A program made the position numbers and the translations under genes. Below the pieces are notes generated by a model. The model made no database searches. It was not told the origin of the DNA and saw only the letters and a list, made by a program, of their open reading frames with translations. 64,000 bases of DNA from an uncultured Roseburia sp. (lineage in GTDB: Bacteria > Bacillota > Clostridia > Lachnospirales > Lachnospiraceae), in assembly GCA_947644305.1 (NCBI GenBank), contig CANRYS010000014.1, positions 1 through 64,000 of the forward strand. The letters run 5' to 3'. Within the stretch, counting starts at the first letter, position 1; every line of letters starts with the position of its first letter. Below are positions 1 through 64,000 of this stretch, piece by piece.

Positions 1-101
1 CGAAAGACAAGAAAAAGCTGTTGGCGTTTCTCGATGAAATCATAGGAAATGTCAGTGAAGAAGAATTACAGCGGTATAGAAAAAGCGTTCATCATCTGTA
101 A
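1..101 (+). CDS. 3' end of an unidentified gene (partial)
   Basis: An open frame enters from the left edge and ends with TAA at 99-101, giving about 32 C-terminal residues that are rich in Lys and Glu and probably helical. The stop lies 18 nt before the ATG of the radical SAM gene, so the two are probably co-transcribed. Too little is visible to name it. The charged helical tail would suit a small regulator, but that is a guess. Confidence 0.55.
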   Translation, partial: KDKKKLLAFLDEIIGNVSEEELQRYRKSVHHL

Positions 102-119
102 GTGAAAGGAGGAGCAATC

Positions 120-1001
120 ATGCACTTTACAGGCAGAACTTGGCGACCACCGTATGAAGCACACTCGGTCATCATACAGTCTACTTCTGGCTGCACCTAT
201 AATAAATGCAAGTTTTGTAGTCTGTATAAAAACGAGTGCTTCCGAATGTCGCCCATTAAGGAATTTGAGGAGGATTTAGCAGAGATAAAAAGTTATCAGC
301 CAAACGCCCGAAGAATTTTCTGGACAGGAGCTAACCCCTTTGCAATGAGCTATGAAAATCTTAAACTGCGGGCGTTGACGGTAAGGGACTATCTGATTAA
401 GTGTCAGACAATGGCTATGTTTGCGAGCATCCGTGATATTAAAAACAAAGAGGTATGGCAGCTTAGAAAATTAAGAGCGATGGGCATTAACGGACTGAGT
501 ATCGGCGTGGAAAGCGGCGATGACGAAACGCTTGCCCTTGCTAATAAAGGATATACCTCGGCGGATATTCTGGAGCAATGCAGGAAATTGGACGAAGCAG
601 GCATTGAATACTACTTTGTTTATATGACAGGGCTTGCGGGAAAAGGTGGCGGATACCGTAATGCAAGGAATAGTGCTGAACTGTTCAGCCAGCTCAATCC
701 GTATTTTGTTTCCGTGGACTCTCTTACGCTTTTCCCAGACACAGAGCTGTACCAGATGGCACAGCAAGGTTTGTTTGTCCCTGCTGAAGAAAAAGAGCGT
801 ATCCGTGAACTACAAATGCTAATCAACAACTTAAATATACGCACACATTTATTTGCAAACACGGTTTCAAATTTCACGCCTGTAACGGCGTATCTTCCAT
901 ATGACCGTGAAAAGGTTACAAACGAACTGCAATTTGTTTTAGATAACACGGACGAAAGGGAGATGCAGGAATATAGGAATAATTTGAAGTCTTTGGGATA
1001 A
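120..1001 (+). CDS. Radical SAM family protein
   Basis: A 293-residue protein of the radical SAM superfamily, which uses a [4Fe-4S] cluster and S-adenosylmethionine to make radicals. The cluster motif is near the N-terminus (GCTYNKCKFC), with Cys spacing CX4CX2C rather than the textbook CX3CX2C. This variant occurs in a family of clostridial radical SAM proteins known only by that name. Downstream are a GxNPF-like segment and a GIESG-type SAM-binding stretch (SIGVESGDDE). The start is placed at 120 because AAAGGAGG lies 8-14 nt upstream. A GTG at 102 would put that Shine-Dalgarno inside the coding region. No substrate can be deduced. It follows an unknown gene closely and ends 27 nt before an IS element, so any downstream operon partner may have been displaced. 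Confidence 0.8.
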   Translation: MHFTGRTWRPPYEAHSVIIQSTSGCTYNKCKFCSLYKNECFRMSPIKEFEEDLAEIKSYQPNARRIFWTGANPFAMSYENLKLRALTVRDYLIKCQTMAMFASIRDIKNKEVWQLRKLRAMGINGLSIGVESGDDETLALANKGYTSADILEQCRKLDEAGIEYYFVYMTGLAGKGGGYRNARNSAELFSQLNPYFVSVDSLTLFPDTELYQMAQQGLFVPAEEKERIRELQMLINNLNIRTHLFANTVSNFTPVTAYLPYDREKVTNELQFVLDNTDEREMQEYRNNLKSLG

Positions 1002-1044
1002 GGCTTGCAGTTGAAGTTATAGCCCTGGTGTTAGTATATAAGTG

Positions 1045-1062
1045 TGGACAAGAAAAGTTGAA
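1045..1062 (+). repeat. IS3 left inner inverted repeat
   Basis: The sequence TGGACAAGAAAAGTTGAA matches, in inverted orientation, 2283-2300 with a single mismatch. It lies about 16 bp inside the TG terminus at 1029. Confidence 0.85.
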
Positions 1063-1104
1063 CAGCCTATACTATCAAGTGAAAGAGCAAAGGAGATGTT
1101 CAAC

Positions 1105-1362
1105 ATGGCGAAGAACCAGAAATCTTACACTCCGGAATTCAAGCAGCAGATTGTGGATCTGTACAATGCCGGAGGAACCTCGTATCCACAACTCGAACGT
1201 GAATATGGTGTAAATCAGAGCACCCTCAGTAACTGGGTGAAACAACTCTCCCCCATCAAGGTATCAAAGGAGGAGACTGTCACCCTTAAGGAGTATAAGG
1301 CACTTCAGAAAGAAAACCAGCGCCTTAAGATTGAGAATGAAATACTAAAAAGAAGCGTATAG
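1105..1362 (+). CDS. IS3-family transposase OrfA (helix-turn-helix)
   Basis: An 85-residue protein with an N-terminal HTH_Tnp_1-type domain (SYTPEFKQQIVDLY then SQLEREYGV-like, STLSNWVKQ). It ends in a leucine-zipper coiled coil (KEYKALQKENQRLKIENEILKR) that mediates multimerisation in IS3 transposases. The start at 1105 is chosen because AAAGGAG lies 9 nt upstream. The usual OrfA tail AIFAKEQ appears in the same frame just after the stop TAG at 1360-1362, separated by a short hairpin-forming segment. The open frame has therefore been interrupted relative to typical relatives, or evolved a new stop at the frameshift hairpin. Confidence 0.85.
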   Translation: MAKNQKSYTPEFKQQIVDLYNAGGTSYPQLEREYGVNQSTLSNWVKQLSPIKVSKEETVTLKEYKALQKENQRLKIENEILKRSV

Positions 1363-1377
1363 CCGCCTTTGGACGGC
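1347..1377 (+). promoter_or_regulatory. Putative -1 frameshift signal of the IS3 element
   Basis: The run AAAAAG at 1347-1352 lies at the end of orfA, where the orfB frame is open from 1341. Nine nt downstream is a hairpin, GCCGCC-TTT-GG(A)CGGC (1362-1377), and the orfA stop sits at its base. IS3 elements commonly make the OrfAB transposase by -1 slippage on A-rich runs stimulated by such structures. No Shine-Dalgarno precedes the orfB ATG at 1410, which favours fusion over independent initiation. Confidence 0.55.
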
Positions 1378-1409
1378 ATTGCCATATTCGCAAAAGAACA
1401 ATAACCGAG

Positions 1410-2279
1410 ATGGTTGCCTTTATCCAGAATAACTTAACCTATTACTCCGTGTCCCAGCTTTGCAGTGCTTTGAAATTCCCAAGGAGCACCTATTACAAGG
1501 CTCTGGTTTGTGTACCTTCGAATAAGCAGAAGACGTATGAAGAATTCGGCAGGAAAGTGAAACAGGCATATGATGACTCAAAACAGAGGTATGGGGCTGT
1601 CAAAATATGCCGTGTGCTGAATGATAATGGTACACCCTGCAGCATCAAGAGGGTGCAGAGGCATATGGCAGAGCAGGGACTGAGCTCCATCGTAGTAAAG
1701 AAGTACAATCATCATGCTAACCATGGCAGCATCCCGGATGATAAGAAAAATATCCTGGGGCGTGATTTTGGGACGGAGACAATTAACCAGAAATGGTGTA
1801 CGGATATCACTTACATCCATGTACAGAAAGAGGGATGGACCTATCTGGCTTCTGTCATGGATCTGTGCAGCCGAAAGATTATAGGATATGCCTATGGCAC
1901 ATCTATGACGGCGGGACTGGCAGTTAAAGCGGTAGAGAATGCGTGCCTGAATGTCAGAGATACAGAGGGGATTATCCTTCATAGTGATCTTGGAAGCCAG
2001 TATACGAGCCAGGCATTTGAAGATTGCCTGGGCAGTAGAGGAATCCTCCATTCCTTTAGCCGTAAGGGAAACCCGTACGATAATGCCTGTATGGAATCTT
2101 TCCATTCCGTACTGAAAAAGGAAGAAATATATCTTCATACTTATCAGGATTCAAAGGAAGCCCGCAGAGCGATCTTTGAATACATAGAAGGCTGGTATAA
2201 CCGTAAGCGAATACATAGCTCTATTGGCTATCTGACACCCCAGCAAAAGGAGGATGAAGAACTCAAAAAAGCAGCATAA
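1410..2279 (+). CDS. IS3-family transposase OrfB (DDE integrase core)
   Basis: A 289-residue catalytic half of the IS3 transposase. It has an HTH_21-like N-terminal segment (RYGAVKICRVLNDNG...KRVQRHM) and an rve integrase core. The DDE residues lie in WCTDITY, HSDLGSQY and ACMESFHSVLKKE, and the family C-terminal signature is WYNRKRIHSSIGYLTPQQ. The frame is intact and the catalytic triad is complete, so the element may be active. The ATG at 1410 has no ribosome binding site. Expression is probably as an OrfAB fusion entering this frame near 1350. Confidence 0.92.
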   Translation: MVAFIQNNLTYYSVSQLCSALKFPRSTYYKALVCVPSNKQKTYEEFGRKVKQAYDDSKQRYGAVKICRVLNDNGTPCSIKRVQRHMAEQGLSSIVVKKYNHHANHGSIPDDKKNILGRDFGTETINQKWCTDITYIHVQKEGWTYLASVMDLCSRKIIGYAYGTSMTAGLAVKAVENACLNVRDTEGIILHSDLGSQYTSQAFEDCLGSRGILHSFSRKGNPYDNACMESFHSVLKKEEIYLHTYQDSKEARRAIFEYIEGWYNRKRIHSSIGYLTPQQKEDEELKKAA

Positions 2280-2282
2280 TCT

Positions 2283-2300
2283 TTCAACTTTTTTTGTCCA
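2283..2300 (-). repeat. IS3 right inner inverted repeat
   Basis: On the minus strand this reads TGGACAAAAAAAGTTGAA, the partner of 1045-1062 with one mismatch. The terminus beyond it runs to CA at 2310-2311. Confidence 0.85.
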
Positions 2301-2311
2301 AAGTATTAACA

Positions 2312-2597
2312 TAGGTCCACGTTTCTTTCTCTCCATCCATTTGCCACATTTATCATGCAAGATTCCGTGTAGTTATGGGGCTTCAACTTGTTCAGCAGTC
2401 TTACCCTCATGCATAACCTCATATGTGATTTCTATTCATCAGACCAGAGATTTGCCCGTGGATTTTTTTCTCTTTCCACATCCAGCTTCCTTCAGATTCC
2501 ATCTCACGATGGACACCCTTGCCTTCGGCTATATCCTTCCCACTACCGGGCGGATTCAGGACTTTCACCTGTTAGAAACGTGCGCCGCTAGGCGCAC
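2312..2597 (-). mobile_element. Group II intron, 5' fragment (domain I), truncated
   Basis: Read on the minus strand from 2597, the sequence begins GTGCGCC, matching the GUGYG 5' end of group II introns. It continues with motifs I recognise from clostridial group II intron domain I: GGTGAAAGTCCTG, AGCCGAAGGCAAGGG, GAATCTGAAGGAAGCTGG, AAGACTGCTGAACAAG and GAAGCCCCATAACT. The homology runs into the right end of the IS3 element at 2311. No reverse transcriptase/maturase gene, domain V or 3' splice site is present on either side, so this is a dead remnant. The 5' exon is the terminator stem of the neighbouring gene, the insertion preference of class IIC introns. Class assignment is inference. Confidence 0.72.
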
Positions 2598-2635
2598 TAA
2601 GAAAACACCGCACAGCGGTTACTCGCTGGCGGTGT
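2598..2635 (-). terminator. Rho-independent terminator of the DUF3784 gene
   Basis: The minus strand folds ACACCGC-CAGCG-loop-CGCTG-(T)-GCGGTGT followed by TTTTCTTA. The 12-bp stem spans 2605-2635. It lies about 70 nt downstream of the DUF3784 stop, and the intron 5' end begins directly after its T-tract. Confidence 0.75.
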
Positions 2636-2708
2636 CATACATACAACTATTTTTATATCAAATTATCTCCACAGTGCTTAATTAAATCCCCGATAAACTG
2701 GAAGTTGT

Positions 2709-3041
2709 CTACTTCTTGCATATTGTGTTTGCCAAAACAATTATTACAATGCAATCAATTATAATCACCCCTAAAAATATATATGCAATATATGCTGGAA
2801 GTATCTCTTCTCCTATAGCCATAATGAGAATCAGAATTGTTATGATACTCATACCAAATCCCACAATATGACACAATTTCTTTGCATCATATTTCTCTTG
2901 TTCTTCTCTGCTAGCTGCATTATACCCAGCAATAAGATTAACACCATGCCCCGAAAGAAATACAATACTAATTAATGCAAAGATGGCAAATCCTACCCAC
3001 ATAATCCAATCAGGACCATTACTTATATCTTTCAAAGTCAT
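2709..3041 (-). CDS. DUF3784-like small membrane protein
   Basis: A 110-residue protein with three predicted membrane helices: about residues 13-35, then two between 58 and 108. Between helix 1 and helix 2 is the conserved segment SGHGVNLIAGYNAASREEQEKYD, broken here only for reference as SGHG..LIAGYN..S.EE..KYD, which is the DUF3784 signature. The family is common in Lachnospiraceae and has no known role. It is a monocistronic minus-strand gene with its own terminator at 2598-2635. A GAGAGGTGAAACGTA ribosome binding region precedes the ATG. Confidence 0.75.
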   Translation of the reverse strand: MTLKDISNGPDWIMWVGFAIFALISIVFLSGHGVNLIAGYNAASREEQEKYDAKKLCHIVGFGMSIITILILIMAIGEEILPAYIAYIFLGVIIIDCIVIIVLANTICKK

Positions 3042-3126
3042 TACGTTTCACCTCTCTTATAGGGCCTAAATATTTTACTTCAATTTTCTGCATTTTTCAC
3101 ACTCCCTGATATATTTTCAAACTGAC

Positions 3127-3166
3127 AAAACATGGACTCCCGACTCTGCCGGACCGCCCATGTTTT
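3127..3166 (-). terminator. Terminator downstream of the PilZ gene
   Basis: The stem AAAACATGG/CCATGTTTT encloses a GC-rich loop, 38 nt beyond the PilZ stop codon. The minus strand ends in a T-run (ATGTTTTGTC). The palindrome could act in both directions. Confidence 0.5.
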
Positions 3167-3203
3167 TAGAAATCAGATATGTCAGCACACCAGCACTGTC
3201 CCA

Positions 3204-3545
3204 CTAACTCAACGTAGCCGCATAATCATTAAAGACATAATCCATAATAGATGCCGTTCCCACGATCTCACAGCCATAGATATTATAATCCTCCATCTCC
3301 TGCTGACGTACGATCCGCACCACACAATTCAACGCACCGCTGTCACATAGGACAAGCCTGGCGTTAAAATAATATCCCACCGGCAAAACGCTTTTAGTCT
3401 TAAATCCGATCCCCACCTTAGAGACATCAAACACCTCGATCGGCGCATTGATATTTTCTACCTTTACATTATCCTGTTTAAACAATGAAGAAATCTCAAG
3501 CTCCAGCTTCGCCGGCCATCTTTTCTCTCTTCTCATCTCAATCAT
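3204..3545 (-). CDS. PilZ domain protein (probable c-di-GMP effector)
   Basis: A 113-residue single-domain protein. The PilZ signature is recognisable: an N-terminal RREKRWPAKLEL (RxxxR type) c-di-GMP contact motif, then DVSKVGIGF in place of (D/N)xSxxG, followed by the beta-barrel (GYYFNARLVL...VVRIVRQQE). In the family these motifs bind cyclic di-GMP to control motility, exopolysaccharide or adhesion. The neighbouring genes give no target. It has no partner domain, so it would act through protein-protein contact. A GGGGGACTAGTC segment precedes the ATG, giving a moderate ribosome binding site. Confidence 0.75.
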   Translation of the reverse strand: MIEMRREKRWPAKLELEISSLFKQDNVKVENINAPIEVFDVSKVGIGFKTKSVLPVGYYFNARLVLCDSGALNCVVRIVRQQEMEDYNIYGCEIVGTASIMDYVFNDYAATLS

Positions 3546-3701
3546 GACTAGTCCCCCTTCGCCTCCGAAAACAGCATTCTAAAAGCTGTCAAACATTCAA
3601 ATTAATGATTCTGGGACCAACATACATGATCCCCAACTGTTACTACTATTATCTCTTAGAAACTGCTTTACGTCAACAACTTTCTTGAACAATCTGAAAG
3701 A

Positions 3702-5135
3702 CTAATCCAGCAGTTCTTTGAGGATCTGGTTTACCATTCCCGGATCTGCCTTGCCCTTCATGGCTTTCATGGTTTGCCCTACCAGGAAACCGATGGCTTT
3801 GGTCTTTCCGGCCTGATAATCCGACACCGACTGTGGGTTTTCAGCGATCACTTTCTCTATCGCCTCCCGGAGCTCACCTGCATCGTTGACTGTCCTCAGT
3901 CCGTTCTCCTCCACATACTGCTCCACATCAATATCCTCAGAAAACATTTTTTCAAATACTTCCTTCGCCACCGTAGAGTTGATAGCATTCTCATCGGTCA
4001 ACTGGATGAGCGCTGCAAGATTCTCCGGCGTGAAGGTGATATCCTCCGGCTCCATCTCCTTTTCTTTTAAGAGACGCATGGTCTCCACCATAAGCCAGTT
4101 GGATACCTTTTTTGCATTGTGGCAGATCGCCGTGGCCGCCTCGAACATATCCGCCAGACTCTTTGAGCTGGTAATAATATTGATATCGTATTCGGGTATG
4201 TCAAACTCTTTCTTATACCGTGCCGCCTTTTCCTCCTGAAGCTCCGGCTGGCGCGCCTTCACCTCCGTGATCCACTCATCACTGATACTGACAGGCACCA
4301 GATCTGGATCTGGAAAATAGCGGTAGTCCTGGGCATCCTCTTTGGAGCGCATCGCATAGGAATATTCCTTATTATCATCCCAGCGTCTTGTCTCCTGAAT
4401 TACCTTTTTTCCCTCCTCGATCAATTCGATCTGGCGCGCCCGCTCTCCCTCGATGGCTCTGGATATCGCCTTGAAGGAGTTCAGGTTCTTCATTTCGGTA
4501 CGGGTTCCAAACTCAGAAGTTCCCACCTCACGGACAGAAAGGTTGACATCTGCCCGCATAGAACCCTCATTGAGCTTACAATCCGAGGCTCCCAGATACT
4601 GAATGGTCATACGGAGCTTTTCCAGATAGGCGATAACCTCTTCAGCGCTTCTCATATCCGGCTCTGACACGATCTCGATCAATGGCACCCCGGAACGGTT
4701 AAAGTCCACCAATGAACAATCTTCCCAGTCGTCATGCACCAGTTTTCCAGCATCCTCTTCCATATGAATCTCATGGATCCCGATGGATTTTTTTCCTGCC
4801 GAGGTCTCTATATCCACATGACCGTCCCGGCAGATCGGCAGATACAACTGGGAGATCTGATAGTTCTGCGGGTTATCCGGGTAAAAATAATTTTTCCGGT
4901 CAAATTTGCAGTACTGGGTGATCTTGCAGTTGGTGGCAAGTCCCACCGCCATGGCATATTCCACCACCTGCTTATTTAACACAGGAAGAGATCCCGGCAT
5001 TCCGGTACAGACAGGACAGGTGTGTGTATTGGGTGCACCGCCAAACTCCGTGGTGCAACCGCAGAATATCTTTGTCTTAGTCGCAAGTTCTACATGAACT
5101 TCCAGTCCAATCACTGTTTCATATTGTTTTGCCAT
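3702..5135 (-). CDS. gatB: Asp-tRNA(Asn)/Glu-tRNA(Gln) amidotransferase subunit B
   Basis: A 477-residue GatB. It recognises misacylated tRNA, phosphorylates the Asp or Glu side chain and passes it to ammonia made by GatA. The N-terminal kinase-like cradle carries the family signature GLEVHVELATKTKIFCGC, Zn-type cysteines (CTTEFG...CPVCTG), HIEEDAGK-like (HMEEDAGKL) and DFNRSGVPLIEIVSEPD. The C-terminal YqeY-like tail ends NQILKELLD. The length is normal. It is the last gene of the aspS-gatC-gatA-gatB unit, 14 nt downstream of gatA, with AGGAGGGGA before the ATG. Confidence 0.95.
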   Translation of the reverse strand: MAKQYETVIGLEVHVELATKTKIFCGCTTEFGGAPNTHTCPVCTGMPGSLPVLNKQVVEYAMAVGLATNCKITQYCKFDRKNYFYPDNPQNYQISQLYLPICRDGHVDIETSAGKKSIGIHEIHMEEDAGKLVHDDWEDCSLVDFNRSGVPLIEIVSEPDMRSAEEVIAYLEKLRMTIQYLGASDCKLNEGSMRADVNLSVREVGTSEFGTRTEMKNLNSFKAISRAIEGERARQIELIEEGKKVIQETRRWDDNKEYSYAMRSKEDAQDYRYFPDPDLVPVSISDEWITEVKARQPELQEEKAARYKKEFDIPEYDINIITSSKSLADMFEAATAICHNAKKVSNWLMVETMRLLKEKEMEPEDITFTPENLAALIQLTDENAINSTVAKEVFEKMFSEDIDVEQYVEENGLRTVNDAGELREAIEKVIAENPQSVSDYQAGKTKAIGFLVGQTMKAMKGKADPGMVNQILKELLD

Positions 5136-5149
5136 GATATCCCCTCCTT

Positions 5150-6598
5150 TTATTGTCCCTGTGAGCGATTCTGCTCAAATGTATAAGCCCCACGAATGAT
5201 CTTTTTCTCCTGAAAACAGTCCCCGATAAGCTGCATCCCGATGGGAAGCCCTTTGTCGTCTTTTCCACAGGGAAGGCTAATCCCGGGAAGTCCTGCCAAA
5301 TTAGCAGAGATGGTATAAATATCTCCCAGATACATCTTGATGGGATCGCTCAGGCTCTCACCGATCTTTGGCGCCGTGGTGGGTGCTGCCGGAGCCAGTA
5401 TCATGTCATATCTCTCAAAGGCCTGGTCAAAGGCTTTTTTGATCAATGCCTTGGTTCGCAGCGCCTTCAGGTAATACGCATCATAATAACCGCTGCTGAG
5501 CACGAAAGATCCCAGCATGATCCGACGCTTAACCTCCGGTCCAAAACCTTCCGAGCGGGTCTTCTTGTACATATTGTGAAGTCCCTCGTAGTCCCCGGTG
5601 CGGTAACCATATTTTACTCCGTCAAAGCGAGATAGATTCGAGCTTGCCTCTGCCGAGGCGATCACATAGTAGGCAGGAATCGCATATTCTACAAGACTCA
5701 GGTCAAATTCTTCTAAAAGCGCTCCATTATCTTCCAGAACCCCCGCCGCCTTTTCTATCGCAGCCTTTACCTGGGAATCCAGCCCCTCCCCAAAATAATC
5801 TCTGGGAATCCCAATTTTCATGCCCTTGACGTCTGCCACAAGGGCGGAAGTGAAATCAAGATCCTCCCGCCGGATGGAAGTGCTGTCCTTTTTGTCATAA
5901 GAAGATATCGTTTCTAAAATAACCGCGCAGTCTGTGACGTCCTTTGCAATAGGTCCGATCTGATCCAGGGAAGAGCCGTAGGCGATCAGTCCATACCGCG
6001 AAACGGTACCATAGGTGGGCTTGATTCCTGTCACCCCGCAAAATGAGCTGGGTTGGCGGATGGAACCGCCAGTATCGGAGCCCAGTGCATAAGAACATTC
6101 ACAGGCCGCCACTGCCGCACAGGAACCTCCAGAAGACCCTCCCGGAACGTGCTCTGTATTGTGGGGATTTCTCGTGATACCATAGGCCGATGTCTCCGTG
6201 GTACTGCCCATGGCGAACTCATCCATGTTTGTCTTTCCGATGATGACTGCCCCGGCTTTTTCCAGGTTCCGTACCGCTTCCGCAGAGTAGGAAGGAACAA
6301 AATTCCCCAGGATTTTTGAACTGCAGGTAGTCAGAATCCCCTTGGTACACATATTGTCCTTTATCGCTGTCGGCACTCCCGCCAGGGGACTATCCAGTGC
6401 ACCGCTGTCGATCTGCTTTTGAACCTCATCGGCCCGTGCCAGAATATTTTTTTCATCCAAAACTGTCACATAGCTGTTGATCTGGTCCTCGAGCCTTCGG
6501 GTCTCTTCCAGAGCAGCTTTTGCCGCCTCTGCCACTCCGATCTCACCGCTCTTTATCTTTTTGCCAAGTTCTACTGCTGTTAAACTCATGATACTCAT
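5150..6598 (-). CDS. gatA: Asp-tRNA(Asn)/Glu-tRNA(Gln) amidotransferase subunit A
   Basis: A 482-residue amidase-signature protein that hydrolyses Gln (or Asn) to supply ammonia to GatB. The catalytic Ser-cisSer-Lys triad is visible as Lys80 (AIKDN), Ser155 (PGGSSGG) and Ser179 (DTGGSIRQP). The start at 6598 is supported by AAAGGAGG 8 nt upstream. An in-frame ATG three codons later is less well spaced. It lies 23 nt downstream of gatC and 14 nt upstream of gatB, so the three subunits should be made together under the upstream T-box. Confidence 0.95.
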   Translation of the reverse strand: MSIMSLTAVELGKKIKSGEIGVAEAAKAALEETRRLEDQINSYVTVLDEKNILARADEVQKQIDSGALDSPLAGVPTAIKDNMCTKGILTTCSSKILGNFVPSYSAEAVRNLEKAGAVIIGKTNMDEFAMGSTTETSAYGITRNPHNTEHVPGGSSGGSCAAVAACECSYALGSDTGGSIRQPSSFCGVTGIKPTYGTVSRYGLIAYGSSLDQIGPIAKDVTDCAVILETISSYDKKDSTSIRREDLDFTSALVADVKGMKIGIPRDYFGEGLDSQVKAAIEKAAGVLEDNGALLEEFDLSLVEYAIPAYYVIASAEASSNLSRFDGVKYGYRTGDYEGLHNMYKKTRSEGFGPEVKRRIMLGSFVLSSGYYDAYYLKALRTKALIKKAFDQAFERYDMILAPAAPTTAPKIGESLSDPIKMYLGDIYTISANLAGLPGISLPCGKDDKGLPIGMQLIGDCFQEKKIIRGAYTFEQNRSQGQ

Positions 6599-6621
6599 GG
6601 CCGCTTCCTCCTTTCCCCGGA

Positions 6622-6915
6622 TTAGTCAAATGTCTTTGGCACCATATAGGTGCCCTCTTTTTTCTGTGGGGCGTTGGCAAGCATCTGCTCTCTGTCGTTC
6701 CCATTTGTCACAACATCTTCCCGAAACACATTATGAACCGGAAATACATGAGACATCGGCTCCACTCCCTCCGTGTCCAGCTCATTTAATTTGTCTATAT
6801 AATCCAGCATACTTCCCATGTCCTTCTTTGCCTGCTCCTTTTCCTCCCCGGAAAGCTCCAGCTTGGCAAGAATGCCCACGTAGTCAATCGTCTCATCTGA
6901 AATAATATTTGCCAT
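6622..6915 (-). CDS. gatC: Asp-tRNA(Asn)/Glu-tRNA(Gln) amidotransferase subunit C
   Basis: A 97-residue GatC, the small belt subunit that wraps GatA and GatB. Typical features are the N-terminal helix with [12 protein letters not shown], then [19 protein letters not shown], and the C-terminal strand with the VFREDVV segment. The start is set at 6915 (ATG preceded by AGAGGATTATT). A longer frame upstream reads through the intergenic hairpins and is not convincing. It is separated from aspS by about 200 nt containing a cluster of hairpins. Confidence 0.92.
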
Positions 6916-6930
6916 AATAATCCTCTTTTC

Positions 6931-7076
6931 TGAGCGATTTATCGCGAAGAACCGCACGAGAAAGCTCGAAGAGTTTCTCGTGTCGGAACAAAGCTATTTG
7001 CTTTCGCTCAGAAGCAAATAGCCGTGTGAAAAATCCAAGAACTTTAGTTCTTTGGCATCAGCGTGATTTTTCACAC
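6931..7076 (-). repeat. Cluster of intergenic hairpins between aspS and gatC
   Basis: Three long inverted repeats lie side by side: GTGTGAAAAATC/GATTTTTCACAC with an inner AGAAC/GTTCT, GCTATTTGCTT/AAGCAAATAGC, and CACGAGAAA/TTTCTCGTG. A small GCGA/TCGC hairpin and a longer-range CTGAGCGA/TCGCTCAG pairing add to these. No T-run follows any of them, so none is an obvious terminator. They may be an RNA processing or stability element inside the operon mRNA, or a small palindromic repeat. Confidence 0.6.
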
Positions 7077-7116
7077 TAATCCTCCCTAAATATATAAATA
7101 CCCGGCTGCCTGTCTG

Positions 7117-8448
7117 TTATGGTTCCAGACGTGACAGATCACGGGGAAACAGTGTTGTCTCTCTGACATTTTCTTCTCCCAGAAGCTTCATCGTGATCCG
7201 TTCCAAACCAATTCCCAGTCCCCCGTGGGGCGGCATGCCGTGTTTAAAGATCATAAGATAATGCTCCATCCCCTCCTCTGTCATGCCCCGGGTCTCCATC
7301 TTTTCTTTCAGCATATCCAGATCGTGTATTCTCTGGCCTCCGGTCGTTACCTCCAGTCCTCCAAACAGCAAGTCAAAACTGAGGGTATATGTCGGGTCCG
7401 ACGGATCATCCATGGCATAGAAAGGACGTTTTCTCGAGGGGTAATGGGTCACAAACACAAAATCCGCATCGTATTCTTCCTTAAAATACTGGCCGATCAG
7501 CATCTCTTCCTCTGGCTCAAGATCATAGGGATTGCGGATCTTCCGGTCATATTTCTCAGAGACCAGTCTTTTTGCCTCGTCAAAACGTACCTGGGGAATC
7601 TGATCCACCTTTGGAAGCTTCACTTCCAGCAGGCTTAATTCCTTTGCGTATTTCTTTTCCAAGAGCTCTATCGTATACTGCAGAAATCCGGTTTCCATTT
7701 CCATAATGTCTTGAAAACTTTCGATATACCCCATCTCAAGATCCAGGGACGTATACTCATTCAAATGGCGTTTGGTGTTGTGCTTTTCTGCACGAAATAC
7801 CGGTGCGGTCTCAAAAACCCGGTCAAATACACCTACCATCATTTGTTTGTAAAATTGTGGGCTCTGTTCGAGAATGGCTGGTCTGTGAAAATAATCCAGC
7901 TTAAAGATATTAGCACCGCCCTCCGCACCTTTGGCGCCGATCTTCGGTGTGTGGATTTCTGTAAATCCCTGTAAAAATAGATAATCGCGGAAACCTCTGA
8001 CAACGGCCTCCTGAATCTTGAATTTTGCCCGCTCCCTGATGTTTCTAAGAGCAATGGGACGAAGTTCCAGCTTGGTCTCCAGTGAGGTATCCAGTCTCCA
8101 TTTACCCACCGGAATTGGCACAGGCTCCTTCGGTTGCGATAAGATCCTGACCTTCTTAAGCCGGACTTCAAAACCATGGGGCGCCCGCTCTTCCTTACGC
8201 ACTGTTCCCTGAATCTCCACAGTGGCGGCCTCTTTCAGATCCTTCAGCGGCAGATCCACCGCTCCGGTTTCAAAAACGGTCTGCACCAGCCCTTCCCGTT
8301 TTCTGAGAATGACAAAGGCGACCTCTCCCATATCGCGGATGGTGTGTATCGCTCCGTTCATGGAGATGTCCCTGCCTTCATAGTCCCCGGTAAGAATGTC
8401 TGAGATTTCTACTACATCTTTTTTTGTCTGTCCTGAAACAAATTCCAT
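7117..8448 (-). CDS. aspS: Aspartyl-tRNA synthetase, archaeal-type (likely non-discriminating)
   Basis: A 443-residue class IIb synthetase. An N-terminal OB-fold anticodon-binding domain (about 1-120) is followed by the class II core with motif 2 (FRAEKHNTKRHLNEYTSLD) and motif 3 (GGLGIGLERITMKLLG). It lacks the large GAD insertion of bacterial AspRS and matches the shorter archaeal/eukaryal form. Together with gatCAB downstream, this suggests charging of both tRNA-Asp and tRNA-Asn with Asp, then amidation on tRNA-Asn. The start is placed at 8448, where GAGGAAAGGATC precedes ATG. An upstream in-frame ATG at 8493 has no ribosome binding site. The gene is controlled by the T-box leader at 8523-8928. 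Confidence 0.9.
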   Translation of the reverse strand: MEFVSGQTKKDVVEISDILTGDYEGRDISMNGAIHTIRDMGEVAFVILRKREGLVQTVFETGAVDLPLKDLKEAATVEIQGTVRKEERAPHGFEVRLKKVRILSQPKEPVPIPVGKWRLDTSLETKLELRPIALRNIRERAKFKIQEAVVRGFRDYLFLQGFTEIHTPKIGAKGAEGGANIFKLDYFHRPAILEQSPQFYKQMMVGVFDRVFETAPVFRAEKHNTKRHLNEYTSLDLEMGYIESFQDIMEMETGFLQYTIELLEKKYAKELSLLEVKLPKVDQIPQVRFDEAKRLVSEKYDRKIRNPYDLEPEEEMLIGQYFKEEYDADFVFVTHYPSRKRPFYAMDDPSDPTYTLSFDLLFGGLEVTTGGQRIHDLDMLKEKMETRGMTEEGMEHYLMIFKHGMPPHGGLGIGLERITMKLLGEENVRETTLFPRDLSRLEP

Positions 8449-8522
8449 GATCCTTTCCTCTCTTTCTTCGTTTTTTTTGAGGTCTTGTTTCATCCGGGAC
8501 TAACGCAGACGCGCAGCAAAAA

Positions 8523-8561
8523 GCCCGTCCCAGTGAAACAAATGTTTCGCCTGGGACGGGC
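8523..8561 (-). terminator. T-box terminator of the aspS leader
   Basis: The minus strand reads GCCCGTCCCAG, loop, CTGGGACGGGC, followed by TTTTTGC. It is the competing partner of the T-box antiterminator just upstream. Confidence 0.85.
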
Positions 8562-8928
8562 ATGAACGTCATTTATTCATAACCCGCGGTACCACCCGCG
8601 TTGAAGATGATCTTACTTTTAAAAAGATAATCTCCCTCTCAATATGCATATAACGGTGCCACCGGGTATGCCTACTTCGTAGTACAACGAATATTAAATA
8701 ATTGACACATTCACTTGTCTAATTGTCCAGCTACTGCGTCAGAAACAACTATTCTGCGGAATGTATCAAAAGCAAAGCTTAATTTTCGTAGTACTTAGTT
8801 CAACATACCAGCTCTGGAATGTTCTCCTGCTTACCGCTCCCGCGAGACGCTCTCAGTCGGTGACGTCTCTTCCTGTCGTAAGTTCACTGCATAAGCAATC
8901 GTTTCCTTCAATGCCTTTGACTAAATTA
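8523..8928 (-). promoter_or_regulatory. T-box riboswitch leader of aspS-gatCAB (Asn specifier)
   Basis: The antiterminator T-box GCGGGTGGTACCGCGGG lies at 8581-8600, followed by the terminator at 8523-8561. Upstream is a Stem I whose upper helix pairs GCTTA with TAAGC and whose lower helix pairs GGAA with TTCC. The 3' side of the internal loop reads GGAG-AAC-A before TTCC. By alignment with the known glyQS layout (GAAA-GGC-A), the specifier is AAC at 8821-8823, an Asn codon. A Stem III hairpin (AGATTATCTT/AAGATCATCT) precedes the T-box. Uncharged tRNA-Asn should therefore induce the operon. At about 405 nt the leader is long and holds a second T-box-like motif. Confidence 0.85.
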
Positions 8929-8933
8929 GACTT

Positions 8934-8962
8934 ATTTTATCACAATTAATTTCTAAATGCAA
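8934..8962 (-). promoter_or_regulatory. Promoter of the aspS-gatCAB operon
   Basis: A sigma-A-type promoter on the minus strand: -35 TTGCAT (8957-8962), 17-nt spacer, -10 TAAAAT (8934-8939). It lies just upstream of T-box Stem I. Confidence 0.75.
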
Positions 8963-9037
8963 GCACAACTTTGCTTGAGTTTCCGTAATATTATCCACAT
9001 CAGGCTATTTTATTTTTCAAGTGCACTTTGTGAAAAC

Positions 9038-10906
9038 TCAAGATCGTGTATAGTGCTTTGCCTGCGTCCTAAACATATTGGCGTATATTCCGTCTTCCAC
9101 GCCGAGCAACTCTTCGTGGGTTCCATACTCTTTAATCGTGTTGTCAGCGAACACCGCTATATGGTCGCAAAATCTGCAGCTTGACAGTCTGTGTGATATG
9201 TATATTGCGGTTTTACCATCCATCAGGCTGTTAAACCGGCTGTATATATCATGCTCCGCCAACGGGTCAAGGGCCGCTGTAGGCTCGTCCAGTATGACAA
9301 TCGGGGCGTTTCTGTAAAGAGCCCTGCTTATTGCAGTTTTCTGCTGCTGCCCTCCCGAAAGCTCCACGCCGTTTTCATCGAAGCTCTTATAGATTACTGT
9401 ATCGAGTCCTTTCTCAAGTTCCATTGCGTCGTCATAAAATCCAGACTGCCTAAGAACGCGCTCAACCTCCCCATCGTCGGATTTCTCATCAAATGTAATG
9501 TTCTCGCGCAGGCTGAACGCAAAAAGCTGAAAATCCTGAAAAACAACGGCAAACAATTTTCGGTATTCCTCATCGGAATATTCCATAATGTTAACCCCGT
9601 CTATGCATATTTCACCGTCGGTCACGTTGTAAAGGTGGCATAGAAGCTTTATAAACGTAGTTTTCCCAGCACCGTTAAGCCCTACGATGGAAAGATGCTC
9701 TCCAGACTTTATTTTTATGTTCACATGCTTAAGCGCATAATCCTCACTACGGGGATATTTAAAGCTCACATCCTTAAACTCTATTATATGCTCCCCACTT
9801 TTCACAGGACTGTTTCCCGTCTCCATAGCCGCCGGATATCGCATAAACAAAAGAAACTGGTAGGCATAATTACACCGCTTCTTTATATCCATTGCAAATG
9901 TAATAATTCTGTGTATACTCCAGTACAGCTCAGAGGCAGATGAGATACACATCGTGAAATCACCTATTGATATTATCTTTTTCACCGCGAGATATCCGAT
10001 GTAAAAGTAACTGATCCCATCCCTCAGCGAATTAACGACATTGATCTTAATCCAGTTTCTTCCCGTTCTTACCGCCTCATTTTTCCATCTTTCCACCATC
10101 TCATTCGTCTGCGCCTGTGCTTTCTTATGCATCATACCGCTGCTGTCGTATAATCTTATATCCTTACCATATTTAAAATTAACAAGCCTGAACAATATAT
10201 ACCCAAAAACACGGTTTGATTTTGCAAGCTTTAAGAAATTCTCCTCCTGAATCTTATTGTTCTTTGCGTTGTAAAATGACATTACAATAAGCGCTGCAAG
10301 CTGAAGCGGAATTAAAAGCGGACATTTAATAAAAATGATTATGGAGACACTCATTAGAACTGCCGCATTTAATATCATCTGATACAGTGAGTCGAGAATT
10401 CCGACAACCCCTCCGCTGTACCAGCTTATTCCCTCCTTAGCCTTATTAAGCTGGTCTAACACATCCGGGTTCTCGGTGTGCTCAAAATCCATATTCATAG
10501 CCTGATCCGCAAGCTTCACCTCAAAATAACCGTTAAACCACTCATTCAGTGAAACCTTAATTCTTCGCATACAACTGTTCAAAACCGATGCGCAAAATTC
10601 AATTACTATAATAAGCGACGTATATAATACAATCATATTCGTATGCTCAGATACGGGAGCGCCATTAATAACAAGCACAAGCTCGTCTATTAGAAACTTT
10701 GGAAGCAGAACTTTTTTTATCGAGTCCACAAATTCCCCCAAAAACAATCCAAAGTATGACAAAAACAAAACGGGCTTTTCTTTCCACGCAGTTTTTATCA
10801 TTAATGACAAAACGCTTCTCACTACCGGCTCTTTTTTTGAGCCACTTTTTACTTTTTCAGCAGCAATTTTTTTTTCACGGGCGGTTTCTTTTTTATAAAT
10901 ACTCAT
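9038..10906 (-). CDS. ABC exporter, fused membrane and ATPase domains (subunit 2)
   Basis: A 622-residue type IV ABC half-transporter. Five to six membrane helices occupy about residues 45-340. The nucleotide-binding domain follows with Walker A GLNGAGKTTFIK, Q-loop VFQDFQLF, signature LSGGQQQK, Walker B VILDEPTAALDP and the H-loop ISHRL. All catalytic elements look intact. The first 14 nt overlap the end of the other ABC gene upstream, so the two probably form a heterodimer. The substrate is unknown. No peptidase C39 domain and no nearby bacteriocin or lantibiotic gene is present. Confidence 0.88.
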   Translation of the reverse strand: MSIYKKETAREKKIAAEKVKSGSKKEPVVRSVLSLMIKTAWKEKPVLFLSYFGLFLGEFVDSIKKVLLPKFLIDELVLVINGAPVSEHTNMIVLYTSLIIVIEFCASVLNSCMRRIKVSLNEWFNGYFEVKLADQAMNMDFEHTENPDVLDQLNKAKEGISWYSGGVVGILDSLYQMILNAAVLMSVSIIIFIKCPLLIPLQLAALIVMSFYNAKNNKIQEENFLKLAKSNRVFGYILFRLVNFKYGKDIRLYDSSGMMHKKAQAQTNEMVERWKNEAVRTGRNWIKINVVNSLRDGISYFYIGYLAVKKIISIGDFTMCISSASELYWSIHRIITFAMDIKKRCNYAYQFLLFMRYPAAMETGNSPVKSGEHIIEFKDVSFKYPRSEDYALKHVNIKIKSGEHLSIVGLNGAGKTTFIKLLCHLYNVTDGEICIDGVNIMEYSDEEYRKLFAVVFQDFQLFAFSLRENITFDEKSDDGEVERVLRQSGFYDDAMELEKGLDTVIYKSFDENGVELSGGQQQKTAISRALYRNAPIVILDEPTAALDPLAEHDIYSRFNSLMDGKTAIYISHRLSSCRFCDHIAVFADNTIKEYGTHEELLGVEDGIYANMFRTQAKHYTRS

Positions 10907-12770
10907 TTTCCTGAACCCCCTCGTTTACATAATACTGTGCCTGAATATTATACATATTTGAGTATTCCCCTCCCTTTTCCAAAAGCGATTTATGGGTACC
11001 GTACTCAGTCATTTCCCCGTCAACAAACATGGCTACATGATCGCAGAACTGCGTTGAACTCAGCCTGTGGCTTATGTACACCGCCGTCTTATGTCCGATT
11101 AGTTTGTCAAATTCTTCATACAGCCGGCTCTCCGCCAGCGCGTCAAGCGCGGCTGTAGGTTCGTCCAGTATTACTACCGGCGCGTCCTTGTACAGAGCTC
11201 TGGCGAGGGCAAGCTTCTGCTTTTCTCCACCAGACAAATCAACGCCGTCATCATATATTACCTTTAACATCTCTGTATATAATCCCTGTGGAAGACTTTC
11301 TAATTTTTCTTTCAGGCCCGCCGCACACAGGCAATCTCCTGCCTTTTCCATGTCGGTCTGTTCCGGCGTCTTCATCGACACATTTTCGGACAGCGGAAAT
11401 GCAAACAATTCCACGGACTGGAATACCGGTGAAAATATTTTATAATAACTCTCCCTATTATATTTTTTTATGTCAACGCCATTTAAAAGTATCTCCCCAT
11501 TCGTAGGCTCATACAACCTCAGAAGAAGTTTTATAAACGTCGTCTTTCCGGCGCCGTTTAAGCCTACGACCGCAAGCCTCTCACCCGGTTTAACAGTAAG
11601 GTTTATATTTTTAAGAGCCTGCTTGTCAGATTTCGGATAGCAGAAAAAAACATTCTTAAATTCAAACTCATATTCATCCGATTCCGGTACAGGAAGTCCA
11701 CTATCATCTTCTCCGCCGTCAAAATCTGCAAAACTGCGAAAATCATCCACCTCCCTGCTTCTCGCAAGAAGCTCTCCTATATTTCTAAGCATTTCAGATA
11801 CATAAGAAGAAAAAGTTGTAAATGACATTAGATACAGTGAAAAATTACCAATGGTCATTTTTCCGCCTACAACTGCAAATATTAAATAGGCGTATATGAC
11901 GATCTGCAAAATCAGCGAATTAACAGATGATATTATGGCAAATATGTTCCAATAATGCTCGTTAGTTCTCTGTGCCTCATATCTCTCAAGCATTAGAACC
12001 CGGAACTTGGAGCGAAGCCAGTCAGATACTCCTAGCAACCTTATATCCTTTGCCGCGGCAAAATCCGTCGAAGCATCCCTCATATAATAATATTTTCTGT
12101 TCCACGGAGCCATTTTATCCCAAACAAGCTTTTTTGTCTTCTTATTCGTGTAGTCCATAAATATAAAGTTCAATACCGACATTATCGTAATGAACAACAG
12201 CATATAAACATTCATATTACCTAGAATAATTATTCCTACAAGGACTACGGATATGCAGTTAAGCGTTTCGCTTATTCCTCTCATCATGCCTTCAACGCCG
12301 CTGCTATTATTGTCAACAGCACGCTCCGCCTTTGCATAACAGTCCATTACATCTGGATTTTCTAAATGCTCATAATTAATCCTCATTACTTTCAGATTTT
12401 TTTTCTGTGTCATAATCATTCTGACATTTATATATCTCCACCAAATATGGCTGTTATAGTAGGTATTCAAGAGGGTAAAAATAATCTGGACCAAACCAAA
12501 CACTACAATTATGTAAAAAAGATTCCTCCATCCGTCACCCGACGTAATAGCGTCAATTACAAACTTACCGCCCACCGTCCACATATACTGCATAAACGGC
12601 GCTGTCAGGAATCCTATTAACATTATGACTATGAAATGTTTGTCAATACTAATCATATTTTTTAAGATAAATCTAATATTGCTAAATATCCCATAACTAT
12701 TATGAAGCAGATTATCCTCTTTCTTATCCTTACTGTCATGCTTGTCTTTTTTTTCACTGTTATTTTTCAT
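10893..12770 (-). CDS. ABC exporter, fused membrane and ATPase domains (subunit 1)
   Basis: A 625-residue partner of the downstream ABC gene. It has a charged N-terminal tail rich in Lys, Asp and Ser (residues 1-22), a membrane domain (about 40-340), then an ATPase domain with Walker A GLNGAGKTTFIK, Q-loop VFQSVELF, signature LSGGEKQK and Walker B VILDEPTAALDA. Both NBDs of the pair keep the consensus Glu after Walker B, unlike many heterodimeric exporters where one site is degenerate. The genes are AT-rich compared with aspS/gat. GAGG precedes the ATG by 7 nt. The likely role is export of a peptide, lipid or drug. Confidence 0.88.
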   Translation of the reverse strand: MKNNSEKKDKHDSKDKKEDNLLHNSYGIFSNIRFILKNMISIDKHFIVIMLIGFLTAPFMQYMWTVGGKFVIDAITSGDGWRNLFYIIVVFGLVQIIFTLLNTYYNSHIWWRYINVRMIMTQKKNLKVMRINYEHLENPDVMDCYAKAERAVDNNSSGVEGMMRGISETLNCISVVLVGIIILGNMNVYMLLFITIMSVLNFIFMDYTNKKTKKLVWDKMAPWNRKYYYMRDASTDFAAAKDIRLLGVSDWLRSKFRVLMLERYEAQRTNEHYWNIFAIISSVNSLILQIVIYAYLIFAVVGGKMTIGNFSLYLMSFTTFSSYVSEMLRNIGELLARSREVDDFRSFADFDGGEDDSGLPVPESDEYEFEFKNVFFCYPKSDKQALKNINLTVKPGERLAVVGLNGAGKTTFIKLLLRLYEPTNGEILLNGVDIKKYNRESYYKIFSPVFQSVELFAFPLSENVSMKTPEQTDMEKAGDCLCAAGLKEKLESLPQGLYTEMLKVIYDDGVDLSGGEKQKLALARALYKDAPVVILDEPTAALDALAESRLYEEFDKLIGHKTAVYISHRLSSTQFCDHVAMFVDGEMTEYGTHKSLLEKGGEYSNMYNIQAQYYVNEGVQENEYL

Positions 12771-12823
12771 TTAAAAACCTCGTATCATAGGATAGATGTT
12801 GTCAACCAGTTTTGGGGCTGCTG

Positions 12824-14161
12824 CTATTTTGTGGTAGCCACGTGAATCGTAAGCTTCGGTGACCAGCTCACTGTCCCGTGCAGCTTCGCACTTTCTACCC
12901 ATGCAAAATCAGGATTATCCGTAATAATAGTGGGTTCAGTGACCATTCCATTATCATCGATACCATTATTTTCTACATATATTTTACACGGATTTCCATT
13001 GGCATCCGTTCCAGAAAGGATATATCTGGCAGACAATGTTTCGATCTGCCCGTTAAATTTCAATCTCGTATCCACACAGTCAGAAATGATCTTCCCCTTA
13101 AAATTCGCACAATCTGATGCTCCCCCGAAATGGATCATCGAAGCTTTCCCTGTACTTCCTGTCACAGATGTGGTACTGCCAATATCGATGGTAAAGGTAA
13201 AGATCTCATTTGTATAAGACTGGCTCTCATCCGGCCGGATCACCGGGGGTGGGGCCACTGGCTCGGTATTTGACTCATTCCACAGAATATCAATAGTCTT
13301 TGTCCCATCACCCTGGTCCGTGATGCGCCCCTGCAGATCTGCTGTTTCAAGCCATGACAGCGTAGCGCTGTCAGTTATTATAATTGGTTTTGTGACAGAC
13401 TTTCCGCTCTCATCCACAGTACCATTTTCCTCGATGAACATCGAACATTTTTTGCCCTCAGAGTCCGTGCCAGAGATCATATATCTCGAACAAAGACGTG
13501 TCTCACCCTCTTTATAGTCTTTTATAACAACCGTACCTTCTCCCATGATCTTCCCATTCAGATATTCCCCGGCCACTTCACCTGTGAAATACTGCATATC
13601 TACATGACAGGTGCTTCCTTCCACAGAATGTAACTCTGTGTCAGATACGGTTATCGTCATCACCTTTTGTGTATACAGATCAGGGGTTGGGGCGGGCGTC
13701 TCGGTGGGTTGCGGCGTCGCCTGGGGTGTGGATTGCGGAGAGGCCTCTGGCGTATTTTCAGGCATTGCCGGAGGCGTCACCTGGGGCGCACTGGTGGGCT
13801 GTGGACTTATGGATGGTTTCGCTATGTTCTTCTTTTTACAGATCACGGTAATTACCCCTATCTTCTTTGATGATTTTTTAGCACCCTTTTTTAATTTCTG
13901 CATCACCGTAATCTTTGCCCTGCCCTGCTTTTTGGCTATGATCACACCTTTTGAACTGACCGCCGCGATCTTCTTTAAAGAGGATCGGTACGTATACGAT
14001 GCTTTTTTAATTTTGTTTTTAATCGCAATCTTTTTCTTCTGTCCCACATTCAATGTAAGCTTCTTAAATGATAGAGACGTTTTTTTAACAGCATTTACTG
14101 TCTGCCAGTTTCCCAGGATCAATCCAGAAACAAGAACCAGACATAAAAAATTTTTCTTCAT
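12824..14161 (-). CDS. Secreted protein with Lys-rich Ig-like module and two beta domains
   Basis: 445 residues with a Sec signal peptide (about 1-24, cleavage near VNA). A Lys-rich BIG2-like module follows at about 26-110 (SLSFKKLTLNVGQKKKIAI...KKQGRAKITV), then a Pro/Thr/Gln-rich linker at about 115-163 with TPQATPQP-type repeats. Two homologous beta-rich domains of about 125 residues come next (each TITV/TFTID...STxxVxMxxFxG...LSARYILSGTDxxGxxCxxYVExNGxxD). The repeated domain is not one I can name. It may bind carbohydrate. The same N-terminal module is found on the xylanases nearby, suggesting a shared mode of wall retention. No LPXTG or SLH anchor is seen. Confidence 0.7.
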   Translation of the reverse strand: MKKNFLCLVLVSGLILGNWQTVNAVKKTSLSFKKLTLNVGQKKKIAIKNKIKKASYTYRSSLKKIAAVSSKGVIIAKKQGRAKITVMQKLKKGAKKSSKKIGVITVICKKKNIAKPSISPQPTSAPQVTPPAMPENTPEASPQSTPQATPQPTETPAPTPDLYTQKVMTITVSDTELHSVEGSTCHVDMQYFTGEVAGEYLNGKIMGEGTVVIKDYKEGETRLCSRYMISGTDSEGKKCSMFIEENGTVDESGKSVTKPIIITDSATLSWLETADLQGRITDQGDGTKTIDILWNESNTEPVAPPPVIRPDESQSYTNEIFTFTIDIGSTTSVTGSTGKASMIHFGGASDCANFKGKIISDCVDTRLKFNGQIETLSARYILSGTDANGNPCKIYVENNGIDDNGMVTEPTIITDNPDFAWVESAKLHGTVSWSPKLTIHVATTK

Positions 14162-14195
14162 ATTCTCACACCTTTCCGTAATTATAAAAAGTCAG

Positions 14196-15149
14196 TTATC
14201 TTACGCAGATATATACCCAGTACCCGATATAGAGAAGAACCATACCGGCACCCTCGGCACGGTTCACACGCTCTTTCGTCCAGGTAAAGATCCAGACGAT
14301 CAGACTCATCAGGATCAGCAGCACGACATCAACTAGGTTCTCTGTGATCACAGCAATAGGACTGATGGCGGAACTGATTCCCAACACAAACAGAATGTTA
14401 AAAATATTGGAGCCGATGACATTTCCCAGCGCCATATCCACCTGCTTTTTCCTCGCTGCCACCACCGAAGTGACAAGTTCTGGAAGGCTTGTCCCGATGG
14501 CACAGATCGTCAGTCCCACCAGCGTCTGGCTCATTCCGAAAGTAGTAGCGATCTTAGAAGCAGATTTTACGACAAAATCCCCGCCAAAAGCAATGGCCGC
14601 AGCGCCGCATACAATGAACAGAATACTTTCCCAGACCGGAATTACAGCATACTCTTCCCCTTCATCTACCTCCTGCCCCTCCGCTCTAGCTTTCAGGGCA
14701 GACATCACCATATAGAATAAAAACAGAACGAAAATCACGAGGAAGATCCATCCGTCCATCCGCTCCAGTTCCATTCCCAGAAATCCAAGAATCCCCAGCA
14801 AAATGGCACATAGAATAGAAAATGTAATATCACGATTTCGAGTTTCTGCCTTGACGATGAGAGGTGCAAATAAAGCACACACACCGCATACCACCATCAA
14901 ATTAAATATATTGGATCCCAGTACATTGCTGACCGCCAGAGAGTTTTCTCCCGTCAAAGAGGCGTTGATACTGACAGAACACTCCGGCAAGCTCGTTCCC
15001 ATAGCTACGATGGTCATTCCAACAATAAGGGAGGGAACTCTTAGTTTTCTGGCAATACTGGCGCTTCCCTCCACAAAAAAATCCGCACCCTTGATCAGAA
15101 GTACAAAACCCGCGATTAATAGTAAAAATGTAGGGATTAATGCAGCCAT
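14196..15149 (-). CDS. Calcium/sodium antiporter, CaCA family (YrbG-like)
   Basis: A 317-residue inner-membrane antiporter with about ten helices in two inverted halves. Each half carries the alpha-repeat ion-binding motif: GMTIVAMGTSLPE in the first and GLTICAIGTSLPE in the second, with GSNIFN loops after each. This is the diagnostic K+-independent Ca2+/Na+ exchanger layout. The central cytoplasmic loop is acidic (EGQEVDEGEEY). TTTGGAGGAAATGATTT precedes the ATG. It lies 34 nt downstream of the start of the secreted protein gene on the same strand, possibly in one transcript. Confidence 0.88.
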   Translation of the reverse strand: MAALIPTFLLLIAGFVLLIKGADFFVEGSASIARKLRVPSLIVGMTIVAMGTSLPECSVSINASLTGENSLAVSNVLGSNIFNLMVVCGVCALFAPLIVKAETRNRDITFSILCAILLGILGFLGMELERMDGWIFLVIFVLFLFYMVMSALKARAEGQEVDEGEEYAVIPVWESILFIVCGAAAIAFGGDFVVKSASKIATTFGMSQTLVGLTICAIGTSLPELVTSVVAARKKQVDMALGNVIGSNIFNILFVLGISSAISPIAVITENLVDVVLLILMSLIVWIFTWTKERVNRAEGAGMVLLYIGYWVYICVR

Positions 15150-15322
15150 AAATCATTTCCTCCAAATCATTTTTAGCTCGACCATTCGTCGATTTAATTT
15201 ATTGTTTGCAATTACTTAATAATTTTATAAAAAAAATATGTTATTGTCAATAAATACCGTTGCAAGTTTGGGTATTATAATCCATTCTTGTATATCCTAA
15301 TTATTGAAAGGAGCGATTAAGT

Positions 15323-16018
15323 ATGCCATTCTTTTTTCCTTATTTTGATCCCACTTACATCCTGGTCATCGCAGGAGTACTTATTAGCATTGCTGCTTCT
15401 GCCAATGTGAACGGAAGTTTCCGCAAATACAGCCAGGTATTCAGCCAGAGAGGAATCCGCGCCGAACAGGCAGCCGAGATGATCCTGCGTGGCGCCGGGA
15501 TTCAAGATGTATCGATTCAGCGCATATCTGGAAACCTGACCGATCACTATGACCCCCGGTCCAAGATTCTCCGGCTGTCCGATTCCGTCTATGGTTCTTC
15601 TTCGGTTTCCGCCATCGGTGTGGCCGCCCACGAATGTGGTCATGCGATACAGCATGCCAGAGGATATGCTCCCCTTGCGATCCGAAGTGCCATCGTGCCT
15701 GTCGTAAATTTTGCTTCCCGTATCTCCATGCCTTTGATCCTGTTCGGTCTGATCCTGGGCTATGTTCAGCTCGCTCACATTGGTGTAATCCTTTTTTCCG
15801 CCGTTCTTATTTTTCAATTAGTGACGCTGCCGGTGGAATTTAATGCTTCCCGAAGAGCACTGAACATTCTGGAAGATACCAATATCCTTTATGGAGATGA
15901 AAATACTGGCGCCAGACGGGTTCTTCGTGCTGCTGCACTGACCTATGTCGCTTCCGCTCTCGCCACTGCCTTGCAGTTGTTCCGATTGATCCTGCTCACA
16001 AACCGGCGACGAGATTAG
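15323..16018 (+). CDS. Membrane zinc metallopeptidase, YugP family
   Basis: A 231-residue protein with an N-terminal helix, the zinc-binding motif VAAHECGHAIQH (HExxH type) around residue 105-117, and two to three C-terminal membrane helices. This is the layout of the YugP/neutral zinc metallopeptidase family (peptidase_M... DUF-type, function unknown). The last residues are Arg-rich. It is monocistronic, with AAAGGAGCGATTAAGT before the ATG and a bidirectional terminator at 16060-16105. Confidence 0.82.
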   Translation: MPFFFPYFDPTYILVIAGVLISIAASANVNGSFRKYSQVFSQRGIRAEQAAEMILRGAGIQDVSIQRISGNLTDHYDPRSKILRLSDSVYGSSSVSAIGVAAHECGHAIQHARGYAPLAIRSAIVPVVNFASRISMPLILFGLILGYVQLAHIGVILFSAVLIFQLVTLPVEFNASRRALNILEDTNILYGDENTGARRVLRAAALTYVASALATALQLFRLILLTNRRRD

Positions 16019-16059
16019 TACCATATAGAGATGATTCTCACATTACCTTCACGTATACG

Positions 16060-16105
16060 AAAAGAATTCCGATCCCCCTTTTGAGAAGGAAATCGGAATT
16101 CTTTT
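16060..16105. terminator. Bidirectional terminator
   Basis: The stem AAAAGAATTCCGAT/ATCGGAATTCTTTT has T-runs on both strands. It lies between the convergent YugP-like gene and the NlpC/P60 gene. Confidence 0.85.
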
Positions 16106-16134
16106 TATTTATACATTATTTTCTGTCAATCGGA

Positions 16135-17544
16135 TCAATCCCCAATTACTCTTCTCGCACAATATGGCGTACGATAATTGAGATTGCTCGTGGTGATTCC
16201 TGTGGTTGGATTGCTGGCATGTACCACCCTGCCGCCGCCAATACAGATCGCCACATGATTTACACGACCATTTTTAGCATAGAAGATAAGGTCTCCTGCC
16301 CTAGCACTGGATACACTGATCTTTTTTCCTACACCAGACTGCGCACTGGACGTTCTCGGCAGACTGATTCCAAACTTACGGAATACCGCCTGGGAGAATC
16401 CTGAACAGTCCGTTCCATGGGTCAGACTGGAACCGCCATATACATATGGATTTCCTACAAACTGCAATGCATAGGAAGCGATGGCAGAACCGTCGCCGCT
16501 TCCGATGGTACCGCTGGAATTGTTACTGCTGCCACTGCTCCCACCAGAAGGTTTTTTCGAAGAATCATGATTGGACTTTCCAGCAGATCCTTTGATCGAT
16601 GATCCTCCGCCTGAATTGTTACTTGAACTTCCACTGCCTGAATTTCCATTTGAACTGCTGGAGTTACCAGAACTGCCGGAATTGCTGGAAGGCTGGGATG
16701 GCTGCTGTTGTGCCATCTCTTCTCTCGCTGCCGCTGCTGCCGCTGCCGCCTTTTTCCTTGCTTCCTCACGCTCTTCCTCAATAGAAACTGCTTTTTTAAA
16801 TTTAACAGAAATGTCCACATATTCTTTGGAAACAAACCCTTTTGTGTCCCCATCGACCATGATCTTTACCCATTCCTTGTCCTCGCGGAGAATCTCAAAA
16901 CTTTCTTCTCCAGACACTAGGGTGAGTACTGCACACTCCGTATTTTTTGCTTCTCTGACTTTCAAGGTCTCTGTATTCACGGTGGCGATCTTAGTTCCAA
17001 ATTTATCTACCAGTTTTTCAGCGCTGAAGCCAATGGCAAGATAATCTGACTTGATGTACCCCTCTACCTGACCGGATCGGATTTTCACCCAGTCTCCCGT
17101 CCTATCCTGGATCGTAGCCGCACTTCCCCGGTACAGTTTTCCAAGCACCTTGCTATCCGTATTTGGTTTCTTACGTACATTCACATAATCTGCCGCCACG
17201 GATATACCAATCTTATCATATTCCGATTTTGGTTTCGGCGTAGCTGACGGCGTTGGCTCCGCTGCCACGGCACCATCGGATACCGCCGGAGCATTCGGAT
17301 CTGTGCCCGGTGCTGCAGGAGCATTTTGTGTTGGATCATCCGGAAACGCCACAATCGCCTCTGGATCTGAAGCGGCACCTGCCGACTGCGTGTCCACAAA
17401 CTGCTGTAACGTATAGGACATACCCGCCAGTTCCTTTTCCGTACACATCGTAGTAGTCAACGATGTAATGTGATTTACCATTACTCCAGCAGACAAAAAT
17501 ATGCCCGCCCCCAAGAAGATTTTAAGGATCCTTCCTCTCCGCAT
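16135..17544 (-). CDS. Secreted NlpC/P60 endopeptidase with SH3 domains
   Basis: 469 residues. An N-terminal signal anchor (about 8-25) is followed by an Ala/Pro-rich stretch and two SH3b-type domains (about 110-165 and 180-240, each with VNVRKKPN or LKVREAKN). A short Ala-rich coiled coil (EEREEARKKAAAAAAA) and a long Ser/Gly/Asn linker (about 275-345) come next. The C-terminal NlpC/P60 domain has catalytic Cys in GTDCSGF, His in RVNHVAIC and a third polar residue in the following strand. Such enzymes cut peptidoglycan stem peptides during growth or division. A TGGAGGGAATAAC site precedes the ATG. Confidence 0.9.
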   Translation of the reverse strand: MRRGRILKIFLGAGIFLSAGVMVNHITSLTTTMCTEKELAGMSYTLQQFVDTQSAGAASDPEAIVAFPDDPTQNAPAAPGTDPNAPAVSDGAVAAEPTPSATPKPKSEYDKIGISVAADYVNVRKKPNTDSKVLGKLYRGSAATIQDRTGDWVKIRSGQVEGYIKSDYLAIGFSAEKLVDKFGTKIATVNTETLKVREAKNTECAVLTLVSGEESFEILREDKEWVKIMVDGDTKGFVSKEYVDISVKFKKAVSIEEEREEARKKAAAAAAAAREEMAQQQPSQPSSNSGSSGNSSSSNGNSGSGSSSNNSGGGSSIKGSAGKSNHDSSKKPSGGSSGSSNNSSGTIGSGDGSAIASYALQFVGNPYVYGGSSLTHGTDCSGFSQAVFRKFGISLPRTSSAQSGVGKKISVSSARAGDLIFYAKNGRVNHVAICIGGGRVVHASNPTTGITTSNLNYRTPYCARRVIGD

Positions 17545-17726
17545 GTTATTCCCTCCAGTATGTACTCTTACAAAAAATAAATCTCTCCTAAGTTATTCTT
17601 AATATTTTTTAAGAAATTATTACAAAAATATTACATCCAGGCTTTAAGTATACCAACATAATACCGCCTTGTCAAGAAAAATACCGATTTATCGGCATTC
17701 CTCATTCTTCCAGTAAATCAAATTAT

Positions 17727-18104
17727 CTATTTTTCTACAATCGCTTCAATCTCGATCAGTACATCCTTGGGAAGACGTGCCACCTCCACACAGGATCGCG
17801 CTGGGAAATCCTTTGTAAAATATTTCGCATAGATCTCATTTACCAAGGCAAAATCATCCATATTTTTAATAAACACCGTGGTTTTGATCGTATTCTCCAA
17901 ACTGGCGCCGGAAGCCTGGATCAGCGCTGCCAGATTGCCAATCGCCTGCTCTGCCTGTGCTTCTATACCACCATCTACTAGTTCTCCTGTCTCCGGTATG
18001 ATCGGGATCACGCCGGATGTAAAGAGCAGACCATTTACTTCAACCGCCTGAGAATATGGACCAATTGCTGCCGGAGCTTGTTTCGTAGCTATAATTTTTT
18101 TCAT
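17727..18104 (-). CDS. ridA: RidA family enamine/imine deaminase
   Basis: A 125-residue RidA/YjgF protein, which hydrolyses reactive 2-aminoacrylate-type enamines. Family signatures: APAAIGPYSQAVEVNGLLFTSG near the N-terminus, QASGASLENTIKTTVFIKNMDDF in the middle, and the C-terminal PARSCVEVARLPKDVLIEIEAIV with the substrate-binding Arg. The start is placed at the ATG at 18104, preceded by CAGGTGAAGAAC. A GTG three codons upstream overlaps that site. It is divergent from the kinase-like gene on the other side. Confidence 0.9.
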   Translation of the reverse strand: MKKIIATKQAPAAIGPYSQAVEVNGLLFTSGVIPIIPETGELVDGGIEAQAEQAIGNLAALIQASGASLENTIKTTVFIKNMDDFALVNEIYAKYFTKDFPARSCVEVARLPKDVLIEIEAIVEK

Positions 18105-18290
18105 GTTCTTCACCTGAACCCTTTCCTATCTTTATTTCAAGTTTAATTATAATACATTTTTAAGATATGACAATACTTATTTTTCAAAGAATTCACTAGT
18201 ATTTCCGCCAAAAATTTTGTATAATTAAAATATCAGTTATGAATTTTTAAAGATTTGTTCTAAATTGATAGAAAGGCATGGTGATTTTAA

Positions 18291-18905
18291 ATGAAAACAG
18301 TAATCACGATCAGCAGACAGTACGGAAGCGGAGGACGAGAAATCGGAAAAAAGTTGGCTGACCAGCTAGGAATCCCTTTTTACGACAACGAGATCATTTC
18401 CAGGGCCGCCAAAGAAACCGGTTTTTCAGAGGCCGCTTTTGAATCCGTAGAAGATAAGGCGACGAACAGTCTTCTTTACTCCATTGCCATGGGCATGAAT
18501 GTATTTACCAGTCAGGACACCGGATTTGCCGGACTTTCTTTAGATGACCGGATATTCCTGGCCCAGTCCAATGTGATTCGAAAGGTAGCAGAAGAAGGCG
18601 CCTGTGTGATCGTTGGAAGATGCGCTGACTACATTTTGAAAGATTTAGATGATATAGTAAATGTATTCATCAGTGCCAACCTTGATTTTCGCATCCAGCG
18701 CTCCATCGAGATCGATCATCTCTCGCCGGAAAACGCTGCCGAAACTGTATCCAAAAAGGATAAAAGCCGTGGAAATTATTACCGCTATCACGCTGGGGAG
18801 CGATGGGATAATCTTTTCAACTACGACCTGGCACTTCGCAGTGATCGCATCGGCATTGACAAGACGGTAGAATGTATCAAAAACTACGTACAATCTATTG
18901 AATGA
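18291..18905 (+). CDS. Cytidylate kinase-like family protein
   Basis: A 204-residue P-loop protein of the cytidylate kinase-like family (AAA_26). It begins ITISRQYGSGGREIGKKLAD, with a modified Walker A (GSGGREIGK). The downstream segments are FYDNEIISRAAKETGF, the VIVGRCADYIL central strand, and RSIEIDHLSPENAA with the lid region KKDKSRGNYYRYHAGERW. In this family the nucleotide substrate has usually not been established. It is 23 nt upstream of the first xylanase gene, but that gene has its own ribosome binding site and no functional link is evident. Confidence 0.85.
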   Translation: MKTVITISRQYGSGGREIGKKLADQLGIPFYDNEIISRAAKETGFSEAAFESVEDKATNSLLYSIAMGMNVFTSQDTGFAGLSLDDRIFLAQSNVIRKVAEEGACVIVGRCADYILKDLDDIVNVFISANLDFRIQRSIEIDHLSPENAAETVSKKDKSRGNYYRYHAGERWDNLFNYDLALRSDRIGIDKTVECIKNYVQSIE

Positions 18906-18928
18906 AATAAAATTAAAGGAGAAGGAAA

Positions 18929-20569
18929 ATGACAAGATTCAAAAAAACAGCCGCCGGGGTACTTACAGCAGCGCTCTGCATAACACTGATCGTTCCAGCA
19001 GGAGCAGAAGGTGCAGCAAAAAAACCGAAACTCTCGAAGAGTAAGCTTAGCGTAAAAACCGGTAAAACAGCGACATTAAAAGTAAAAAATGCTGCTAAGG
19101 CAAAGATTAGCTGGAAGAGCAGCAAAAAGAAGATCGCGAAGGTGAAAGCCAGCGGAAAATACGGTTGTAAGATTACAGGGGTAAAACGCGGAAACGCTGT
19201 GATCACCTGCCGGATCAAAAAAGGCAAAAAAAACACTACATTAAAATGTAAGGTGACAGTCCAGTCATCAAAGAAGATCGATTCATCGAAAAAAACGCCG
19301 GCTCCGACGAATACCCCCCCTGCCACTCCGGCGCCAACTATAACACCACCTAAGCCGGAGACACCAACACCGGCTCCGACGCCAGATCCTAACAGCATTT
19401 TAGGAAAATACGGTGACATTTTCCCTTATCTTGGAAACTGCCTCAATAGCTGGCAGCTTCAGGATGCCACCATAATGAGCCATGTAAAAAAACATTATAA
19501 CAGCTTTACCCTTGAGAATGAGATGAAACCGAACTCTCTTCTGGGCTTTTGGGCTACTCCTATCTCCAAAAAGCAAGCAAGGGAAAAAGGATATATTCTG
19601 CCAGATACATATAAGGAAACCTATGTACCCCAGCTCAATTTTGAGCAACTGGACAAATCTATTGAGACCGCATACAACAATGATCTTAAGATGCGCGGTC
19701 ATACCCTGCTCTGGCACAGCCAGACGCCACAGTGGTTCTTTGTTAAGGATTACAAAAACGGTTCGACTGTTGTCACCGAAGAAGTGATGGACGCAAGACT
19801 GGAATTTTACATCTCCACCGTTATGTCCCATGTCATGGAAAAAGAAATAGAATTAACGGGCGAGGCAGGAAGTATTGTATACGCCTGGGATGTGGTAAAT
19901 GAATATCTTCATCACGGTTATGCCGGCAACATCACCACCTGGACCTCTGTATACGGTGAACAGAACCTGAAACCTACCTATGTAAAGAAAGCATACGAAC
20001 TTGCCTATGAGCAACTGGAACAATACGACGCACAGGATAAAGTGACTCTGTTTTATAACGACTATGACACCTATTTCAATGCGGATCATCTCGTGAAACT
20101 CGTCAACTATATCAATGAAGGGGAAGAAACTGAAATCTGCAACGGTATCGGTATGCAGAGCCACTTAGACGTGGATCGCCCAACCCTCGAAGTCTATGAA
20201 AAAGCATTGAATATGTTCCTGGATACCGGACTGGAGATTCAGATCACGGAGCTGGATGTAACCATCAACTGGGATCACAAATCAGCCTATGATTATAAAG
20301 ATGAAGGTCAGACCGACGAAGACCAGGCAGCTTATGTCCGAGACTTTATGGAAATGGTCATAAATACCCAGAAAAACCGGGACACAGCAGTCAATGAAAA
20401 GGGAATCACCAGTCTTACCATCTGGGGACTGTATGACAGCGTCTCGTGGAGAGGTGGAGCCCAGCAAAAAGGAAACAGCCGCCCTACTCTGTTCGATACT
20501 TCCATCAACGATCCGAAACCTTCTTTTGAAGAGTTTTTAAGTGCAGCGGAAGTATGGCATCAATCATAA
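18929..20569 (+). CDS. Secreted endo-1,4-beta-xylanase, GH10, with Lys-rich Ig-like module
   Basis: 546 residues. Signal peptide at 1-29, Lys-rich BIG2-like module at about 31-112, Pro/Thr linker at about 122-153, GH10 catalytic barrel at about 157-546. The barrel carries all the usual landmarks: ENEMK (196-200), RGHTLLWHSQTP (256-267), acid/base Glu325 in WDVVNE, GMQSHLDV (408-415), nucleophile Glu441 in ITELDV, and the last strand TSLTIWGLYD (494-503). It should cut internal beta-1,4-xylosidic bonds outside the cell. GGAGAAGGAAA precedes the ATG. A paralogue follows 30 nt later in the same direction, so the two are probably co-transcribed. There is no CBM. Confidence 0.93.
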   Translation: MTRFKKTAAGVLTAALCITLIVPAGAEGAAKKPKLSKSKLSVKTGKTATLKVKNAAKAKISWKSSKKKIAKVKASGKYGCKITGVKRGNAVITCRIKKGKKNTTLKCKVTVQSSKKIDSSKKTPAPTNTPPATPAPTITPPKPETPTPAPTPDPNSILGKYGDIFPYLGNCLNSWQLQDATIMSHVKKHYNSFTLENEMKPNSLLGFWATPISKKQAREKGYILPDTYKETYVPQLNFEQLDKSIETAYNNDLKMRGHTLLWHSQTPQWFFVKDYKNGSTVVTEEVMDARLEFYISTVMSHVMEKEIELTGEAGSIVYAWDVVNEYLHHGYAGNITTWTSVYGEQNLKPTYVKKAYELAYEQLEQYDAQDKVTLFYNDYDTYFNADHLVKLVNYINEGEETEICNGIGMQSHLDVDRPTLEVYEKALNMFLDTGLEIQITELDVTINWDHKSAYDYKDEGQTDEDQAAYVRDFMEMVINTQKNRDTAVNEKGITSLTIWGLYDSVSWRGGAQQKGNSRPTLFDTSINDPKPSFEEFLSAAEVWHQS

Positions 20570-20599
20570 TCATATCAATATAACTTTAAGGAGGTTATC

Positions 20600-22318
20600 A
20601 TGAAACGTAAACAACACATGGCACTGCTGTTGGCAGGCACACTTTTACTCTCGGCAGTGTTACCATACACTCAGGCATCCCAGACAGAAGCCGCTGCCAA
20701 GCCAAAGCTGAGTGTCAAAAAGATGTCGCTGATCCTTGGCAAATCCAAAAAAGTTCAGGTTAAGAACGTAAAGAAAAAACAACTGAAAAAAATCACCTGG
20801 ACGGCAAAAAACAAAAAGATCGTTACCGTTAAGAAAAGCGGGAAACTCGCCGCCAGTATCAAAGGAAAAAAGACAGGCACTACTAAAGTAACAGCAAAAA
20901 TCTATCTGAAAACAAAGAAAAAACCAATATCGGCTGTCGTTACTGTGACAGTTAAAAAAGACAAAAAACCTGTCAAAACTCCTGTGAACACGCCGAATTC
21001 TCCTGCTGTCACTTCACTTCCACCTGCTGCTTCTGGAACACCTCCAGTATCCCAGCCACCGGCAAGTAGTAACAAACCACAGGAAGACCCAACGAATATA
21101 ATGGAAGCCTACGATGGTATTTTTAAATACATGGGAACCTGTGCCAACTATTATGGATACGATGAAAAGAAAGATCAGCTCAGAACCCGCAGCACACTGG
21201 ATTTCATCACCAAAAATTTTAACAGTATCACGCTGGAAAATGAAATGAAACCAGATGCAATACTCAGCAGTTGGGGTGTAGGAGTTCAAACGCTTACTCT
21301 CAGTGAGGCAAAAGAAATGGGCTATTATATCCCAGAGAACTATCCAGAGACAAAAGTGCCTCTCTTAAATCTGGATACGGTAGACAGTACACTGGAGACA
21401 CTAAAAAAAGAAGGACTTCAGATGCGTGGCCACACTTTTGTATGGCATCAGCAGACACCTGTAGAATTTTTTGTTAAAAATTATTCTGGAAACACGAAAG
21501 TGACTCCTGATGTAATGGATGCGAGATTAGAGTTCTTTGTCAGAAACGTGATGCGTCATGTCATGGACAAAGAAAAAGAACTGACGGGTTCCGCAGGAAC
21601 ACTGGTCTATGCTTGGGACATGATCAATGAGTATATACACCGCACTCACGACGCCACAAGAATTAGCTGGCATAACGTATACGGTGATATGGGACTGGAA
21701 CCTTCGTATGTTAAAAAAGCATTTGAAATCGCTTATGAGGAATTGGAAAACTATGGTGTTCAAGATAAAGTAGTTCTTTATTACAATGATTATGACACCT
21801 ATGACTGCGCCGATGATATTGTTTCCCTCGTAAACTTTATCAACCAGGATGCCACTGATAAAAACGGAAATCCCGTAAAAATCTGTGGTGGTATTGGTAT
21901 GCAGAGTCATCTCTGCGTGGATTATCCAACGATAGAGAGCTATGGTGACGCTCTGGATAAATTCTTGAGTACAGGACTTGAAGTCAGCATCTCTGAGCTG
22001 GATGTCTCCACCAACTATGCCAAAACTGGTGAAACGGACGCCCAAGGTTGGGATAAATGGGCCTATAAGGATCTGGGACAGACCGACGAAGACCAGGCAG
22101 CTTATATAAAGAGTCTGATGGAAATGATCGTCTCCAAGCAGAAAAACCTGGACCGAAACAAAAATCAGACAGGAATCGCTGGTGTAACAATTTGGGGACT
22201 TTACGATAACTGTTCCTGGAAAGCAAATACAAAACCTCTCCTTTTTGGCAAATCCATTACGGATGCCAAAGCATCCTACTATTCTTTCCTGGATGCCGCA
22301 GCAATATGGTATTCTTAA
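20600..22318 (+). CDS. Secreted endo-1,4-beta-xylanase, GH10 (second copy)
   Basis: 572 residues with the same order as the preceding gene: signal peptide (1-31), Lys-rich module (about 34-119), Pro/Ser/Thr linker (about 123-163), GH10 barrel (about 167-572). Catalytic acid/base Glu344 lies in WDMINE and nucleophile Glu466 in ISELDV. RGHTFVWHQQTP and GMQSHLCV are intact, and the last strand is IAGVTIWGLYD. The C-terminal third contains an insertion (NYAKTGETDAQGWDKW) absent from the first copy. The two enzymes are clearly paralogous but not recent duplicates. AAGGAGGTTATC precedes the ATG, and a terminator follows at 22347-22385. Confidence 0.93.
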   Translation: MKRKQHMALLLAGTLLLSAVLPYTQASQTEAAAKPKLSVKKMSLILGKSKKVQVKNVKKKQLKKITWTAKNKKIVTVKKSGKLAASIKGKKTGTTKVTAKIYLKTKKKPISAVVTVTVKKDKKPVKTPVNTPNSPAVTSLPPAASGTPPVSQPPASSNKPQEDPTNIMEAYDGIFKYMGTCANYYGYDEKKDQLRTRSTLDFITKNFNSITLENEMKPDAILSSWGVGVQTLTLSEAKEMGYYIPENYPETKVPLLNLDTVDSTLETLKKEGLQMRGHTFVWHQQTPVEFFVKNYSGNTKVTPDVMDARLEFFVRNVMRHVMDKEKELTGSAGTLVYAWDMINEYIHRTHDATRISWHNVYGDMGLEPSYVKKAFEIAYEELENYGVQDKVVLYYNDYDTYDCADDIVSLVNFINQDATDKNGNPVKICGGIGMQSHLCVDYPTIESYGDALDKFLSTGLEVSISELDVSTNYAKTGETDAQGWDKWAYKDLGQTDEDQAAYIKSLMEMIVSKQKNLDRNKNQTGIAGVTIWGLYDNCSWKANTKPLLFGKSITDAKASYYSFLDAAAIWYS

Positions 22319-22346
22319 AATCATAAATTAAATTTTGTATCGAAAG

Positions 22347-22385
22347 AAAGGATATTTCCCATAAAGGTAGAAATATCCTTTTTTT
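22347..22385 (+). terminator. Terminator of the tandem xylanase genes
   Basis: The stem AAAGGATATTTC/GAAATATCCTTT is followed by a run of T, 29 nt after the second xylanase stop. Confidence 0.85.
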
Positions 22386-22481
22386 AGTTTATTCTGGTCT
22401 TTTTTTAAAAAATAGTAGATAAACAGTGACAAATATAGTATGATATCTTTGTATACAAAATCAAAAAGGGGCTAATGAAGT

Positions 22482-24389
22482 ATGAAAACTATACAAGAAG
22501 AAAATACAACAAAAAAAGATATACAGGCGTTACTTCCCGTTCTGATCGCATTATGCCTGATCCCTCTGGTCATACTGACCAAAGACTATCAGACAGAATT
22601 CAGCAAATTTCCTTGGTTTAATAACACAGAACTCAACCAAATCGATTCCTTTGAGTATGCCAAAGGTGTTCTGGTTATCATTATGGGAGTCATCTCTGCA
22701 ATTGTCATTTGCTTTAGTGAATATGGCAAAATGCAGAAAAAGAAACGTCTTTTTGAAAATGCAGATCTGAAAGTTATTATACTAGTGGCAGTATACCTGA
22801 TCATGGTTATCATCTCTTCTCTTTTCAGTGAACATTCAAATCTTGTCTTTCACGGTGGCGGATACGGACAGTGGCAGACGATATGGGTTCTTCTGGGTTA
22901 TGGAATGCTATTTATGTACGCGTATCTTTTTATCAACTCTGAAAAACGAGGATTACTGACTATAAAATTTCTTATGATTACTACTGGCATACTAGCTCTG
23001 ATGGGTGTTCTCCAGACGCTGGGACACAATCCTCTCAGTTGGAAATGGGTTCAAAATATCATCACCAGCCAAAGTAGCGTAGAAGGCATCGACTTTAAAG
23101 AGGGGGTATCCAATGTTATCCTGTCTTTCAACAATCCTAACTACGTCGGTCCTTATATAGCACTTATTCTTCCAATTTCAGCAGCTTTTATTTTTCTCCG
23201 GGCATCCGAAGAAAAGAGCAAAGCTATTGCAGCCAAAATAGCGGGTGTATTGATTGTCATTGGATTGGTCAGAACACTGATTGGATCATCTTCCTCTGCC
23301 GGTATCATTTCCGTTCTGGCAGGCGTCGTAATGGCGTTGATCCTGATCCTCTCAGGAGTTTTCTGGGGAAAACGACCAGAAACAGAAGAAAAAACAGTCT
23401 CTGACGAGCACCCTCATAAAAATACGAAAGAGGGACTTATCATCGGTCTGTGCGCTTTGGCTGTGCTGGTCGCTGCCGGAATTTTCACTTTCCAGAGCAG
23501 CTACATCCAAAACACCCTCAACAAATTGCTTGAAGGTGGAAATGACACAAGAAATGTCGCTTCTATTGTCAATAATAAAGCAGATGAACTGGATATTACC
23601 CTGCGGAACGATACCCATTTCACTTTGGCACCAAAAGTAGATGCGAATGGTCAGTTTACGATTACCGCCTATGACGATTCCAAGAAACCGATCAATATTC
23701 AGCAGACTGCTGAACAGGGTATTTATACATTATCCGACGAGCGTTTTTCCATGATCACACTGGCTGTTAATAATTTTAGTATTGAGAACCAAGTTTATTC
23801 TGGCTTCAAAATAAATGATGCACCAAATAGTATTTCCTGGACTTTTGTATTTAAAGATGGCAAGTGGAGATATTATACGCCCTTTGGCAAATTTACCCGA
23901 CTTCATGAAGTGGAGAGCTTTGGCTTTAAAGATTATCAGAATATCGCCAACCGTCGTGGATTTATTTGGTCCCGTACCATCCCTCTGATGAAAGATTACT
24001 GGTTCAAAGGAATCGGACCGAATGCCTTTATCATTGCCTTTCCAAACGATGACTTTGTAGGATCAAAACGCGTGGGCGACACTACTACTCTTGTAGATAA
24101 GCCTCATAACGCTTTTCTGCAGATCTATATACAGACTGGTGGAATATCTGCCTTGGCTTACGGAGGACTCTGGGTTCTCTATATAATTGGTGGAATTCGT
24201 ATCTTCTGGCGCAGGAAACAATATCGTAACATCGATATGATAGGACTTGGACTTCTGGTGGGAATCTTCTCCTTTGCAGTATCGGGTATTACCAATGATA
24301 CGATCATCGGCACACAGGTGATCTATTGGACTTTACTGGGCACCGGATATGCGGTAAACCGCATCATCCGGTCAAAGGATCAGCAATAA
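22482..24389 (+). CDS. O-antigen ligase/Wzy-like polysaccharide polymerase
   Basis: A 635-residue polytopic membrane protein. Helices run through about residues 15-300, then an extracellular domain at about 330-490, then the family segment FKGIGPNAFIIAFPNDD...DKPHNAFLQIYIQTGG and three final helices. This matches the O-antigen ligase-like (Wzy_C/WaaL) family, which joins or polymerises lipid-linked glycan units at the outer face of the membrane. The large soluble insertion is unusual in size. It is followed after 30 nt by a glycosylphosphotransferase, consistent with a surface glycan assembly pair. Confidence 0.82.
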   Translation: MKTIQEENTTKKDIQALLPVLIALCLIPLVILTKDYQTEFSKFPWFNNTELNQIDSFEYAKGVLVIIMGVISAIVICFSEYGKMQKKKRLFENADLKVIILVAVYLIMVIISSLFSEHSNLVFHGGGYGQWQTIWVLLGYGMLFMYAYLFINSEKRGLLTIKFLMITTGILALMGVLQTLGHNPLSWKWVQNIITSQSSVEGIDFKEGVSNVILSFNNPNYVGPYIALILPISAAFIFLRASEEKSKAIAAKIAGVLIVIGLVRTLIGSSSSAGIISVLAGVVMALILILSGVFWGKRPETEEKTVSDEHPHKNTKEGLIIGLCALAVLVAAGIFTFQSSYIQNTLNKLLEGGNDTRNVASIVNNKADELDITLRNDTHFTLAPKVDANGQFTITAYDDSKKPINIQQTAEQGIYTLSDERFSMITLAVNNFSIENQVYSGFKINDAPNSISWTFVFKDGKWRYYTPFGKFTRLHEVESFGFKDYQNIANRRGFIWSRTIPLMKDYWFKGIGPNAFIIAFPNDDFVGSKRVGDTTTLVDKPHNAFLQIYIQTGGISALAYGGLWVLYIIGGIRIFWRRKQYRNIDMIGLGLLVGIFSFAVSGITNDTIIGTQVIYWTLLGTGYAVNRIIRSKDQQ

Positions 24390-24419
24390 CAAATACTGAC
24401 ATGAAAATAGAGGTGTACC

Positions 24420-25841
24420 ATGAGAAACTTTGATCCATATAAAAAGACGATTCTGTTCTTTTTATCCCTGCTCAATATCATTTTGATGACGTTACTGTTT
24501 TCTTACTTCTGGTATCACTATTTTGCGGAAACGATGTACACTTTTCGATTTTACCGAAGAGGAAACTATGTTGTCATCATTTTGTATGCTGTGTTCCTCA
24601 TTTTCTTTACCCGCATGTACGGAGCAATGAAAATAGGACAACTGCGTCGCATAGAAGTTATTTTATCCCAATATCTCTCCATATTTATTTCAAACTTGAT
24701 CACATATGTTATTATTTCCTTGTTGGCATTCCGTTTTGTCAATATACTTCCCATGCTCTTTATGACTATGGGCGACTTTGTGATTACGACTCTCTGGACC
24801 TTTTTAGCAGGACGAATCTATGGACGCATTTTTAAATCCTGGAAGATTCTTCTCATCTATGGAGACCGTCCCGCCACAGACCTCGTTTATAAAGTAGAGG
24901 AACGGCGTGACAAATATGCCATTCACGATGCGATTAACGTAAATGAGGGAATGGAGGCAATCGCCAGGAAGGTAAGGGATTTTGAAGCTGTGATCATTGG
25001 AGATATTCCTTCCCATCAGAGAAATGATGTGCTTAAATTTTGTTATGGAAATGGAATTCGTGCCTATGTCATTCCCAAGATATCCGATATCATTATGATG
25101 GGAAGTGACCGGATTCATATCTTCGACACCCCATTTCTTCTCGCCAAAGGATATTCTCTCAGCTTTGATCAGCGATTTATGAAGCGGGCACTGGATATCT
25201 TTCTCTCGATTCCTATGATCCTGTGTTCTTCTCCTATTATGCTCATTACCGCTGCTGCGATCAAGCTCTACGACGGTGGAAGCATACTTTACCGACAGAC
25301 TCGCTGCACCCAGGAGGGGCGAACTTTTTCCATCATCAAGTTTCGTTCCATGGTTGAAGATGCAGAAAAGGATGGCGTTGCCAAATTAGCCTCTTCTCAT
25401 GACGCCCGCATCACTCCTGTTGGAAAACTGATCCGTTCTACAAGGATTGATGAGCTGCCACAGCTTTTTAATATTTTAAAAGGAAATATGTCCTTTGTGG
25501 GACCAAGACCTGAGCGCCCGGAGATCATAGAGGATTACCGAAAAGAAATGCCGGAATTTGAATTCCGTATGCGTGTCAAAGCAGGACTTACGGGCTTTGC
25601 CCAGATTTATGGAAAATACAACACCGTTCCCTACGACAAACTGAAATTAGACCTTTTTTATATCGAACACTATTCTCTCTGGCTCGATATAAAACTTATA
25701 CTCATGACAATGAAAATCATATTTAAACCGGAATCTACAGAGGGTATTGATGATAAACAAACCACTGCACTAAAAGATAAGGATGATTCTGATGTACACC
25801 AGGTCCTCCAGGAAATTTCAAATAAGAAAAGGGGCGACTGA
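24420..25841 (+). CDS. Polyprenyl glycosylphosphotransferase (initiating sugar transferase)
   Basis: A 473-residue PHPT-type enzyme that moves a sugar-1-phosphate to undecaprenyl phosphate, the first step of exopolysaccharide or capsule assembly. Four N-terminal helices (about 10-135) are followed by a Rossmann-like CoA-binding-type region (about 140-240). The C-terminal Bac_transf domain carries KRALDIFLSIPM, the KFRSMVEDAEKDG motif, RIDELPQLFNILKGNMS and VGPRPERPE. The acidic tail (DDKQTTALKDKDDS) may be regulatory. It is co-oriented with the polymerase gene, and its stop overlaps the stem of the bidirectional terminator downstream. Confidence 0.92.
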   Translation: MRNFDPYKKTILFFLSLLNIILMTLLFSYFWYHYFAETMYTFRFYRRGNYVVIILYAVFLIFFTRMYGAMKIGQLRRIEVILSQYLSIFISNLITYVIISLLAFRFVNILPMLFMTMGDFVITTLWTFLAGRIYGRIFKSWKILLIYGDRPATDLVYKVEERRDKYAIHDAINVNEGMEAIARKVRDFEAVIIGDIPSHQRNDVLKFCYGNGIRAYVIPKISDIIMMGSDRIHIFDTPFLLAKGYSLSFDQRFMKRALDIFLSIPMILCSSPIMLITAAAIKLYDGGSILYRQTRCTQEGRTFSIIKFRSMVEDAEKDGVAKLASSHDARITPVGKLIRSTRIDELPQLFNILKGNMSFVGPRPERPEIIEDYRKEMPEFEFRMRVKAGLTGFAQIYGKYNTVPYDKLKLDLFYIEHYSLWLDIKLILMTMKIIFKPESTEGIDDKQTTALKDKDDSDVHQVLQEISNKKRGD

Positions 25842-25852
25842 GAACGCCCCTT
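25829..25852. terminator. Bidirectional terminator between converging genes
   Basis: The stem AAGGGGCG/CGCCCCTT has an A-rich left flank and a T-containing right flank. It sits at the junction of the sugar transferase (plus) and M23 peptidase (minus) genes. Confidence 0.7.
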
Positions 25853-25861
25853 AAAACTTTA

Positions 25862-26575
25862 TTATCGCAGAAGCACCAGTGGATTTATCGTCTCTCCCTT
25901 TTGCTTCACCTGATAATATAAATTTGCACCTTCCACGGAATAATACTTCGTAGGCTTAGCAATCTTGCCAATCACCTGTCCCTCACTCACTTCGTCTCCC
26001 TTGGATACGGTTACATCTTTCAACTGACCATAGATCACCTTAAAATCGTCGCCAATCGCCATCGTCACTGTCGTACCTGTCTCATCATTTTTCTCTATGC
26101 GTTTCACGATTCCAGCAGCACTTGCCTTTACATCTTCTCCCACTTTACTGCCAATTATTAACGCTGGATTGGTCTTAAACTGTGACAGGGTTGGAAAAAA
26201 TACAACCTTATCGGCACTGTACTCGATCAAAATATCTCCCTCCACAGGCCACAAAAGTCCTGTTTCCTGGTCAAAATGAAGCCGATCCTCAGCAGATACC
26301 TTTTTCATCGTTGTCTTTGCTTTTGGAGTTGGTGCCGGAGTTTTCTTTTTCACTTCAGATTTTACATTATCCGTCGTCGCTTCCTCAGTCTGTGGTTCCT
26401 GGGTCACTGCCGCCTCTGCCGGCGCCGTCGGCATAGGAGTTTCCTGAGCCACTGGTATGTTGCCCTGATCCTTTCCACTATCTGAAAAAACATTCATACA
26501 AATCGCACCAAAAGCCACCAGACATACGATTCCGCAGATCAGCGATATATAAAATCCTTTTTCTTTATAAAACAT
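25862..26575 (-). CDS. M23-like (LytM) envelope protein
   Basis: 237 residues with an N-terminal membrane anchor (about 10-30), a Pro/Thr/Glu-rich linker (about 38-90, with TPAPTPKAKT) and a C-terminal M23/LytM fold (about 105-237). The fold is recognised by WPVEGDILIEYSAD, ASAAGIVKRIEKNDETGTTVTM and YYSVEGANLYYQVKQKGETINPL. The zinc-ligand motifs HxxxD and HxH of active M23 enzymes are not evident: the positions read YSADKVVF and LYYQV. It may be a catalytically inactive, SpoIIQ-like scaffold or activator. TTGAGGTGATAAA precedes the ATG. Confidence 0.75.
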   Translation of the reverse strand: MFYKEKGFYISLICGIVCLVAFGAICMNVFSDSGKDQGNIPVAQETPMPTAPAEAAVTQEPQTEEATTDNVKSEVKKKTPAPTPKAKTTMKKVSAEDRLHFDQETGLLWPVEGDILIEYSADKVVFFPTLSQFKTNPALIIGSKVGEDVKASAAGIVKRIEKNDETGTTVTMAIGDDFKVIYGQLKDVTVSKGDEVSEGQVIGKIAKPTKYYSVEGANLYYQVKQKGETINPLVLLR

Positions 26576-26718
26576 TTTATCACCTCAATTCAAGTTTTAT
26601 CTATATTCTTGCCTGAATTCAGGTGATTATACAATTTATAAGTAAATTACGCCTGGTAAATATTTCTGAAAATTAGGACGAAGCACGGTTCAAATCCGCG
26701 CCAAAAGGCTAAGGCAGT

Positions 26719-27597
26719 TTAGTGCAGGATCTTTCCATTTGCCACCTGCATCAGATGTTTCCCATAGCTTGAATTCCCATAGGAATTTGCCTCCTCAATC
26801 AGTCTGTCTCTATCAATCCATCCATTTTTATAAGAAATTTCTTCTACTGCCGAAAGCATAATACCCTGTCTTTTTTCAATAACACGGACAAAATCACTGG
26901 CATCTGCCAAAGCGTCCATCGTGCCTGTATCCAGCCAAGCAAATCCACGTCCCAATGTAACCACATTCAATTTTTCTTCTTCCAGATACATGCGGTTCAA
27001 ATCTGTGATCTCCAATTCCCCCCGCGCTGACGGCTTTACTTTTTTAGCTAATTCCACAACCCGGTTGTCATAAAAATACAGACCGGTAATACAATAATTC
27101 GATTTTGGAACCTCGGGCTTTTCTTCTATGGATATCGCCTTTCCATTTTCATCAAACTCCACAATACCAAAGCGCTCCGGATCATCTACATAGTAGCCAA
27201 ATACCGTAGCTCCTTCCTGCCTCGCCGCTGCATTTCGCAGATGCTGCCCAAGCCCGCTTCCATAAAATATATTATCTCCTAACACCATGGCACAGGAATC
27301 TCCATCAATAAACTCCTCACCGATCAAAAAAGCCTGCGCCAGTCCATCCGGACTAGGCTGTACTTTGTATTCCAAATGCATTCCAAGACGAGAACCATCT
27401 CCGAGAAGGCGTTCAAAATTTGGCAGGTCCGTCGGCGTGGAAATGATCAGAATATCCCTGATACCTGCCAGCATTAATGTAGAGAGCGGATAATAGATCA
27501 TAGGTTTATCGTAAACTGGAAGAAGCTGCTTGGAAGTCACTTTCGTCAAAGGATACAATCTTGTCCCTGATCCTCCTGCTAATATAATGCCCTTCAT
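26719..27597 (-). CDS. rfbA: Glucose-1-phosphate thymidylyltransferase
   Basis: A 292-residue nucleotidyltransferase that makes dTDP-glucose, the first step to dTDP-rhamnose and related sugars. N-terminal [26 protein letters not shown], then the [11 protein letters not shown] and [20 protein letters not shown] segments, are diagnostic of RfbA/RmlA. The length is standard. The rest of the dTDP-rhamnose pathway (rfbB, C, D) is not in the window. It lies next to surface-glycan genes but on the opposite strand to the polymerase and sugar transferase. Confidence 0.93.
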
Positions 27598-27626
27598 CTT
27601 GTCCCTCTTTTCTTTATTTTTTTATA

Positions 27627-27660
27627 GAACTGCCACAGGCAATATTGCCTGTGGCAGTTC
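27627..27660. terminator. Perfect palindrome, probable terminator
   Basis: A 17-bp perfect inverted repeat (GAACTGCCACAGGCAAT and its complement) lies 43 nt downstream of the third GH10 gene and just upstream of rfbA. On the minus strand it is followed by a TATAAAAAAA tract rather than T, so termination strength is uncertain. Confidence 0.6.
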
Positions 27661-27702
27661 TGAGTATCCGAATATATATCATATCCAAATTTGAAAAAAC
27701 TA

Positions 27703-30099
27703 TTACTCTAACACTGGCTGCATGGTACCATTGTTGATGTCAATCGCCATCTGCATAAGTTTTTTATAGTATTCTGCCTGAGCTGCATTTCTGGATTCAT
27801 CGTAGTTCTTAACAGTCAACTCGGTAAACTGAACCTGAAGTCCTAAATCAGCGAACTTAAATACAGCATTCGGGATACTATCAGCAGTTGCCTTTTCCGT
27901 TGGAAGAAGAAGATCGTCTCTAAACTCACTTGTACTGCTTCCAAGATAACACTGCATACCTACACCATCGATCAAATCGCCTTTTCCTCTTTCGTTTCCG
28001 AAAGCTTTGATGCTCTCAGCCAATGCACATATCGCATCACGCTTATTTCTCTGGAAACAGCCAAAGTCATTATAGAAAAGTTTAATGTTAATGTCTTTAT
28101 TTGGATACAGCGCTTTCAGTTCATCCACAGCTTCTCTTGCATAGAGGAAGGAATATTCTACATAATCACGTCCAATCGTATCATAGAAGAGGTTATTATT
28201 GATCTGAATCTTACGCTCGTCACCCTTCTCATACTGACCATTTCCTGTATCAATCGCTTCGTTTACAACATCCCATGTGTGGATTGTTCCAGGATATTTC
28301 TCTTCGAAATACATAATTGCCTGTTTGATGATACTTCTCAAACGCTCCAGCATAACTTCCTTACTTGCCAGTGGTTTTGTAGTATCATAGTCTTCATGGA
28401 AGAAGAATTTACAGTTTGTATCCATATTCGAATCGCATACGATTGTATGTCCGCGAACGCCAATACCATTCTCATACGCCCACTTAACCATATTCTCTCC
28501 ACTGAAATCTTTTCTGAGAACAGGCATACCGTCACCATTTGCATTTGCAACCGTAGCATCCTGATCAAGAAGCCCATACAATTTCAAGTCGTTGTCAATA
28601 GTCATACTTGAGAAATGTCTGTTAAGTACAGCCTTATAGCTCTCATCTTTGAAGTTTGTATTTGAAATTACACCACCGATGGTAAATCCAAATTTGTCTT
28701 CTGTATTCTCATAAAGCGGAGAATATTTCAAAGTCTCTGCGGAAGCATCCTGTTTGTCAGAAGCAATCTCTGTAACCTTTACATCCTTGATATAGAAATC
28801 ATCATGAGTTGTAGTATTTCCGTACCAGTTCATACATACATAGATCTTCGCCGCATTCACTCCGTTAATAGAGTAGTTTGCTGCAAGGGTCTTCCAAGAA
28901 CCAGAAGTCACTCTCTCCTGAACAAGCATCGGTCTGTCGTTAGCCTCTTCACCATTTTCATCTACAAACAGAATCTGTCCGTAGAAAGCACTACCGTTAT
29001 GTTTAGGGTTCGTATGTCTTACATCGATAGAAATTCGATAATCTTTGGAAGGATCTACTAAGTAATCTGTGATTTCAATCTGAATTCCATGCCAGTTATC
29101 TTTACGACCAGATACAAGTACCGCTGGTCCATTTCCACTGTCTGTCGGCTCCAGAGTGCCCGCATCAACAACAGTTACCTTCTGATCTTTGTTCTCAGAA
29201 GTTGTTCTGGAATTGAAATCTACAGAGTGGTCAACCATATCAATATATTCTTTTGTATCCCAATTCAGCTTACCAGTGGACACGATTGATTTTACGCTCT
29301 TATCACTGCTCTCACCGATTGTATAAAGAGGCTCATCGGCAGCTTCATCCGCCATCAATTTCATCGAATTAAGGCTCTGAGCTGTACTTGCTGTAAACAA
29401 TTCATGGAGAGTTTTAAAGTTATCTTTTGCGTCATACCATTTTGAAAACAGTCCTGAATAAGTTCCAAACTGAGTATAATCATATCCGGTTTCTAGATAT
29501 GGATTATCGCGAAGTCCCCAAATCGTAATATTACTGATCTTAGGATCTTCGATACTGCTCTTATGCTTAATTCGCTTTTCACCAGCGTTAGGAGCGGCTG
29601 TATACTCTGGTTTAGGTCCATTGTCATCGCCTGGCGTTGAAGTTGGATTTGGTGTTCCCGCAGGTGGGGTAGCTGGCGCAGTCGGAACTGCGGTCGGTGC
29701 GCTGGTCACATCAGGAGTACTCGTCACCTTTGGTGCTGCCTTCTTCACGGTAACCTGAACTTTAAGACTTGTGGCCTTTTTCTTCCCCTTCAAGGTAAGT
29801 TTCGCAGTAATTGTCGCCTTTCCTGCTTTTTTACCAGTGATAGTAAATGCTGTTTTCCCCTTTTTCTTGACGGTTGCAATCTTCGTCTTACTGGACTTAA
29901 CTGTAAGCTTTTTGACTGCCTTTGCCTTTACATTTTTAATCGTTACTTTCTTGGACTTTTTAACCTCTACTGTCGCTTTTTTCGTGCTAAGTGCTGGTTT
30001 TTTTGCGGCAGACGAATCTGGAGCCTGCACACCAGCCATAGTGATGGCCATAGCAGCGATCAGCGTTTTGGCTAATGCACCTTTTACATTTTTGTGCAT
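27703..30099 (-). CDS. Secreted GH10-like enzyme with circularly permuted catalytic domain
   Basis: 798 residues from the ATG at 30099 (AAAGGAGGTATTACTT upstream). Order: signal peptide (1-32), Lys-rich Ig-like module (about 34-120), Pro/Thr linker (about 122-168), a segment ISNITIWGLRDNP...LFSKWYDAKDNFKTLHELF (188-235) that is the last strand and helix of a GH10 barrel, a CBM22/CBM4_9-like beta domain (about 270-447), then GH10 strands 1-7 (about 466-798). Acid/base Glu614 (WDVVNE) and nucleophile Glu760 (FTELTV) are present. The protein stops where the eighth strand would follow, so that strand seems supplied from the N-terminal side. Canonical substrate residues differ (see findings). It should be extracellular and act on xylan or a related glycan. 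Confidence 0.85.
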   Translation of the reverse strand: MHKNVKGALAKTLIAAMAITMAGVQAPDSSAAKKPALSTKKATVEVKKSKKVTIKNVKAKAVKKLTVKSSKTKIATVKKKGKTAFTITGKKAGKATITAKLTLKGKKKATSLKVQVTVKKAAPKVTSTPDVTSAPTAVPTAPATPPAGTPNPTSTPGDDNGPKPEYTAAPNAGEKRIKHKSSIEDPKISNITIWGLRDNPYLETGYDYTQFGTYSGLFSKWYDAKDNFKTLHELFTASTAQSLNSMKLMADEAADEPLYTIGESSDKSVKSIVSTGKLNWDTKEYIDMVDHSVDFNSRTTSENKDQKVTVVDAGTLEPTDSGNGPAVLVSGRKDNWHGIQIEITDYLVDPSKDYRISIDVRHTNPKHNGSAFYGQILFVDENGEEANDRPMLVQERVTSGSWKTLAANYSINGVNAAKIYVCMNWYGNTTTHDDFYIKDVKVTEIASDKQDASAETLKYSPLYENTEDKFGFTIGGVISNTNFKDESYKAVLNRHFSSMTIDNDLKLYGLLDQDATVANANGDGMPVLRKDFSGENMVKWAYENGIGVRGHTIVCDSNMDTNCKFFFHEDYDTTKPLASKEVMLERLRSIIKQAIMYFEEKYPGTIHTWDVVNEAIDTGNGQYEKGDERKIQINNNLFYDTIGRDYVEYSFLYAREAVDELKALYPNKDINIKLFYNDFGCFQRNKRDAICALAESIKAFGNERGKGDLIDGVGMQCYLGSSTSEFRDDLLLPTEKATADSIPNAVFKFADLGLQVQFTELTVKNYDESRNAAQAEYYKKLMQMAIDINNGTMQPVLE

Positions 30100-30136
30100 A
30101 AGTAATACCTCCTTTTTTAATTTAGAACTATCTTTT

Positions 30137-30174
30137 AAAAAAAGGTGCATACGCATAGGAATGCACCTTTTTTT
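30137..30174. terminator. Terminator upstream of the permuted GH10 gene
   Basis: The stem AAAGGTGCAT/ATGCACCTTT is flanked by A- and T-runs on either side. It separates the gene at 30227-32074 from the GH10 gene and could work in both directions. Confidence 0.85.
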
Positions 30175-30226
30175 GTTTTTAATCAGGTAACGATTTACCC
30201 ATTATTTGATTGATTTACAAAGTAAC

Positions 30227-32074
30227 TTACTCTGTTGGCTCCTCTGTAGCATCTTTCTTTGCATTCAATACAACCTTATCGATTGTAATTACAAGGTCAC
30301 CATCTGTAAGAGCTACAGAATTCTGGAAGAGAAGTTTCAACATGTTGGAACCACTTACAAGAGTCTCAAGAGAACCTTCTGCAACAATTCCTTTACCTTC
30401 TGCAAGGCTGCTTCCCTTAATGTTGTGAACAGTAACAAGTCCTGTGTCAGAAGCATCCGTATTGACAAACTGCAATGTCAGGATTCCATCATCCTCTAAG
30501 GATTCACCCTTATAGGTAGCGCTACCGAACATCGTAATGTTCTCGTAGTTAGCAAGATCTACACCCTCAATCAGTTTTGTAATATCAATAGTTCCCTTTC
30601 CTTTACCCTGTGCGGTATCCTTAGCAATGGTAACTACATTATTCTCTATCAATTCTAATGTAATATCTTCGATGACAGGTTTCTCAGCAGTTACAGTAAT
30701 CTGCTTTGTAAATGTGACTTTCTTATCCTTCGTCGTAGTAATCTCTACGGACACAGTCTCTACACCAGCTGCTTTTGCAGTGATGGTTGCCAGCTTAGGA
30801 TCATCTGCATTTGCTTTGAGCTCAACTACATCCGTTCCACCTGTGCTCCACTTAGCTTCTTTGATATCACCAACGATAGAAGCATTCTTCACAACAGCCT
30901 CAGCAGTTGTCTCATCTCCTACTCCAATGGTTCCTCTGCCAAGTGCCACAAGTCCAGCTGGAGCGATACCTTCTGTAGCGTCAATCTTATCGGAAGGTTT
31001 ATCATTGCCATCTGTTACACCATTCTTGCTTAATACACGAATGTTACCAACTTTATATTCGGTATTTGCGCCCTTTACTCCATCCAGGATTGCAAAAATA
31101 CTAAAACGAATCTTGTTGTCTTTGAGCTCCATATCTTCAAGTATTGCTGTATCAATCTCAAGCTCCTGATCTTCCAGAAGACCGGCATTGCTGAAGCTGA
31201 TTGCATACTCATCAACGGCAATATTTTTAATATTTGTAAACTGATTTACAGGATCCCACTCATACAACAACTCTCCTGGGAATGCATCCAGTGAATTACT
31301 ATCTGTGCTTCCTGCAAGAAGATATACTTTCTTATCCTCCAAGTCTCCAGATACAGCGTCAAAATCAAATTTTACACTGTAAAGATCTTTTACTGTAGAT
31401 CCCTCAGGAAGAACAACATCAAAATAGGTGTATACATTACCATATTTTGCGTTCTCATTGAGGATCAGATCAGCTGTACCATTCTCATCCACATTGAAGT
31501 AAGTCAGCTTAGAAGCTGCGTTACCACCAAGCTGGATATTCTTAATCGGATTTACCTCCCATGCCGGTGTAGGCGTTGGGGTAGGTTTCTTTGTCTTGAC
31601 TGGTGTCTGTGTCGTCTGTGGTACATCTGTTGTAGACGGCGGTGTCACAACAGGTGCCGGTGTAGGCGCCACAGTAGGAACTGATGTAGGCGCTGTCGTC
31701 TTAGGTGTCGTAGCATTCTTAACTTTTACATTCAAAGTCAGCTTTGTAGCTTTCTTCTTTCCTTTTACTGTAACTTTAACTGTAACTTTAGCATTTCCAG
31801 CCTTTTTACCAGTTACATTAAAAGCTGTTTTTCCTTTTTTCTTTACAGTAGCAATCTTCTTGTTAGAAGTTGTTACTGCAAGTTTTTTAACCTGCTTTGC
31901 TTTAACGTTCTTAATAGTTACTTTTTTGCTCTTTCCCTTAACTACTGTTACGGACTTCGCGGAAAGCTTCGCCTTCTTAGCTGCGTCAGCTTCCGGTGCT
32001 GCAGTTCCTGCCAGAGCAACTGTCAGGGCAACAGCCATAACTTTAGCTAAAGTTCTTTTGAAATTTCTTTTCAA
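30227..32074 (-). CDS. Large secreted protein with Lys-rich module and beta domains
   Basis: 615 residues. Signal peptide (1-32), Lys-rich BIG2-like module (about 34-125), Pro/Thr linker (about 127-170), a beta-rich domain resembling a cohesin- or CBM-like fold (about 175-350), a second Ig-like BIG2 domain (about 365-460, ATITAKAAGVETVSVEI), and a C-terminal beta domain (about 470-605) that could be a carbohydrate-binding module. No catalytic motif is recognised. Its N-terminal module is nearly identical to that of the permuted GH10 next door, including the segment KKVTIKNVKAK, implying recent duplication. TTAGGAGGTAAGAG precedes the ATG. It is probably an accessory binding or scaffold protein. 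Confidence 0.7.
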   Translation of the reverse strand: MKRNFKRTLAKVMAVALTVALAGTAAPEADAAKKAKLSAKSVTVVKGKSKKVTIKNVKAKQVKKLAVTTSNKKIATVKKKGKTAFNVTGKKAGNAKVTVKVTVKGKKKATKLTLNVKVKNATTPKTTAPTSVPTVAPTPAPVVTPPSTTDVPQTTQTPVKTKKPTPTPTPAWEVNPIKNIQLGGNAASKLTYFNVDENGTADLILNENAKYGNVYTYFDVVLPEGSTVKDLYSVKFDFDAVSGDLEDKKVYLLAGSTDSNSLDAFPGELLYEWDPVNQFTNIKNIAVDEYAISFSNAGLLEDQELEIDTAILEDMELKDNKIRFSIFAILDGVKGANTEYKVGNIRVLSKNGVTDGNDKPSDKIDATEGIAPAGLVALGRGTIGVGDETTAEAVVKNASIVGDIKEAKWSTGGTDVVELKANADDPKLATITAKAAGVETVSVEITTTKDKKVTFTKQITVTAEKPVIEDITLELIENNVVTIAKDTAQGKGKGTIDITKLIEGVDLANYENITMFGSATYKGESLEDDGILTLQFVNTDASDTGLVTVHNIKGSSLAEGKGIVAEGSLETLVSGSNMLKLLFQNSVALTDGDLVITIDKVVLNAKKDATEEPTE

Positions 32075-32120
32075 AACTCTTACCTCCTAATTTTTATAGA
32101 ATTTATAAAATTCCTTAAAC

Positions 32121-32150
32121 AGCGGCCTTCCCTGGGGGAAGGCCCCCGCT
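32121..32150 (-). terminator. GC-rich hairpin, weak terminator
   Basis: The stem AGCGG(..)CCTTCC/GGAAGGCCGCT lies 31 nt downstream of the 993-codon frame's stop and 47 nt upstream of the next gene. Only GTTTAA follows it on the minus strand, so it may pause or process rather than stop transcription. Confidence 0.5.
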
Positions 32151-32181
32151 TAATACATGATTATTTAATAAATGATTGTTG

Positions 32182-35109
32182 TCACTCTATTGTGATATTA
32201 TCCAGTTGGAATGCAAAGGATGCCGTATCATCTTCAGGACCAAATCCCACTTCTGATATCTTTCCTGCACTAACTCGGATTCTTGCTCTGATCTGAACCC
32301 ATTCACTGTTTCCTGACAAATCTTGTTTTGTTGCCTGGTTCCAAATCAACTTTTCAACCTTATCATAATCTTCGTAATTCTCGTACTCTGCCTTCATATA
32401 GGTTTTCGGACTGAGTACTGTCACAGTACCAGAGTTTGCATCCTCGGCTCTTACCCATGCACTTACCATATACTGCTTCTCTTCTTCACCAGCACGGTTG
32501 TCGATCAGGATGGATGGTTTTTCTCCCTCAGCAACTTTCAGATAGTGTGTACCGTCTTTTGCATCGCCCTCTACTACTGTTGAATTTGCAGCTCCCAAAA
32601 GGGAAATGCTCTCACCTTCCATGGACTCTGCAAACTTTCCATCTGGCATTTCTGCAACAGGAAGTTTCGGCAGATCACCCTGTGGTTTTGGTGTCAGTCT
32701 GAGAGAGTAAACTAAGAACTCTCCTGGACCATTATCGTTGCAGGCATTTCCGATAGCAATATATTTAACTGCATTGAAGTTACCTGCTGTAGCTTCGGTA
32801 GATTTCAAAGTACTCAACAGTTCTGAGAAGGTCTCAATACCAGCGGTAACAAATTCACCCTTATCATTTCGATCCGGTGATGAACCATCATAGAATGGCT
32901 GGGTCGCTATCGCTGCATTCTTCCACCACTCAGCATCCGTTACTTTCTGCTGTTCCGGCAGATTCTTGTCATAGAAGTCCAGAGTGGTCTGGAAAGTGGA
33001 AAATCCTTTCAGTTCTGCCTTCTGGTACGCCGATAGATTCACTTCCTCCGGCAGTTTGAAATAAATTCTCTGGTTCTTATCTGTAAATGTAAACTTCCAG
33101 CACTCAGTACCCTCACTATCTGTGGTCTTCTCTGGCTTGAGATCTCCAGAAAGCTCAGGATCATACCAAGCGTCTAAATCTACATAATATGGCACTGTAG
33201 GAAGTACCAGCTTGCAGACTTTGATGGTCACACTCTTAGTCAGAGCTGGGTTTACCTTAGATGTAGCAGTAACCACAACCTCAACGGTCTCTGCACCTGC
33301 ATAGTCAAAGTCCTCAGGTACTGTTACTTTTCCTTCGCTACTTACTGTCACCTGTGCATTGTTTGTCGTCCAGGTAAGATCTTTCTGTGTTGTATCCTCT
33401 GGAGTAAAGTTCACATTAACATTCGTAGATCCGCCCGGATAAACAACATCGCCGCCCTCGCTCAAAGCAAGTTCAAATCCAGTGATCGGAACATCATCCG
33501 ATACAAGAGCCACATTGTCCATGTAATATACAAGGCTTACACCAGTGGAAGCATACAGCGTATCTCCCTCATAGGTACTACCCATAACCACATCAAACTT
33601 GGTCTGATTCAACAATGTATCGTCTGCTTCTTTAATACGTGTTGTATTGAAGATCAGGTTTCTGGTAGCAAAGCCAACCTTTCCCTGCGCCTCATTCATC
33701 TTAAATCCTTTTGTACAAGAGTTCTCGATGAAGTGGGTAGCTGTGTCTTCCATCTTCCACACGTTATCGTGATAAGTCGGAAGATACTTATGTACTTCCT
33801 TCGAAGCTTTATCATTATGAAGAGTGATTCCTACTTCTTTATCACTTCCCGTTGCCATGGAAATATTCTTTCCAAAACGGTATTCTGGATGACCTGCTAC
33901 ATGCGCTGAATCCGTCTCATTATTTGTGGTAGAGAAGAAATCTGTTGTCTTGATCGCCCCATACTGGTCAAAATAACAACGTATCTCTTTGTACTTAATA
34001 TCTGGTGCATTTCCAACCACACGCCAGTCTGCACGGATCGTGGTGTAATTACCCAGCGTCTTTCCTGCTGCGGAAACCCCTTCAGAGTCTTTCAAGTTAG
34101 CAGTATCTACACTGAATATAGGCGCAAAGTCAAATGCTTTCTCCGGTCCATCCATCTTGATCTCCAGACATTTGTTATCTGGATTCTCTGGATCCTGCAC
34201 CACTGTCATATGTCCAGAATTCTTTCCGGCAGATGTGTACTTCGTCCAAGTTGTTCCCACTGGATAACTTTCGAAGTCTTCAATCATTGTATACTTTCTG
34301 GTATCTGGAGGCGCTGTCGGTGCTGCTGTCTTGTCCGTAACAAATGGAACAACTTTCAGCTTCACACTGGCCTTCTTACCGCTTCCGTCCATAGCAGTTG
34401 CTGTGATCGTAGCTGTCCCCTCTTTTTTGGGGTTAATCTTTGTGCTAGAGCCAGCCCTGTACGCTTCTGGAATAAAAGCTACACTGGATTTGCTGGATTT
34501 CCAGTAAAACTTTTTATGGGTCGCCTTTTTCGGAGAAGCTGAAGCCTTGAGAGTCAGTTCTCTTCCCCTCATAACCGTATATGTACCCTTTGACATCTTC
34601 AACGTCTCTTTATATTTTGGATACACCTTCTGCTTCTGTCCGTTTACTACCTTAAGTACCCAGTTCGCACTGCTCCATGAACAAACAGCTTTGGAATCGA
34701 TAGATACTTTCTTTACCGGCGTTCCAATCTTAACCTTGATCGTTGCTTTTTTCTTTTTATTCTGCTTGGATGTTACTGTGATTTTCGCAGAACCTTTGCT
34801 CTTGCGAGCTTTTACAACACCCTTTGAGCTGACACTTACAACGGATTTTTTACTTGACTTGTAAGATACTTTTTTGCTCGCTTTTTTAGGGGTCACAGAA
34901 ACATTCAATTTTTTCTTCTGTCCCTTTTTCAATACAAGTATGCCAGAACCGCCCACTTTGACTCCGATAGAAACTTTTTTAACTTTCTTAGTCGCTGCCT
35001 GAGAGTCAACGGATGAAACAGCCAAAGATGTCAGCACCATGGCAAACGCCAGTAAAAATGTGACAATCCTTCTGAGACACTTGTGTGACTGTGTACCGAT
35101 TTGTCTCAT
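32182..35109 (-). CDS. Very large secreted multidomain surface protein
   Basis: 975 residues from the ATG at 35109, preceded by TTAGGAGGTATTTCG. A longer frame to 35163 lacks a ribosome binding site. Signal peptide (about 1-38), then two or three BIG2-type Lys-rich modules (about 40-265, with KKVSYKSSKKSVVSVSSKG and a second VSIDSKAV... repeat). A large beta domain (about 275-520) resembles a glycan-binding or concanavalin-like fold. Another BIG2 domain (about 525-625, TWTTNNAQVTVSSEGKVTV) and two C-terminal CBM-like domains (about 630-800 and 805-975) complete it. No active site is recognised. The domain set suggests polysaccharide binding beside the xylanases. Function is inferred. Confidence 0.68.
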   Translation of the reverse strand: MRQIGTQSHKCLRRIVTFLLAFAMVLTSLAVSSVDSQAATKKVKKVSIGVKVGGSGILVLKKGQKKKLNVSVTPKKASKKVSYKSSKKSVVSVSSKGVVKARKSKGSAKITVTSKQNKKKKATIKVKIGTPVKKVSIDSKAVCSWSSANWVLKVVNGQKQKVYPKYKETLKMSKGTYTVMRGRELTLKASASPKKATHKKFYWKSSKSSVAFIPEAYRAGSSTKINPKKEGTATITATAMDGSGKKASVKLKVVPFVTDKTAAPTAPPDTRKYTMIEDFESYPVGTTWTKYTSAGKNSGHMTVVQDPENPDNKCLEIKMDGPEKAFDFAPIFSVDTANLKDSEGVSAAGKTLGNYTTIRADWRVVGNAPDIKYKEIRCYFDQYGAIKTTDFFSTTNNETDSAHVAGHPEYRFGKNISMATGSDKEVGITLHNDKASKEVHKYLPTYHDNVWKMEDTATHFIENSCTKGFKMNEAQGKVGFATRNLIFNTTRIKEADDTLLNQTKFDVVMGSTYEGDTLYASTGVSLVYYMDNVALVSDDVPITGFELALSEGGDVVYPGGSTNVNVNFTPEDTTQKDLTWTTNNAQVTVSSEGKVTVPEDFDYAGAETVEVVVTATSKVNPALTKSVTIKVCKLVLPTVPYYVDLDAWYDPELSGDLKPEKTTDSEGTECWKFTFTDKNQRIYFKLPEEVNLSAYQKAELKGFSTFQTTLDFYDKNLPEQQKVTDAEWWKNAAIATQPFYDGSSPDRNDKGEFVTAGIETFSELLSTLKSTEATAGNFNAVKYIAIGNACNDNGPGEFLVYSLRLTPKPQGDLPKLPVAEMPDGKFAESMEGESISLLGAANSTVVEGDAKDGTHYLKVAEGEKPSILIDNRAGEEEKQYMVSAWVRAEDANSGTVTVLSPKTYMKAEYENYEDYDKVEKLIWNQATKQDLSGNSEWVQIRARIRVSAGKISEVGFGPEDDTASFAFQLDNITIE

Positions 35110-35320
35110 CGAAATACCTCCTAAATTGTTTTTCTTATCGCGGAAAAACTCCATTTCTTCCACAATGAAATTATCATCATTATATCACCACTCTGTCCAA
35201 TATGCAAGGCTATTTTTCATTTTAGAGCCCTCTCACATCCCCCCTTGTTTTAACATTATTTACAATTTATTCACATTTTGTTTCTTTTTTGAATTGACTT
35301 CTTTGGTTGTTTCAATATAA

Positions 35321-35453
35321 AATGAACGCATAAGCACGAACGCAGATTTTTTGCTGCATACATGTCTGCTCGCAGACAGATGTATGTGGCAAAAAGTCTA
35401 TGTGAGTCTAACGAACACGGAGAAACCGTAGGTTTCGACGTGAGTGCTTATGC
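35321..35453 (+). repeat. 133-bp cloverleaf-like repeat, copy A
   Basis: A structured intergenic repeat with a 10-bp outer stem (GCATAAGCAC/GTGCTTATGC). It encloses a long arm (AGA.TTTTTGC...GCAAAAAGTCT capped by CATACAT..TCTGC/GCAGA..ATGTATG) and a short arm (GAAACC/GGTTTC). Copy B at 47059-47191 is the same length, about 92% identical and inverted in the genome. It fills most of the 380-nt gap between the divergent surface-protein and Mini-III genes. No transposase is linked. It could be a MITE-like element or an expressed structured RNA. Confidence 0.75.
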
Positions 35454-35544
35454 CAGCTACTTATATGATAAAATATATAGAAATATTTTGTCATTCCTAT
35501 GGCGGATATAGATACTATTTGAAAAATAAGGAGAACTCTTTATC

Positions 35545-35976
35545 ATGAACACAAATCACTTACTCGATGACATTCACAACTTCTTTCAAATCAGCCAAAA
35601 GGAGATCAATAGCTACTCTCCCCTTACCCTTGCCTATCTGGGAGATGCCGTATTTGAAATCGTAATCCGAACAATTATTGTTGAGAAAAAATCTGGCACC
35701 GTAAAATCCCTGCACCGGCAATCAAGCGATCTCGTCAACGCAAAAGCCCAGGCTGAACTTATGTCCCGAATCATGGGCGCTTTGACAGAACAAGAAATTT
35801 CCATCTTTAAGAGAGGCCGCAATGCCAAGTCTCATTCTGTGGCCAAAAATGCCAATATCCACGACTATCGTAATGCTACCGGTTTTGAGGCATTAATGGG
35901 CTACCTATATTTGAATGGTGAAATGGAACGTCTGCTGGAGCTGATCCAACTTGGTCTTGTAGAACTCTCTCAATAA
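35545..35976 (+). CDS. mrnC: Mini-ribonuclease III
   Basis: A 143-residue Mini-III, the RNase III catalytic domain without a dsRNA-binding domain, which matures the ends of 23S rRNA precursor in Firmicutes. Motifs: LTLAYLGDAVFEIVIR holds the conserved acidic residues of the active site, and NATGFEALMGYLYL provides the second acidic cluster. The length is typical. rlmB, a frequent neighbour of mrnC, lies 3 kb away on the other strand. AAGGAGAACTCTTTATC precedes the ATG. Confidence 0.9.
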   Translation: MNTNHLLDDIHNFFQISQKEINSYSPLTLAYLGDAVFEIVIRTIIVEKKSGTVKSLHRQSSDLVNAKAQAELMSRIMGALTEQEISIFKRGRNAKSHSVAKNANIHDYRNATGFEALMGYLYLNGEMERLLELIQLGLVELSQ

Positions 35977-35980
35977 TCCG

Positions 35981-38116
35981 TCAAAACAGGAATTCAAAAA
36001 CGGATATGACATTGAAAAAATGGGGAAACAGGAGCACCGCCCCGCAAAATAAACCGATCACTGTCACACAGAGCCCAAAACGCATTCTACTCATCGGCAT
36101 GCAAACCACCAAGAGCACTGCGAAACTTACAAAACCGCCAGCCAATAGATTACATGTGGAGACCACTACCTCGCTCATATGGAACAGCCGGGAGAAAAAT
36201 GCGATAACCACCAGGCCTCCGGTCAAAGTAACTGCTGCCGGCAGCGATATCCGTAAGACATTTTTCAAAAAACCTCTGGGAATCGTATCCTCATGGCGCT
36301 CCAGTGCTAGTACAAAACTGGGGATGCCGATGGATGTCGCACCGATCAGGCTGAGCTGGATCGGTATGAAGGGATACGTTTTTCCGATGATGATAAAAAG
36401 AACACACAATAATATAGAATACAATGTCTTTGTCAAATATAACGTACTAACTCTTTCTATATTAGATATAATCGTCCTTCCTTCATTTACGATTTCTTTC
36501 ATAGAGGAAAAATCCGAATCCAGGAGCACGATATGAGCGCTCTGCTTTGCCGCGTCGCTGCCGGATGCCATGGCAATCCCGCAATCCGCATCCTTAAGTG
36601 CCAGAACATCATTGACGCCATCCCCCACCATTCCTGTTACATTTCCCTCTGCTTCAAGGGCTTTTATGATACATTGTTTCGTCTCAGGAGAGACTCTGCC
36701 AAACACCTGATACTTATTGATTTCTTTCCGAAGCTGCTCCGGTTGTTCCGGCAATTCTCTTGCATCCACATATCTTTCTGCCCCGTCAAGCCCTGCCCGC
36801 TTCGCCACAACAGATACCGTCAATGGATTATCTCCCGACAAAATTTTGATATTCACACCTTTCTCCCGGAAAAAACGAAATGTCTCCGGGGCATCCTCTT
36901 TGATTACATCTGCCAGGACGATAAGTGCAAGGGGCTGTTTTTTTTCATCTGCCAGCAGCAGAACCCGCATCCCCTCTGCGGCAAATTGCTCCGCTTGTTC
37001 CAGCGCCCGTCTTTCTTCTGTGAGATATTCTGGCGCCCCAAGAAAATACTTCCTTTCTCCCTCTGCGCACCTCACTGTGATTCCCATATATTTCCGCTCT
37101 GAACTAAAAGGAATCTTATCTATAATATCCAAGCTTCTCGTATTTTCAAAATGCTTCCTCAGTGCCTCTGTGGTGTTGTTGGTCTCCTCAAAAGCGTAGG
37201 AGAGACTTTCCATGGCAGAATACACTTCCTTTTCTTCCGCTCTTCCTACTGGCAGCACCTTTTCCACCCGAAGTTCCCCGGTAGTAATCGTGCCTGTTTT
37301 GTCAAGGCAGAGCACATCCACTCTTGCCAGCGCCTCGATGGCTTCCATCTCCTGAACCAGAGCATTCTTCTTCGCCAGCCTTCCCACACCAAGAATGAAA
37401 GATATACTGGTCAGAAGTACCAGGCCCTCCGGAATCATTCCAAGTACTCCTGCCACAGTATTCACCAGGGAATCGGATATATCATTACCCGCCACCTGCC
37501 GCTGGATAACAAACAATACCGTTCCGATAGGCAGAATAGCATATCCTACATATTTTATTATTTTTTTTATGGCAATCTGCATCTCAGAAGTTGCCCGTCT
37601 CTTTGTCTTTGCTTTTTTTACAAGCTGTGTCGCATAATTATCTTCCCCTACATGAATGACTTCTGCCGTCGCCGTACCTGCCACTGCAGTACTCCCTGAA
37701 TATAGTATATCGCCGCCTTTTTTCAAAACTGCCAGGGATTCACCAGTGAGAAGGGACTCATTTACCTCCAGCCCCTGAGATTCTCTGGTCACACAGTCCA
37801 CCGGAATCTGGTCGCCAATTGATATCTGGATCGTATCCCCTTTCTTCAAACTTTCAATCGGAACTTCACGTATCTCCTCCCCCAGTACAAGTCTTGCCTT
37901 TGTCGCAGTGACCACGGACAGCGCATCCACCAGTTTCTTTACTTTTATTTCCTGGATGATTCCAATCAGGGCATTGGTAATGACAATCCCCATAAACAGC
38001 ATATTTTTATACTGGCCTGAAAAGAGGATCAAGCCCGCAAGTACAAGATTTAGAAAATTGAAATAAGTAAAGGTGTGGGAGGCGATAATCTCCCCTCTGC
38101 TCCTTAAAGCGTCCAT
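35981..38116 (-). CDS. Cation-transporting P-type ATPase (HAD-IC)
   Basis: 711 residues. Actuator domain with the SLLTGES loop (about 120), phosphorylation site LCLDKTGTITTGE, nucleotide-binding domain, and the hinge VTGMVGDGVNDVLALKDADCGIAMASGSDAAK. About ten membrane helices are predicted. The overall type resembles CtpE-like/Mg-Ca P2 ATPases. The N-terminal cytoplasmic segment of about 50 residues usual in the family is missing. The frame is closed by a stop 21 nt upstream of the ATG, and GGAG lies only 2 nt before it, so the annotated start is uncertain. The ion cannot be read from sequence. It ends 4 nt from the convergent mrnC gene. Confidence 0.88.
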   Translation of the reverse strand: MDALRSRGEIIASHTFTYFNFLNLVLAGLILFSGQYKNMLFMGIVITNALIGIIQEIKVKKLVDALSVVTATKARLVLGEEIREVPIESLKKGDTIQISIGDQIPVDCVTRESQGLEVNESLLTGESLAVLKKGGDILYSGSTAVAGTATAEVIHVGEDNYATQLVKKAKTKRRATSEMQIAIKKIIKYVGYAILPIGTVLFVIQRQVAGNDISDSLVNTVAGVLGMIPEGLVLLTSISFILGVGRLAKKNALVQEMEAIEALARVDVLCLDKTGTITTGELRVEKVLPVGRAEEKEVYSAMESLSYAFEETNNTTEALRKHFENTRSLDIIDKIPFSSERKYMGITVRCAEGERKYFLGAPEYLTEERRALEQAEQFAAEGMRVLLLADEKKQPLALIVLADVIKEDAPETFRFFREKGVNIKILSGDNPLTVSVVAKRAGLDGAERYVDARELPEQPEQLRKEINKYQVFGRVSPETKQCIIKALEAEGNVTGMVGDGVNDVLALKDADCGIAMASGSDAAKQSAHIVLLDSDFSSMKEIVNEGRTIISNIERVSTLYLTKTLYSILLCVLFIIIGKTYPFIPIQLSLIGATSIGIPSFVLALERHEDTIPRGFLKNVLRISLPAAVTLTGGLVVIAFFSRLFHMSEVVVSTCNLLAGGFVSFAVLLVVCMPMSRMRFGLCVTVIGLFCGAVLLFPHFFNVISVFEFLF

Positions 38117-38219
38117 ATCTCCTTTGTATGATGTTTATGGAAATAAAAACACCATGTTTCCTTTCTTTTTGATAAGTGTCTCAGTCTATTACTTTCCAAT
38201 GGATACGTCCTACAAATTG

Positions 38220-38260
38220 AAAAAAGAGAATCCCATGAGCTAACTCACGTCTCCTCTTTT
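38220..38260 (-). terminator. Terminator downstream of tRNA-Thr
   Basis: The minus strand folds AAAAGAG...CTCTTTT with an inner GTGAG/CTCAT hairpin, followed by TTTTC. It lies about 30 nt after the tRNA 3' end. Confidence 0.7.
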
Positions 38261-38289
38261 CCTATCTTTCACAACTTATGATTTTATAA

Positions 38290-38362
38290 AGCTAGCGACG
38301 GGAATCGAACCCGTGACCTCTTCACTACCAATGAAGTGCGCTACCGACTGTGCCACGCCAGC
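38290..38362 (-). tRNA. tRNA-Thr (GGT)
   Basis: A 73-nt cloverleaf. Acceptor GCTGGCG/CGCTAGC with a G-T wobble, T-arm GGGTTCGATTCCC, anticodon stem CTTCA/TGAAG with loop TTGGTAG, anticodon GGT. The 3' CCA is not encoded. Confidence 0.95.
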
Positions 38363-38424
38363 TTAGATTAATTTCTAACCCACGCATTATTGTAGCAGAG
38401 TAATATGATTATGTCAACAGGTAA

Positions 38425-39039
38425 TCAACACAATTCACCTAATTTTTTCTTAATGCGCTGAAGGGCGTTATCGATCGACTTCGGTGTACGTCCCAAATGC
38501 TCTGCAATCTGCTGATAACTCATGCCCTCGATGTATAAATTTACCACATTTTGCTCAAACTGACTCAGTTGGTTCTGAATGTATGCCTCGATCTTGCCCA
38601 CCCGTTCCCTGTCGATCATAATATCTTCTGGATTGGATATTCCATTTTTCTCCAGAGTTTCTCCCAGAGTTTGTCCCGTCTCCTCGGTTCCGCCCCCTCC
38701 CACCGGGACATCCAGAGAAACATAGGAATTCAGAGGCGAGTTCTTGAGCCGGTTTGCTCCCTTTACTGCATTATACAGTTGCCGCTCGACACATAAATTA
38801 GCAAATCCATAAAAAGAATTTTCTTTTTCCGGCTGATAATCACGAATTGCCTTAAACAGCCCGATCATCCCCTCTTGGATCAGATCGTCACTGTCGCCCC
38901 CGATCAGGTAAAGCGCCCTAGCCTTTTTGCGCACCAAATTTTTATACTTTTCCATGAGATAATCTACACCGGAATTGTCCCCCTGCCGGATTTGAAATAT
39001 GATTTCCTCATCACTCAGATCATCATACTGCTCTGCCAT
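38425..39039 (-). CDS. sigH: RNA polymerase sigma factor SigH (sporulation transition)
   Basis: A 204-residue sigma-70-family protein with region 2 (LIQEGMIGLFKAIRDYQPEKENSFYGFANLCVERQLYNAVK) and region 4 (QFEQNVVNLYIEGMSYQQIAEHLGRTPKSIDNALQRIKKKLG). Sequence and length match SigH of sporulating Firmicutes, which activates early sporulation and transition-phase genes. It lies beside rlmB, the usual cluster order in Clostridia (rlmB-sigH). It is therefore evidence for a spore-forming lineage. Confidence 0.93.
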   Translation of the reverse strand: MAEQYDDLSDEEIIFQIRQGDNSGVDYLMEKYKNLVRKKARALYLIGGDSDDLIQEGMIGLFKAIRDYQPEKENSFYGFANLCVERQLYNAVKGANRLKNSPLNSYVSLDVPVGGGGTEETGQTLGETLEKNGISNPEDIMIDRERVGKIEAYIQNQLSQFEQNVVNLYIEGMSYQQIAEHLGRTPKSIDNALQRIKKKLGELC

Positions 39040-39078
39040 ACATTTCCTTTCCCCTAAGTAAATACAACGGACATAAAG

Positions 39079-39840
39079 TTAATTATTAATATTCGTTGTA
39101 CTTGCATATTTCCTTTGTCTTACGATCTCAAATGCAAGAACTCCTGCCGCCACAGAGGCATTCAGAGAATCGATATCTCCTGACATGGGGATCGCTGACT
39201 TAAAGTCGCAGTGCTCCCTCACCAACCTCGACACACCAGATCCTTCATTGCCGATCACCAGTCCAATAGAGCCTTTCAGATTCTGGTGGTACATGATCTC
39301 GCCTTCCATGTCCGCACACACAAACCACATTCCCTTTTCCTTGAGCTGCTCCATTTCAGCAGAAAGATTTGTCACCTTTGCCACTGGGGTATAATGAATC
39401 GCTCCAGCAGATGCTTTCACCACCGTGGCAGTCAGTCCCACCGCCCGACGCTTCGGGATGATCACTCCATGTGCCCCTGCTAGATTGGCGGTACGGATAA
39501 TAGCTCCCAGGTTATGGGGATCCTCAATACCATCCAGCAGAAAAATAAAGGGCTCCTCGCCTCTCTGCTCTGCCAGCTCAAACATGTCTTCCACAGTACT
39601 GTAATGAAATGCCGACAGAACGGCCAATACCCCTTGATGTTTCCCAGTTTCACTCATATGGTCCAGGCGCTCTTTGGGGACAAAATCTACCAGGGTTCCT
39701 GCTTTTTTGGCCTCCCTTAATATGCTCAGCACCGGACCATCCTTACACCCTTTCAGCACAAACAGCTTTTCGATCAGTTTTCCCGCACGAAATGCCTCCA
39801 ATACGCTGTGGCGCCCCTCTAATCTGCTCTCGTCTTCCAT
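39079..39840 (-). CDS. rlmB: 23S rRNA (guanosine-2'-O)-methyltransferase, SpoU/RlmB type
   Basis: 253 residues. N-terminal SpoU_sub_bind domain (EGRHSVLEAFRAGK) and a C-terminal trefoil-knot SpoU domain with LDGIEDPHNLGAIIRTANLAGAHGV, VIGNEGSGVSRLV and IPMSGDIDSLNASVAAGVLAFE motifs, typical of the AdoMet-binding knot. It modifies G2251-equivalent in 23S rRNA. The start is placed at 39840 (ATG preceded by AAGGAGAGGAAA) rather than an upstream ATG that contains the ribosome binding site. It precedes sigH by 39 nt. Confidence 0.93.
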   Translation of the reverse strand: MEDESRLEGRHSVLEAFRAGKLIEKLFVLKGCKDGPVLSILREAKKAGTLVDFVPKERLDHMSETGKHQGVLAVLSAFHYSTVEDMFELAEQRGEEPFIFLLDGIEDPHNLGAIIRTANLAGAHGVIIPKRRAVGLTATVVKASAGAIHYTPVAKVTNLSAEMEQLKEKGMWFVCADMEGEIMYHQNLKGSIGLVIGNEGSGVSRLVREHCDFKSAIPMSGDIDSLNASVAAGVLAFEIVRQRKYASTTNINN

Positions 39841-39857
39841 TTTCCTCTCCTTCACAT

Positions 39858-40718
39858 TCAGGTAATGTCGTTTATATATACATGTAATCCAGTTACTTCC
39901 TCTTTCATATTTAACGGTTTTGCCATGATATACGGTTTCTCAGACTGCCTAATTCGGATTCCCCCACCAGACACCTCTCCCAAAAAATATCCGTCCAAAA
40001 TGGTAACCTTTTTGGTCTCTTCTTCATCCAGATAAGCACATAGTGATTCCATGACCTTCCTGCCATCTTTAGGGTCACAGATCACTTCTGTCACCTCATA
40101 ATCATCCTCTTCCCGGGTGTAAGCCGCCATACCGCGAATCTTCCTGCCATCCCATAAAGCTACCACTTCACCTTCCAATGCCTTCATTTCCTTATGAAGC
40201 TGTGACAAATATTCTGTGCTGTGATACATGTAAAAATCCAGGTCAGAAGCTGTCAAAAGATCACAAGAGAATTTCTCCATTTCCTTTATATTTTCCTTGT
40301 CCATCTGAGATAAAGGCACCACCTCATACCACTTCTTTTTATGCCCATACACCTCAATTTGCCCATGGTAATATACTGGCAAAAACCCAAGAGGTCGATA
40401 AATTCTCTCGTCCGCCGGACTGAGGAAAGCAAGGCGGGCTCCAGCCTCCCCAAATTCAGCCAGTCCCTGTTCGATATTTGTTCTCATGTGTCCTCGGCCA
40501 CGGCTTTCTTCTCTGGTAGCCACGCCCACAATATAGGGACAAGAACAGATCTCCCCTCGGTAGATCATCTCGTAAGGCGTAAAAAACGCCATACTCACCA
40601 ATTCGTCATTCTCATATCTGGAGTAGATTTTACTTCTTTTCGCCTTTTCTTTAAAATAATAATCGATATATTTGTCCGTATCACCAAATATTTCTTTCCA
40701 AAGTTCCCGATGGTTCAT
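39858..40718 (-). CDS. GNAT N-acetyltransferase (Eis-like layout)
   Basis: A 286-residue protein whose N-terminal half is a GNAT domain: VSMAFFTPYEM, then PYIVGVATREESRGRGHMRTNIEQGLAEF with the R-G-x-G acetyl-CoA loop. A second region follows containing VVALWDGRKIRGMAAYTREEDDYEV. This two-part layout resembles Eis-type acetyltransferases, but substrate assignment is not possible. The start is ambiguous. ATG at 40718 has AGAGGG about 10 nt upstream and is preferred. An upstream in-frame ATG at 40766 would overlap the ispF stop and has no ribosome binding site. Confidence 0.78.
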   Translation of the reverse strand: MNHRELWKEIFGDTDKYIDYYFKEKAKRSKIYSRYENDELVSMAFFTPYEMIYRGEICSCPYIVGVATREESRGRGHMRTNIEQGLAEFGEAGARLAFLSPADERIYRPLGFLPVYYHGQIEVYGHKKKWYEVVPLSQMDKENIKEMEKFSCDLLTASDLDFYMYHSTEYLSQLHKEMKALEGEVVALWDGRKIRGMAAYTREEDDYEVTEVICDPKDGRKVMESLCAYLDEEETKKVTILDGYFLGEVSGGGIRIRQSEKPYIMAKPLNMKEEVTGLHVYINDIT

Positions 40719-40755
40719 TCCAGAGAATCCCTCTCTTTCTCTCGATGGCGCCAAG

Positions 40756-41232
40756 TCAGTCATCATTGTTTAATATGCACACCGCATGAGAAGATATCCC
40801 TTCCCCAGCTCCCGTGAACCCGAGCCCTTCTTCAGTCGTCGCCTTTATACTGATCTGACTAAGCTCTATAGAGAGCGCTCTGGCTATATTTTCTCGCATA
40901 TTCTCTATATGTGGTGCCATTTTAGGGCTTTGGGCGATAATGACGGAATCAATATTCACTACGGAGTATCCATTTTCTTTTAGCAACCCCGCCACATGCT
41001 CCAACAGGGCAATGCTGGAAATCCCCCGATAGGCTTCCTCCGTATCAGAAAAGTGTTTTCCTATATCTCCCAGAGCCGCCGCTCCCAGAAGAGCATCCAT
41101 GATGGCATGTACCAATACATCTGCGTCGGAATGACCAAGCAGTCCGTATTCATGATCGATCTTTACCCCACCAAGTATCAGATCTCTGTCCTTAACCAGT
41201 CTGTGTACATCATATCCTGTACCAATTCGCAT
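40756..41232 (-). CDS. ispF: 2-C-methyl-D-erythritol 2,4-cyclodiphosphate synthase
   Basis: A 158-residue IspF of the MEP isoprenoid pathway. Metal-binding residues are visible at the N-terminus (GYDVHRL) and in [40 protein letters not shown] lies near the C-terminus. The length is standard. It lies upstream of the acetyltransferase gene. The genes ispD or ispE are not nearby. Confidence 0.95.
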
Positions 41233-41310
41233 AGGCTGACCTCCTTTTTACTGAGAACTTCCCCGCTCGCCGTGCTATTCTTCGCTGCTCCGCAGATGTC
41301 AAACTTTACT

Positions 41311-41340
41311 AAAAGAAAAAGCCTTGAATAATCAAGGCTT
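41311..41340 (-). terminator. Terminator of the tRNA-Val/tRNA-Met pair
   Basis: The minus strand has AAGCCTTGAT/ATCAAGGCTT followed by TTTTCTTTT, 6 nt after the tRNA-Met 3' end. Confidence 0.85.
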
Positions 41341-41345
41341 ACAAG

Positions 41346-41419
41346 TAGCGGGAAAGGGATTTGAACCCCCGACACCACGGGTATGAACCGTGTGCTCTTG
41401 CCAACTGAGCTATCCCGCC
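41346..41419 (-). tRNA. tRNA-Met (CAT), elongator type
   Basis: A 74-nt cloverleaf. Acceptor GGCGGGA/TCCCGCT, T-arm GGGGTTCAAATCCC, anticodon stem CACGG/CCGTG with loop TTCATAC, anticodon CAT. The GGCGGG acceptor and D-arm match elongator tRNA-Met of Firmicutes rather than initiator or Ile2. No CCA is encoded. Confidence 0.92.
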
Positions 41420-41472
41420 ATATGCCATATAAAATGGCTTTATATTAAGCTGCCACAAAATAAGAAAATAAA

Positions 41473-41545
41473 TGGGACCTACAGGGCTCGAACCTGTGAC
41501 CCTCTGCTTGTAAGGCAGATGCTCTCCCAGCTGAGCTAAGATCCC
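41473..41545 (-). tRNA. tRNA-Val (TAC)
   Basis: A 73-nt cloverleaf. Acceptor GGGATCT/AGGTCCC, T-arm CAGGTTCGAGCCCTG, anticodon stem TCTGC/GCAGA with loop CTTACAA, anticodon TAC. It lies 53 nt upstream of tRNA-Met and shares its transcript. Confidence 0.95.
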
Positions 41546-41687
41546 ATACGCCATTCGCTTATCAGCAGCGCCATTGACTATTATATTAGGACAAGACGAA
41601 TTTGTCAAGCCTTTTTTTACTTTTTTCTGTTTTTTTGTTTATTTTTTTCCATAAGACCTTTTTTTCATGGAAAATAAACTTAATTTT

Positions 41688-42179
41688 CTAGAGAAATAAT
41701 GCCGTAAAGGTTCCTGCTGCCACCACGCTGAGCGTATACATAATCACGCCCGCCAGAAGCACGCCACCCATAGCTGCTAACGCACTAGACTTGAAATCCA
41801 TATCCAAAAGGCTTGCTGCCAGTGTACCGGTCCATGCACCTGTCCCTGGGAGGGGAATACCAACAAATAGAAGAAGTGCTACAAAAAGACCTTTTCCAGC
41901 CTTTTCCTGAAGTTTTTTTCCTCCCTTTTCGCCTTTTTCCAGGCAAAAAGTAAAAAACTTTCCGATAACCGGCTTGTCCGCTCCCCATTCCAGCATTTTT
42001 CTGGCAAAGAGGTAGATAAAGGGAACCGGAAGCATATTTCCCACCACTGCTACGACAAAAGAGATCGGCATAGAAATGTCATATCCCGCCGCCATATAGG
42101 TCGCTGCAATAGGAATCGCTCCCCTCAATTCAACGATAGGTACCATAGATACTAAAAAAACAATTAAATACTGTAACAT
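41688..42179 (-). CDS. Small multidrug-export-like membrane protein (COG2426)
   Basis: A 163-residue polytopic membrane protein with four to five predicted helices. The N-terminal VPIVELRGAIPIAATYMAAGYDISM and the glycine-rich GIPLPGTGAWTGTLAASLL segment are characteristic of the small multidrug export family (COG2426). Direct transport evidence for the family is limited. It is a single gene with AAAGGATTAATATAAA before the ATG. Confidence 0.82.
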   Translation of the reverse strand: MLQYLIVFLVSMVPIVELRGAIPIAATYMAAGYDISMPISFVVAVVGNMLPVPFIYLFARKMLEWGADKPVIGKFFTFCLEKGEKGGKKLQEKAGKGLFVALLLFVGIPLPGTGAWTGTLAASLLDMDFKSSALAAMGGVLLAGVIMYTLSVVAAGTFTALFL

Positions 42180-42226
42180 TTTATATTAATCCTTTCATTT
42201 ATGGTATTGCCGGTGAGAGCGGCATG

Positions 42227-42709
42227 TCATATTTTACAAATCTCGATCTGAACTTCTCCACCCTCTGCGAAATCAATAACCGCATAAGTAGGAATGCCAT
42301 CACCCTGTCTCGGTTTGGAGATGCTGCCCGGATTTAGGATCGTCAGTTGGGAGGTCTGCTCCACAAAAGGAATGTGGGTGTGACCATACATAACAATATC
42401 CGCTTCCTGTTCCAATGCCCAATACTTAAGGATGTTCACTCCGCCAACCACGTGCTGTCTGTGCCCGTGAGTCATGGCGATGCGGTGGCCATGCAACGGA
42501 AACACAAGGTACTCCGGCGCATCCGATGACCAATCACAATTCCCCCTGACCATATAAACAGGTCCTGGAATAGAATTTCTCAGTCTGTCACCATGATTCT
42601 CTACATCTCCCAGAAAAAAGACTCCCTCTGCTTCTTTATGTTGTTTGATGATGTCCAGCATTTTCTCATCTCTTCCATGCGAGTCGCTGAACACTAGATA
42701 TTTTGCCAT
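42227..42709 (-). CDS. YfcE/MJ0936-type metallophosphoesterase
   Basis: A 160-residue calcineurin-like phosphodiesterase of the small MJ0936/YfcE group. Metal-binding motifs in order: FSDSHGRDE, FFLGDVENHGD, VRGNCDW, MTHGHRQ and MYGHTHIPF. Such enzymes cleave phosphodiesters in vitro, and the natural substrate is usually unknown. It is co-oriented with rdgB upstream, with which YfcE-like genes often cluster in Firmicutes (rph-rdgB-yfcE). Confidence 0.9.
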   Translation of the reverse strand: MAKYLVFSDSHGRDEKMLDIIKQHKEAEGVFFLGDVENHGDRLRNSIPGPVYMVRGNCDWSSDAPEYLVFPLHGHRIAMTHGHRQHVVGGVNILKYWALEQEADIVMYGHTHIPFVEQTSQLTILNPGSISKPRQGDGIPTYAVIDFAEGGEVQIEICKI

Positions 42710-42761
42710 ATCATATATTCTCCCGATAAAGGTGCCGCCATTACAATAAATACTGCATGTA

Positions 42762-43346
42762 CTACTTCAATTTCTCTACCATTTTCCTCAATGCGATCCC
42801 CCGATGGCTGATGCGGTTCTTTTCTTCCGGCTCCATTTCCCCGGTAGTGCAGCCCCGTTCTGGCAGATAAAAGATCGGATCGTAGCCAAAACCATTGGTT
42901 CCCTTCGGCTCATGCGCCAGAACTCCTTCTATTACCCCTCTGGTGGTATCGACTCTTCCATCTGGATAAGCACAGGCGATCACGCACACAAACCGCGCCG
43001 TCCTTTCACCTTCTTGGGCCGCTTCGCAGCGACGGAGCAGATCTGCATTTTTTATATCATAGGACGTCTCTTCTCCCAGATATCTAGCAGAATAGATGCC
43101 AGGCTCACCATTCAGATAATCTACCTCAAAACCGGAATCATCCGCCAACACCATCTCTCCTGTCTCTTCACAGATGGCCTTTGCTTTGATCACAGCATTC
43201 TCTTCAAAACTGGCTCCATCTTCCACGATATCTGTATGTATGTCCAAATCTTTGAGAGAATATACGTCATAACCCCCTCCCAGAATCTGGCGGATCTCAT
43301 TTACTTTTCCCTGATTATTGGTCGCAAATATAAGTTTCTTTGCCAT
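42762..43346 (-). CDS. rdgB: XTP/dITP diphosphatase (Ham1/RdgB)
   Basis: A 194-residue inosine triphosphate pyrophosphatase that removes non-canonical purine nucleotides. Signatures: FATNNQGKVNEI at the N-terminus, LADDSGFEVDYLNGEPGIYSARYLGEE, TRGVIEGVLAHEPKGTNGFGYDPIF near the C-terminus, and SHRGIALRKM at the end. The start is set at 43346 with GAGGAATATT upstream. A longer frame adds an unlikely leader. The typical rdgB-yfcE order is kept. Confidence 0.95.
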   Translation of the reverse strand: MAKKLIFATNNQGKVNEIRQILGGGYDVYSLKDLDIHTDIVEDGASFEENAVIKAKAICEETGEMVLADDSGFEVDYLNGEPGIYSARYLGEETSYDIKNADLLRRCEAAQEGERTARFVCVIACAYPDGRVDTTRGVIEGVLAHEPKGTNGFGYDPIFYLPERGCTTGEMEPEEKNRISHRGIALRKMVEKLK

Positions 43347-43479
43347 AATATTCCTCACTTCTTTCTTAGTATAATCGGTACAGCGTAAAATAGCAAGCAA
43401 CTTTTACATATGGTGGTGCTGTTGAAAGCGGCATAGAATTTTAAAAAGGTACTTCCTTCTCTGCACACGTCCCGACAAA

Positions 43480-44628
43480 TCAGTGTCTTGGAGGTTTTGT
43501 CCCCATGTACTGATAAAGATAGGTCTTCATCATGCCATTATAGATTTTCCGGTTTTTCGTCGCTTTTTTTCCGATGGCCTTCTGTGCTTCCTCAAAGCCG
43601 CTCAGAAGGAAGAAAGACCAAGTCTCATTTTCTCGAATGATATTGCCAATGGTACGGTATAACAGCTCCATTTCCTTTTTGGATGAAAGCCTCTCTCCAT
43701 AGGGTGGATTGGATATAACAAAACCATATTTTTTCGGTGAACTAAAATTAATGATATCTCTCTTTTGAAAATGGATCTGCTTGTCCACACCGGCAAGTGC
43801 CGCATTTGCCCTTGCCATTTTCAGAACCTCTCCGTCGATATCGTAGCCCTGTATGTTGACCTCCGCTTCCTCTTCCATTAGATCAGAAGCTTCCTCCGCC
43901 ACTGAGTACCACTCCTTTTTAGGGATGAGATTGGTCCATCCCTCAGCAGTAAATTCCCGGTTCATCCCAGGAGCCATATTCATGGCAATCATCGCCGCTT
44001 CAATGAGGATCGTCCCGCTTCCACAAAATGGATCCACCAGAATCCGGTCCTTCTTCCATGGTGAAAGAAGGAGGATCGCTGCAGCCAGCGTTTCTGTAAC
44101 CGGTGCGGGAGCCGTATATTTTCGGTATCCCCTCTTGTGAAGAGATGTTCCTGTCGTATCGAGCCCCACTGTCACAACATTTTTTAATATGCTGATACGA
44201 AGCGGATATTCTGCCCCGTCTTCTGTAAACCATTCCTGATGATAAGTCTGTTTCAGACTTTCTACCATTGCTTTTTTTACGATTCGCTGAATATCCGATG
44301 GACTGAATAACTGGCTGTTTACCGAGGAGGCTTTCGCTACCCAGAACTTTCCATTCCTTGGGATGTATCTATCCCATGGCACCGCCTTGATATTTTCAAA
44401 CAGTTCATCAAAGGAAAATGCCTTAAACTCTGCCACTTTCAAAAGAATTCGTTCTGTTGTCCTCAAGAAAATATTGGCCCGGCAAATTCCTTCCGCATCT
44501 GCCCGGAAGGTAACTTTTCCATTGTCCACTGTCAAGATCTCGTATCCGAGATCCAGAATTTCCCGTTTTAGCACTGCTTCCATTCCAAAATGGCAGGGTG
44601 CGATCAGCTCATACGTGTTATTTTTCAT
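43480..44628 (-). CDS. THUMP-domain class I SAM RNA methyltransferase (YpsC/RlmL-like)
   Basis: A 382-residue RNA methyltransferase. An N-terminal ferredoxin-like and THUMP region (about 1-160) is followed by a class I Rossmann methyltransferase with VDPFCGSGTILIEAAMIAMN and the catalytic NPPYGERL motif that typifies N2-guanine or adenine base methylation. Bacillus YpsC is the closest layout I recognise. Its start overlaps the stop of the rhodanese gene by 4 nt (ATGA), which implies translational coupling. Confidence 0.9.
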   Translation of the reverse strand: MKNNTYELIAPCHFGMEAVLKREILDLGYEILTVDNGKVTFRADAEGICRANIFLRTTERILLKVAEFKAFSFDELFENIKAVPWDRYIPRNGKFWVAKASSVNSQLFSPSDIQRIVKKAMVESLKQTYHQEWFTEDGAEYPLRISILKNVVTVGLDTTGTSLHKRGYRKYTAPAPVTETLAAAILLLSPWKKDRILVDPFCGSGTILIEAAMIAMNMAPGMNREFTAEGWTNLIPKKEWYSVAEEASDLMEEEAEVNIQGYDIDGEVLKMARANAALAGVDKQIHFQKRDIINFSSPKKYGFVISNPPYGERLSSKKEMELLYRTIGNIIRENETWSFFLLSGFEEAQKAIGKKATKNRKIYNGMMKTYLYQYMGTKPPRH

Positions 44629-44945
44629 TCAGCGTTTGTTTCCTTTCTTTTCCATACCTTATATCCCTGGTATCCCCCGGCGATGCTGATGGCATAATAA
44701 CCCTTCTTGTTCATCTCCCTCGCCGCATACATACTCTGATTCCCCCGTTCACAATAAAACACCACGGTATCGTATCTGTGGGTCCAGGTCTCTTTTTCCA
44801 CCTGCCAGCGTTCATAAGGTATATTTTTTGCACCTTTTATATGGCCCTGTTCATAATCTTCTTCCTCCCGTAAATCTATGAGAATTGTTCCCGGTCTTCT
44901 GAGATAATTCTCCAGATCCTGGATGGGTATTATCGAAAAACTCAT
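44625..44945 (-). CDS. Rhodanese-domain protein
   Basis: A 106-residue single rhodanese domain from the ATG at 44945. The active-site loop is CERGNQS in VVFYCERGNQSMYAA, with conserved LIDLREEEDYEQGHIKGAKNIPY upstream. The catalytic Cys is present, so sulfur transfer is possible. A frame extending to 45023 would add a hydrophobic leader but lacks a clear ribosome binding site. It is translationally coupled to the methyltransferase, suggesting a link to RNA modification, possibly sulfur relay. That link is inference. Confidence 0.82.
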   Translation of the reverse strand: MSFSIIPIQDLENYLRRPGTILIDLREEEDYEQGHIKGAKNIPYERWQVEKETWTHRYDTVVFYCERGNQSMYAAREMNKKGYYAISIAGGYQGYKVWKRKETNAE

Positions 44946-45109
44946 ACTTATCACGTTCTTTTTTATTACATTATATGACATGATTATGTAAAACGTGACC
45001 CAAAGGATAACACTAGCAGCCAACTTTAGCCCGGCGATCCGAAAGGTCTTGTGCCTTCCGCGTAAATCAAGCCGCCCCCAAATGGTGACGGCCTGATCGC
45101 TGTGGCAAA

Positions 45110-45379
45110 CTACTTTGTGCTGTTGTAAGAATTGTTTGCATTCTTTGTAGAATTTTTGCTGGAATTCTTACTTGAGCTGTTGCTTGAATTGCTGCTTGTG
45201 TTCTTCGTGCTGTTATTCGAGTTGTTGTTTGTGCTGTTCTTGCAGCCTGAAGAGTTCCGGCAGTTTGAGCAGTTTGACCTGTTGTTAGTACTGTTGTTTG
45301 TACTATTCTTTGTGCTGTTGTTCGAGTTGTTGTTTGTGCTGTTCTTTTCATTGAAATCGTCTAAAAAATTCTTAGCCAT
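45110..45379 (-). CDS. Small Asn/Ser-rich low-complexity protein
   Basis: An 89-residue protein that starts MAKNFLDDFNEKN and then consists almost wholly of Asn, Ser, Thr and Lys in NSTNNS/KNSTNN-type runs. A short Cys patch (CSNCRNSSGC) lies near the middle. A strong AGGAGGAATACAAC site precedes the ATG, supporting that it is a real gene. The composition is prion-like or spore-coat-like, but no family is recognised with certainty. The repetitive DNA also leaves open frames on the opposite strand, which are artefacts. Confidence 0.65.
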   Translation of the reverse strand: MAKNFLDDFNEKNSTNNNSNNSTKNSTNNSTNNRSNCSNCRNSSGCKNSTNNNSNNSTKNTSSNSSNSSSKNSSKNSTKNANNSYNSTK

Positions 45380-45452
45380 TGTTGTATTCCTCCTGTTTGT
45401 AATGTTTTACGTTACAGGAATAGTATGGCTCTTTTATATGACGTTATACAAA

Positions 45453-46316
45453 TCAAGCTTTACCAACTGAACCAAATAATTCCATTTTTTCTTTTACTGT
45501 AGCCTTGATGGCATCCGCGCCCGGAGCCAGAAGCTTACGAGGGTCAAAGCCCTTTCCTTCCAGATCTTTTCCAGCCTCGATATATTTACGTGTGGCATCC
45601 GCAAAGGAAAGCTGACACTCGGTATTTACATTAATCTTAGAAACGCCAAGACTGATCGCTTTTTTAATCATATCCTCAGGGATTCCTGTTCCACCGTGAA
45701 GGACCAGCGGCATATCTCCTGTCAGTTGCTGCACAGCATCCAATGTCTCAAAACTGAGACCTGCCCAATTCTCTGGATATTTTCCGTGAATATTGCCGAT
45801 TCCAGCTGCCAGCATAGTAACGCCAAGATCTGCGATCATCTTACATTCTTCAGGATCTGCGCATTCCCCGGCGCCAACGACTCCATCCTCTTCACCGCCG
45901 ATGGAACCAACCTCCGCCTCGATAGACATTCCTTTTTCATTGCAGACAGCTACCAATTCTTTTGTTTTTGCCACATTTTCCTCAATGGGATAATGTGAAC
46001 CATCAAACATAATAGAAGAAAAACCTGCTTCGATACATGCCTTTGCTCCCTCATAGCTGCCATGGTCGAGATGAAGCGCTACGGGAACGGTGATGCCAAG
46101 TTCCTCTAACATTCCATTTACCATACCCACAACAGTCTTATAACCACACATGTACTTTCCCGCTCCCTCGGATACACCAAGAATAACAGGGGATTTTAAC
46201 TCTTCTGCTGTGAGAAGAATTGATTTTGTCCACTCAAGATTGTTGATATTAAACTGTCCTACCGCATATTTTCCTGCCTTTGCTTTTGTAAGCATCTCTT
46301 TTGCTGAAACTAACAT
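45453..46316 (-). CDS. fba: Class II fructose-1,6-bisphosphate aldolase
   Basis: A 287-residue zinc-dependent aldolase. N-terminal GKYAVGQFNINNLEW is followed by the metal/catalytic segment ALHLDHGSYEGAKACIEAGFSSIMFDGSHYP, then EAEVGSIGGEED, GIGNIHGKYP, VLHGGTGIPEDMI and GVSKINVNTECQ. The length fits class IIA/B from Firmicutes. It interconverts fructose-1,6-bisphosphate with DHAP and glyceraldehyde-3-phosphate in glycolysis. It is a single-gene unit with AGGTAAGGATAT before the ATG. Confidence 0.96.
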   Translation of the reverse strand: MLVSAKEMLTKAKAGKYAVGQFNINNLEWTKSILLTAEELKSPVILGVSEGAGKYMCGYKTVVGMVNGMLEELGITVPVALHLDHGSYEGAKACIEAGFSSIMFDGSHYPIEENVAKTKELVAVCNEKGMSIEAEVGSIGGEEDGVVGAGECADPEECKMIADLGVTMLAAGIGNIHGKYPENWAGLSFETLDAVQQLTGDMPLVLHGGTGIPEDMIKKAISLGVSKINVNTECQLSFADATRKYIEAGKDLEGKGFDPRKLLAPGADAIKATVKEKMELFGSVGKA

Positions 46317-46366
46317 ATCCTTACCTCCATTTTATGTTGATCATCCGTCCCTTTAAGGGAAGATTA

Positions 46367-46876
46367 TTATTTTCTACCGCAGCAATGTTTGTATTTTTTA
46401 CCGCTGCCGCATGGACAGGGTTCATTTCTTCCTACCTTTGGTTCTTCATTGCGCACTGTACCTGAGTCCTTCTGTTTGCGGTACAGCTCCTTCTGACGCT
46501 CCTTGGTCAGAATCTCGTCCCACTGGGGAAGCGTATACAACCACTCGGCATTGCACTCCACCATATTGTAATATAATTTTTCACAGTCAATATCAAGTTT
46601 TACCTGTGTGTCCTTCTCCATCGTGTCAATGGGATTGGGCTCCTTCAGACTGTCGTTAATACCATCTAAAAATCCAACCATCATAGAAAGGGGCACATCA
46701 TATTTTTGTGCCAGCCCTTCTACTGTCCCCTGGACTACTTCCTCCGGGTTCGCCAGAAGCTGTTCATAAATTCCTTTTTCCAGTTCAAAATAATTTCTCC
46801 AAAGTTCTTCTCCCTTTTTGGAATTCTGCATATCCTCTGCGTATGCATAATCTCTCCATTCCTGTAATAATGCCAT
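46367..46876 (-). CDS. SEC-C motif protein
   Basis: A 169-residue protein. Helical N-terminal region (about 1-120) and a C-terminal SEC-C zinc motif ([22 protein letters not shown], Cys-X-Cys-X8-Cys-Cys). SEC-C tails bind zinc and often contact the ribosome or SecB in other proteins. The rest resembles an unnamed Lachnospiraceae family. It lies between fba and the repeat copy B. A GGGAGGATAATTAA site precedes the ATG. Confidence 0.78.
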
Positions 46877-46943
46877 TTAATTATCCTCCCTGGCTTTTTC
46901 TCTGTTTTCATTCTGCCGGACAGGGCGGCAGCCCCATAATGTA

Positions 46944-47191
46944 CTTAGTTTCTTCGTGTTCGTTAGGCATCTTTTATGCCCCGCATGTCGCATAAGCGCT
47001 CACGTCGAAACCTTCGGTTTCTCCGTGTTCGTTAGGCTCCTTTTATGCTTCGCATGCCGCATAAGCGCTCACGTCGAAACCTCCGGTTTCTCCGTGTTCG
47101 TTAGACTCACATAGACTTTCTGTCACATACATTTGTCTGCAAGCAGACATGTATGCGCCAAAAAGTCTGCGTTCGCGCTTATGCGTTCATT
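46944..47191 (-). repeat. Cloverleaf-like repeat, copy B, with extra partial tandem units
   Basis: On the minus strand, the first 133 nt (47191-47059) match copy A at 35321-35453 with about 10 substitutions. The end of the unit, from CTAACGAACACGG through GCGCTTATGC, is then repeated once almost exactly (47058 to about 46990), and a third, degenerate CTAACGAACACG occurs before 46944. The array fills the gap between the SEC-C gene and the amidase gene. The unit is too structured and irregular for CRISPR, and there are no unique spacers. Confidence 0.75.
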
Positions 47192-47209
47192 GTATCACAA
47201 AATATGGCA

Positions 47210-47941
47210 TCAGGCAAGATATGAATCTATTCCATCCGCGATTCCCTTTACCATCTTTTTCTGATAGGAAGCCGATGACATCTTCCGGTCCTCCGCTGGA
47301 TTGCTCATAAAGCCCATCTCAATGATCGTTACAGGAATCTTACACCAGTTGATTCCCGTCATCGTGTCTGTATACATGACACCGCGGTTCTTCGCTCCTG
47401 TGGCACGGCAGAAAGCAGCGATGACTTTTTTGGAAAATTTCTGGCTGGCGCTGCGCACCTTTTTAGACAGATACCGGTTTTTGTTCGTTGGAGCGATGGT
47501 CAGCGCTCCACTGACCGACGAACTGGAGGCGGAATTTGCATGAATTCTCACAAAAGCGTCTGCCTTTGCCTGGTTTGCCACCTGTGCTCTCTGAACATTG
47601 GATATATTTACATTGTGGCTGGTGCGGATCATAACCACCTTGTAGCCCCGCTTTACCAGTTCTTTCTTTAACTTCTTGGCCACCTGAAGGTTCAGTTTAT
47701 ATTCAGGCAATTTTGTTGCACAGCCAGAAGTACCCGACGTCACCTTTGCCTTTTTTGTAGAAGAGCCTGGGCCATTGGGTTCCTTCGCGTTGTTTCCTCG
47801 CAACTGATGCCCCGCATCGATGGCTATAACCTTCTGCCTAGCCGCACAGGCTTCCTTTCTATCTGCCGCCGAAAGCGACAGGCACAATCCTGTCAAAAGA
47901 ACTGCCGTTGTTATTTTAACTTTCACGTTCAATTTCATCTT
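47210..47941 (-). CDS. N-acetylmuramoyl-L-alanine amidase (Amidase_3)
   Basis: A 243-residue secreted zinc amidase that cuts the bond between MurNAc and L-Ala of peptidoglycan. Signal peptide (about 1-30), then VIAIDAGHQ with the first zinc His, RTSHNVNISNVQRAQVANQAKADAFVRIHANS with the second, and VTIIEMGFMSNPAED with the catalytic Glu. The start is set at 47941, 5 nt after GGAGAGGGAA. The longer frame to 47956 begins within that site. Confidence 0.9.
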   Translation of the reverse strand, partial: KMKLNVKVKITTAVLLTGLCLSLSAADRKEACAARQKVIAIDAGHQLRGNNAKEPNGPGSSTKKAKVTSGTSGCATKLPEYKLNLQVAKKLKKELVKRGYKVVMIRTSHNVNISNVQRAQVANQAKADAFVRIHANSASSSSVSGALTIAPTNKNRYLSKKVRSASQKFSKKVIAAFCRATGAKNRGVMYTDTMTGINWCKIPVTIIEMGFMSNPAEDRKMSSASYQKKMVKGIADGIDSYLA

Positions 47942-48049
47942 TCCCTCTCCTCTCATCTCTTATGCCCTTCTCTGGCTCGATAATGCCATTGAGCCAGCTC
48001 GGCGGCGCGAATACCATTTCCCTGAAAGCCATCGAACCATACATAACGA

Positions 48050-48074
48050 CAAAAACCGCCCATTCAAGGCGGTT
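48050..48074 (-). terminator. Terminator of tRNA-Leu
   Basis: The minus strand has AACCGCC/GGCGGTT followed by TTTTG, 17 nt after the tRNA end. Confidence 0.8.
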
Positions 48075-48090
48075 CCCATCATTTTGTCAA

Positions 48091-48173
48091 TGCGGAGTAT
48101 GGGACTTGAACCCACACGTCTCAGAGACACATGATCCTTAGTCATGCCTGTCTGCCAATTCCAGCAACTCCGC
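48091..48173 (-). tRNA. tRNA-Leu (AAG)
   Basis: An 83-nt tRNA with the long variable arm of leucine tRNAs. Acceptor GCGGAGT/ACTCCGC, T-arm GGGTTCAAGTCCC, anticodon stem CATGA/TCATG with loop CTAAGGA, anticodon AAG. No CCA is encoded. Confidence 0.92.
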
Positions 48174-48245
48174 ATGCAATTTAACACTGCTTGACTATAA
48201 TACCAGATTTCTCCCTCATTGTCAAATGTTTTTTTGTTTTTTTAT

Positions 48246-49934
48246 CTAATTTTCTCTGCTTCCGGCAAACCAAGAGAGCAAGCTGTTGTTTTCCCGGGTG
48301 ATCTTCCCCAGTTGTGAATGGGGTAGTGGACACATGACAGACCCCGTCTCCACCGTCACATTGGGAATCTTTTTGTTGTAGATCAGCCAGTCGCCAAAGC
48401 CTCCGTTGGGATCTGTGCTGATGGATTTTGGCATAAGCCGGTAGCCGGTAAATTGATTCACCTTTTCCGCCAGCGCTTTCTGTCTGCCATAGAGGACAGG
48501 CGTCCCCTCTACATTATAGTTCCAGTAGAGAATACTTCCGGTGGAATGATAATTCAACGCCTCCCTGAGCCCGGATATGCTGTTGACAAGCCTCATCATT
48601 GCCTTCGTCTCTTTTTCTGAGGCTGCCTTTTCGCCCGGATAGGTCATCCCATCAGGTTTTTTAGACTTGTTTTTTGTGTTCCAGCCCCCGGGAAAATTCA
48701 AATTCAGATTTACCCCTCTGGCATTCCCCTTCCACGTGCGGGCAGGTTTTTTTGTCTTTTTGCAAATTTTTCTTAACTTTTTGTTTCGGATAGAGCCAAA
48801 TCCGGACTGGGAGATGGTTACACCGTCTGGATTGATCATGGGGACCACATAAAGGCACGTATGCGCAAGCGTGTTCTTATAATCGGCATATTGTCGCAGT
48901 ATCTCCTCGCTCTTCCGCATAAGCATCAGTGAATTCAGCCATTCTCTCGCATGGATGCCCCCATCCAGCAGAAGCTTTCTCCCCGCGGAAGGGTTGCCAA
49001 TGCGCAGGCACCAGATATTTCTCCCGTCCTCGCTGGTTCCAAGACATTTCAACGCAGCTCTACCGCGGTACTTTCTGGCGATCTGACGCAGATCCTCTGA
49101 CATATCTTCATAACTGTATACCGTATCCCTATCATTGACCAGCCAAGGCTCTTCTTTTACGATGATCTTAACTTTAACTAAATTCTTCTGGGACCCTCTG
49201 ACCTTCGCCTCGATAACGGACGTTCCCTTCTGTCTCGTCGTCACAATCCCTTTTTTATCAACGCGTGCCACCTTTTTATTGGAAGAAATGAATTTTATCT
49301 TTTTCGCGGAATAATTATATGACAGTCTCGTCGTCTTGCCCTGATACACCACCTGCTTCGTCGGCGTCTTTGTGTAGATACGCGGGGCAAAATAAATGTA
49401 CACGAAAATACTTTCCCCGGTCTCCTTTGCCGTCACCTGCACGATCGCGTACTGTTTTTTGTCCCTTGCCCTATCGGCACAGGAAACGACCCCCGCCCGC
49501 GAAACCTTTATCTTTTTTGAGGCGATGTCCCTCTTCCGTATCCCTCCTGTTATACAAAAGGTAGATTTCTTTGACGGAAGCAACCTGACAGGATCAGAAC
49601 CATAGGATGAAATGCGGTATATTTTTCCCTTTTTTATCTTTCCATAACCGATTCCCTTCTGCTTCCCTGCACGGTAAACCGCGTTTTTGTTTTTCAGTAC
49701 CAGCGGAGCCGGAGGGGCAGTGGGAACAGGCGTCGGTGCCAATGGCGCATCTGTGGGAGCAGGTACTTCAACGGGGATAGGCATTTCCGGAAGAGGCGTC
49801 TGAAACCCGGCAGAATCTCCCGCCCCATCGGTCTGCTCAGCCTTCACTGGTTCCCACACCATACAGCCTAAAATAAATAACAGGATCAGCCATACTCCCA
49901 GCCATACTTTTTTACTGCTTATGATTTTCATCAT
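48246..49934 (-). CDS. Secreted M14 zinc carboxypeptidase with Ig-like module
   Basis: 562 residues. Signal anchor (about 8-28), a Pro/Thr linker with repeated PTPVPTAP-like runs (about 45-75), BIG2-like modules (about 95-260), then a peptidase M14 domain (about 275-562). Zinc ligands are in GGIHAREWLN (HxxE) and NYHSTGS, with the substrate Asn/Arg segment INPDGV and the catalytic Glu in VTVETGSVMC. The layout is of gamma-D-glutamyl-(L)-meso-diaminopimelate-type or general M14 carboxypeptidases that trim cell-wall peptides. Extracellular activity is inferred. CAAAGAGGTGGGGA precedes two adjacent ATGs; the first is used. Confidence 0.88.
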   Translation of the reverse strand: MMKIISSKKVWLGVWLILLFILGCMVWEPVKAEQTDGAGDSAGFQTPLPEMPIPVEVPAPTDAPLAPTPVPTAPPAPLVLKNKNAVYRAGKQKGIGYGKIKKGKIYRISSYGSDPVRLLPSKKSTFCITGGIRKRDIASKKIKVSRAGVVSCADRARDKKQYAIVQVTAKETGESIFVYIYFAPRIYTKTPTKQVVYQGKTTRLSYNYSAKKIKFISSNKKVARVDKKGIVTTRQKGTSVIEAKVRGSQKNLVKVKIIVKEEPWLVNDRDTVYSYEDMSEDLRQIARKYRGRAALKCLGTSEDGRNIWCLRIGNPSAGRKLLLDGGIHAREWLNSLMLMRKSEEILRQYADYKNTLAHTCLYVVPMINPDGVTISQSGFGSIRNKKLRKICKKTKKPARTWKGNARGVNLNLNFPGGWNTKNKSKKPDGMTYPGEKAASEKETKAMMRLVNSISGLREALNYHSTGSILYWNYNVEGTPVLYGRQKALAEKVNQFTGYRLMPKSISTDPNGGFGDWLIYNKKIPNVTVETGSVMCPLPHSQLGKITRENNSLLSWFAGSREN

Positions 49935-49975
49935 TCCCCACCTCTTTGTTCGACGGCTGTCAGCCCGTCTGGTCT

Positions 49976-50009
49976 AAAAAGGGTACCTCATCTGGATGAA
50001 GTACCCTTT
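49976..50009. terminator. Terminator of the infC operon
   Basis: The stem AAAGGGTAC/GTACCCTTT has a 16-nt loop and T-tracts on both strands. It is about 45 nt downstream of rplT and also faces the start of the M14 gene. Confidence 0.8.
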
Positions 50010-50051
50010 CTAAATTCATTATAGACAGTTTAACTGAAAACTATGTCAAAC

Positions 50052-50408
50052 TTATGCAAGTTTGCTCTTTGCCACGTCCACAAGCGCTGCAAATCCTTCT
50101 GGATCACTGATCGCCATCTCAGAAAGCATTTTACGGTTTACATCCACCTCTGCAAGCTTCAAACCATGCATAAACTTGCTGTAAGAAAGTCCATTGATAC
50201 GTGCTGCCGCATTGATTCGTGCGATCCATAGCTGTCTGAACTGTCTCTTTCTCTGCTTTCTTCCTGTATAAGAAGTCTCCAGGGCACGCATTACTGACTG
50301 CTTTGCCACACGATATTGTTTGGATCTGGCGCCTCTATAACCTTTTGCCAGTTTTAATACTCTTTTATGTTTTTTCTTTGCGTTCAATCCGCCTTTAATT
50401 CTAGCCAT
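50052..50408 (-). CDS. rplT: 50S ribosomal protein L20
   Basis: A 118-residue L20. [26 protein letters not shown] at the N-terminus and [29 protein letters not shown] in the middle are diagnostic. L20 binds the 5' domain of 23S rRNA during early 50S assembly and in several Firmicutes represses its own operon. It is third in infC-rpmI-rplT, 27 nt after rpmI. Confidence 0.97.
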
Positions 50409-50435
50409 TTGTCATTTACCTCCTTCGCCAATCCA

Positions 50436-50639
50436 TCAGATATATGGCATGATCTTCTTCATTGTCTTTACGTTGGTATCATCCACAAGAGTTGATTTTC
50501 TAAGATTTCTTTTTCTCTTCGTGGTCTTCTTCGTCAGGATGTGGCTCTTGTAAGCTTTGTTACGAACCAGTTTGCCAGTTCCGGTTACTTTGAATCGCTT
50601 TGCAGCGGCTCTTTTTGTCTTCATTTTCTGATTTGCCAT
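50436..50639 (-). CDS. rpmI: 50S ribosomal protein L35
   Basis: A 67-residue L35 with [30 protein letters not shown], all standard. The start at 50639 (MANQKMK) has GGAGGAAATAATC upstream. A longer frame adds five unlikely residues. It lies between infC and rplT in the conserved operon. Confidence 0.97.
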
Positions 50640-50680
50640 GATTATTTCCTCCATTTATATTTGGTAGCAGATATCTACCA

Positions 50681-51187
50681 CTATTTTGCGGCTGTTAAAA
50701 ACATGATCATGCTTCTTCCTTCCATTTTGGCTTCCTTATCGATCGCAGCGACGTCTTCTAATTTCTCATAAAATGCATTGAGAACTTCGCGTCCGACATC
50801 CTTATGTGCCATCTCACGGCCACGGAAACGAAGGGTCACTTTCACCTTGTCACCCTTAGACAGGAATTTACGAGCCTGATTAGCCTTTGTATTTAAATCA
50901 TTTATATCAATGTTCGGCGAAAGACGAATCTCCTTCACATCAATCGTTCTCTGCTTCTTCTTGGCCTCTTTTTCTTTTCTTGCCTGATCATATCGGAATT
51001 TTCCATAATTGATGATCTTACAAACCGGCGGCTTTGCCGTCGGGGCAATCTTAACCAGATCAAGGTCAGCATCCTTTGCTTTCAAATAAGCTTCTTTCGC
51101 TGACATAATTCCAAGCTGTTCTCCGTCCGGGCCGATCACGCGCACTTCCCTGTCGCGAATCTGCTCGTTAATCATTAAATCGCTGAT
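50681..51187 (-). CDS. infC: Translation initiation factor IF-3, probable AUC start
   Basis: A 168-residue IF-3 with an N-terminal domain (INEQIRDREVRVIGPDGEQLGIM), a linker, and a C-terminal domain (KEIRLSPNIDINDLNTKANQARKFLSKGDKVKVTLRFRGREMAHKD). A TTTGGAGGTG site lies 7 nt before the codon ATC at 51187, but 19 nt before the first ATG at 51175. Spacing therefore favours initiation at ATC, giving (M)ISDLMINEQ, the length of other Firmicute IF-3 proteins. Rare AUU/AUC starts are known in infC, where IF-3 represses its own synthesis by rejecting non-AUG codons. Transcription comes from the promoter at 51349-51378. Confidence 0.9.
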   Translation of the reverse strand: MSDLMINEQIRDREVRVIGPDGEQLGIMSAKEAYLKAKDADLDLVKIAPTAKPPVCKIINYGKFRYDQARKEKEAKKKQRTIDVKEIRLSPNIDINDLNTKANQARKFLSKGDKVKVTLRFRGREMAHKDVGREVLNAFYEKLEDVAAIDKEAKMEGRSMIMFLTAAK

Positions 51188-51251
51188 AACCTGCACCTCC
51201 AAATGTAATAAAAAAAGATAACTGTTTTTAAAGCCAGCTATCCACATAAAA

Positions 51252-51287
51252 TCAGTATTCTTTCATTTTGAAAAAATGGTTGACCAT
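51252..51287 (-). CDS. Possible leader peptide upstream of infC
   Basis: An 11-codon frame (MVNHFFKMKEY) is preceded by GAGGAGCGCGCA, a strong ribosome binding site, within the 5' leader of the infC operon. It ends 65 nt before the infC start. It could be a translated uORF that couples leader folding to translation, or chance. No homologue is known to me. Confidence 0.35.
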   Translation of the reverse strand: MVNHFFKMKEY

Positions 51288-51307
51288 TGCGCGCTCCTCA
51301 TATGGCG

Positions 51308-51347
51308 GCAAGGTGAGAGTGGATAACTCTGCTTTTTGCACCTTTGC
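51308..51347 (-). promoter_or_regulatory. Hairpin at the 5' end of the infC leader
   Basis: The minus strand reads GGTG...CAAAAAGC-AGAGT-tatcc-ACTCT-CACC, an irregular stem with an A-rich internal bulge at the very start of the transcript. It may be part of an L20- or IF-3-responsive leader, as in other Firmicutes. The match to a known family was not tested. Confidence 0.4.
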
Positions 51348-51348
51348 T

Positions 51349-51378
51349 ATTTTACCACAGATGAGCGCAATGTGTCAA
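51349..51378 (-). promoter_or_regulatory. Promoter of infC-rpmI-rplT
   Basis: Minus strand: -35 TTGACA (51373-51378), 18-nt spacer, -10 TAAAAT (51349-51354). It lies about 155 nt upstream of infC. The intergenic segment to the next gene is only about 40 nt. Confidence 0.75.
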
Positions 51379-51388
51379 GGATAATTTT

Positions 51389-53368
51389 TCACTTATGCAT
51401 TTTTATCGTTCTTTTCCACACATCATAAAACTGAAATTTAAGTCCATTTCCGGTTGGTATAATTTTTAGATCTCTTCCAAATCGAGTATAATACCATCCA
51501 GAGTAAGAAGAATATTTAAGTTTATAACTATCAGAATCTCTCAATTCTCCTGCCCGTGGATCTACTATTCCCCATACAGGCTTATCATCGTAATATCTTT
51601 TATAGGTAACCTTTGATTCGGAGATCGTAACATAATAATCATATCCTGAACCGTTTCCTTTCCAGGAGCCTGTGATTTTCTTCAGGGATTCTTTATATTC
51701 TTTTATATCTATATTTTCTCTGAGATACCTTTTTGCAATTCCGGTATTCAGCTTTTGCAGTTTTTTATAAACGCCTTGGATATCACCTGATTTGATAATT
51801 CCCAAAAACTTACGATACATTGATGAATCCTTATAATTCTTCAATTGAGCAAAACAGAAATCAGAAAAAGCACTGTATTCATTATCCCTCAAGTTCTTTT
51901 TCCCTTTTGTATACAAAACCTTTTTTATTGAAGAAACATCTGCTTTCGATAAATATTTCTGGATCTCGCTAAAGTTATTGACACATGTATATTTTTTGTC
52001 AATCGATAGTAAGTATGCCTTTTTTAATTCACCGCTTAATTCAGATATATGTTCAGAGGAAATATGTTCAAAGCAATGGTCAACAGCCTCTATGTAATTT
52101 CCTTCTTCAATCAAATATTTTGCACTATCATAGTATACATTTTCTAAGGAAGCAGAATATTTATCTACAACTTTCGATAAATATAACTCTTTTGCGCTTT
52201 CAAAATCCAAGTTAATTAATGATTTTTTCCCACATTGCAGCAAAGCGTCATTTAATTCTTTGCTTTCTATAATGTCTTGATTTTTAATATTGGAATAACA
52301 TAAAAGCATATGATCTTGGTTGCCGTTATTTGCTTCCTTTATGCATGCATTTTTCCACAAATCATTTATTTTCGTACCTTTTGCTTCCTCGGTATCCTGA
52401 ATTTTTTCGTAACATGTTTGTGCACTGTCAATATCATTTTCATTCAAAAACTTAATGCAACAATCATAGTATCCTTCTAATTCTATAGATGCTCGCAATG
52501 ATCCTGTTATCTTTTGAAAAGTTTTTTCAGCAGTGTCAAAATTCTTTTCATTTAAATATCTCTGGGCTTGATCACTGTAGTAGCGAGGTAAAACCACATA
52601 TTTTGCCAGCAGAAATACACCGGTCAAAATCAGCGCGCATACTAAGAATAATTTAACCCTTTTTATGTTCCGGTTATGTATATTTCTGCGTCTGTCTTCT
52701 TCTTGTTGTCTCTCTATTTCCTCTTTTCTTCGCAGTTCTTCCTCATATTCCATGTGCCTCTGATTCAAATATGCAGTATCCGATAATTTCGTTAATTTAT
52801 CAATATTCAAACCACATTTGCGACACGTTTTCTCTTCTGTAGCATTCAATGTACCACAAGGACATATCCAATATTCCTCATCCTGCACCAGCATATTCCG
52901 GCATTTTATTATTGAATTGAAAAGACTTATTTCACGAATATATTGTTCCATAACTGGACTGTCTATAACTAATCTTTCAACTTTAGGAATACTATGTATT
53001 GAAATAGTCTGATCCTTTATTGTCCCATTTGTATATGCTATTTTTGTTATTGCAAATGAAAATTTTCTTGCATCTGCATATGGAATTTCTACAGGAATAT
53101 CTGTTCCAAAAGATGCGTTTTGACGAATATTCATGTCAAGATAAATTCCTTGAATAACGCCCAGCTCTTTTCCCGAAATATCATAACAAGTGATATCAAC
53201 ATATACAGCAGCTATTGGGAGACTTTGTACATTTGTAAACTTGCCTTGAAAAATATTAATTTCCTTTTGTTCATCAAATAATAAGGCAGCTTTCTCAAGA
53301 AGTAACGGTGATTCCTTTTGGTAATACTTTTCATCTATACTTAGTATTTTGCGATAGCGTTCTCTCAT
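51389..53368 (-). CDS. Unknown protein with zinc ribbon, one TM and TPR-like helices
   Basis: 659 residues. A beta-rich N-terminal domain (about 1-165) is followed by a double-CxxC zinc ribbon (CPCGTLNATEEKTCRKCG, about 170-190), a charged coiled coil (EEELRRKEEIERQQEEDRR), and a transmembrane helix (about 236-258). A long helical repeat region (about 265-560, DTAEKTFQKI, DSAQTCYEKI, ESAKELYL) suggests TPR-like packing, and a C-terminal beta domain (about 575-659) ends the protein. No family is recognised. It is AT-rich compared with flanking genes. Membrane topology implies the zinc ribbon is cytoplasmic and the TPR part outside. Confidence 0.7.
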   Translation of the reverse strand: MRERYRKILSIDEKYYQKESPLLLEKAALLFDEQKEINIFQGKFTNVQSLPIAAVYVDITCYDISGKELGVIQGIYLDMNIRQNASFGTDIPVEIPYADARKFSFAITKIAYTNGTIKDQTISIHSIPKVERLVIDSPVMEQYIREISLFNSIIKCRNMLVQDEEYWICPCGTLNATEEKTCRKCGLNIDKLTKLSDTAYLNQRHMEYEEELRRKEEIERQQEEDRRRNIHNRNIKRVKLFLVCALILTGVFLLAKYVVLPRYYSDQAQRYLNEKNFDTAEKTFQKITGSLRASIELEGYYDCCIKFLNENDIDSAQTCYEKIQDTEEAKGTKINDLWKNACIKEANNGNQDHMLLCYSNIKNQDIIESKELNDALLQCGKKSLINLDFESAKELYLSKVVDKYSASLENVYYDSAKYLIEEGNYIEAVDHCFEHISSEHISELSGELKKAYLLSIDKKYTCVNNFSEIQKYLSKADVSSIKKVLYTKGKKNLRDNEYSAFSDFCFAQLKNYKDSSMYRKFLGIIKSGDIQGVYKKLQKLNTGIAKRYLRENIDIKEYKESLKKITGSWKGNGSGYDYYVTISESKVTYKRYYDDKPVWGIVDPRAGELRDSDSYKLKYSSYSGWYYTRFGRDLKIIPTGNGLKFQFYDVWKRTIKMHK

Positions 53369-53386
53369 CTTGACTGACCTTTTTAT

Positions 53387-53710
53387 TTATAACGGTGGTA
53401 ATTCTGACTGTTCAAAAATACTAGTTTTACTCTCATCTTCTTTGTATGACAGCATCTCCAAATATCCCAAAGCCTCACTTAAACCTGCAAGAATGGCATA
53501 CAAAACACCTGTGCTGAAAACGCTTGAAACTAAAATCGAAAGAGTTAATCCAACATCCCGTTTTGCCTCCTTCGATACCCCATAATACTGTGAATAGGAC
53601 ACCTCCTTAACTTCCCCATATTTAGCAGCGAGAAATATCGAACCAATAATCCCCAACACCAAAACTGCAACTGCTAATCTCTCACATAATCTTTTGTACT
53701 TTGAATTCAT
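53387..53710 (-). CDS. Small membrane protein of unknown function
   Basis: 107 residues with two to three predicted helices (LAVAVLVLGIIGSIFLAA, VGLTLSILVSSVFSTGVLYAILAGL) and an acidic tail. AGGAGGAAGAAAAA precedes the ATG. It lies 18 nt upstream of the zinc-ribbon/TPR gene, likely in one transcript, so the pair may act together. It is AT-rich, like its partner. Confidence 0.65.
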   Translation of the reverse strand: MNSKYKRLCERLAVAVLVLGIIGSIFLAAKYGEVKEVSYSQYYGVSKEAKRDVGLTLSILVSSVFSTGVLYAILAGLSEALGYLEMLSYKEDESKTSIFEQSELPPL

Positions 53711-53946
53711 TTTTTCTTCCTCCTAAAATTTAAATTCTTTATCTTTTGTTTATAAACATTTTACTTATATTATTAGAACATAATTTACTTATCTTGTCAA
53801 GAAATATTACTCCAAAAAAGCAGTAAAAAATCCCCATATAAACCACATTGTCAACCTGTTTTTGATGTGCTAAAATAACTTCTGACAAAGTTATTAGCAA
53901 GTTGTTTGCGCAACTTAAGTTGTGCGGAAAGCAGGTGATCTCTCTG

Positions 53947-54378
53947 ATGGATAAAGTTTTATACCGACTTGGCATCTTCTTTTTTATCGCTGGCATCATT
54001 GTATCTATTATGCAAAATTTTGGAGTGATAAATCTTTCACAGTTATTATACCCCTGCCTGTTCCACAAAATTACAGGTCTCTACTGTCCCGGTTGTGGGG
54101 GAACCCGAGCCTTTACGTCACTGCTACAGGGGCGTTTCATCTCCTGCTTTGTCTATCATCCTTTTGTATTTTACTGTTTCGTGATGTATGTCTTGTTTAT
54201 GACAAGTCACACACTGGAAAAGCTATATATTAGCAAAAATAAAAAGAAAGCCCCCAACAAATCTCCTTTTGCTAAAGGACTTCCTTTTCGTATCGGTTAT
54301 GTTTACTTCGGCATTGTCATCATACTATTACAATGGATGATTAAGAACATATTCCTGTTTCTAATCAATAATAACTGA
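53947..54378 (+). CDS. DUF2752 membrane protein
   Basis: A 143-residue protein with three predicted helices and the conserved CPGCGGTRA motif (LYCPGCGGTRAF) after the first helix, the signature of DUF2752. Its function is unknown. It is preceded by GCAGGTGATCTCTCTG and lies in the AT-rich block between minus-strand genes, convergent with the DUF4190-like gene and overlapping its end by 14 nt. Confidence 0.78.
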   Translation: MDKVLYRLGIFFFIAGIIVSIMQNFGVINLSQLLYPCLFHKITGLYCPGCGGTRAFTSLLQGRFISCFVYHPFVFYCFVMYVLFMTSHTLEKLYISKNKKKAPNKSPFAKGLPFRIGYVYFGIVIILLQWMIKNIFLFLINNN

Positions 54379-54730
54379 TATCCATCCTGAAAAACTGCTG
54401 CATCCAATCCCGGACCTGATTCTGGTCATTGGGATCAATCTGATTTAGCTGCTCCCAAATTTGAGGGTCCATTACATTATTCCAATCAATCATCATAGCC
54501 AGGCTGAACAAAATATAGACCCCTAGCAGGATTCCCATCCCATTCAGGATAATTCCGACGATTCCCAGCGTTTTGCCGGAACCAGTTCCCTTTACAATAC
54601 AAATGATCGAAAAAACCATACCTACAATCGCTGGTACCAATCCTAATCCCAGACAGGTACAGCAGAGGATGGAAAATCCACCCAGTATGACTGCTGCAAT
54701 ACCTAGGCCTTTTTTTGCATTCTCTTCCAT
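54365..54730 (-). CDS. DUF4190-like membrane protein
   Basis: A 121-residue protein with three predicted helices: AVILGGFSILCCTCLGLGLVPAIVGMVFSIICIV, then LGIVGIILNGMGILLGVYILFSLAM. The glycine-rich helices are typical of DUF4190-type proteins. It lies 27 nt downstream of a second protein of the same type. An acidic/amphipathic C-terminal tail (NQIDPNDQNQVRDWMQQF) is extra. Confidence 0.7.
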   Translation of the reverse strand: MEENAKKGLGIAAVILGGFSILCCTCLGLGLVPAIVGMVFSIICIVKGTGSGKTLGIVGIILNGMGILLGVYILFSLAMMIDWNNVMDPQIWEQLNQIDPNDQNQVRDWMQQFFRMDISYY

Positions 54731-54757
54731 TTATTTTCTACTCCTTTTCCGATATGA

Positions 54758-55102
54758 TCAGGGGCAAAAGATCTTTTGGCCCCAGATGGGAAGCGCTGCC
54801 ATCACTGTATCTTTTCCAGCCGGAACGGTTCCTGGATTCACGCCGCCTCCCTCCGAATACAGCATGATACTGATCACAACCAGGGTTATACTCAGTGTCA
54901 GCCCCACCGCTCCCACAACGATGCCAGCAACCGCCAGATCCTTCTGCCTCTGATTCTCTTCCCGCAGAGCAATGATTCCAAGTACGATCCCTACCACAGC
55001 ACACAGTATCGCCATCTGCCACAGGCAGCAATTCAGCACCGATACGCAGGATACCACCAGGGACCCAATCGCCTTTGCATTCGGTCTATTGTTTGTTTCC
55101 AT
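54758..55102 (-). CDS. DUF4190-like membrane protein (second)
   Basis: A 114-residue protein starting METNNRPNAKAIGSLVVSC, with glycine-rich helices (AILCAVVGIVLGIIALREENQRQKDLAVAGIVVGAVGLTLSITLVVISIML). Its first 17 nt overlap the end of thrS, and GAGGAGACGAGTG sits inside the thrS 3' end, so it is coupled to thrS transcription and therefore to the threonine T-box. Longer frames upstream lie within thrS and are shadows. Confidence 0.72.
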   Translation of the reverse strand: METNNRPNAKAIGSLVVSCVSVLNCCLWQMAILCAVVGIVLGIIALREENQRQKDLAVAGIVVGAVGLTLSITLVVISIMLYSEGGGVNPGTVPAGKDTVMAALPIWGQKIFCP

Positions 55103-57059
55103 CACTCGTCTCCTCTTCAACCTTTCGGATCTCTTTGGTTCGGATCTCCTCTGCGATATCCTGGATGAAATCAGAAAGCGCCACCTGACCTTCATCCCCC
55201 TTATATCGACTCCGCAAAGATACCAGGTTTTCTTCCTGCTCCTTCTGACCAACGATCAGCATATACGGAATCTTTTTGAGTCTCGCCTCACGGATCTTAA
55301 ACCCAATCTTTTCCGAGCGATTATCCACTGTGGCATCCACACCATTTCTATCCAGTTCCGCCTTTACCTGTTCCGCATACTCCGAATATTTTTCTGATAT
55401 GGGAAGGACACGAACCTGTTCTGGACATAGCCATGTCGGGAACAAACCAGCGTATTTTTCAATCAACCATGCCAGTGTTCTCTCATAGCACCCAAGAGAA
55501 GTCCTGTGAATGATATAGGGACGTACTTTTTCCCCATTTTCATCGATATAGTACATGTCAAACTGCTCTGCCAGAAGGGCATCCCACTGAATCGTGATCA
55601 TAGTATCCTCTTTGCCATAGACATTTTTCGCATTGATATCTACCTTCGGACCATAAAAGGCGGCCTCGCCCACGTCCTCCGTAAAGGGAATGTTCAGTTC
55701 CATAAGAATATTACGGATATGCTGCTCCGTCTCTTCCCAGACTTCTGCCTCACCGATATATTTTTCCTTATTCGCTGGATCCCATTTGGACAGATGATAG
55801 GTGACATCTTCTTCCAGACCAAGGGTCTGAAGGCAATACTGCGCCAATGCGATACAACCTTTGAATTCCTCCACCATCTGATCAGGGCGTACCACCAGAT
55901 GTCCCTCTGAAATGGTAAACTGTCTTACACGGGTGAGACCGTGCATCTCTCCTGATTCTTCATTTCGGAACAGGGTAGAGGTCTCCCCATAACGGCAGGG
56001 CAGGTCACGATAGGATTTCTGGCTGGCTTTGAACACATAATATTGGAAGGGACAGGTCATAGGCCGCAGCGCAAATACTTCTTTGTCTTTTTCCTCATCT
56101 CCCAGCACAAACATTCCATCGGTATAGTGGTCCCAGTGCCCGGAAATCTTATACAGATCGCTCTTTGCCATTAGCGGCGTCTTTGTTCGAATATAGCCCC
56201 ACTCTTTATCTTCTAGATCTTCAATCCAGCGCTGAAGCTTCATGATCATTTTCGCTCCGTTTGGCATGATCAGAGGAAGTCCCTGTCCGATCACATCCAC
56301 TGTGGTGAAGAGTTCCATCTCCCGGCCCAGTTTATTATGATCCCGTTTTTTAATGTCAGCCAGATGTTCCATATGGGCATCCAGGTCTGCCTTTTTGGTA
56401 AATGCTGTACCATATACACGGGTCAACATCTTATTTTTTTCATTTCCTCTCCAGTAAGCGCCGGAAGATGAGATCAGCTTCATGGCTTTTAATGGCTTCG
56501 TACTCATCAGATGGGGACCAGCACACAGGTCGATATATTCGCCCTGCTGGTAGAAAGAGATCTGTGCGTCTTCTGGAAGATCTTCGATTAGTTCTACTTT
56601 ATATGGCTCTTCCCGCTTTTTCATCAGTTCGATCGCTTCCTGTCTCGGAAGGGTAAAGCGCTCAAGCTCTGCCCCCTCCTTCACGATCTTTTTCATCTCT
56701 TTTTCTATTTTATCAAGGGCTTCCCTGTCCAATGACTCCATATCAAAATCATAGTAAAATCCGTCGGCGATCGAAGGACCGATGGCACATTTTGCCTCCG
56801 GGTACAGACGCTTGATCGCCTGCGCCAGCACATGGGAAGCGGTATGCCGATAGGCTGCCTTTCCTTCCTCGCTGTCAAAAGTAAGTATATTCAACTCATG
56901 CTCTCCGTCCACCACCGTACGAAGATCCACCGCCTCACCATCCAGCTCTGCCACACAGGCCACTCTGGCAAGTCCTTCACTGATGTCTTTCGCAATATCA
57001 ATAATCGCCATTGGCCCCGCATATTCTTTGCTGGAACCATCTTTCAGTAATACTTTCAT
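55086..57059 (-). CDS. thrS: Threonyl-tRNA synthetase
   Basis: A 657-residue ThrRS. TGS-like N-terminal domain, editing domain with HTASHVLAQAIKRLYP and YIDLCAGPHLMSTK, class II core with motif 2 (FRNEESGEMHGLTRVRQFTISEGHLV) and motif 3 (TSLGCYERTLAWLIEKYAGLFPTWLCPEQV), and a C-terminal anticodon domain. The zinc Cys is in MTCPFQYY. It is controlled by the T-box at 57183-57461. AGGAAAGGAATGG lies before the ATG. Confidence 0.96.
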   Translation of the reverse strand: MKVLLKDGSSKEYAGPMAIIDIAKDISEGLARVACVAELDGEAVDLRTVVDGEHELNILTFDSEEGKAAYRHTASHVLAQAIKRLYPEAKCAIGPSIADGFYYDFDMESLDREALDKIEKEMKKIVKEGAELERFTLPRQEAIELMKKREEPYKVELIEDLPEDAQISFYQQGEYIDLCAGPHLMSTKPLKAMKLISSSGAYWRGNEKNKMLTRVYGTAFTKKADLDAHMEHLADIKKRDHNKLGREMELFTTVDVIGQGLPLIMPNGAKMIMKLQRWIEDLEDKEWGYIRTKTPLMAKSDLYKISGHWDHYTDGMFVLGDEEKDKEVFALRPMTCPFQYYVFKASQKSYRDLPCRYGETSTLFRNEESGEMHGLTRVRQFTISEGHLVVRPDQMVEEFKGCIALAQYCLQTLGLEEDVTYHLSKWDPANKEKYIGEAEVWEETEQHIRNILMELNIPFTEDVGEAAFYGPKVDINAKNVYGKEDTMITIQWDALLAEQFDMYYIDENGEKVRPYIIHRTSLGCYERTLAWLIEKYAGLFPTWLCPEQVRVLPISEKYSEYAEQVKAELDRNGVDATVDNRSEKIGFKIREARLKKIPYMLIVGQKEQEENLVSLRSRYKGDEGQVALSDFIQDIAEEIRTKEIRKVEEETSDGNKQ

Positions 57060-57095
57060 GTTTATTCCATTCCTTTCCTAGTTAAGTCGTCACAT

Positions 57096-57155
57096 ATCCC
57101 CCTGGAGACAACCAATTTTTCATGCAAACATGAAATCGGTTGTCTCCAGGGGGAT
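57096..57155 (-). repeat. Long perfect hairpin between the T-box and thrS
   Basis: A 60-nt inverted repeat whose outer 18 bp (ATCCCCCTGGAGACAACC and complement) are perfect, with an inner ATTTCATG/CATGAAA stem. It lies downstream of the T-box terminator and 37 nt upstream of the thrS start, with no T-run after it. It may be a processing or stability site or a small palindromic insertion. It is not a standard T-box component. Confidence 0.7.
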
Positions 57156-57182
57156 GCGTGTCTCGTTGTTTACACGCACGAA

Positions 57183-57461
57183 GCCCCGCCCCGGCAAACA
57201 ATATTGTTTACAGGGACGGGGCATAATCATCTGTTAATTCCCGCGGTTCCACCCTAATTGGCATCTCTTCATCCGAAGGATACCCGGCTTCATTTGACGA
57301 TAACGGGGTCACCGGACCGGATGAGGGCCACTCAGAGGTAGTTTTCAAATGTTTCCCATGGGGGTGCTTCCAGCCCGATACTTTGGTCACTGTAAAACCG
57401 CCCGTATTCCGGCACCCTTCTCTGTCATGTTATCGCATTTTACTCGTCTCTTCAACGTGTT
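57183..57461 (-). promoter_or_regulatory. T-box riboswitch leader of thrS (Thr specifier)
   Basis: The minus strand contains the AGTA S-turn (GACGAGTAAAAT), the partner GAAAACTACC, and the T-box AATTAGGGTGGAACCGCGG (57241-57259). The terminator stem GCCCCGTCCC/GGGGCGGGGC lies at 57183-57222. Whether read ACT or ACC, the specifier near GAAA-ACT-A encodes Thr. Uncharged tRNA-Thr would therefore favour readthrough into thrS. Confidence 0.88.
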
Positions 57462-57467
57462 ATGGAT

Positions 57468-57496
57468 ATTATAATCATTTGGATGTGGATTGTCAA
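57468..57496 (-). promoter_or_regulatory. Consensus promoter of thrS
   Basis: The minus strand reads TTGACA (57491-57496), 17 nt, TATAAT (57468-57473), a perfect sigma-A consensus, just upstream of Stem I of the T-box. Confidence 0.9.
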
Positions 57497-57522
57497 CTGT
57501 AAATTACTTACCAGCGTATGTC

Positions 57523-58302
57523 TCAAGCATGGACATTTCCTGTCTCACACGCCAGCAGATCCTCCACAAATTCCCGGTAATCTTGCATGGTCGTACAATT
57601 TGGAGCATAGTCGATCAACAGTTTCTTATTCATCTGTGCTTCTTTTGTCTTCACACACTCGCGCACCGCAGTAGGAAAGAGTCTGGTTCCGATCTGATCC
57701 GCCACTTGCTGAATCTCGTTTTTTACACTTTTTTCAAGATTGGATCGTCCTGCATATTTTACCAGTAAAAGCCCGGCGATCTCCAATTTTGGATTTTGGC
57801 GTTTCTGTACCGCTTTGATGGTTTCATTTAATTTGGATAACCCCTGCATCGCATAAGCATCTGCTGTCACCGGGATAATTACCCGGTCTGCGGCGATCAG
57901 ACAGTTATACAATACCACATCCAACGATGGGGCTGTATCAATTACAATATAGTCGTACCCTTCTAATAATTCCAACGCATCTTGCAGGCGGTATAGTCCC
58001 TCTACGTTTCCGTCCAACATTTTTCCGGCTTTAGCCAGCAATGGGTCTGAAGCCACAATATCTCCATTGGGCATGTGCTGAATCGCTTCCTCGATTGGCA
58101 GGGCGTCAGAGTCAACCATCACATCATATAGTGTGGCCTGATCTTCTATCAGTGCCTGATAGGTGCTTGTGCTGTTCCCTTGGGGATCGGCATCGATCAA
58201 TAATGTATTTCCCTTCGTTCCCAAAATCCCAGCCAGCGTCGTCGCTGTCGTTGTCTTCCCAATCCCACCCTTTTGGTTTGCGATCACATATGTTACTGCC
58301 AT
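57523..58302 (-). CDS. ParA family ATPase (Soj-like)
   Basis: A 259-residue deviant Walker A ATPase. N-terminal VIANQKGGIGKTTTATTLAGILG (the KGGxGKTT motif), Walker B-type LLIDADPQGN and YDYIVIDTAPSLDVVLYNCLIAADRVIIP identify ParA/Soj. The start at 58302 is preceded by GGAGGAGAAAA. No ParB/Spo0J gene or parS-like GTTTCACGTGAAAC site is adjacent, so a role in chromosome or plasmid partition, or another positional task, is not fixed by context. Confidence 0.92.
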   Translation of the reverse strand: MAVTYVIANQKGGIGKTTTATTLAGILGTKGNTLLIDADPQGNSTSTYQALIEDQATLYDVMVDSDALPIEEAIQHMPNGDIVASDPLLAKAGKMLDGNVEGLYRLQDALELLEGYDYIVIDTAPSLDVVLYNCLIAADRVIIPVTADAYAMQGLSKLNETIKAVQKRQNPKLEIAGLLLVKYAGRSNLEKSVKNEIQQVADQIGTRLFPTAVRECVKTKEAQMNKKLLIDYAPNCTTMQDYREFVEDLLACETGNVHA

Positions 58303-58337
58303 TTTTCTCCTCCGTCTTTCGTGTTCAGTATACAATA

Positions 58338-58592
58338 CTAAAAAGCAATCTGACCTTCTATCTTCTTATTTATCACATAAAAAACTGCCTGATCCTCTGG
58401 CTTTACATAAATGTCTATGTCCTCAATCTCCGTCTCCTGCACGCCCCGGTCCAGAATATCCTGATAGATCAAGTCAAGCAAATGCTTTTCCGAGCGCTCC
58501 CGCCCCTGATACTGTATGATCAGATTTTTCTTGGCACTGGCAAAGCTGCCAATCTGCTGATTTGCCCTTTCCACACTGCATCTCCTTGCCAT
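58338..58592 (-). CDS. DUF6465-like small protein
   Basis: An 84-residue protein starting MARRCSVERANQQIG, with CTGGAGGTGACTTT upstream. The C-terminal QYQGRERSEKHLLDLIYQDI...IYVKPEDQAVFYVINKKIEGQI matches a domain I associate with DUF6465 proteins of Lachnospiraceae, which often carry Lys/Ala-rich tails (absent here). It lies 35 nt upstream of the ParA gene on the same strand, suggesting a two-gene unit. Function is unknown. Confidence 0.68.
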   Translation of the reverse strand: MARRCSVERANQQIGSFASAKKNLIIQYQGRERSEKHLLDLIYQDILDRGVQETEIEDIDIYVKPEDQAVFYVINKKIEGQIAF

Positions 58593-58710
58593 AAAGTCAC
58601 CTCCAGAATTAACGTTTTCCATTTTCATTTGATATTACTATACTTCATTGTATCATTCTTTTTATGGAAGGGCAAGTATACTAGTAAAATCCATAAAATG
58701 ATCTTAGGGG

Positions 58711-60675
58711 TCAGCTCAATAATGGCAGCTCATTCTCCGGCGGCAGACAGACATGCCCCTGGCAGACATAATACGTTGTCCGGTCATTTTTCAGAGGGTA
58801 TTCCTTTGTGTCCCCTTGAACCACCCGCACAAGCGCATCCAACGGCACCCGCAAGGGAAGAGACTGAATTTCCTTCCGATCCCTGACTGCCACTGTAATC
58901 TTCTCCGGGCCATGAAAGTAATCAGACAATGCCATAAGAAACATAGCATAACCCGCCGGATACTCCTCTGCCACACCGCTCATAAAGGCAAGCTGGTTCT
59001 CCGTCCATTCTTCATATCGCTTTTCTCCCGTGAGAAAGGCAAGCTGCACGAGATTATACGCCATGACTGAGTTACCGCTGGGCAATGCCCCGTCATAGGT
59101 TTCCTTTGGGCGGAAGATCAATTTCTCATTTTCCCTGCCATACAGGAAAAAGCCCTGCTTTTCCGAATCGTGAAAATCCTGGACCGCCTTTTCGCAAAAC
59201 TGCTCAGCCATCTCCCGGTACTCCTCTTTATATGTCGCACCATACAGCGCAAGGAGGGCATAGATCCCATAAGCATAGTCATCCAGAAATCCTTTTCCGC
59301 TCCATTTCCCATTCCGGGTACTGACATACAGTGCCGATCCGTCATACAATTCGTCCATGACAAAATGCCATGCCTTCTCTGCTGCCTGCAACCACTTTCC
59401 CTTCCCGGTCACACGATACAACTGACAAAGTGCCGCCACCATAAGGGCATTCCACGAGGTCAGAATTTTATCGTCCCGGTGCAGTGGAACTCTTTGTTTC
59501 CGGTATTCATAAATCGTCTGTCGCTGCTCCTCCAGCTCAGCAATATCCAGCGGTCCACGCAATAGGTTGGGAATGCTCTTTCCCTCAAAATTCCCCTTCT
59601 TCGTAATATCGTACCGGCTGTTCCATTTTTCCCCTGCCTCCACACCCAGAAGCGCAATAACTTCCTCCGGCTCAAACAAATAAAAAAGACCTTCACACCC
59701 CTCACTGTCTGCATCCTGTGCACAGTAAAAACCACCCTCCGGTGCCGTCATTTCCCGCAGAATATAAGCCGCAGTCCGTTCTGCCACCTCGCAGTACACC
59801 GAATTTCCCGTCATCTGATACGCCTTGCAATAGGCATGGATCAGCAGCGCATTATCGTAGAGCATTTTCTCAAAATGAGGGACAAGATAAAACCGGTCCG
59901 TAGAATAGCGGCAGAACCCGCCGCCCACATGGTCAAACAAACCACCCCGTGCCATCTGTTGCAGCGTCTTCTCCACCATCTGCAGAACTTCCTGGTCGCT
60001 GTTTCTCTCATAGTATTTCATAAGAAATAAAAGATTGTGGGCAGCCGGAAACTTAGGTGGCCCACTGAAACCTCCATACAGACTATCATAGTTTTTCTTA
60101 TAAATGCCAATGGCTTTCAAAATCAGCTTCTCATCCAGCGTACCACCTGTTTCATTTCTTCCATTCAAATACGACAGCACCTCATCAACCGGTTTTAGGA
60201 GAGTACTGCGGTCTGTCATCCATTTTTCATGGATGATATGAAGCAGTTCTGTCAGACCGATCTGACCGTACCGGGCCGCCTTTGGAAAAAATGTACCAGC
60301 AAAGAAAGGGTTGCGGTCCGGCGTGAGAAAAATAGTCATGGGCCAGCCGCCGTTCCCGGTAAATGCCTGACAGACCGACATATAAACACTGTCCAGATCC
60401 GGCCTCTCCTCCCTGTCCACCTTGATGGAAATGAAATACTCATTCAAAAGCGATGCCACCTCTGGATCTTCAAAGCTCTCATGTGCCATAACATGACACC
60501 AGTGGCAGGTACTGTACCCAATGCTCAGAAACACAGGCTTGTCCTCTCTTTCTGCTGTTTCAAAAGCTTCCTCACACCACGGATACCAGTCCACCGGATT
60601 GTTTGCATGCTGCAGCAAATATGGACTTGTCTGATCACTTAACCGGTTTCTCGTCAAATTTTTTTTATTCCCCAT
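58711..60675 (-). CDS. YyaL-type thioredoxin-domain protein (DUF255)
   Basis: A 654-residue protein of the YyaL/spermatogenesis-associated 20 family. N-terminal thioredoxin-like domain with [17 protein letters not shown], followed by the (alpha/alpha)6 glycosidase-like barrel ([13 protein letters not shown]..., [18 protein letters not shown]). The substrate is unknown. It is alone, with AAAGGAGTTTGTC before the ATG. The 376-nt gap to the GH31 gene holds no gene. Confidence 0.9.
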
Positions 60676-61051
60676 GACAAACTCCTTTCCCTCGGTTTTT
60701 GCAGATTATTCTCCACAAAAACGGGAAAATTATGTATGCGACATTCATCATGGATACCCCTAGTACTAATTCCGTGTGCATACAGGGAAATCACCTTCTT
60801 CTAAGAATATGATTGTGAGTAATCTACAGCTCCCCCTTTTCCATGCAAAAGCAATAATGCATAATTAAATTGCGCTATTCATCTGATCCAAGTCGTTTAG
60901 TAATTAGTAAATATAACACCCATCGAATTATTGGATTCATTTGCCAAAGAAATTCTGACCTTTTGCCCCTGGCATCATATTGTTGCACAACAGGTAAGAT
61001 TATGTTATAAAGAGTACATATACTAAGATAGAACCAAAAGGAGGAACCCCT
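60676..61051. other. Intergenic region before GH31 gene
   Basis: No convincing coding sequence is found on either strand. The segment contains the divergent promoter region for the YyaL-like gene (minus) and the GH31 promoter at 60983-61011 (plus). No T-box, obvious operator or large inverted repeat is apparent in the remainder. Confidence 0.5.
60983..61011 (+). promoter_or_regulatory. Promoter of the GH31 gene
   Basis: -35 TTGCAC (60983-60988), 17-nt spacer, -10 TATAAA (61006-61011), 41 nt upstream of the GH31 ATG. Confidence 0.65.
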
Positions 61052-63037
61052 ATGATAAAAAAATACACCTTCGGTACACCATTTCCCACAGAAAGCATTG
61101 TTGTTCCCGTAGAACCTGCCCAGGGGGTTCTGGAGTTTGGCGAAATTAACCTGGATGAGGGATTTACTTTTACCTATCACATGGATTCGGAAGACATTGT
61201 CTATGGTCTTGGCGAGGCGAACCGCGGAATCAATAAGCGGGGATTTATCTATACCAGCAACTGCAGCGACAATCCGAACCATCTGGAAGATACCGTTTCC
61301 CTCTATGGTGCCCATAATTTTATCGTTGTTTCCGGCGTCCTGACTTTTGGACTCTATATCGACTATCCGTCTTCATTGACTTTTGATATCGGTTTCACCC
61401 GGACAGATGAATTAGTGATCCATTGTCAGGAAGCGGACCTCGATCTTTTCATCATCGAGGGGGGTGACGCGTACCACATCACAAAGCAGTTTAGGAAAAT
61501 GATCGGCAGAAGTTATATCCCTCCTAAATTCGCCTTTGGTTTTGGCCAGAGCCGTTGGGGATATCGGACAACTGAGGACTTTGTAAAAGTCGCCCGTGGT
61601 TACCGCGACAATCATATCCCTATCGATATGATCTACATGGATATTGATTATATGGAGGACTATAAAGATTTTACGGTAAACAAAGAGTTCACAGACTTTC
61701 CGGCTTTTGTATATAATATGAAAAAGGACGATATCCGTCTGATTCCGATTATCGATGCCGGGGTAAAGCTAGAGAAGGGTTACAAGATATACGAAGAAGG
61801 AGTTAAAAACAATTATTTTTGCAAGAAAGAAGATGGCAGAGATTTTGTCGCTGCGGTCTGGCCAGGGTATACCCATCTTCCCGATGTGCTGAATCCAGAA
61901 GTAAGAAAATGGTTCGGTTCCAAATACCGTCTGCTGACGGAGCAGGGTATCGAGGGCTTCTGGAATGATATGAATGAACCGGCTATGTTCTACACACCGG
62001 AAGGCATCCGGAACATTAAAAATAAGATGAAGGCTTTTATAGAGCAGGAAGAAAACAAAGACGATGTGTGGAACATGCAGAATCAGGTGATGAGTCTGGC
62101 AAATTCCCCTTCTGATTATACCTCCTTTTACCACAATATAAATGGAACTATGGTCTGCCACGAAAAACTTCACAATCTTTATGGCTTTAACATGACAAGG
62201 GCTGCCGGGGAGGCTCTGCAGAGCATTTCTCCTGAGAAACGCTGCCTGCTCTTCTCGCGCTCTTCCTATATCGGCATGCACCGCTATGGGGGCATATGGA
62301 CCGGCGACAATAAATCCTGGTGGTCACACATTCTTCTAAACCTGAAAATGCTTCCCTCTCTGAACATGTGCGGCTTTCTTTATATCGGAGCGGATCTGGG
62401 AGGCTTCGGTGCGGATACTTCAAGGGATTTACTGCTGCGCTGGCTGGCTCTCGGCGTATTTACCCCTCTTATGCGCAACCACGCCGCTCTGGGAACAAGG
62501 GAACAGGAATGCTACCAGTTTGAGCATATCGAGGACTTCCGTCATATCATCGGTGTCCGCTACCGGCTGCTGCCTTATCTCTACAGTGAGTACATGAAGG
62601 CTGCCCTGAGAGATGATATGTTCTTTAAGCCGTTGGCATTTGATTTTCCCGGTGATTCTATGGCTGTCAATGTGGAAGATCAGCTTATGCTCGGCGGAGA
62701 GCTGATGATCGCCCCTGTGTACACCCAGAATGCAAAGGGACGCTATGTGTATCTCCCAGAAGAGATGATGTTCATTCAGTTTCTTCCAGACGGAGAAATC
62801 TCAGAAGAAATACTTCCCCAGGGGCATCACTATATCTCCGTGCCGCTAAATGTCGTGCCCCTCTTCATCCGCCAGGGCAAATGTATCCCCCTTGCCGATG
62901 TGGCAGAATGTGTATCCCAGATCGATACGGAGCATTTGAAAATGATCGGATATGATGACAGCTCTTATGTTCTCTATGAGGATGATGGGTACACGAGAGA
63001 TTATGATCTGGAGGAGAACTGCAGGAGGGTGGGTTAG
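61052..63037 (+). CDS. GH31 alpha-glucosidase
   Basis: A 661-residue GH31 enzyme with the nucleophile motif GFWNDMNEP, FGFGQSRWGY near the N-terminal third, DYPSSLTFDIGF, FMTRAAGEA-type segment (NMTRAAGEALQ), and the acid/base neighbourhood GGIWTGDNKSWWSH. Sequence and length correspond to the short GH31 alpha-glucosidases of Blautia obeum (Ro-aG1 type, from memory), which lack the extra C-terminal beta domain. It begins MIKKYTFGTPF with AAAGGAGG 7 nt upstream and lacks a signal peptide, so it is cytoplasmic. The C-terminal YEDDGYTRDYDLEEN matches the family end, so it is not truncated. Confidence 0.95.
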   Translation: MIKKYTFGTPFPTESIVVPVEPAQGVLEFGEINLDEGFTFTYHMDSEDIVYGLGEANRGINKRGFIYTSNCSDNPNHLEDTVSLYGAHNFIVVSGVLTFGLYIDYPSSLTFDIGFTRTDELVIHCQEADLDLFIIEGGDAYHITKQFRKMIGRSYIPPKFAFGFGQSRWGYRTTEDFVKVARGYRDNHIPIDMIYMDIDYMEDYKDFTVNKEFTDFPAFVYNMKKDDIRLIPIIDAGVKLEKGYKIYEEGVKNNYFCKKEDGRDFVAAVWPGYTHLPDVLNPEVRKWFGSKYRLLTEQGIEGFWNDMNEPAMFYTPEGIRNIKNKMKAFIEQEENKDDVWNMQNQVMSLANSPSDYTSFYHNINGTMVCHEKLHNLYGFNMTRAAGEALQSISPEKRCLLFSRSSYIGMHRYGGIWTGDNKSWWSHILLNLKMLPSLNMCGFLYIGADLGGFGADTSRDLLLRWLALGVFTPLMRNHAALGTREQECYQFEHIEDFRHIIGVRYRLLPYLYSEYMKAALRDDMFFKPLAFDFPGDSMAVNVEDQLMLGGELMIAPVYTQNAKGRYVYLPEEMMFIQFLPDGEISEEILPQGHHYISVPLNVVPLFIRQGKCIPLADVAECVSQIDTEHLKMIGYDDSSYVLYEDDGYTRDYDLEENCRRVG

Positions 63038-63147
63038 TTATACCTTAGAAGAAAGCAGTGGAGCCAGCGGTAGGAATGGAAGATTATTTATCCAAGCATC
63101 ACAAAATCCATATACTACAAAATATAATCATTGGTTTCCCCGCCAAT

Positions 63148-63189
63148 ATAAAGAAGAGTTGCTAAATAAAATAGCAACCCCTTCTTTAT
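63148..63189. terminator. Terminator downstream of the GH31 gene
   Basis: The outer stem ATAAAGAAG/CTTCTTTAT and inner stem GTTGCTA/TAGCAAC lie about 110 nt after the stop. The plus strand ends in CTTCTTTATTG, a weak T-run. Confidence 0.6.
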
Positions 63190-63283
63190 TGAAAACATTA
63201 TTTTTTCAATCCACAGGTCTTACCCTGACAAACTTATTATATCATATTGTTTTTAAACTTTCAATAAGGTTTTCAATTGGAAC

Positions 63284-63312
63284 TTGCATTTTTTGGAAAA
63301 TTATGCTATATT
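63284..63312 (+). promoter_or_regulatory. Promoter of the putative toxin gene
   Basis: -35 TTGCAT (63284-63289), 17-nt spacer, -10 TATATT (63307-63312), 66 nt upstream of the toxin ATG. The transcript would begin near 63319 with the duplicated AGAACAACCG sequence. Confidence 0.7.
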
Positions 63313-63318
63313 TATCTT

Positions 63319-63347
63319 AGAACAACCGTGTACAAGGTGACATTGAC
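63319..63347 (+). repeat. Inverted duplication, 5' arm at toxin mRNA start
   Basis: The segment AGAACAACCGTGTACAAGG followed by TGACATTGACC is matched in inverted orientation by 63539-63567 with few changes. It lies at the expected transcript start. Confidence 0.65.
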
Positions 63348-63377
63348 CTCATTTTACATAGAATGGAGGTGGCGCTT

Positions 63378-63467
63378 ATGAAAAACCAATTTAGTTTTAA
63401 TGACATTATGCAGTTTGGACTACTATTGATCGCATTACTAACATTCATATATATGATCAGTCATTAG
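63378..63467 (+). CDS. Putative holin-like type I toxin (29 residues)
   Basis: A 29-codon frame: a polar N-terminus (MKNQFSFNDIMQF) then a single hydrophobic helix (GLLLIALLTFIYMI) ending SH. This is the size and shape of holin-like/Fst/TxpA type I membrane toxins, which depolarise the membrane when expressed freely. AATGGAGGTGGCGCTT precedes the ATG. The hairpin terminator just downstream and a convergent minus-strand promoter complete a plausible toxin-antitoxin unit. Confidence 0.72.
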   Translation: MKNQFSFNDIMQFGLLLIALLTFIYMISH

Positions 63468-63481
63468 TGCTAAATAGATAA

Positions 63482-63516
63482 ACCACCCTCGAAACTTTGC
63501 CAGGTGTCAGGGTAGT
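63482..63516. terminator. Bidirectional terminator shared by toxin and antisense RNA
   Basis: The stem ACCACCCT/AGGGTAGT has a 19-nt loop. The plus strand continues ATTTTCTATTC and the minus strand TTTATCTATTT, so both converging transcripts could end here. Confidence 0.75.
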
Positions 63517-63538
63517 ATTTTCTATTCTATTTTCACAC

Positions 63539-63567
63539 GGGTCAAATCACCTTGTGTGCGGTTGTTC
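63539..63567 (-). repeat. Inverted duplication, arm at antisense RNA start
   Basis: On the minus strand this reads GAACAACCGCACACAAGG followed by TGATTTGACCC, the partner of 63319-63347. Confidence 0.65.
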
Positions 63568-63581
63568 GCTTAGACGTTTAT

Positions 63582-63610
63582 ATCATAACAAATTCCAGCC
63601 ATTTATACAA
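63582..63610 (-). promoter_or_regulatory. Promoter of the antisense RNA
   Basis: Minus strand: TTGTAT (63605-63610), 17-nt spacer, TATGAT (63582-63587). Together with the toxin promoter it gives two convergent transcripts. Confidence 0.65.
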
Positions 63611-63647
63611 GACTTTTTCCTGTGTGCAGTTTCGTCCTCCCCCATCA

Positions 63648-64000
63648 TCAATCTAATTCTGCCCTGGTAAACAAATCTAAAATCAAGGGCTTATCCTCAC
63701 AGGCTTTCTTGAATCGTAAAATAAAATCAGCTAATGCCTCTTTATCCTTGGAATAGGCACAAAACATATCTGCTTCTGGATCAAAATCTATCTTCTCCTG
63801 TAACTCCGAACACCTTTCTTCCAAAAATACCTGTGCCAGACTCCCCCAATCATAACCGCTGCCCTCAAAACCCTCATCCGCCCGGGTATCAAAGACTTCC
63901 TGCAAATACCCATCTACATTTAAACAGACAGACGCTCCATTACTTTGTTCTACCCAGAAAAAAGGCGCAATTTCATTCTTAAAATTTTCCGTTATTTGCA
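63648..64000 (-). CDS. Imm51-like immunity protein (5' end outside the window)
   Basis: The frame is open from the right edge to the stop at 63648, about 117 residues visible. Motifs SGYDWGSLAQVFLEERCSELQ, EKIDFDPEADMFCAYS, DKEALADFI and the C-terminal LILDLFTRAELD match what I know of the Imm51 family of polymorphic-toxin immunity proteins. The true start lies beyond 64000. The TTG at 63905 is internal. No toxin partner is visible, and the upstream gene is outside the window. Confidence 0.68.
   Translation of the reverse strand, partial: QITENFKNEIAPFFWVEQSNGASVCLNVDGYLQEVFDTRADEGFEGSGYDWGSLAQVFLEERCSELQEKIDFDPEADMFCAYSKDKEALADFILRFKKACEDKPLILDLFTRAELD

Follow-up and report, generated by a model that had tools for sequence, protein, structure and literature searches.

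Does the gene at 27703..30099 of contig CANRYS010000014.1, from an uncultured Roseburia sp., a gut bacterium (Lachnospiraceae; GCA_947644305.1), encode a GH10 barrel whose eighth strand and helix have moved from the C-terminus to the front of a carbohydrate-binding module (CBM)? Within the window (the 64,000 nt stretch analysed, positions 1 to 64,000 of the contig), the initial annotation had described such an arrangement, and our answer is that the gene very probably encodes a secreted GH10-family glycoside hydrolase with a naturally circularly permuted (β/α)8 barrel; the order of the parts is read at the level of sequence, and we infer from it and from structure models the docking of the front segment, the closure of the barrel and the origin of the gene.

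Residues are numbered here on P0001, the product of the longest open reading frame, which adds 19 to the earlier numbers (188-235 becoming 207-254, and 466-798 becoming 485-817). The start at 30099 is better than that at 30156, because the motif AGGAGG lies about 9 bases upstream and because in 6 of the 9 permuted proteins described below the reading frame has no start codon before this ATG; the coordinates and residue numbers first assigned to the gene are therefore right. From N- to C-terminus the protein is laid out as a signal peptide, a Lys-rich Ig-like module, a Pro/Thr (PT) linker, GH10 β8-α8, a linker, a CBM4_9 module and GH10 β1-α7, ending where β8 would be expected (Table 1). The Pfam GH10 match is a single unbroken one (residues 485-809) that covers only profile positions 6-268 of 311, and the chain ends seven residues past residue 810. 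There is no room for a C-terminal β8, since only 105 bases lie between the stop, whose last base is 27703, and rmlA, which begins at 27597. P0001 is thus a GH10 protein (PF00331) by score, yet one without the usual linear order from β1 to β8. No NCBIfam model matched it over cut-off, and neither did any Pfam family match its Ig-like module, for which the paralogue L095 has a weak Big_2 match below cut-off. A promoter scan was not informative (10 promoter-like sites, where shuffled sequence has 6.6 with sd 2.6), and a terminator scan admitting loops of 3-8 bases returned 0 terminator-like sites against 2.2 in shuffles. By eye, a terminator-like hairpin (GGTGCAT...ATGCACC followed by a T run; 30135-30175, minus strand), absent from the output of that scan, lies between up615 and the permuted gene.

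Table 1. Features of the permuted GH10 locus (window coordinates; residues of P0001).
Feature	Position	Strand	Basis or remark
Permuted GH10 gene	27703..30099	minus	798 aa from preferred start; longest ORF 27703-30156, 817 aa (P0001)
Ribosome-binding site AGGAGG	30108..30113	minus	sequence; 5' of ATG at 30099
Predicted signal peptide, residues 20-50	30007..30099	minus	by eye: basic start, then a hydrophobic run, ending in SSA
Lys-rich Ig-like (Big-type) module, residues 52-140	29737..30003	minus	sequence; N-terminus shared with up615
Pro/Thr linker, residues 141-190	29587..29736	minus	sequence
GH10 β8-α8 segment at front, residues 205-256	29389..29544	minus	profile matches; model 2 strand and helix
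Linker, residues 257-330	29167..29388	minus	between domains; 257-275 pLDDT <50 in model 2
CBM4_9 module, residues 331-465 (Pfam match 334-443)	28762..29166	minus	PF02018, 45.7 bits, cut-off 25.9
GH10 β1-α7, residues 484-810	27727..28707	minus	PF00331, 151.8 bits, cut-off 22.1
Cys574 codon, at conserved Trp84 position	28435..28437	minus	C in 9/9 permuted, W in 30/30 normal-order rows
Glu633 codon, predicted acid/base	28258..28260	minus	E in 9/9 permuted, 30/30 normal-order rows
Glu779 codon, predicted nucleophile	27820..27822	minus	E in 9/9 permuted, 30/30 normal-order rows
Neighbour up615	30227..32074	minus	upstream; same N-terminal module as permuted GH10
Neighbour up993	32182..35163	minus	upstream of up615; Pfam over cut-off: only Big_2

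The claim that residues 207-254 are the eighth strand and helix of a GH10 barrel was borne out by two kinds of profile search. Searched alone against Pfam, the front segment matched no family, and a subgroup profile was needed for its detection: an HMM of β8-α8 built from 8 normal-order relatives matched P0001 at 206-254 (50.6 bits, E = 2.1e-13 over 24,736 comparisons) and, at 37.0 to 55.5 bits, each of the 8 permuted proteins searched, with a top score of 11.7 bits among 8000 shuffled proteins. When a profile of 8 front segments was compared with one of 16 normal-order tails, the probability was 99.1 (E = 4.3e-19, 52 columns). In these tests and in the split-profile test that follows, 8 of the 9 permuted rows were used.

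For the split-profile test, a GH10 alignment that allows for permutation, normal-order GH10 relatives (55 rows, reduced to 42 by dropping 5 under 50 bits and 8 that were partial or otherwise unsuited) were made into one profile and run on the front piece plus the core, with linker and CBM omitted. In P0001 the front piece corresponds to profile positions 313-357 and the back piece to 12-309, so that strands 1-7 do end where strand 8 is due, with the CBM between; the two pieces abut without overlap, and nothing is repeated. Each of the 8 permuted proteins tested (of 9) gave the same two abutting matches in swapped order. Rejoining the pieces of P0001 in normal order raised the score from 300.9 to 334.3 bits (+33.4; 24.6 to 37.6 across the 8 proteins), whereas 1000 shuffled tails of P0001, similarly rejoined, reached a mean of 300.4 and a maximum of 311.0 bits (at most +10.1). 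With the rejoined order the Pfam GH10 score rises from 149.6 to 162.5 bits and the match extends from 6-268 to 6-308 of 311. Against the PDB the gain is uneven: the match to 8bbi ends at chain residue 351 instead of 252, that to 2w5f moves only from 481 to 497, and that to 1xyz stays at 294.

Four lines of evidence (the split profile, the order kept in nine proteins, the C-terminal β8 of the nearest relatives and purifying selection) show the GH10 domain to be circularly permuted at the sequence level, with β8-α8 first, then a linker and CBM4_9, then β1-α7. The closest normal-order relatives (L016, L006 from the same genome, L017, L018, L019, L020, L052, L053, L056 and L008) carry β8-α8, with a related motif, at the C-terminus. 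In a maximum-likelihood tree of cores (8 permuted, leaving out the near copy L010, and 28 of the 42 normal-order relatives), the permuted proteins form one clade with support 100/100, nested in a subgroup of 21 rows in which the tree gives it no firm sister. It is unlikely, in our judgement, that the front piece came from a different GH10 donor and was fused to a truncated GH10, as opposed to both deriving from one ancestral domain. The best-scoring tails (L052, L053) do differ from the best-scoring core (L016, whose own tail scores 68 against 105), but the 42 relatives fall in much the same order by core score as by tail score (Spearman 0.77), and one subgroup has the highest values of both, so that core and tail appear to come from the same GH10 subgroup; moreover, the end product and fold of such a fusion would be identical.

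Whether the front segment closes the barrel was approached with two AlphaFold2 models. Model 1 was built on 39 rows, among which only the nine permuted rows cover most of the front; it has a mean pLDDT of 79.8 and a pTM of 0.61, with core and CBM folded. Residues 188-251 and 254-273 have pLDDT <50 and form no strand, and the barrel is open, so that taken alone this model counts against a permuted barrel, or at least gives it no support. Its core end meets chain residue 286 of 330 in 1n82, 287 of 324 in 3w24 and 312 of 375 in 1hiz, leaving the last ~37-63 residues of these chains unmatched. Model 2 was built on 51 rows (9 permuted, 8 CBM-plus-core, 13 cores and 21 β8-α8 tails of normal-order relatives), the tails being deliberately added as extra rows, each an unmodified stretch of a relative. 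The fragments came from 22 cores and 22 tails, with the L056 core used inside a longer CBM-plus-core row and the L060 tail left out, and MAFFT without guidance placed all 21 tails on residues 204-260, bar one stray residue of one tail. Mean pLDDT and pTM were 87.5 and 0.70, and the front segment has means of 74-93 over ten-residue blocks; DSSP assigns it one strand (207-212) and two helices (224-230, 245-255), naming no partner for the strand.

In both models the core superposes on GH10 crystal structures (1.8-2.8 Å over 269-288 residues, 1.8-2.6 Å for model 1, rows of the two-domain CtXyn10B apart). Between model 1 and model 2 the β1 strand is lengthened by two residues (model residues 307-310 to 305-310) and the aligned end of the superposition moves from model residue 630 to 622-624. 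In model 2, 11 of 50 superposition rows (ten belonging to a single enzyme, XT6) equate the start of the crystal chain with model residue 70-72, just after α8, compared with 0 of 50 in model 1; the superposition Z is slightly lower (28-31, from 30-33). The added strand, the longer β1 and the shifted ends are as we would expect if β8-α8 were docked in its native place, and this strongly suggests that the front segment closes the barrel. The structure prediction thus has two sides, with the segment unfolded in model 1 and folded with one strand in model 2; in neither model was it seen to fold as an independent unit, or other residues to complete the barrel.

Closure could also occur between chains, with the β8-α8 of one molecule completing the barrel of another on the cell surface. 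The computed data do not separate cis from trans, and the segment is tethered by a linker (in part with pLDDT <50) and a CBM that are probably long enough to reach a neighbour. We consider such a domain swap rather improbable, as the termini of a normal GH10 barrel lie together (described in excerpts of PMC2893209), so that closure within a single chain needs no long reach, and as model 2, built as a monomer, folds the segment.

The β8-α8 segment is under purifying selection about like the barrel core: against the three closest orthologues (L009, L011, L014) its dN/dS is 0.03-0.08, where the core has 0.04-0.05 and the PT linker 0.30-0.36. Against four more distant orthologues the segment gives 0.10 (L012; core 0.16), 0.09 (L013), 0.24 (L095) and 0.16 (L094), and the PT linker 0.21-0.44. 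All are simple NG86 counts, and for these four dS is in most cases undefined, close to 1 or higher, which includes the core of L013, L095 and L094. The two catalytic glutamates that GH10 requires at the ends of β4 and β7 are present as Glu633 and Glu779. In what we take to be the numbering of C. fimi Cex, used here for Trp84 and the other active-site positions, equivalents of Asn44, Lys47, His80, Asn126, Glu127 and Glu233 are kept in all 9 permuted and 30 normal-order rows, and that of Gln203 in 9/9 and 28/30; His205 is replaced by Tyr in 9/9 permuted and 15/30 normal-order rows. The catalytic pair is therefore intact but residues near it have changed, the pair being invariant yet accompanied by Trp84→Cys and His205→Tyr. 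A second invariant Cys, residue 582, lies near Cys574, and a disulphide close to the active site is possible.

These data bear on whether the front segment is a functionless relic of a lost first GH10 domain, leaving a second barrel that lacks β8 and is inactive or only binds glycans. Although the two active-site changes and the unfolded segment of model 1 would fit, we regard this as very improbable: the segment's dN/dS resembles that of the core in the three closest orthologues, Trp213 within it is W in 9/9 permuted proteins, as both catalytic Glu are E, and both ends persist in all nine proteins, even where overall identity falls to 55%.

A search for homologues with the same order found nine such proteins. 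A contig scan gave six loci, each matched along nearly its full length, and the front half was fully matched in 7 of 39 genomes of the genus, at nine places in all; six of these seven are the genomes of the six near-full-length loci, and one genome (G412) has three copies, with 62, 46 and 45% identity across that half. The 32 of 39 genomes without a match are a rough count, several genomes being metagenome-assembled. All nine proteins are distinct, the other eight being 55-96% identical to the protein of the window, and all keep the front segment and the end point, L012 with a few extra residues. An assembly error, or a frameshift masking a C-terminal β8, is ruled out for practical purposes, as the swapped order recurs in nine distinct proteins, spread over 7 of the 39 genomes of the genus, and only 105 bases separate the stop from rmlA.

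Wider scans, in which the top 2 to 6 candidates of each genome were scored and few members of the genus were included, added no case. With the front half as query, 392 genomes gave a full match in the genome of the window only; neither a search of the family with full-length protein as query (397 genomes) nor Pfam GH10 scans of the family (397 genomes) and phylum (378 genomes) showed a further swapped-order match, and none of 43 plasmid records with a match covered 80% of the query. Many weaker Pfam GH10 matches begin near profile position 47 and end at 281-289. Among individual candidates, G089:C66 (profile 3-264, ending near the break) runs off its contig end and has no β8 in front, and G889 (profile 8-288), G134 (split 1-163, 166-309) and the order-scan candidate L102 (query 63-271) are in normal order.

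The neighbourhood of the gene is conserved as well. At 9/9 loci a homologue of up615 lies upstream of the permuted gene, split at one of them (L013 / L096, G412:C19) into ORFs of 398 and 191 aa next to an intact permuted GH10. A homologue of up993 comes next, further upstream, at seven loci (the window, L009, L011, L012, L013 in part, L014 and L095 in part), which are all those whose contig extends far enough to show it. Both are large secreted-looking proteins, whose one Pfam match over cut-off is Big_2 in up993, and are candidate glycan-binding partners of the permuted GH10. Over query 2-142 the N-terminus of P0001 shares 60% identity with that of up615 next to it (115.5 bits, against 70.0 for the runner-up in the genome), a likeness that points to local recombination as the source of the front module. 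The unit of signal peptide, Lys-rich Ig-like module and Pro/Thr linker (window 29662-30099) has 30 matches in the genome of the window (G000), several of them in GH10 enzymes, and is probably a common surface-attachment module. This genome has ten GH10 matches in all; two further GH10 genes, in normal order, stand in tandem on the plus strand of the window (18929-20569 and 20600-22318).

The most likely reading is that P0001 is a working permuted enzyme, as we predict it to be, that arose by duplication and trimming. A CBM-GH10 gene would have been duplicated, the first copy losing β1-α7 and the second β8-α8, and a new front end in common with the adjacent up615 would have been gained, all of this once, in an ancestor within the genus. 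L056, in which a CBM-like stretch is followed by a normal-order barrel, appears from its sequence to be the nearest thing to the expected ancestral layout. The earlier proposal of a GH10-CBM-GH10 tandem trimmed at both ends holds in so far as the layout fits it exactly; the tandem intermediate itself was seen neither in the genus scan nor in the family scans (best 2 or 5 candidates per genome).

In the predicted enzyme, β8-α8 would dock in the open slot between β7 and β1, and the new termini would lie where α7 connects to β8, which in the established GH10 fold is on the barrel face opposite the active site. The linker and CBM would span the old termini, joining α8 to β1, and can plausibly do so because in BSX, a normal GH10 xylanase, the two termini touch each other (excerpts of PMC2893209). 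Since the termini touch and the break lies away from the active site, a working retaining glycosidase is expected, in which the Glu633/Glu779 pair would act as in other GH10 enzymes. The Ig-like module probably holds the protein at the cell surface, so that it would hang from β8, where the tether enters. A long shot, in our estimation, is that β8-α8 is a detachable strand on a flexible arm that closes the barrel in cis or in trans, with assembly or activity governed by crowding at the surface or by the binding of glycans to the CBM, and with Trp84→Cys marking a new specificity.

As permuted and normal GH10 enzymes coexist in one genome, cause and effect can be tested, namely whether stability, binding geometry or specificity is altered when β8-α8 is moved and a CBM is placed over the old termini. 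That GH10 appears to tolerate a natural break between α7 and β8 would be useful for enzyme design, and ordinary domain annotation (Pfam) gives such an enzyme as a truncated GH10.

Among known systems the closest are normal-order GH10 proteins of the same genus or family (L006, L016, L056; 33-43% identity to P0001 over the matched part), whose subgroup shares the related β8 motif and has Tyr at the His205 position in 14/14 of its rows (alignment A3), but carries β8-α8 at the C-terminus and keeps Trp84. The GH10 endo-β-1,4-xylanases CtXyn10B (2w5f) and IXT6 (1n82) have the same fold over β1-α7 and the same catalytic Glu pair; 1n82 superposes on the core at 1.9 Å over 270-273 residues, and CtXyn10B is the best PDB sequence match, its matched region including a module before the barrel. 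P0001 differs from both in its order, 8-CBM-1..7 instead of 1..8, and in having Cys for Trp84 and Tyr for His205. The initial annotation was aware of no described permuted GH10, and we found none among the open-licence papers of PubMed Central that we searched. To our knowledge, natural circular permutations of TIM-barrel enzymes are few, the textbook case being GH70 relative to GH13.

In GH10 enzymes of the Bacteroidetes Xyn10C/BiXyn10A type (Pm25), as far as the excerpts of PMC7848910 describe them, a CBM likewise lies inside the GH10 sequence, there a CBM4 inserted between β3 and α3 with the strands in normal order; in P0001 the CBM lies between α8 and β1 and leaves β1-α7 unbroken. The precedent for the permutation is that of the GH70 glucansucrases, which by the excerpts of PMC4919382 are related to GH13 by a natural circular permutation explained by a permutation-per-duplication model, and which have non-permuted relatives. 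Like them, P0001 is a naturally permuted (β/α)8 glycoside hydrolase, as we read it, with relatives in normal order; it belongs to another family, and its barrel would begin with β8, whereas that of GH70, in the same excerpts, begins with α3.
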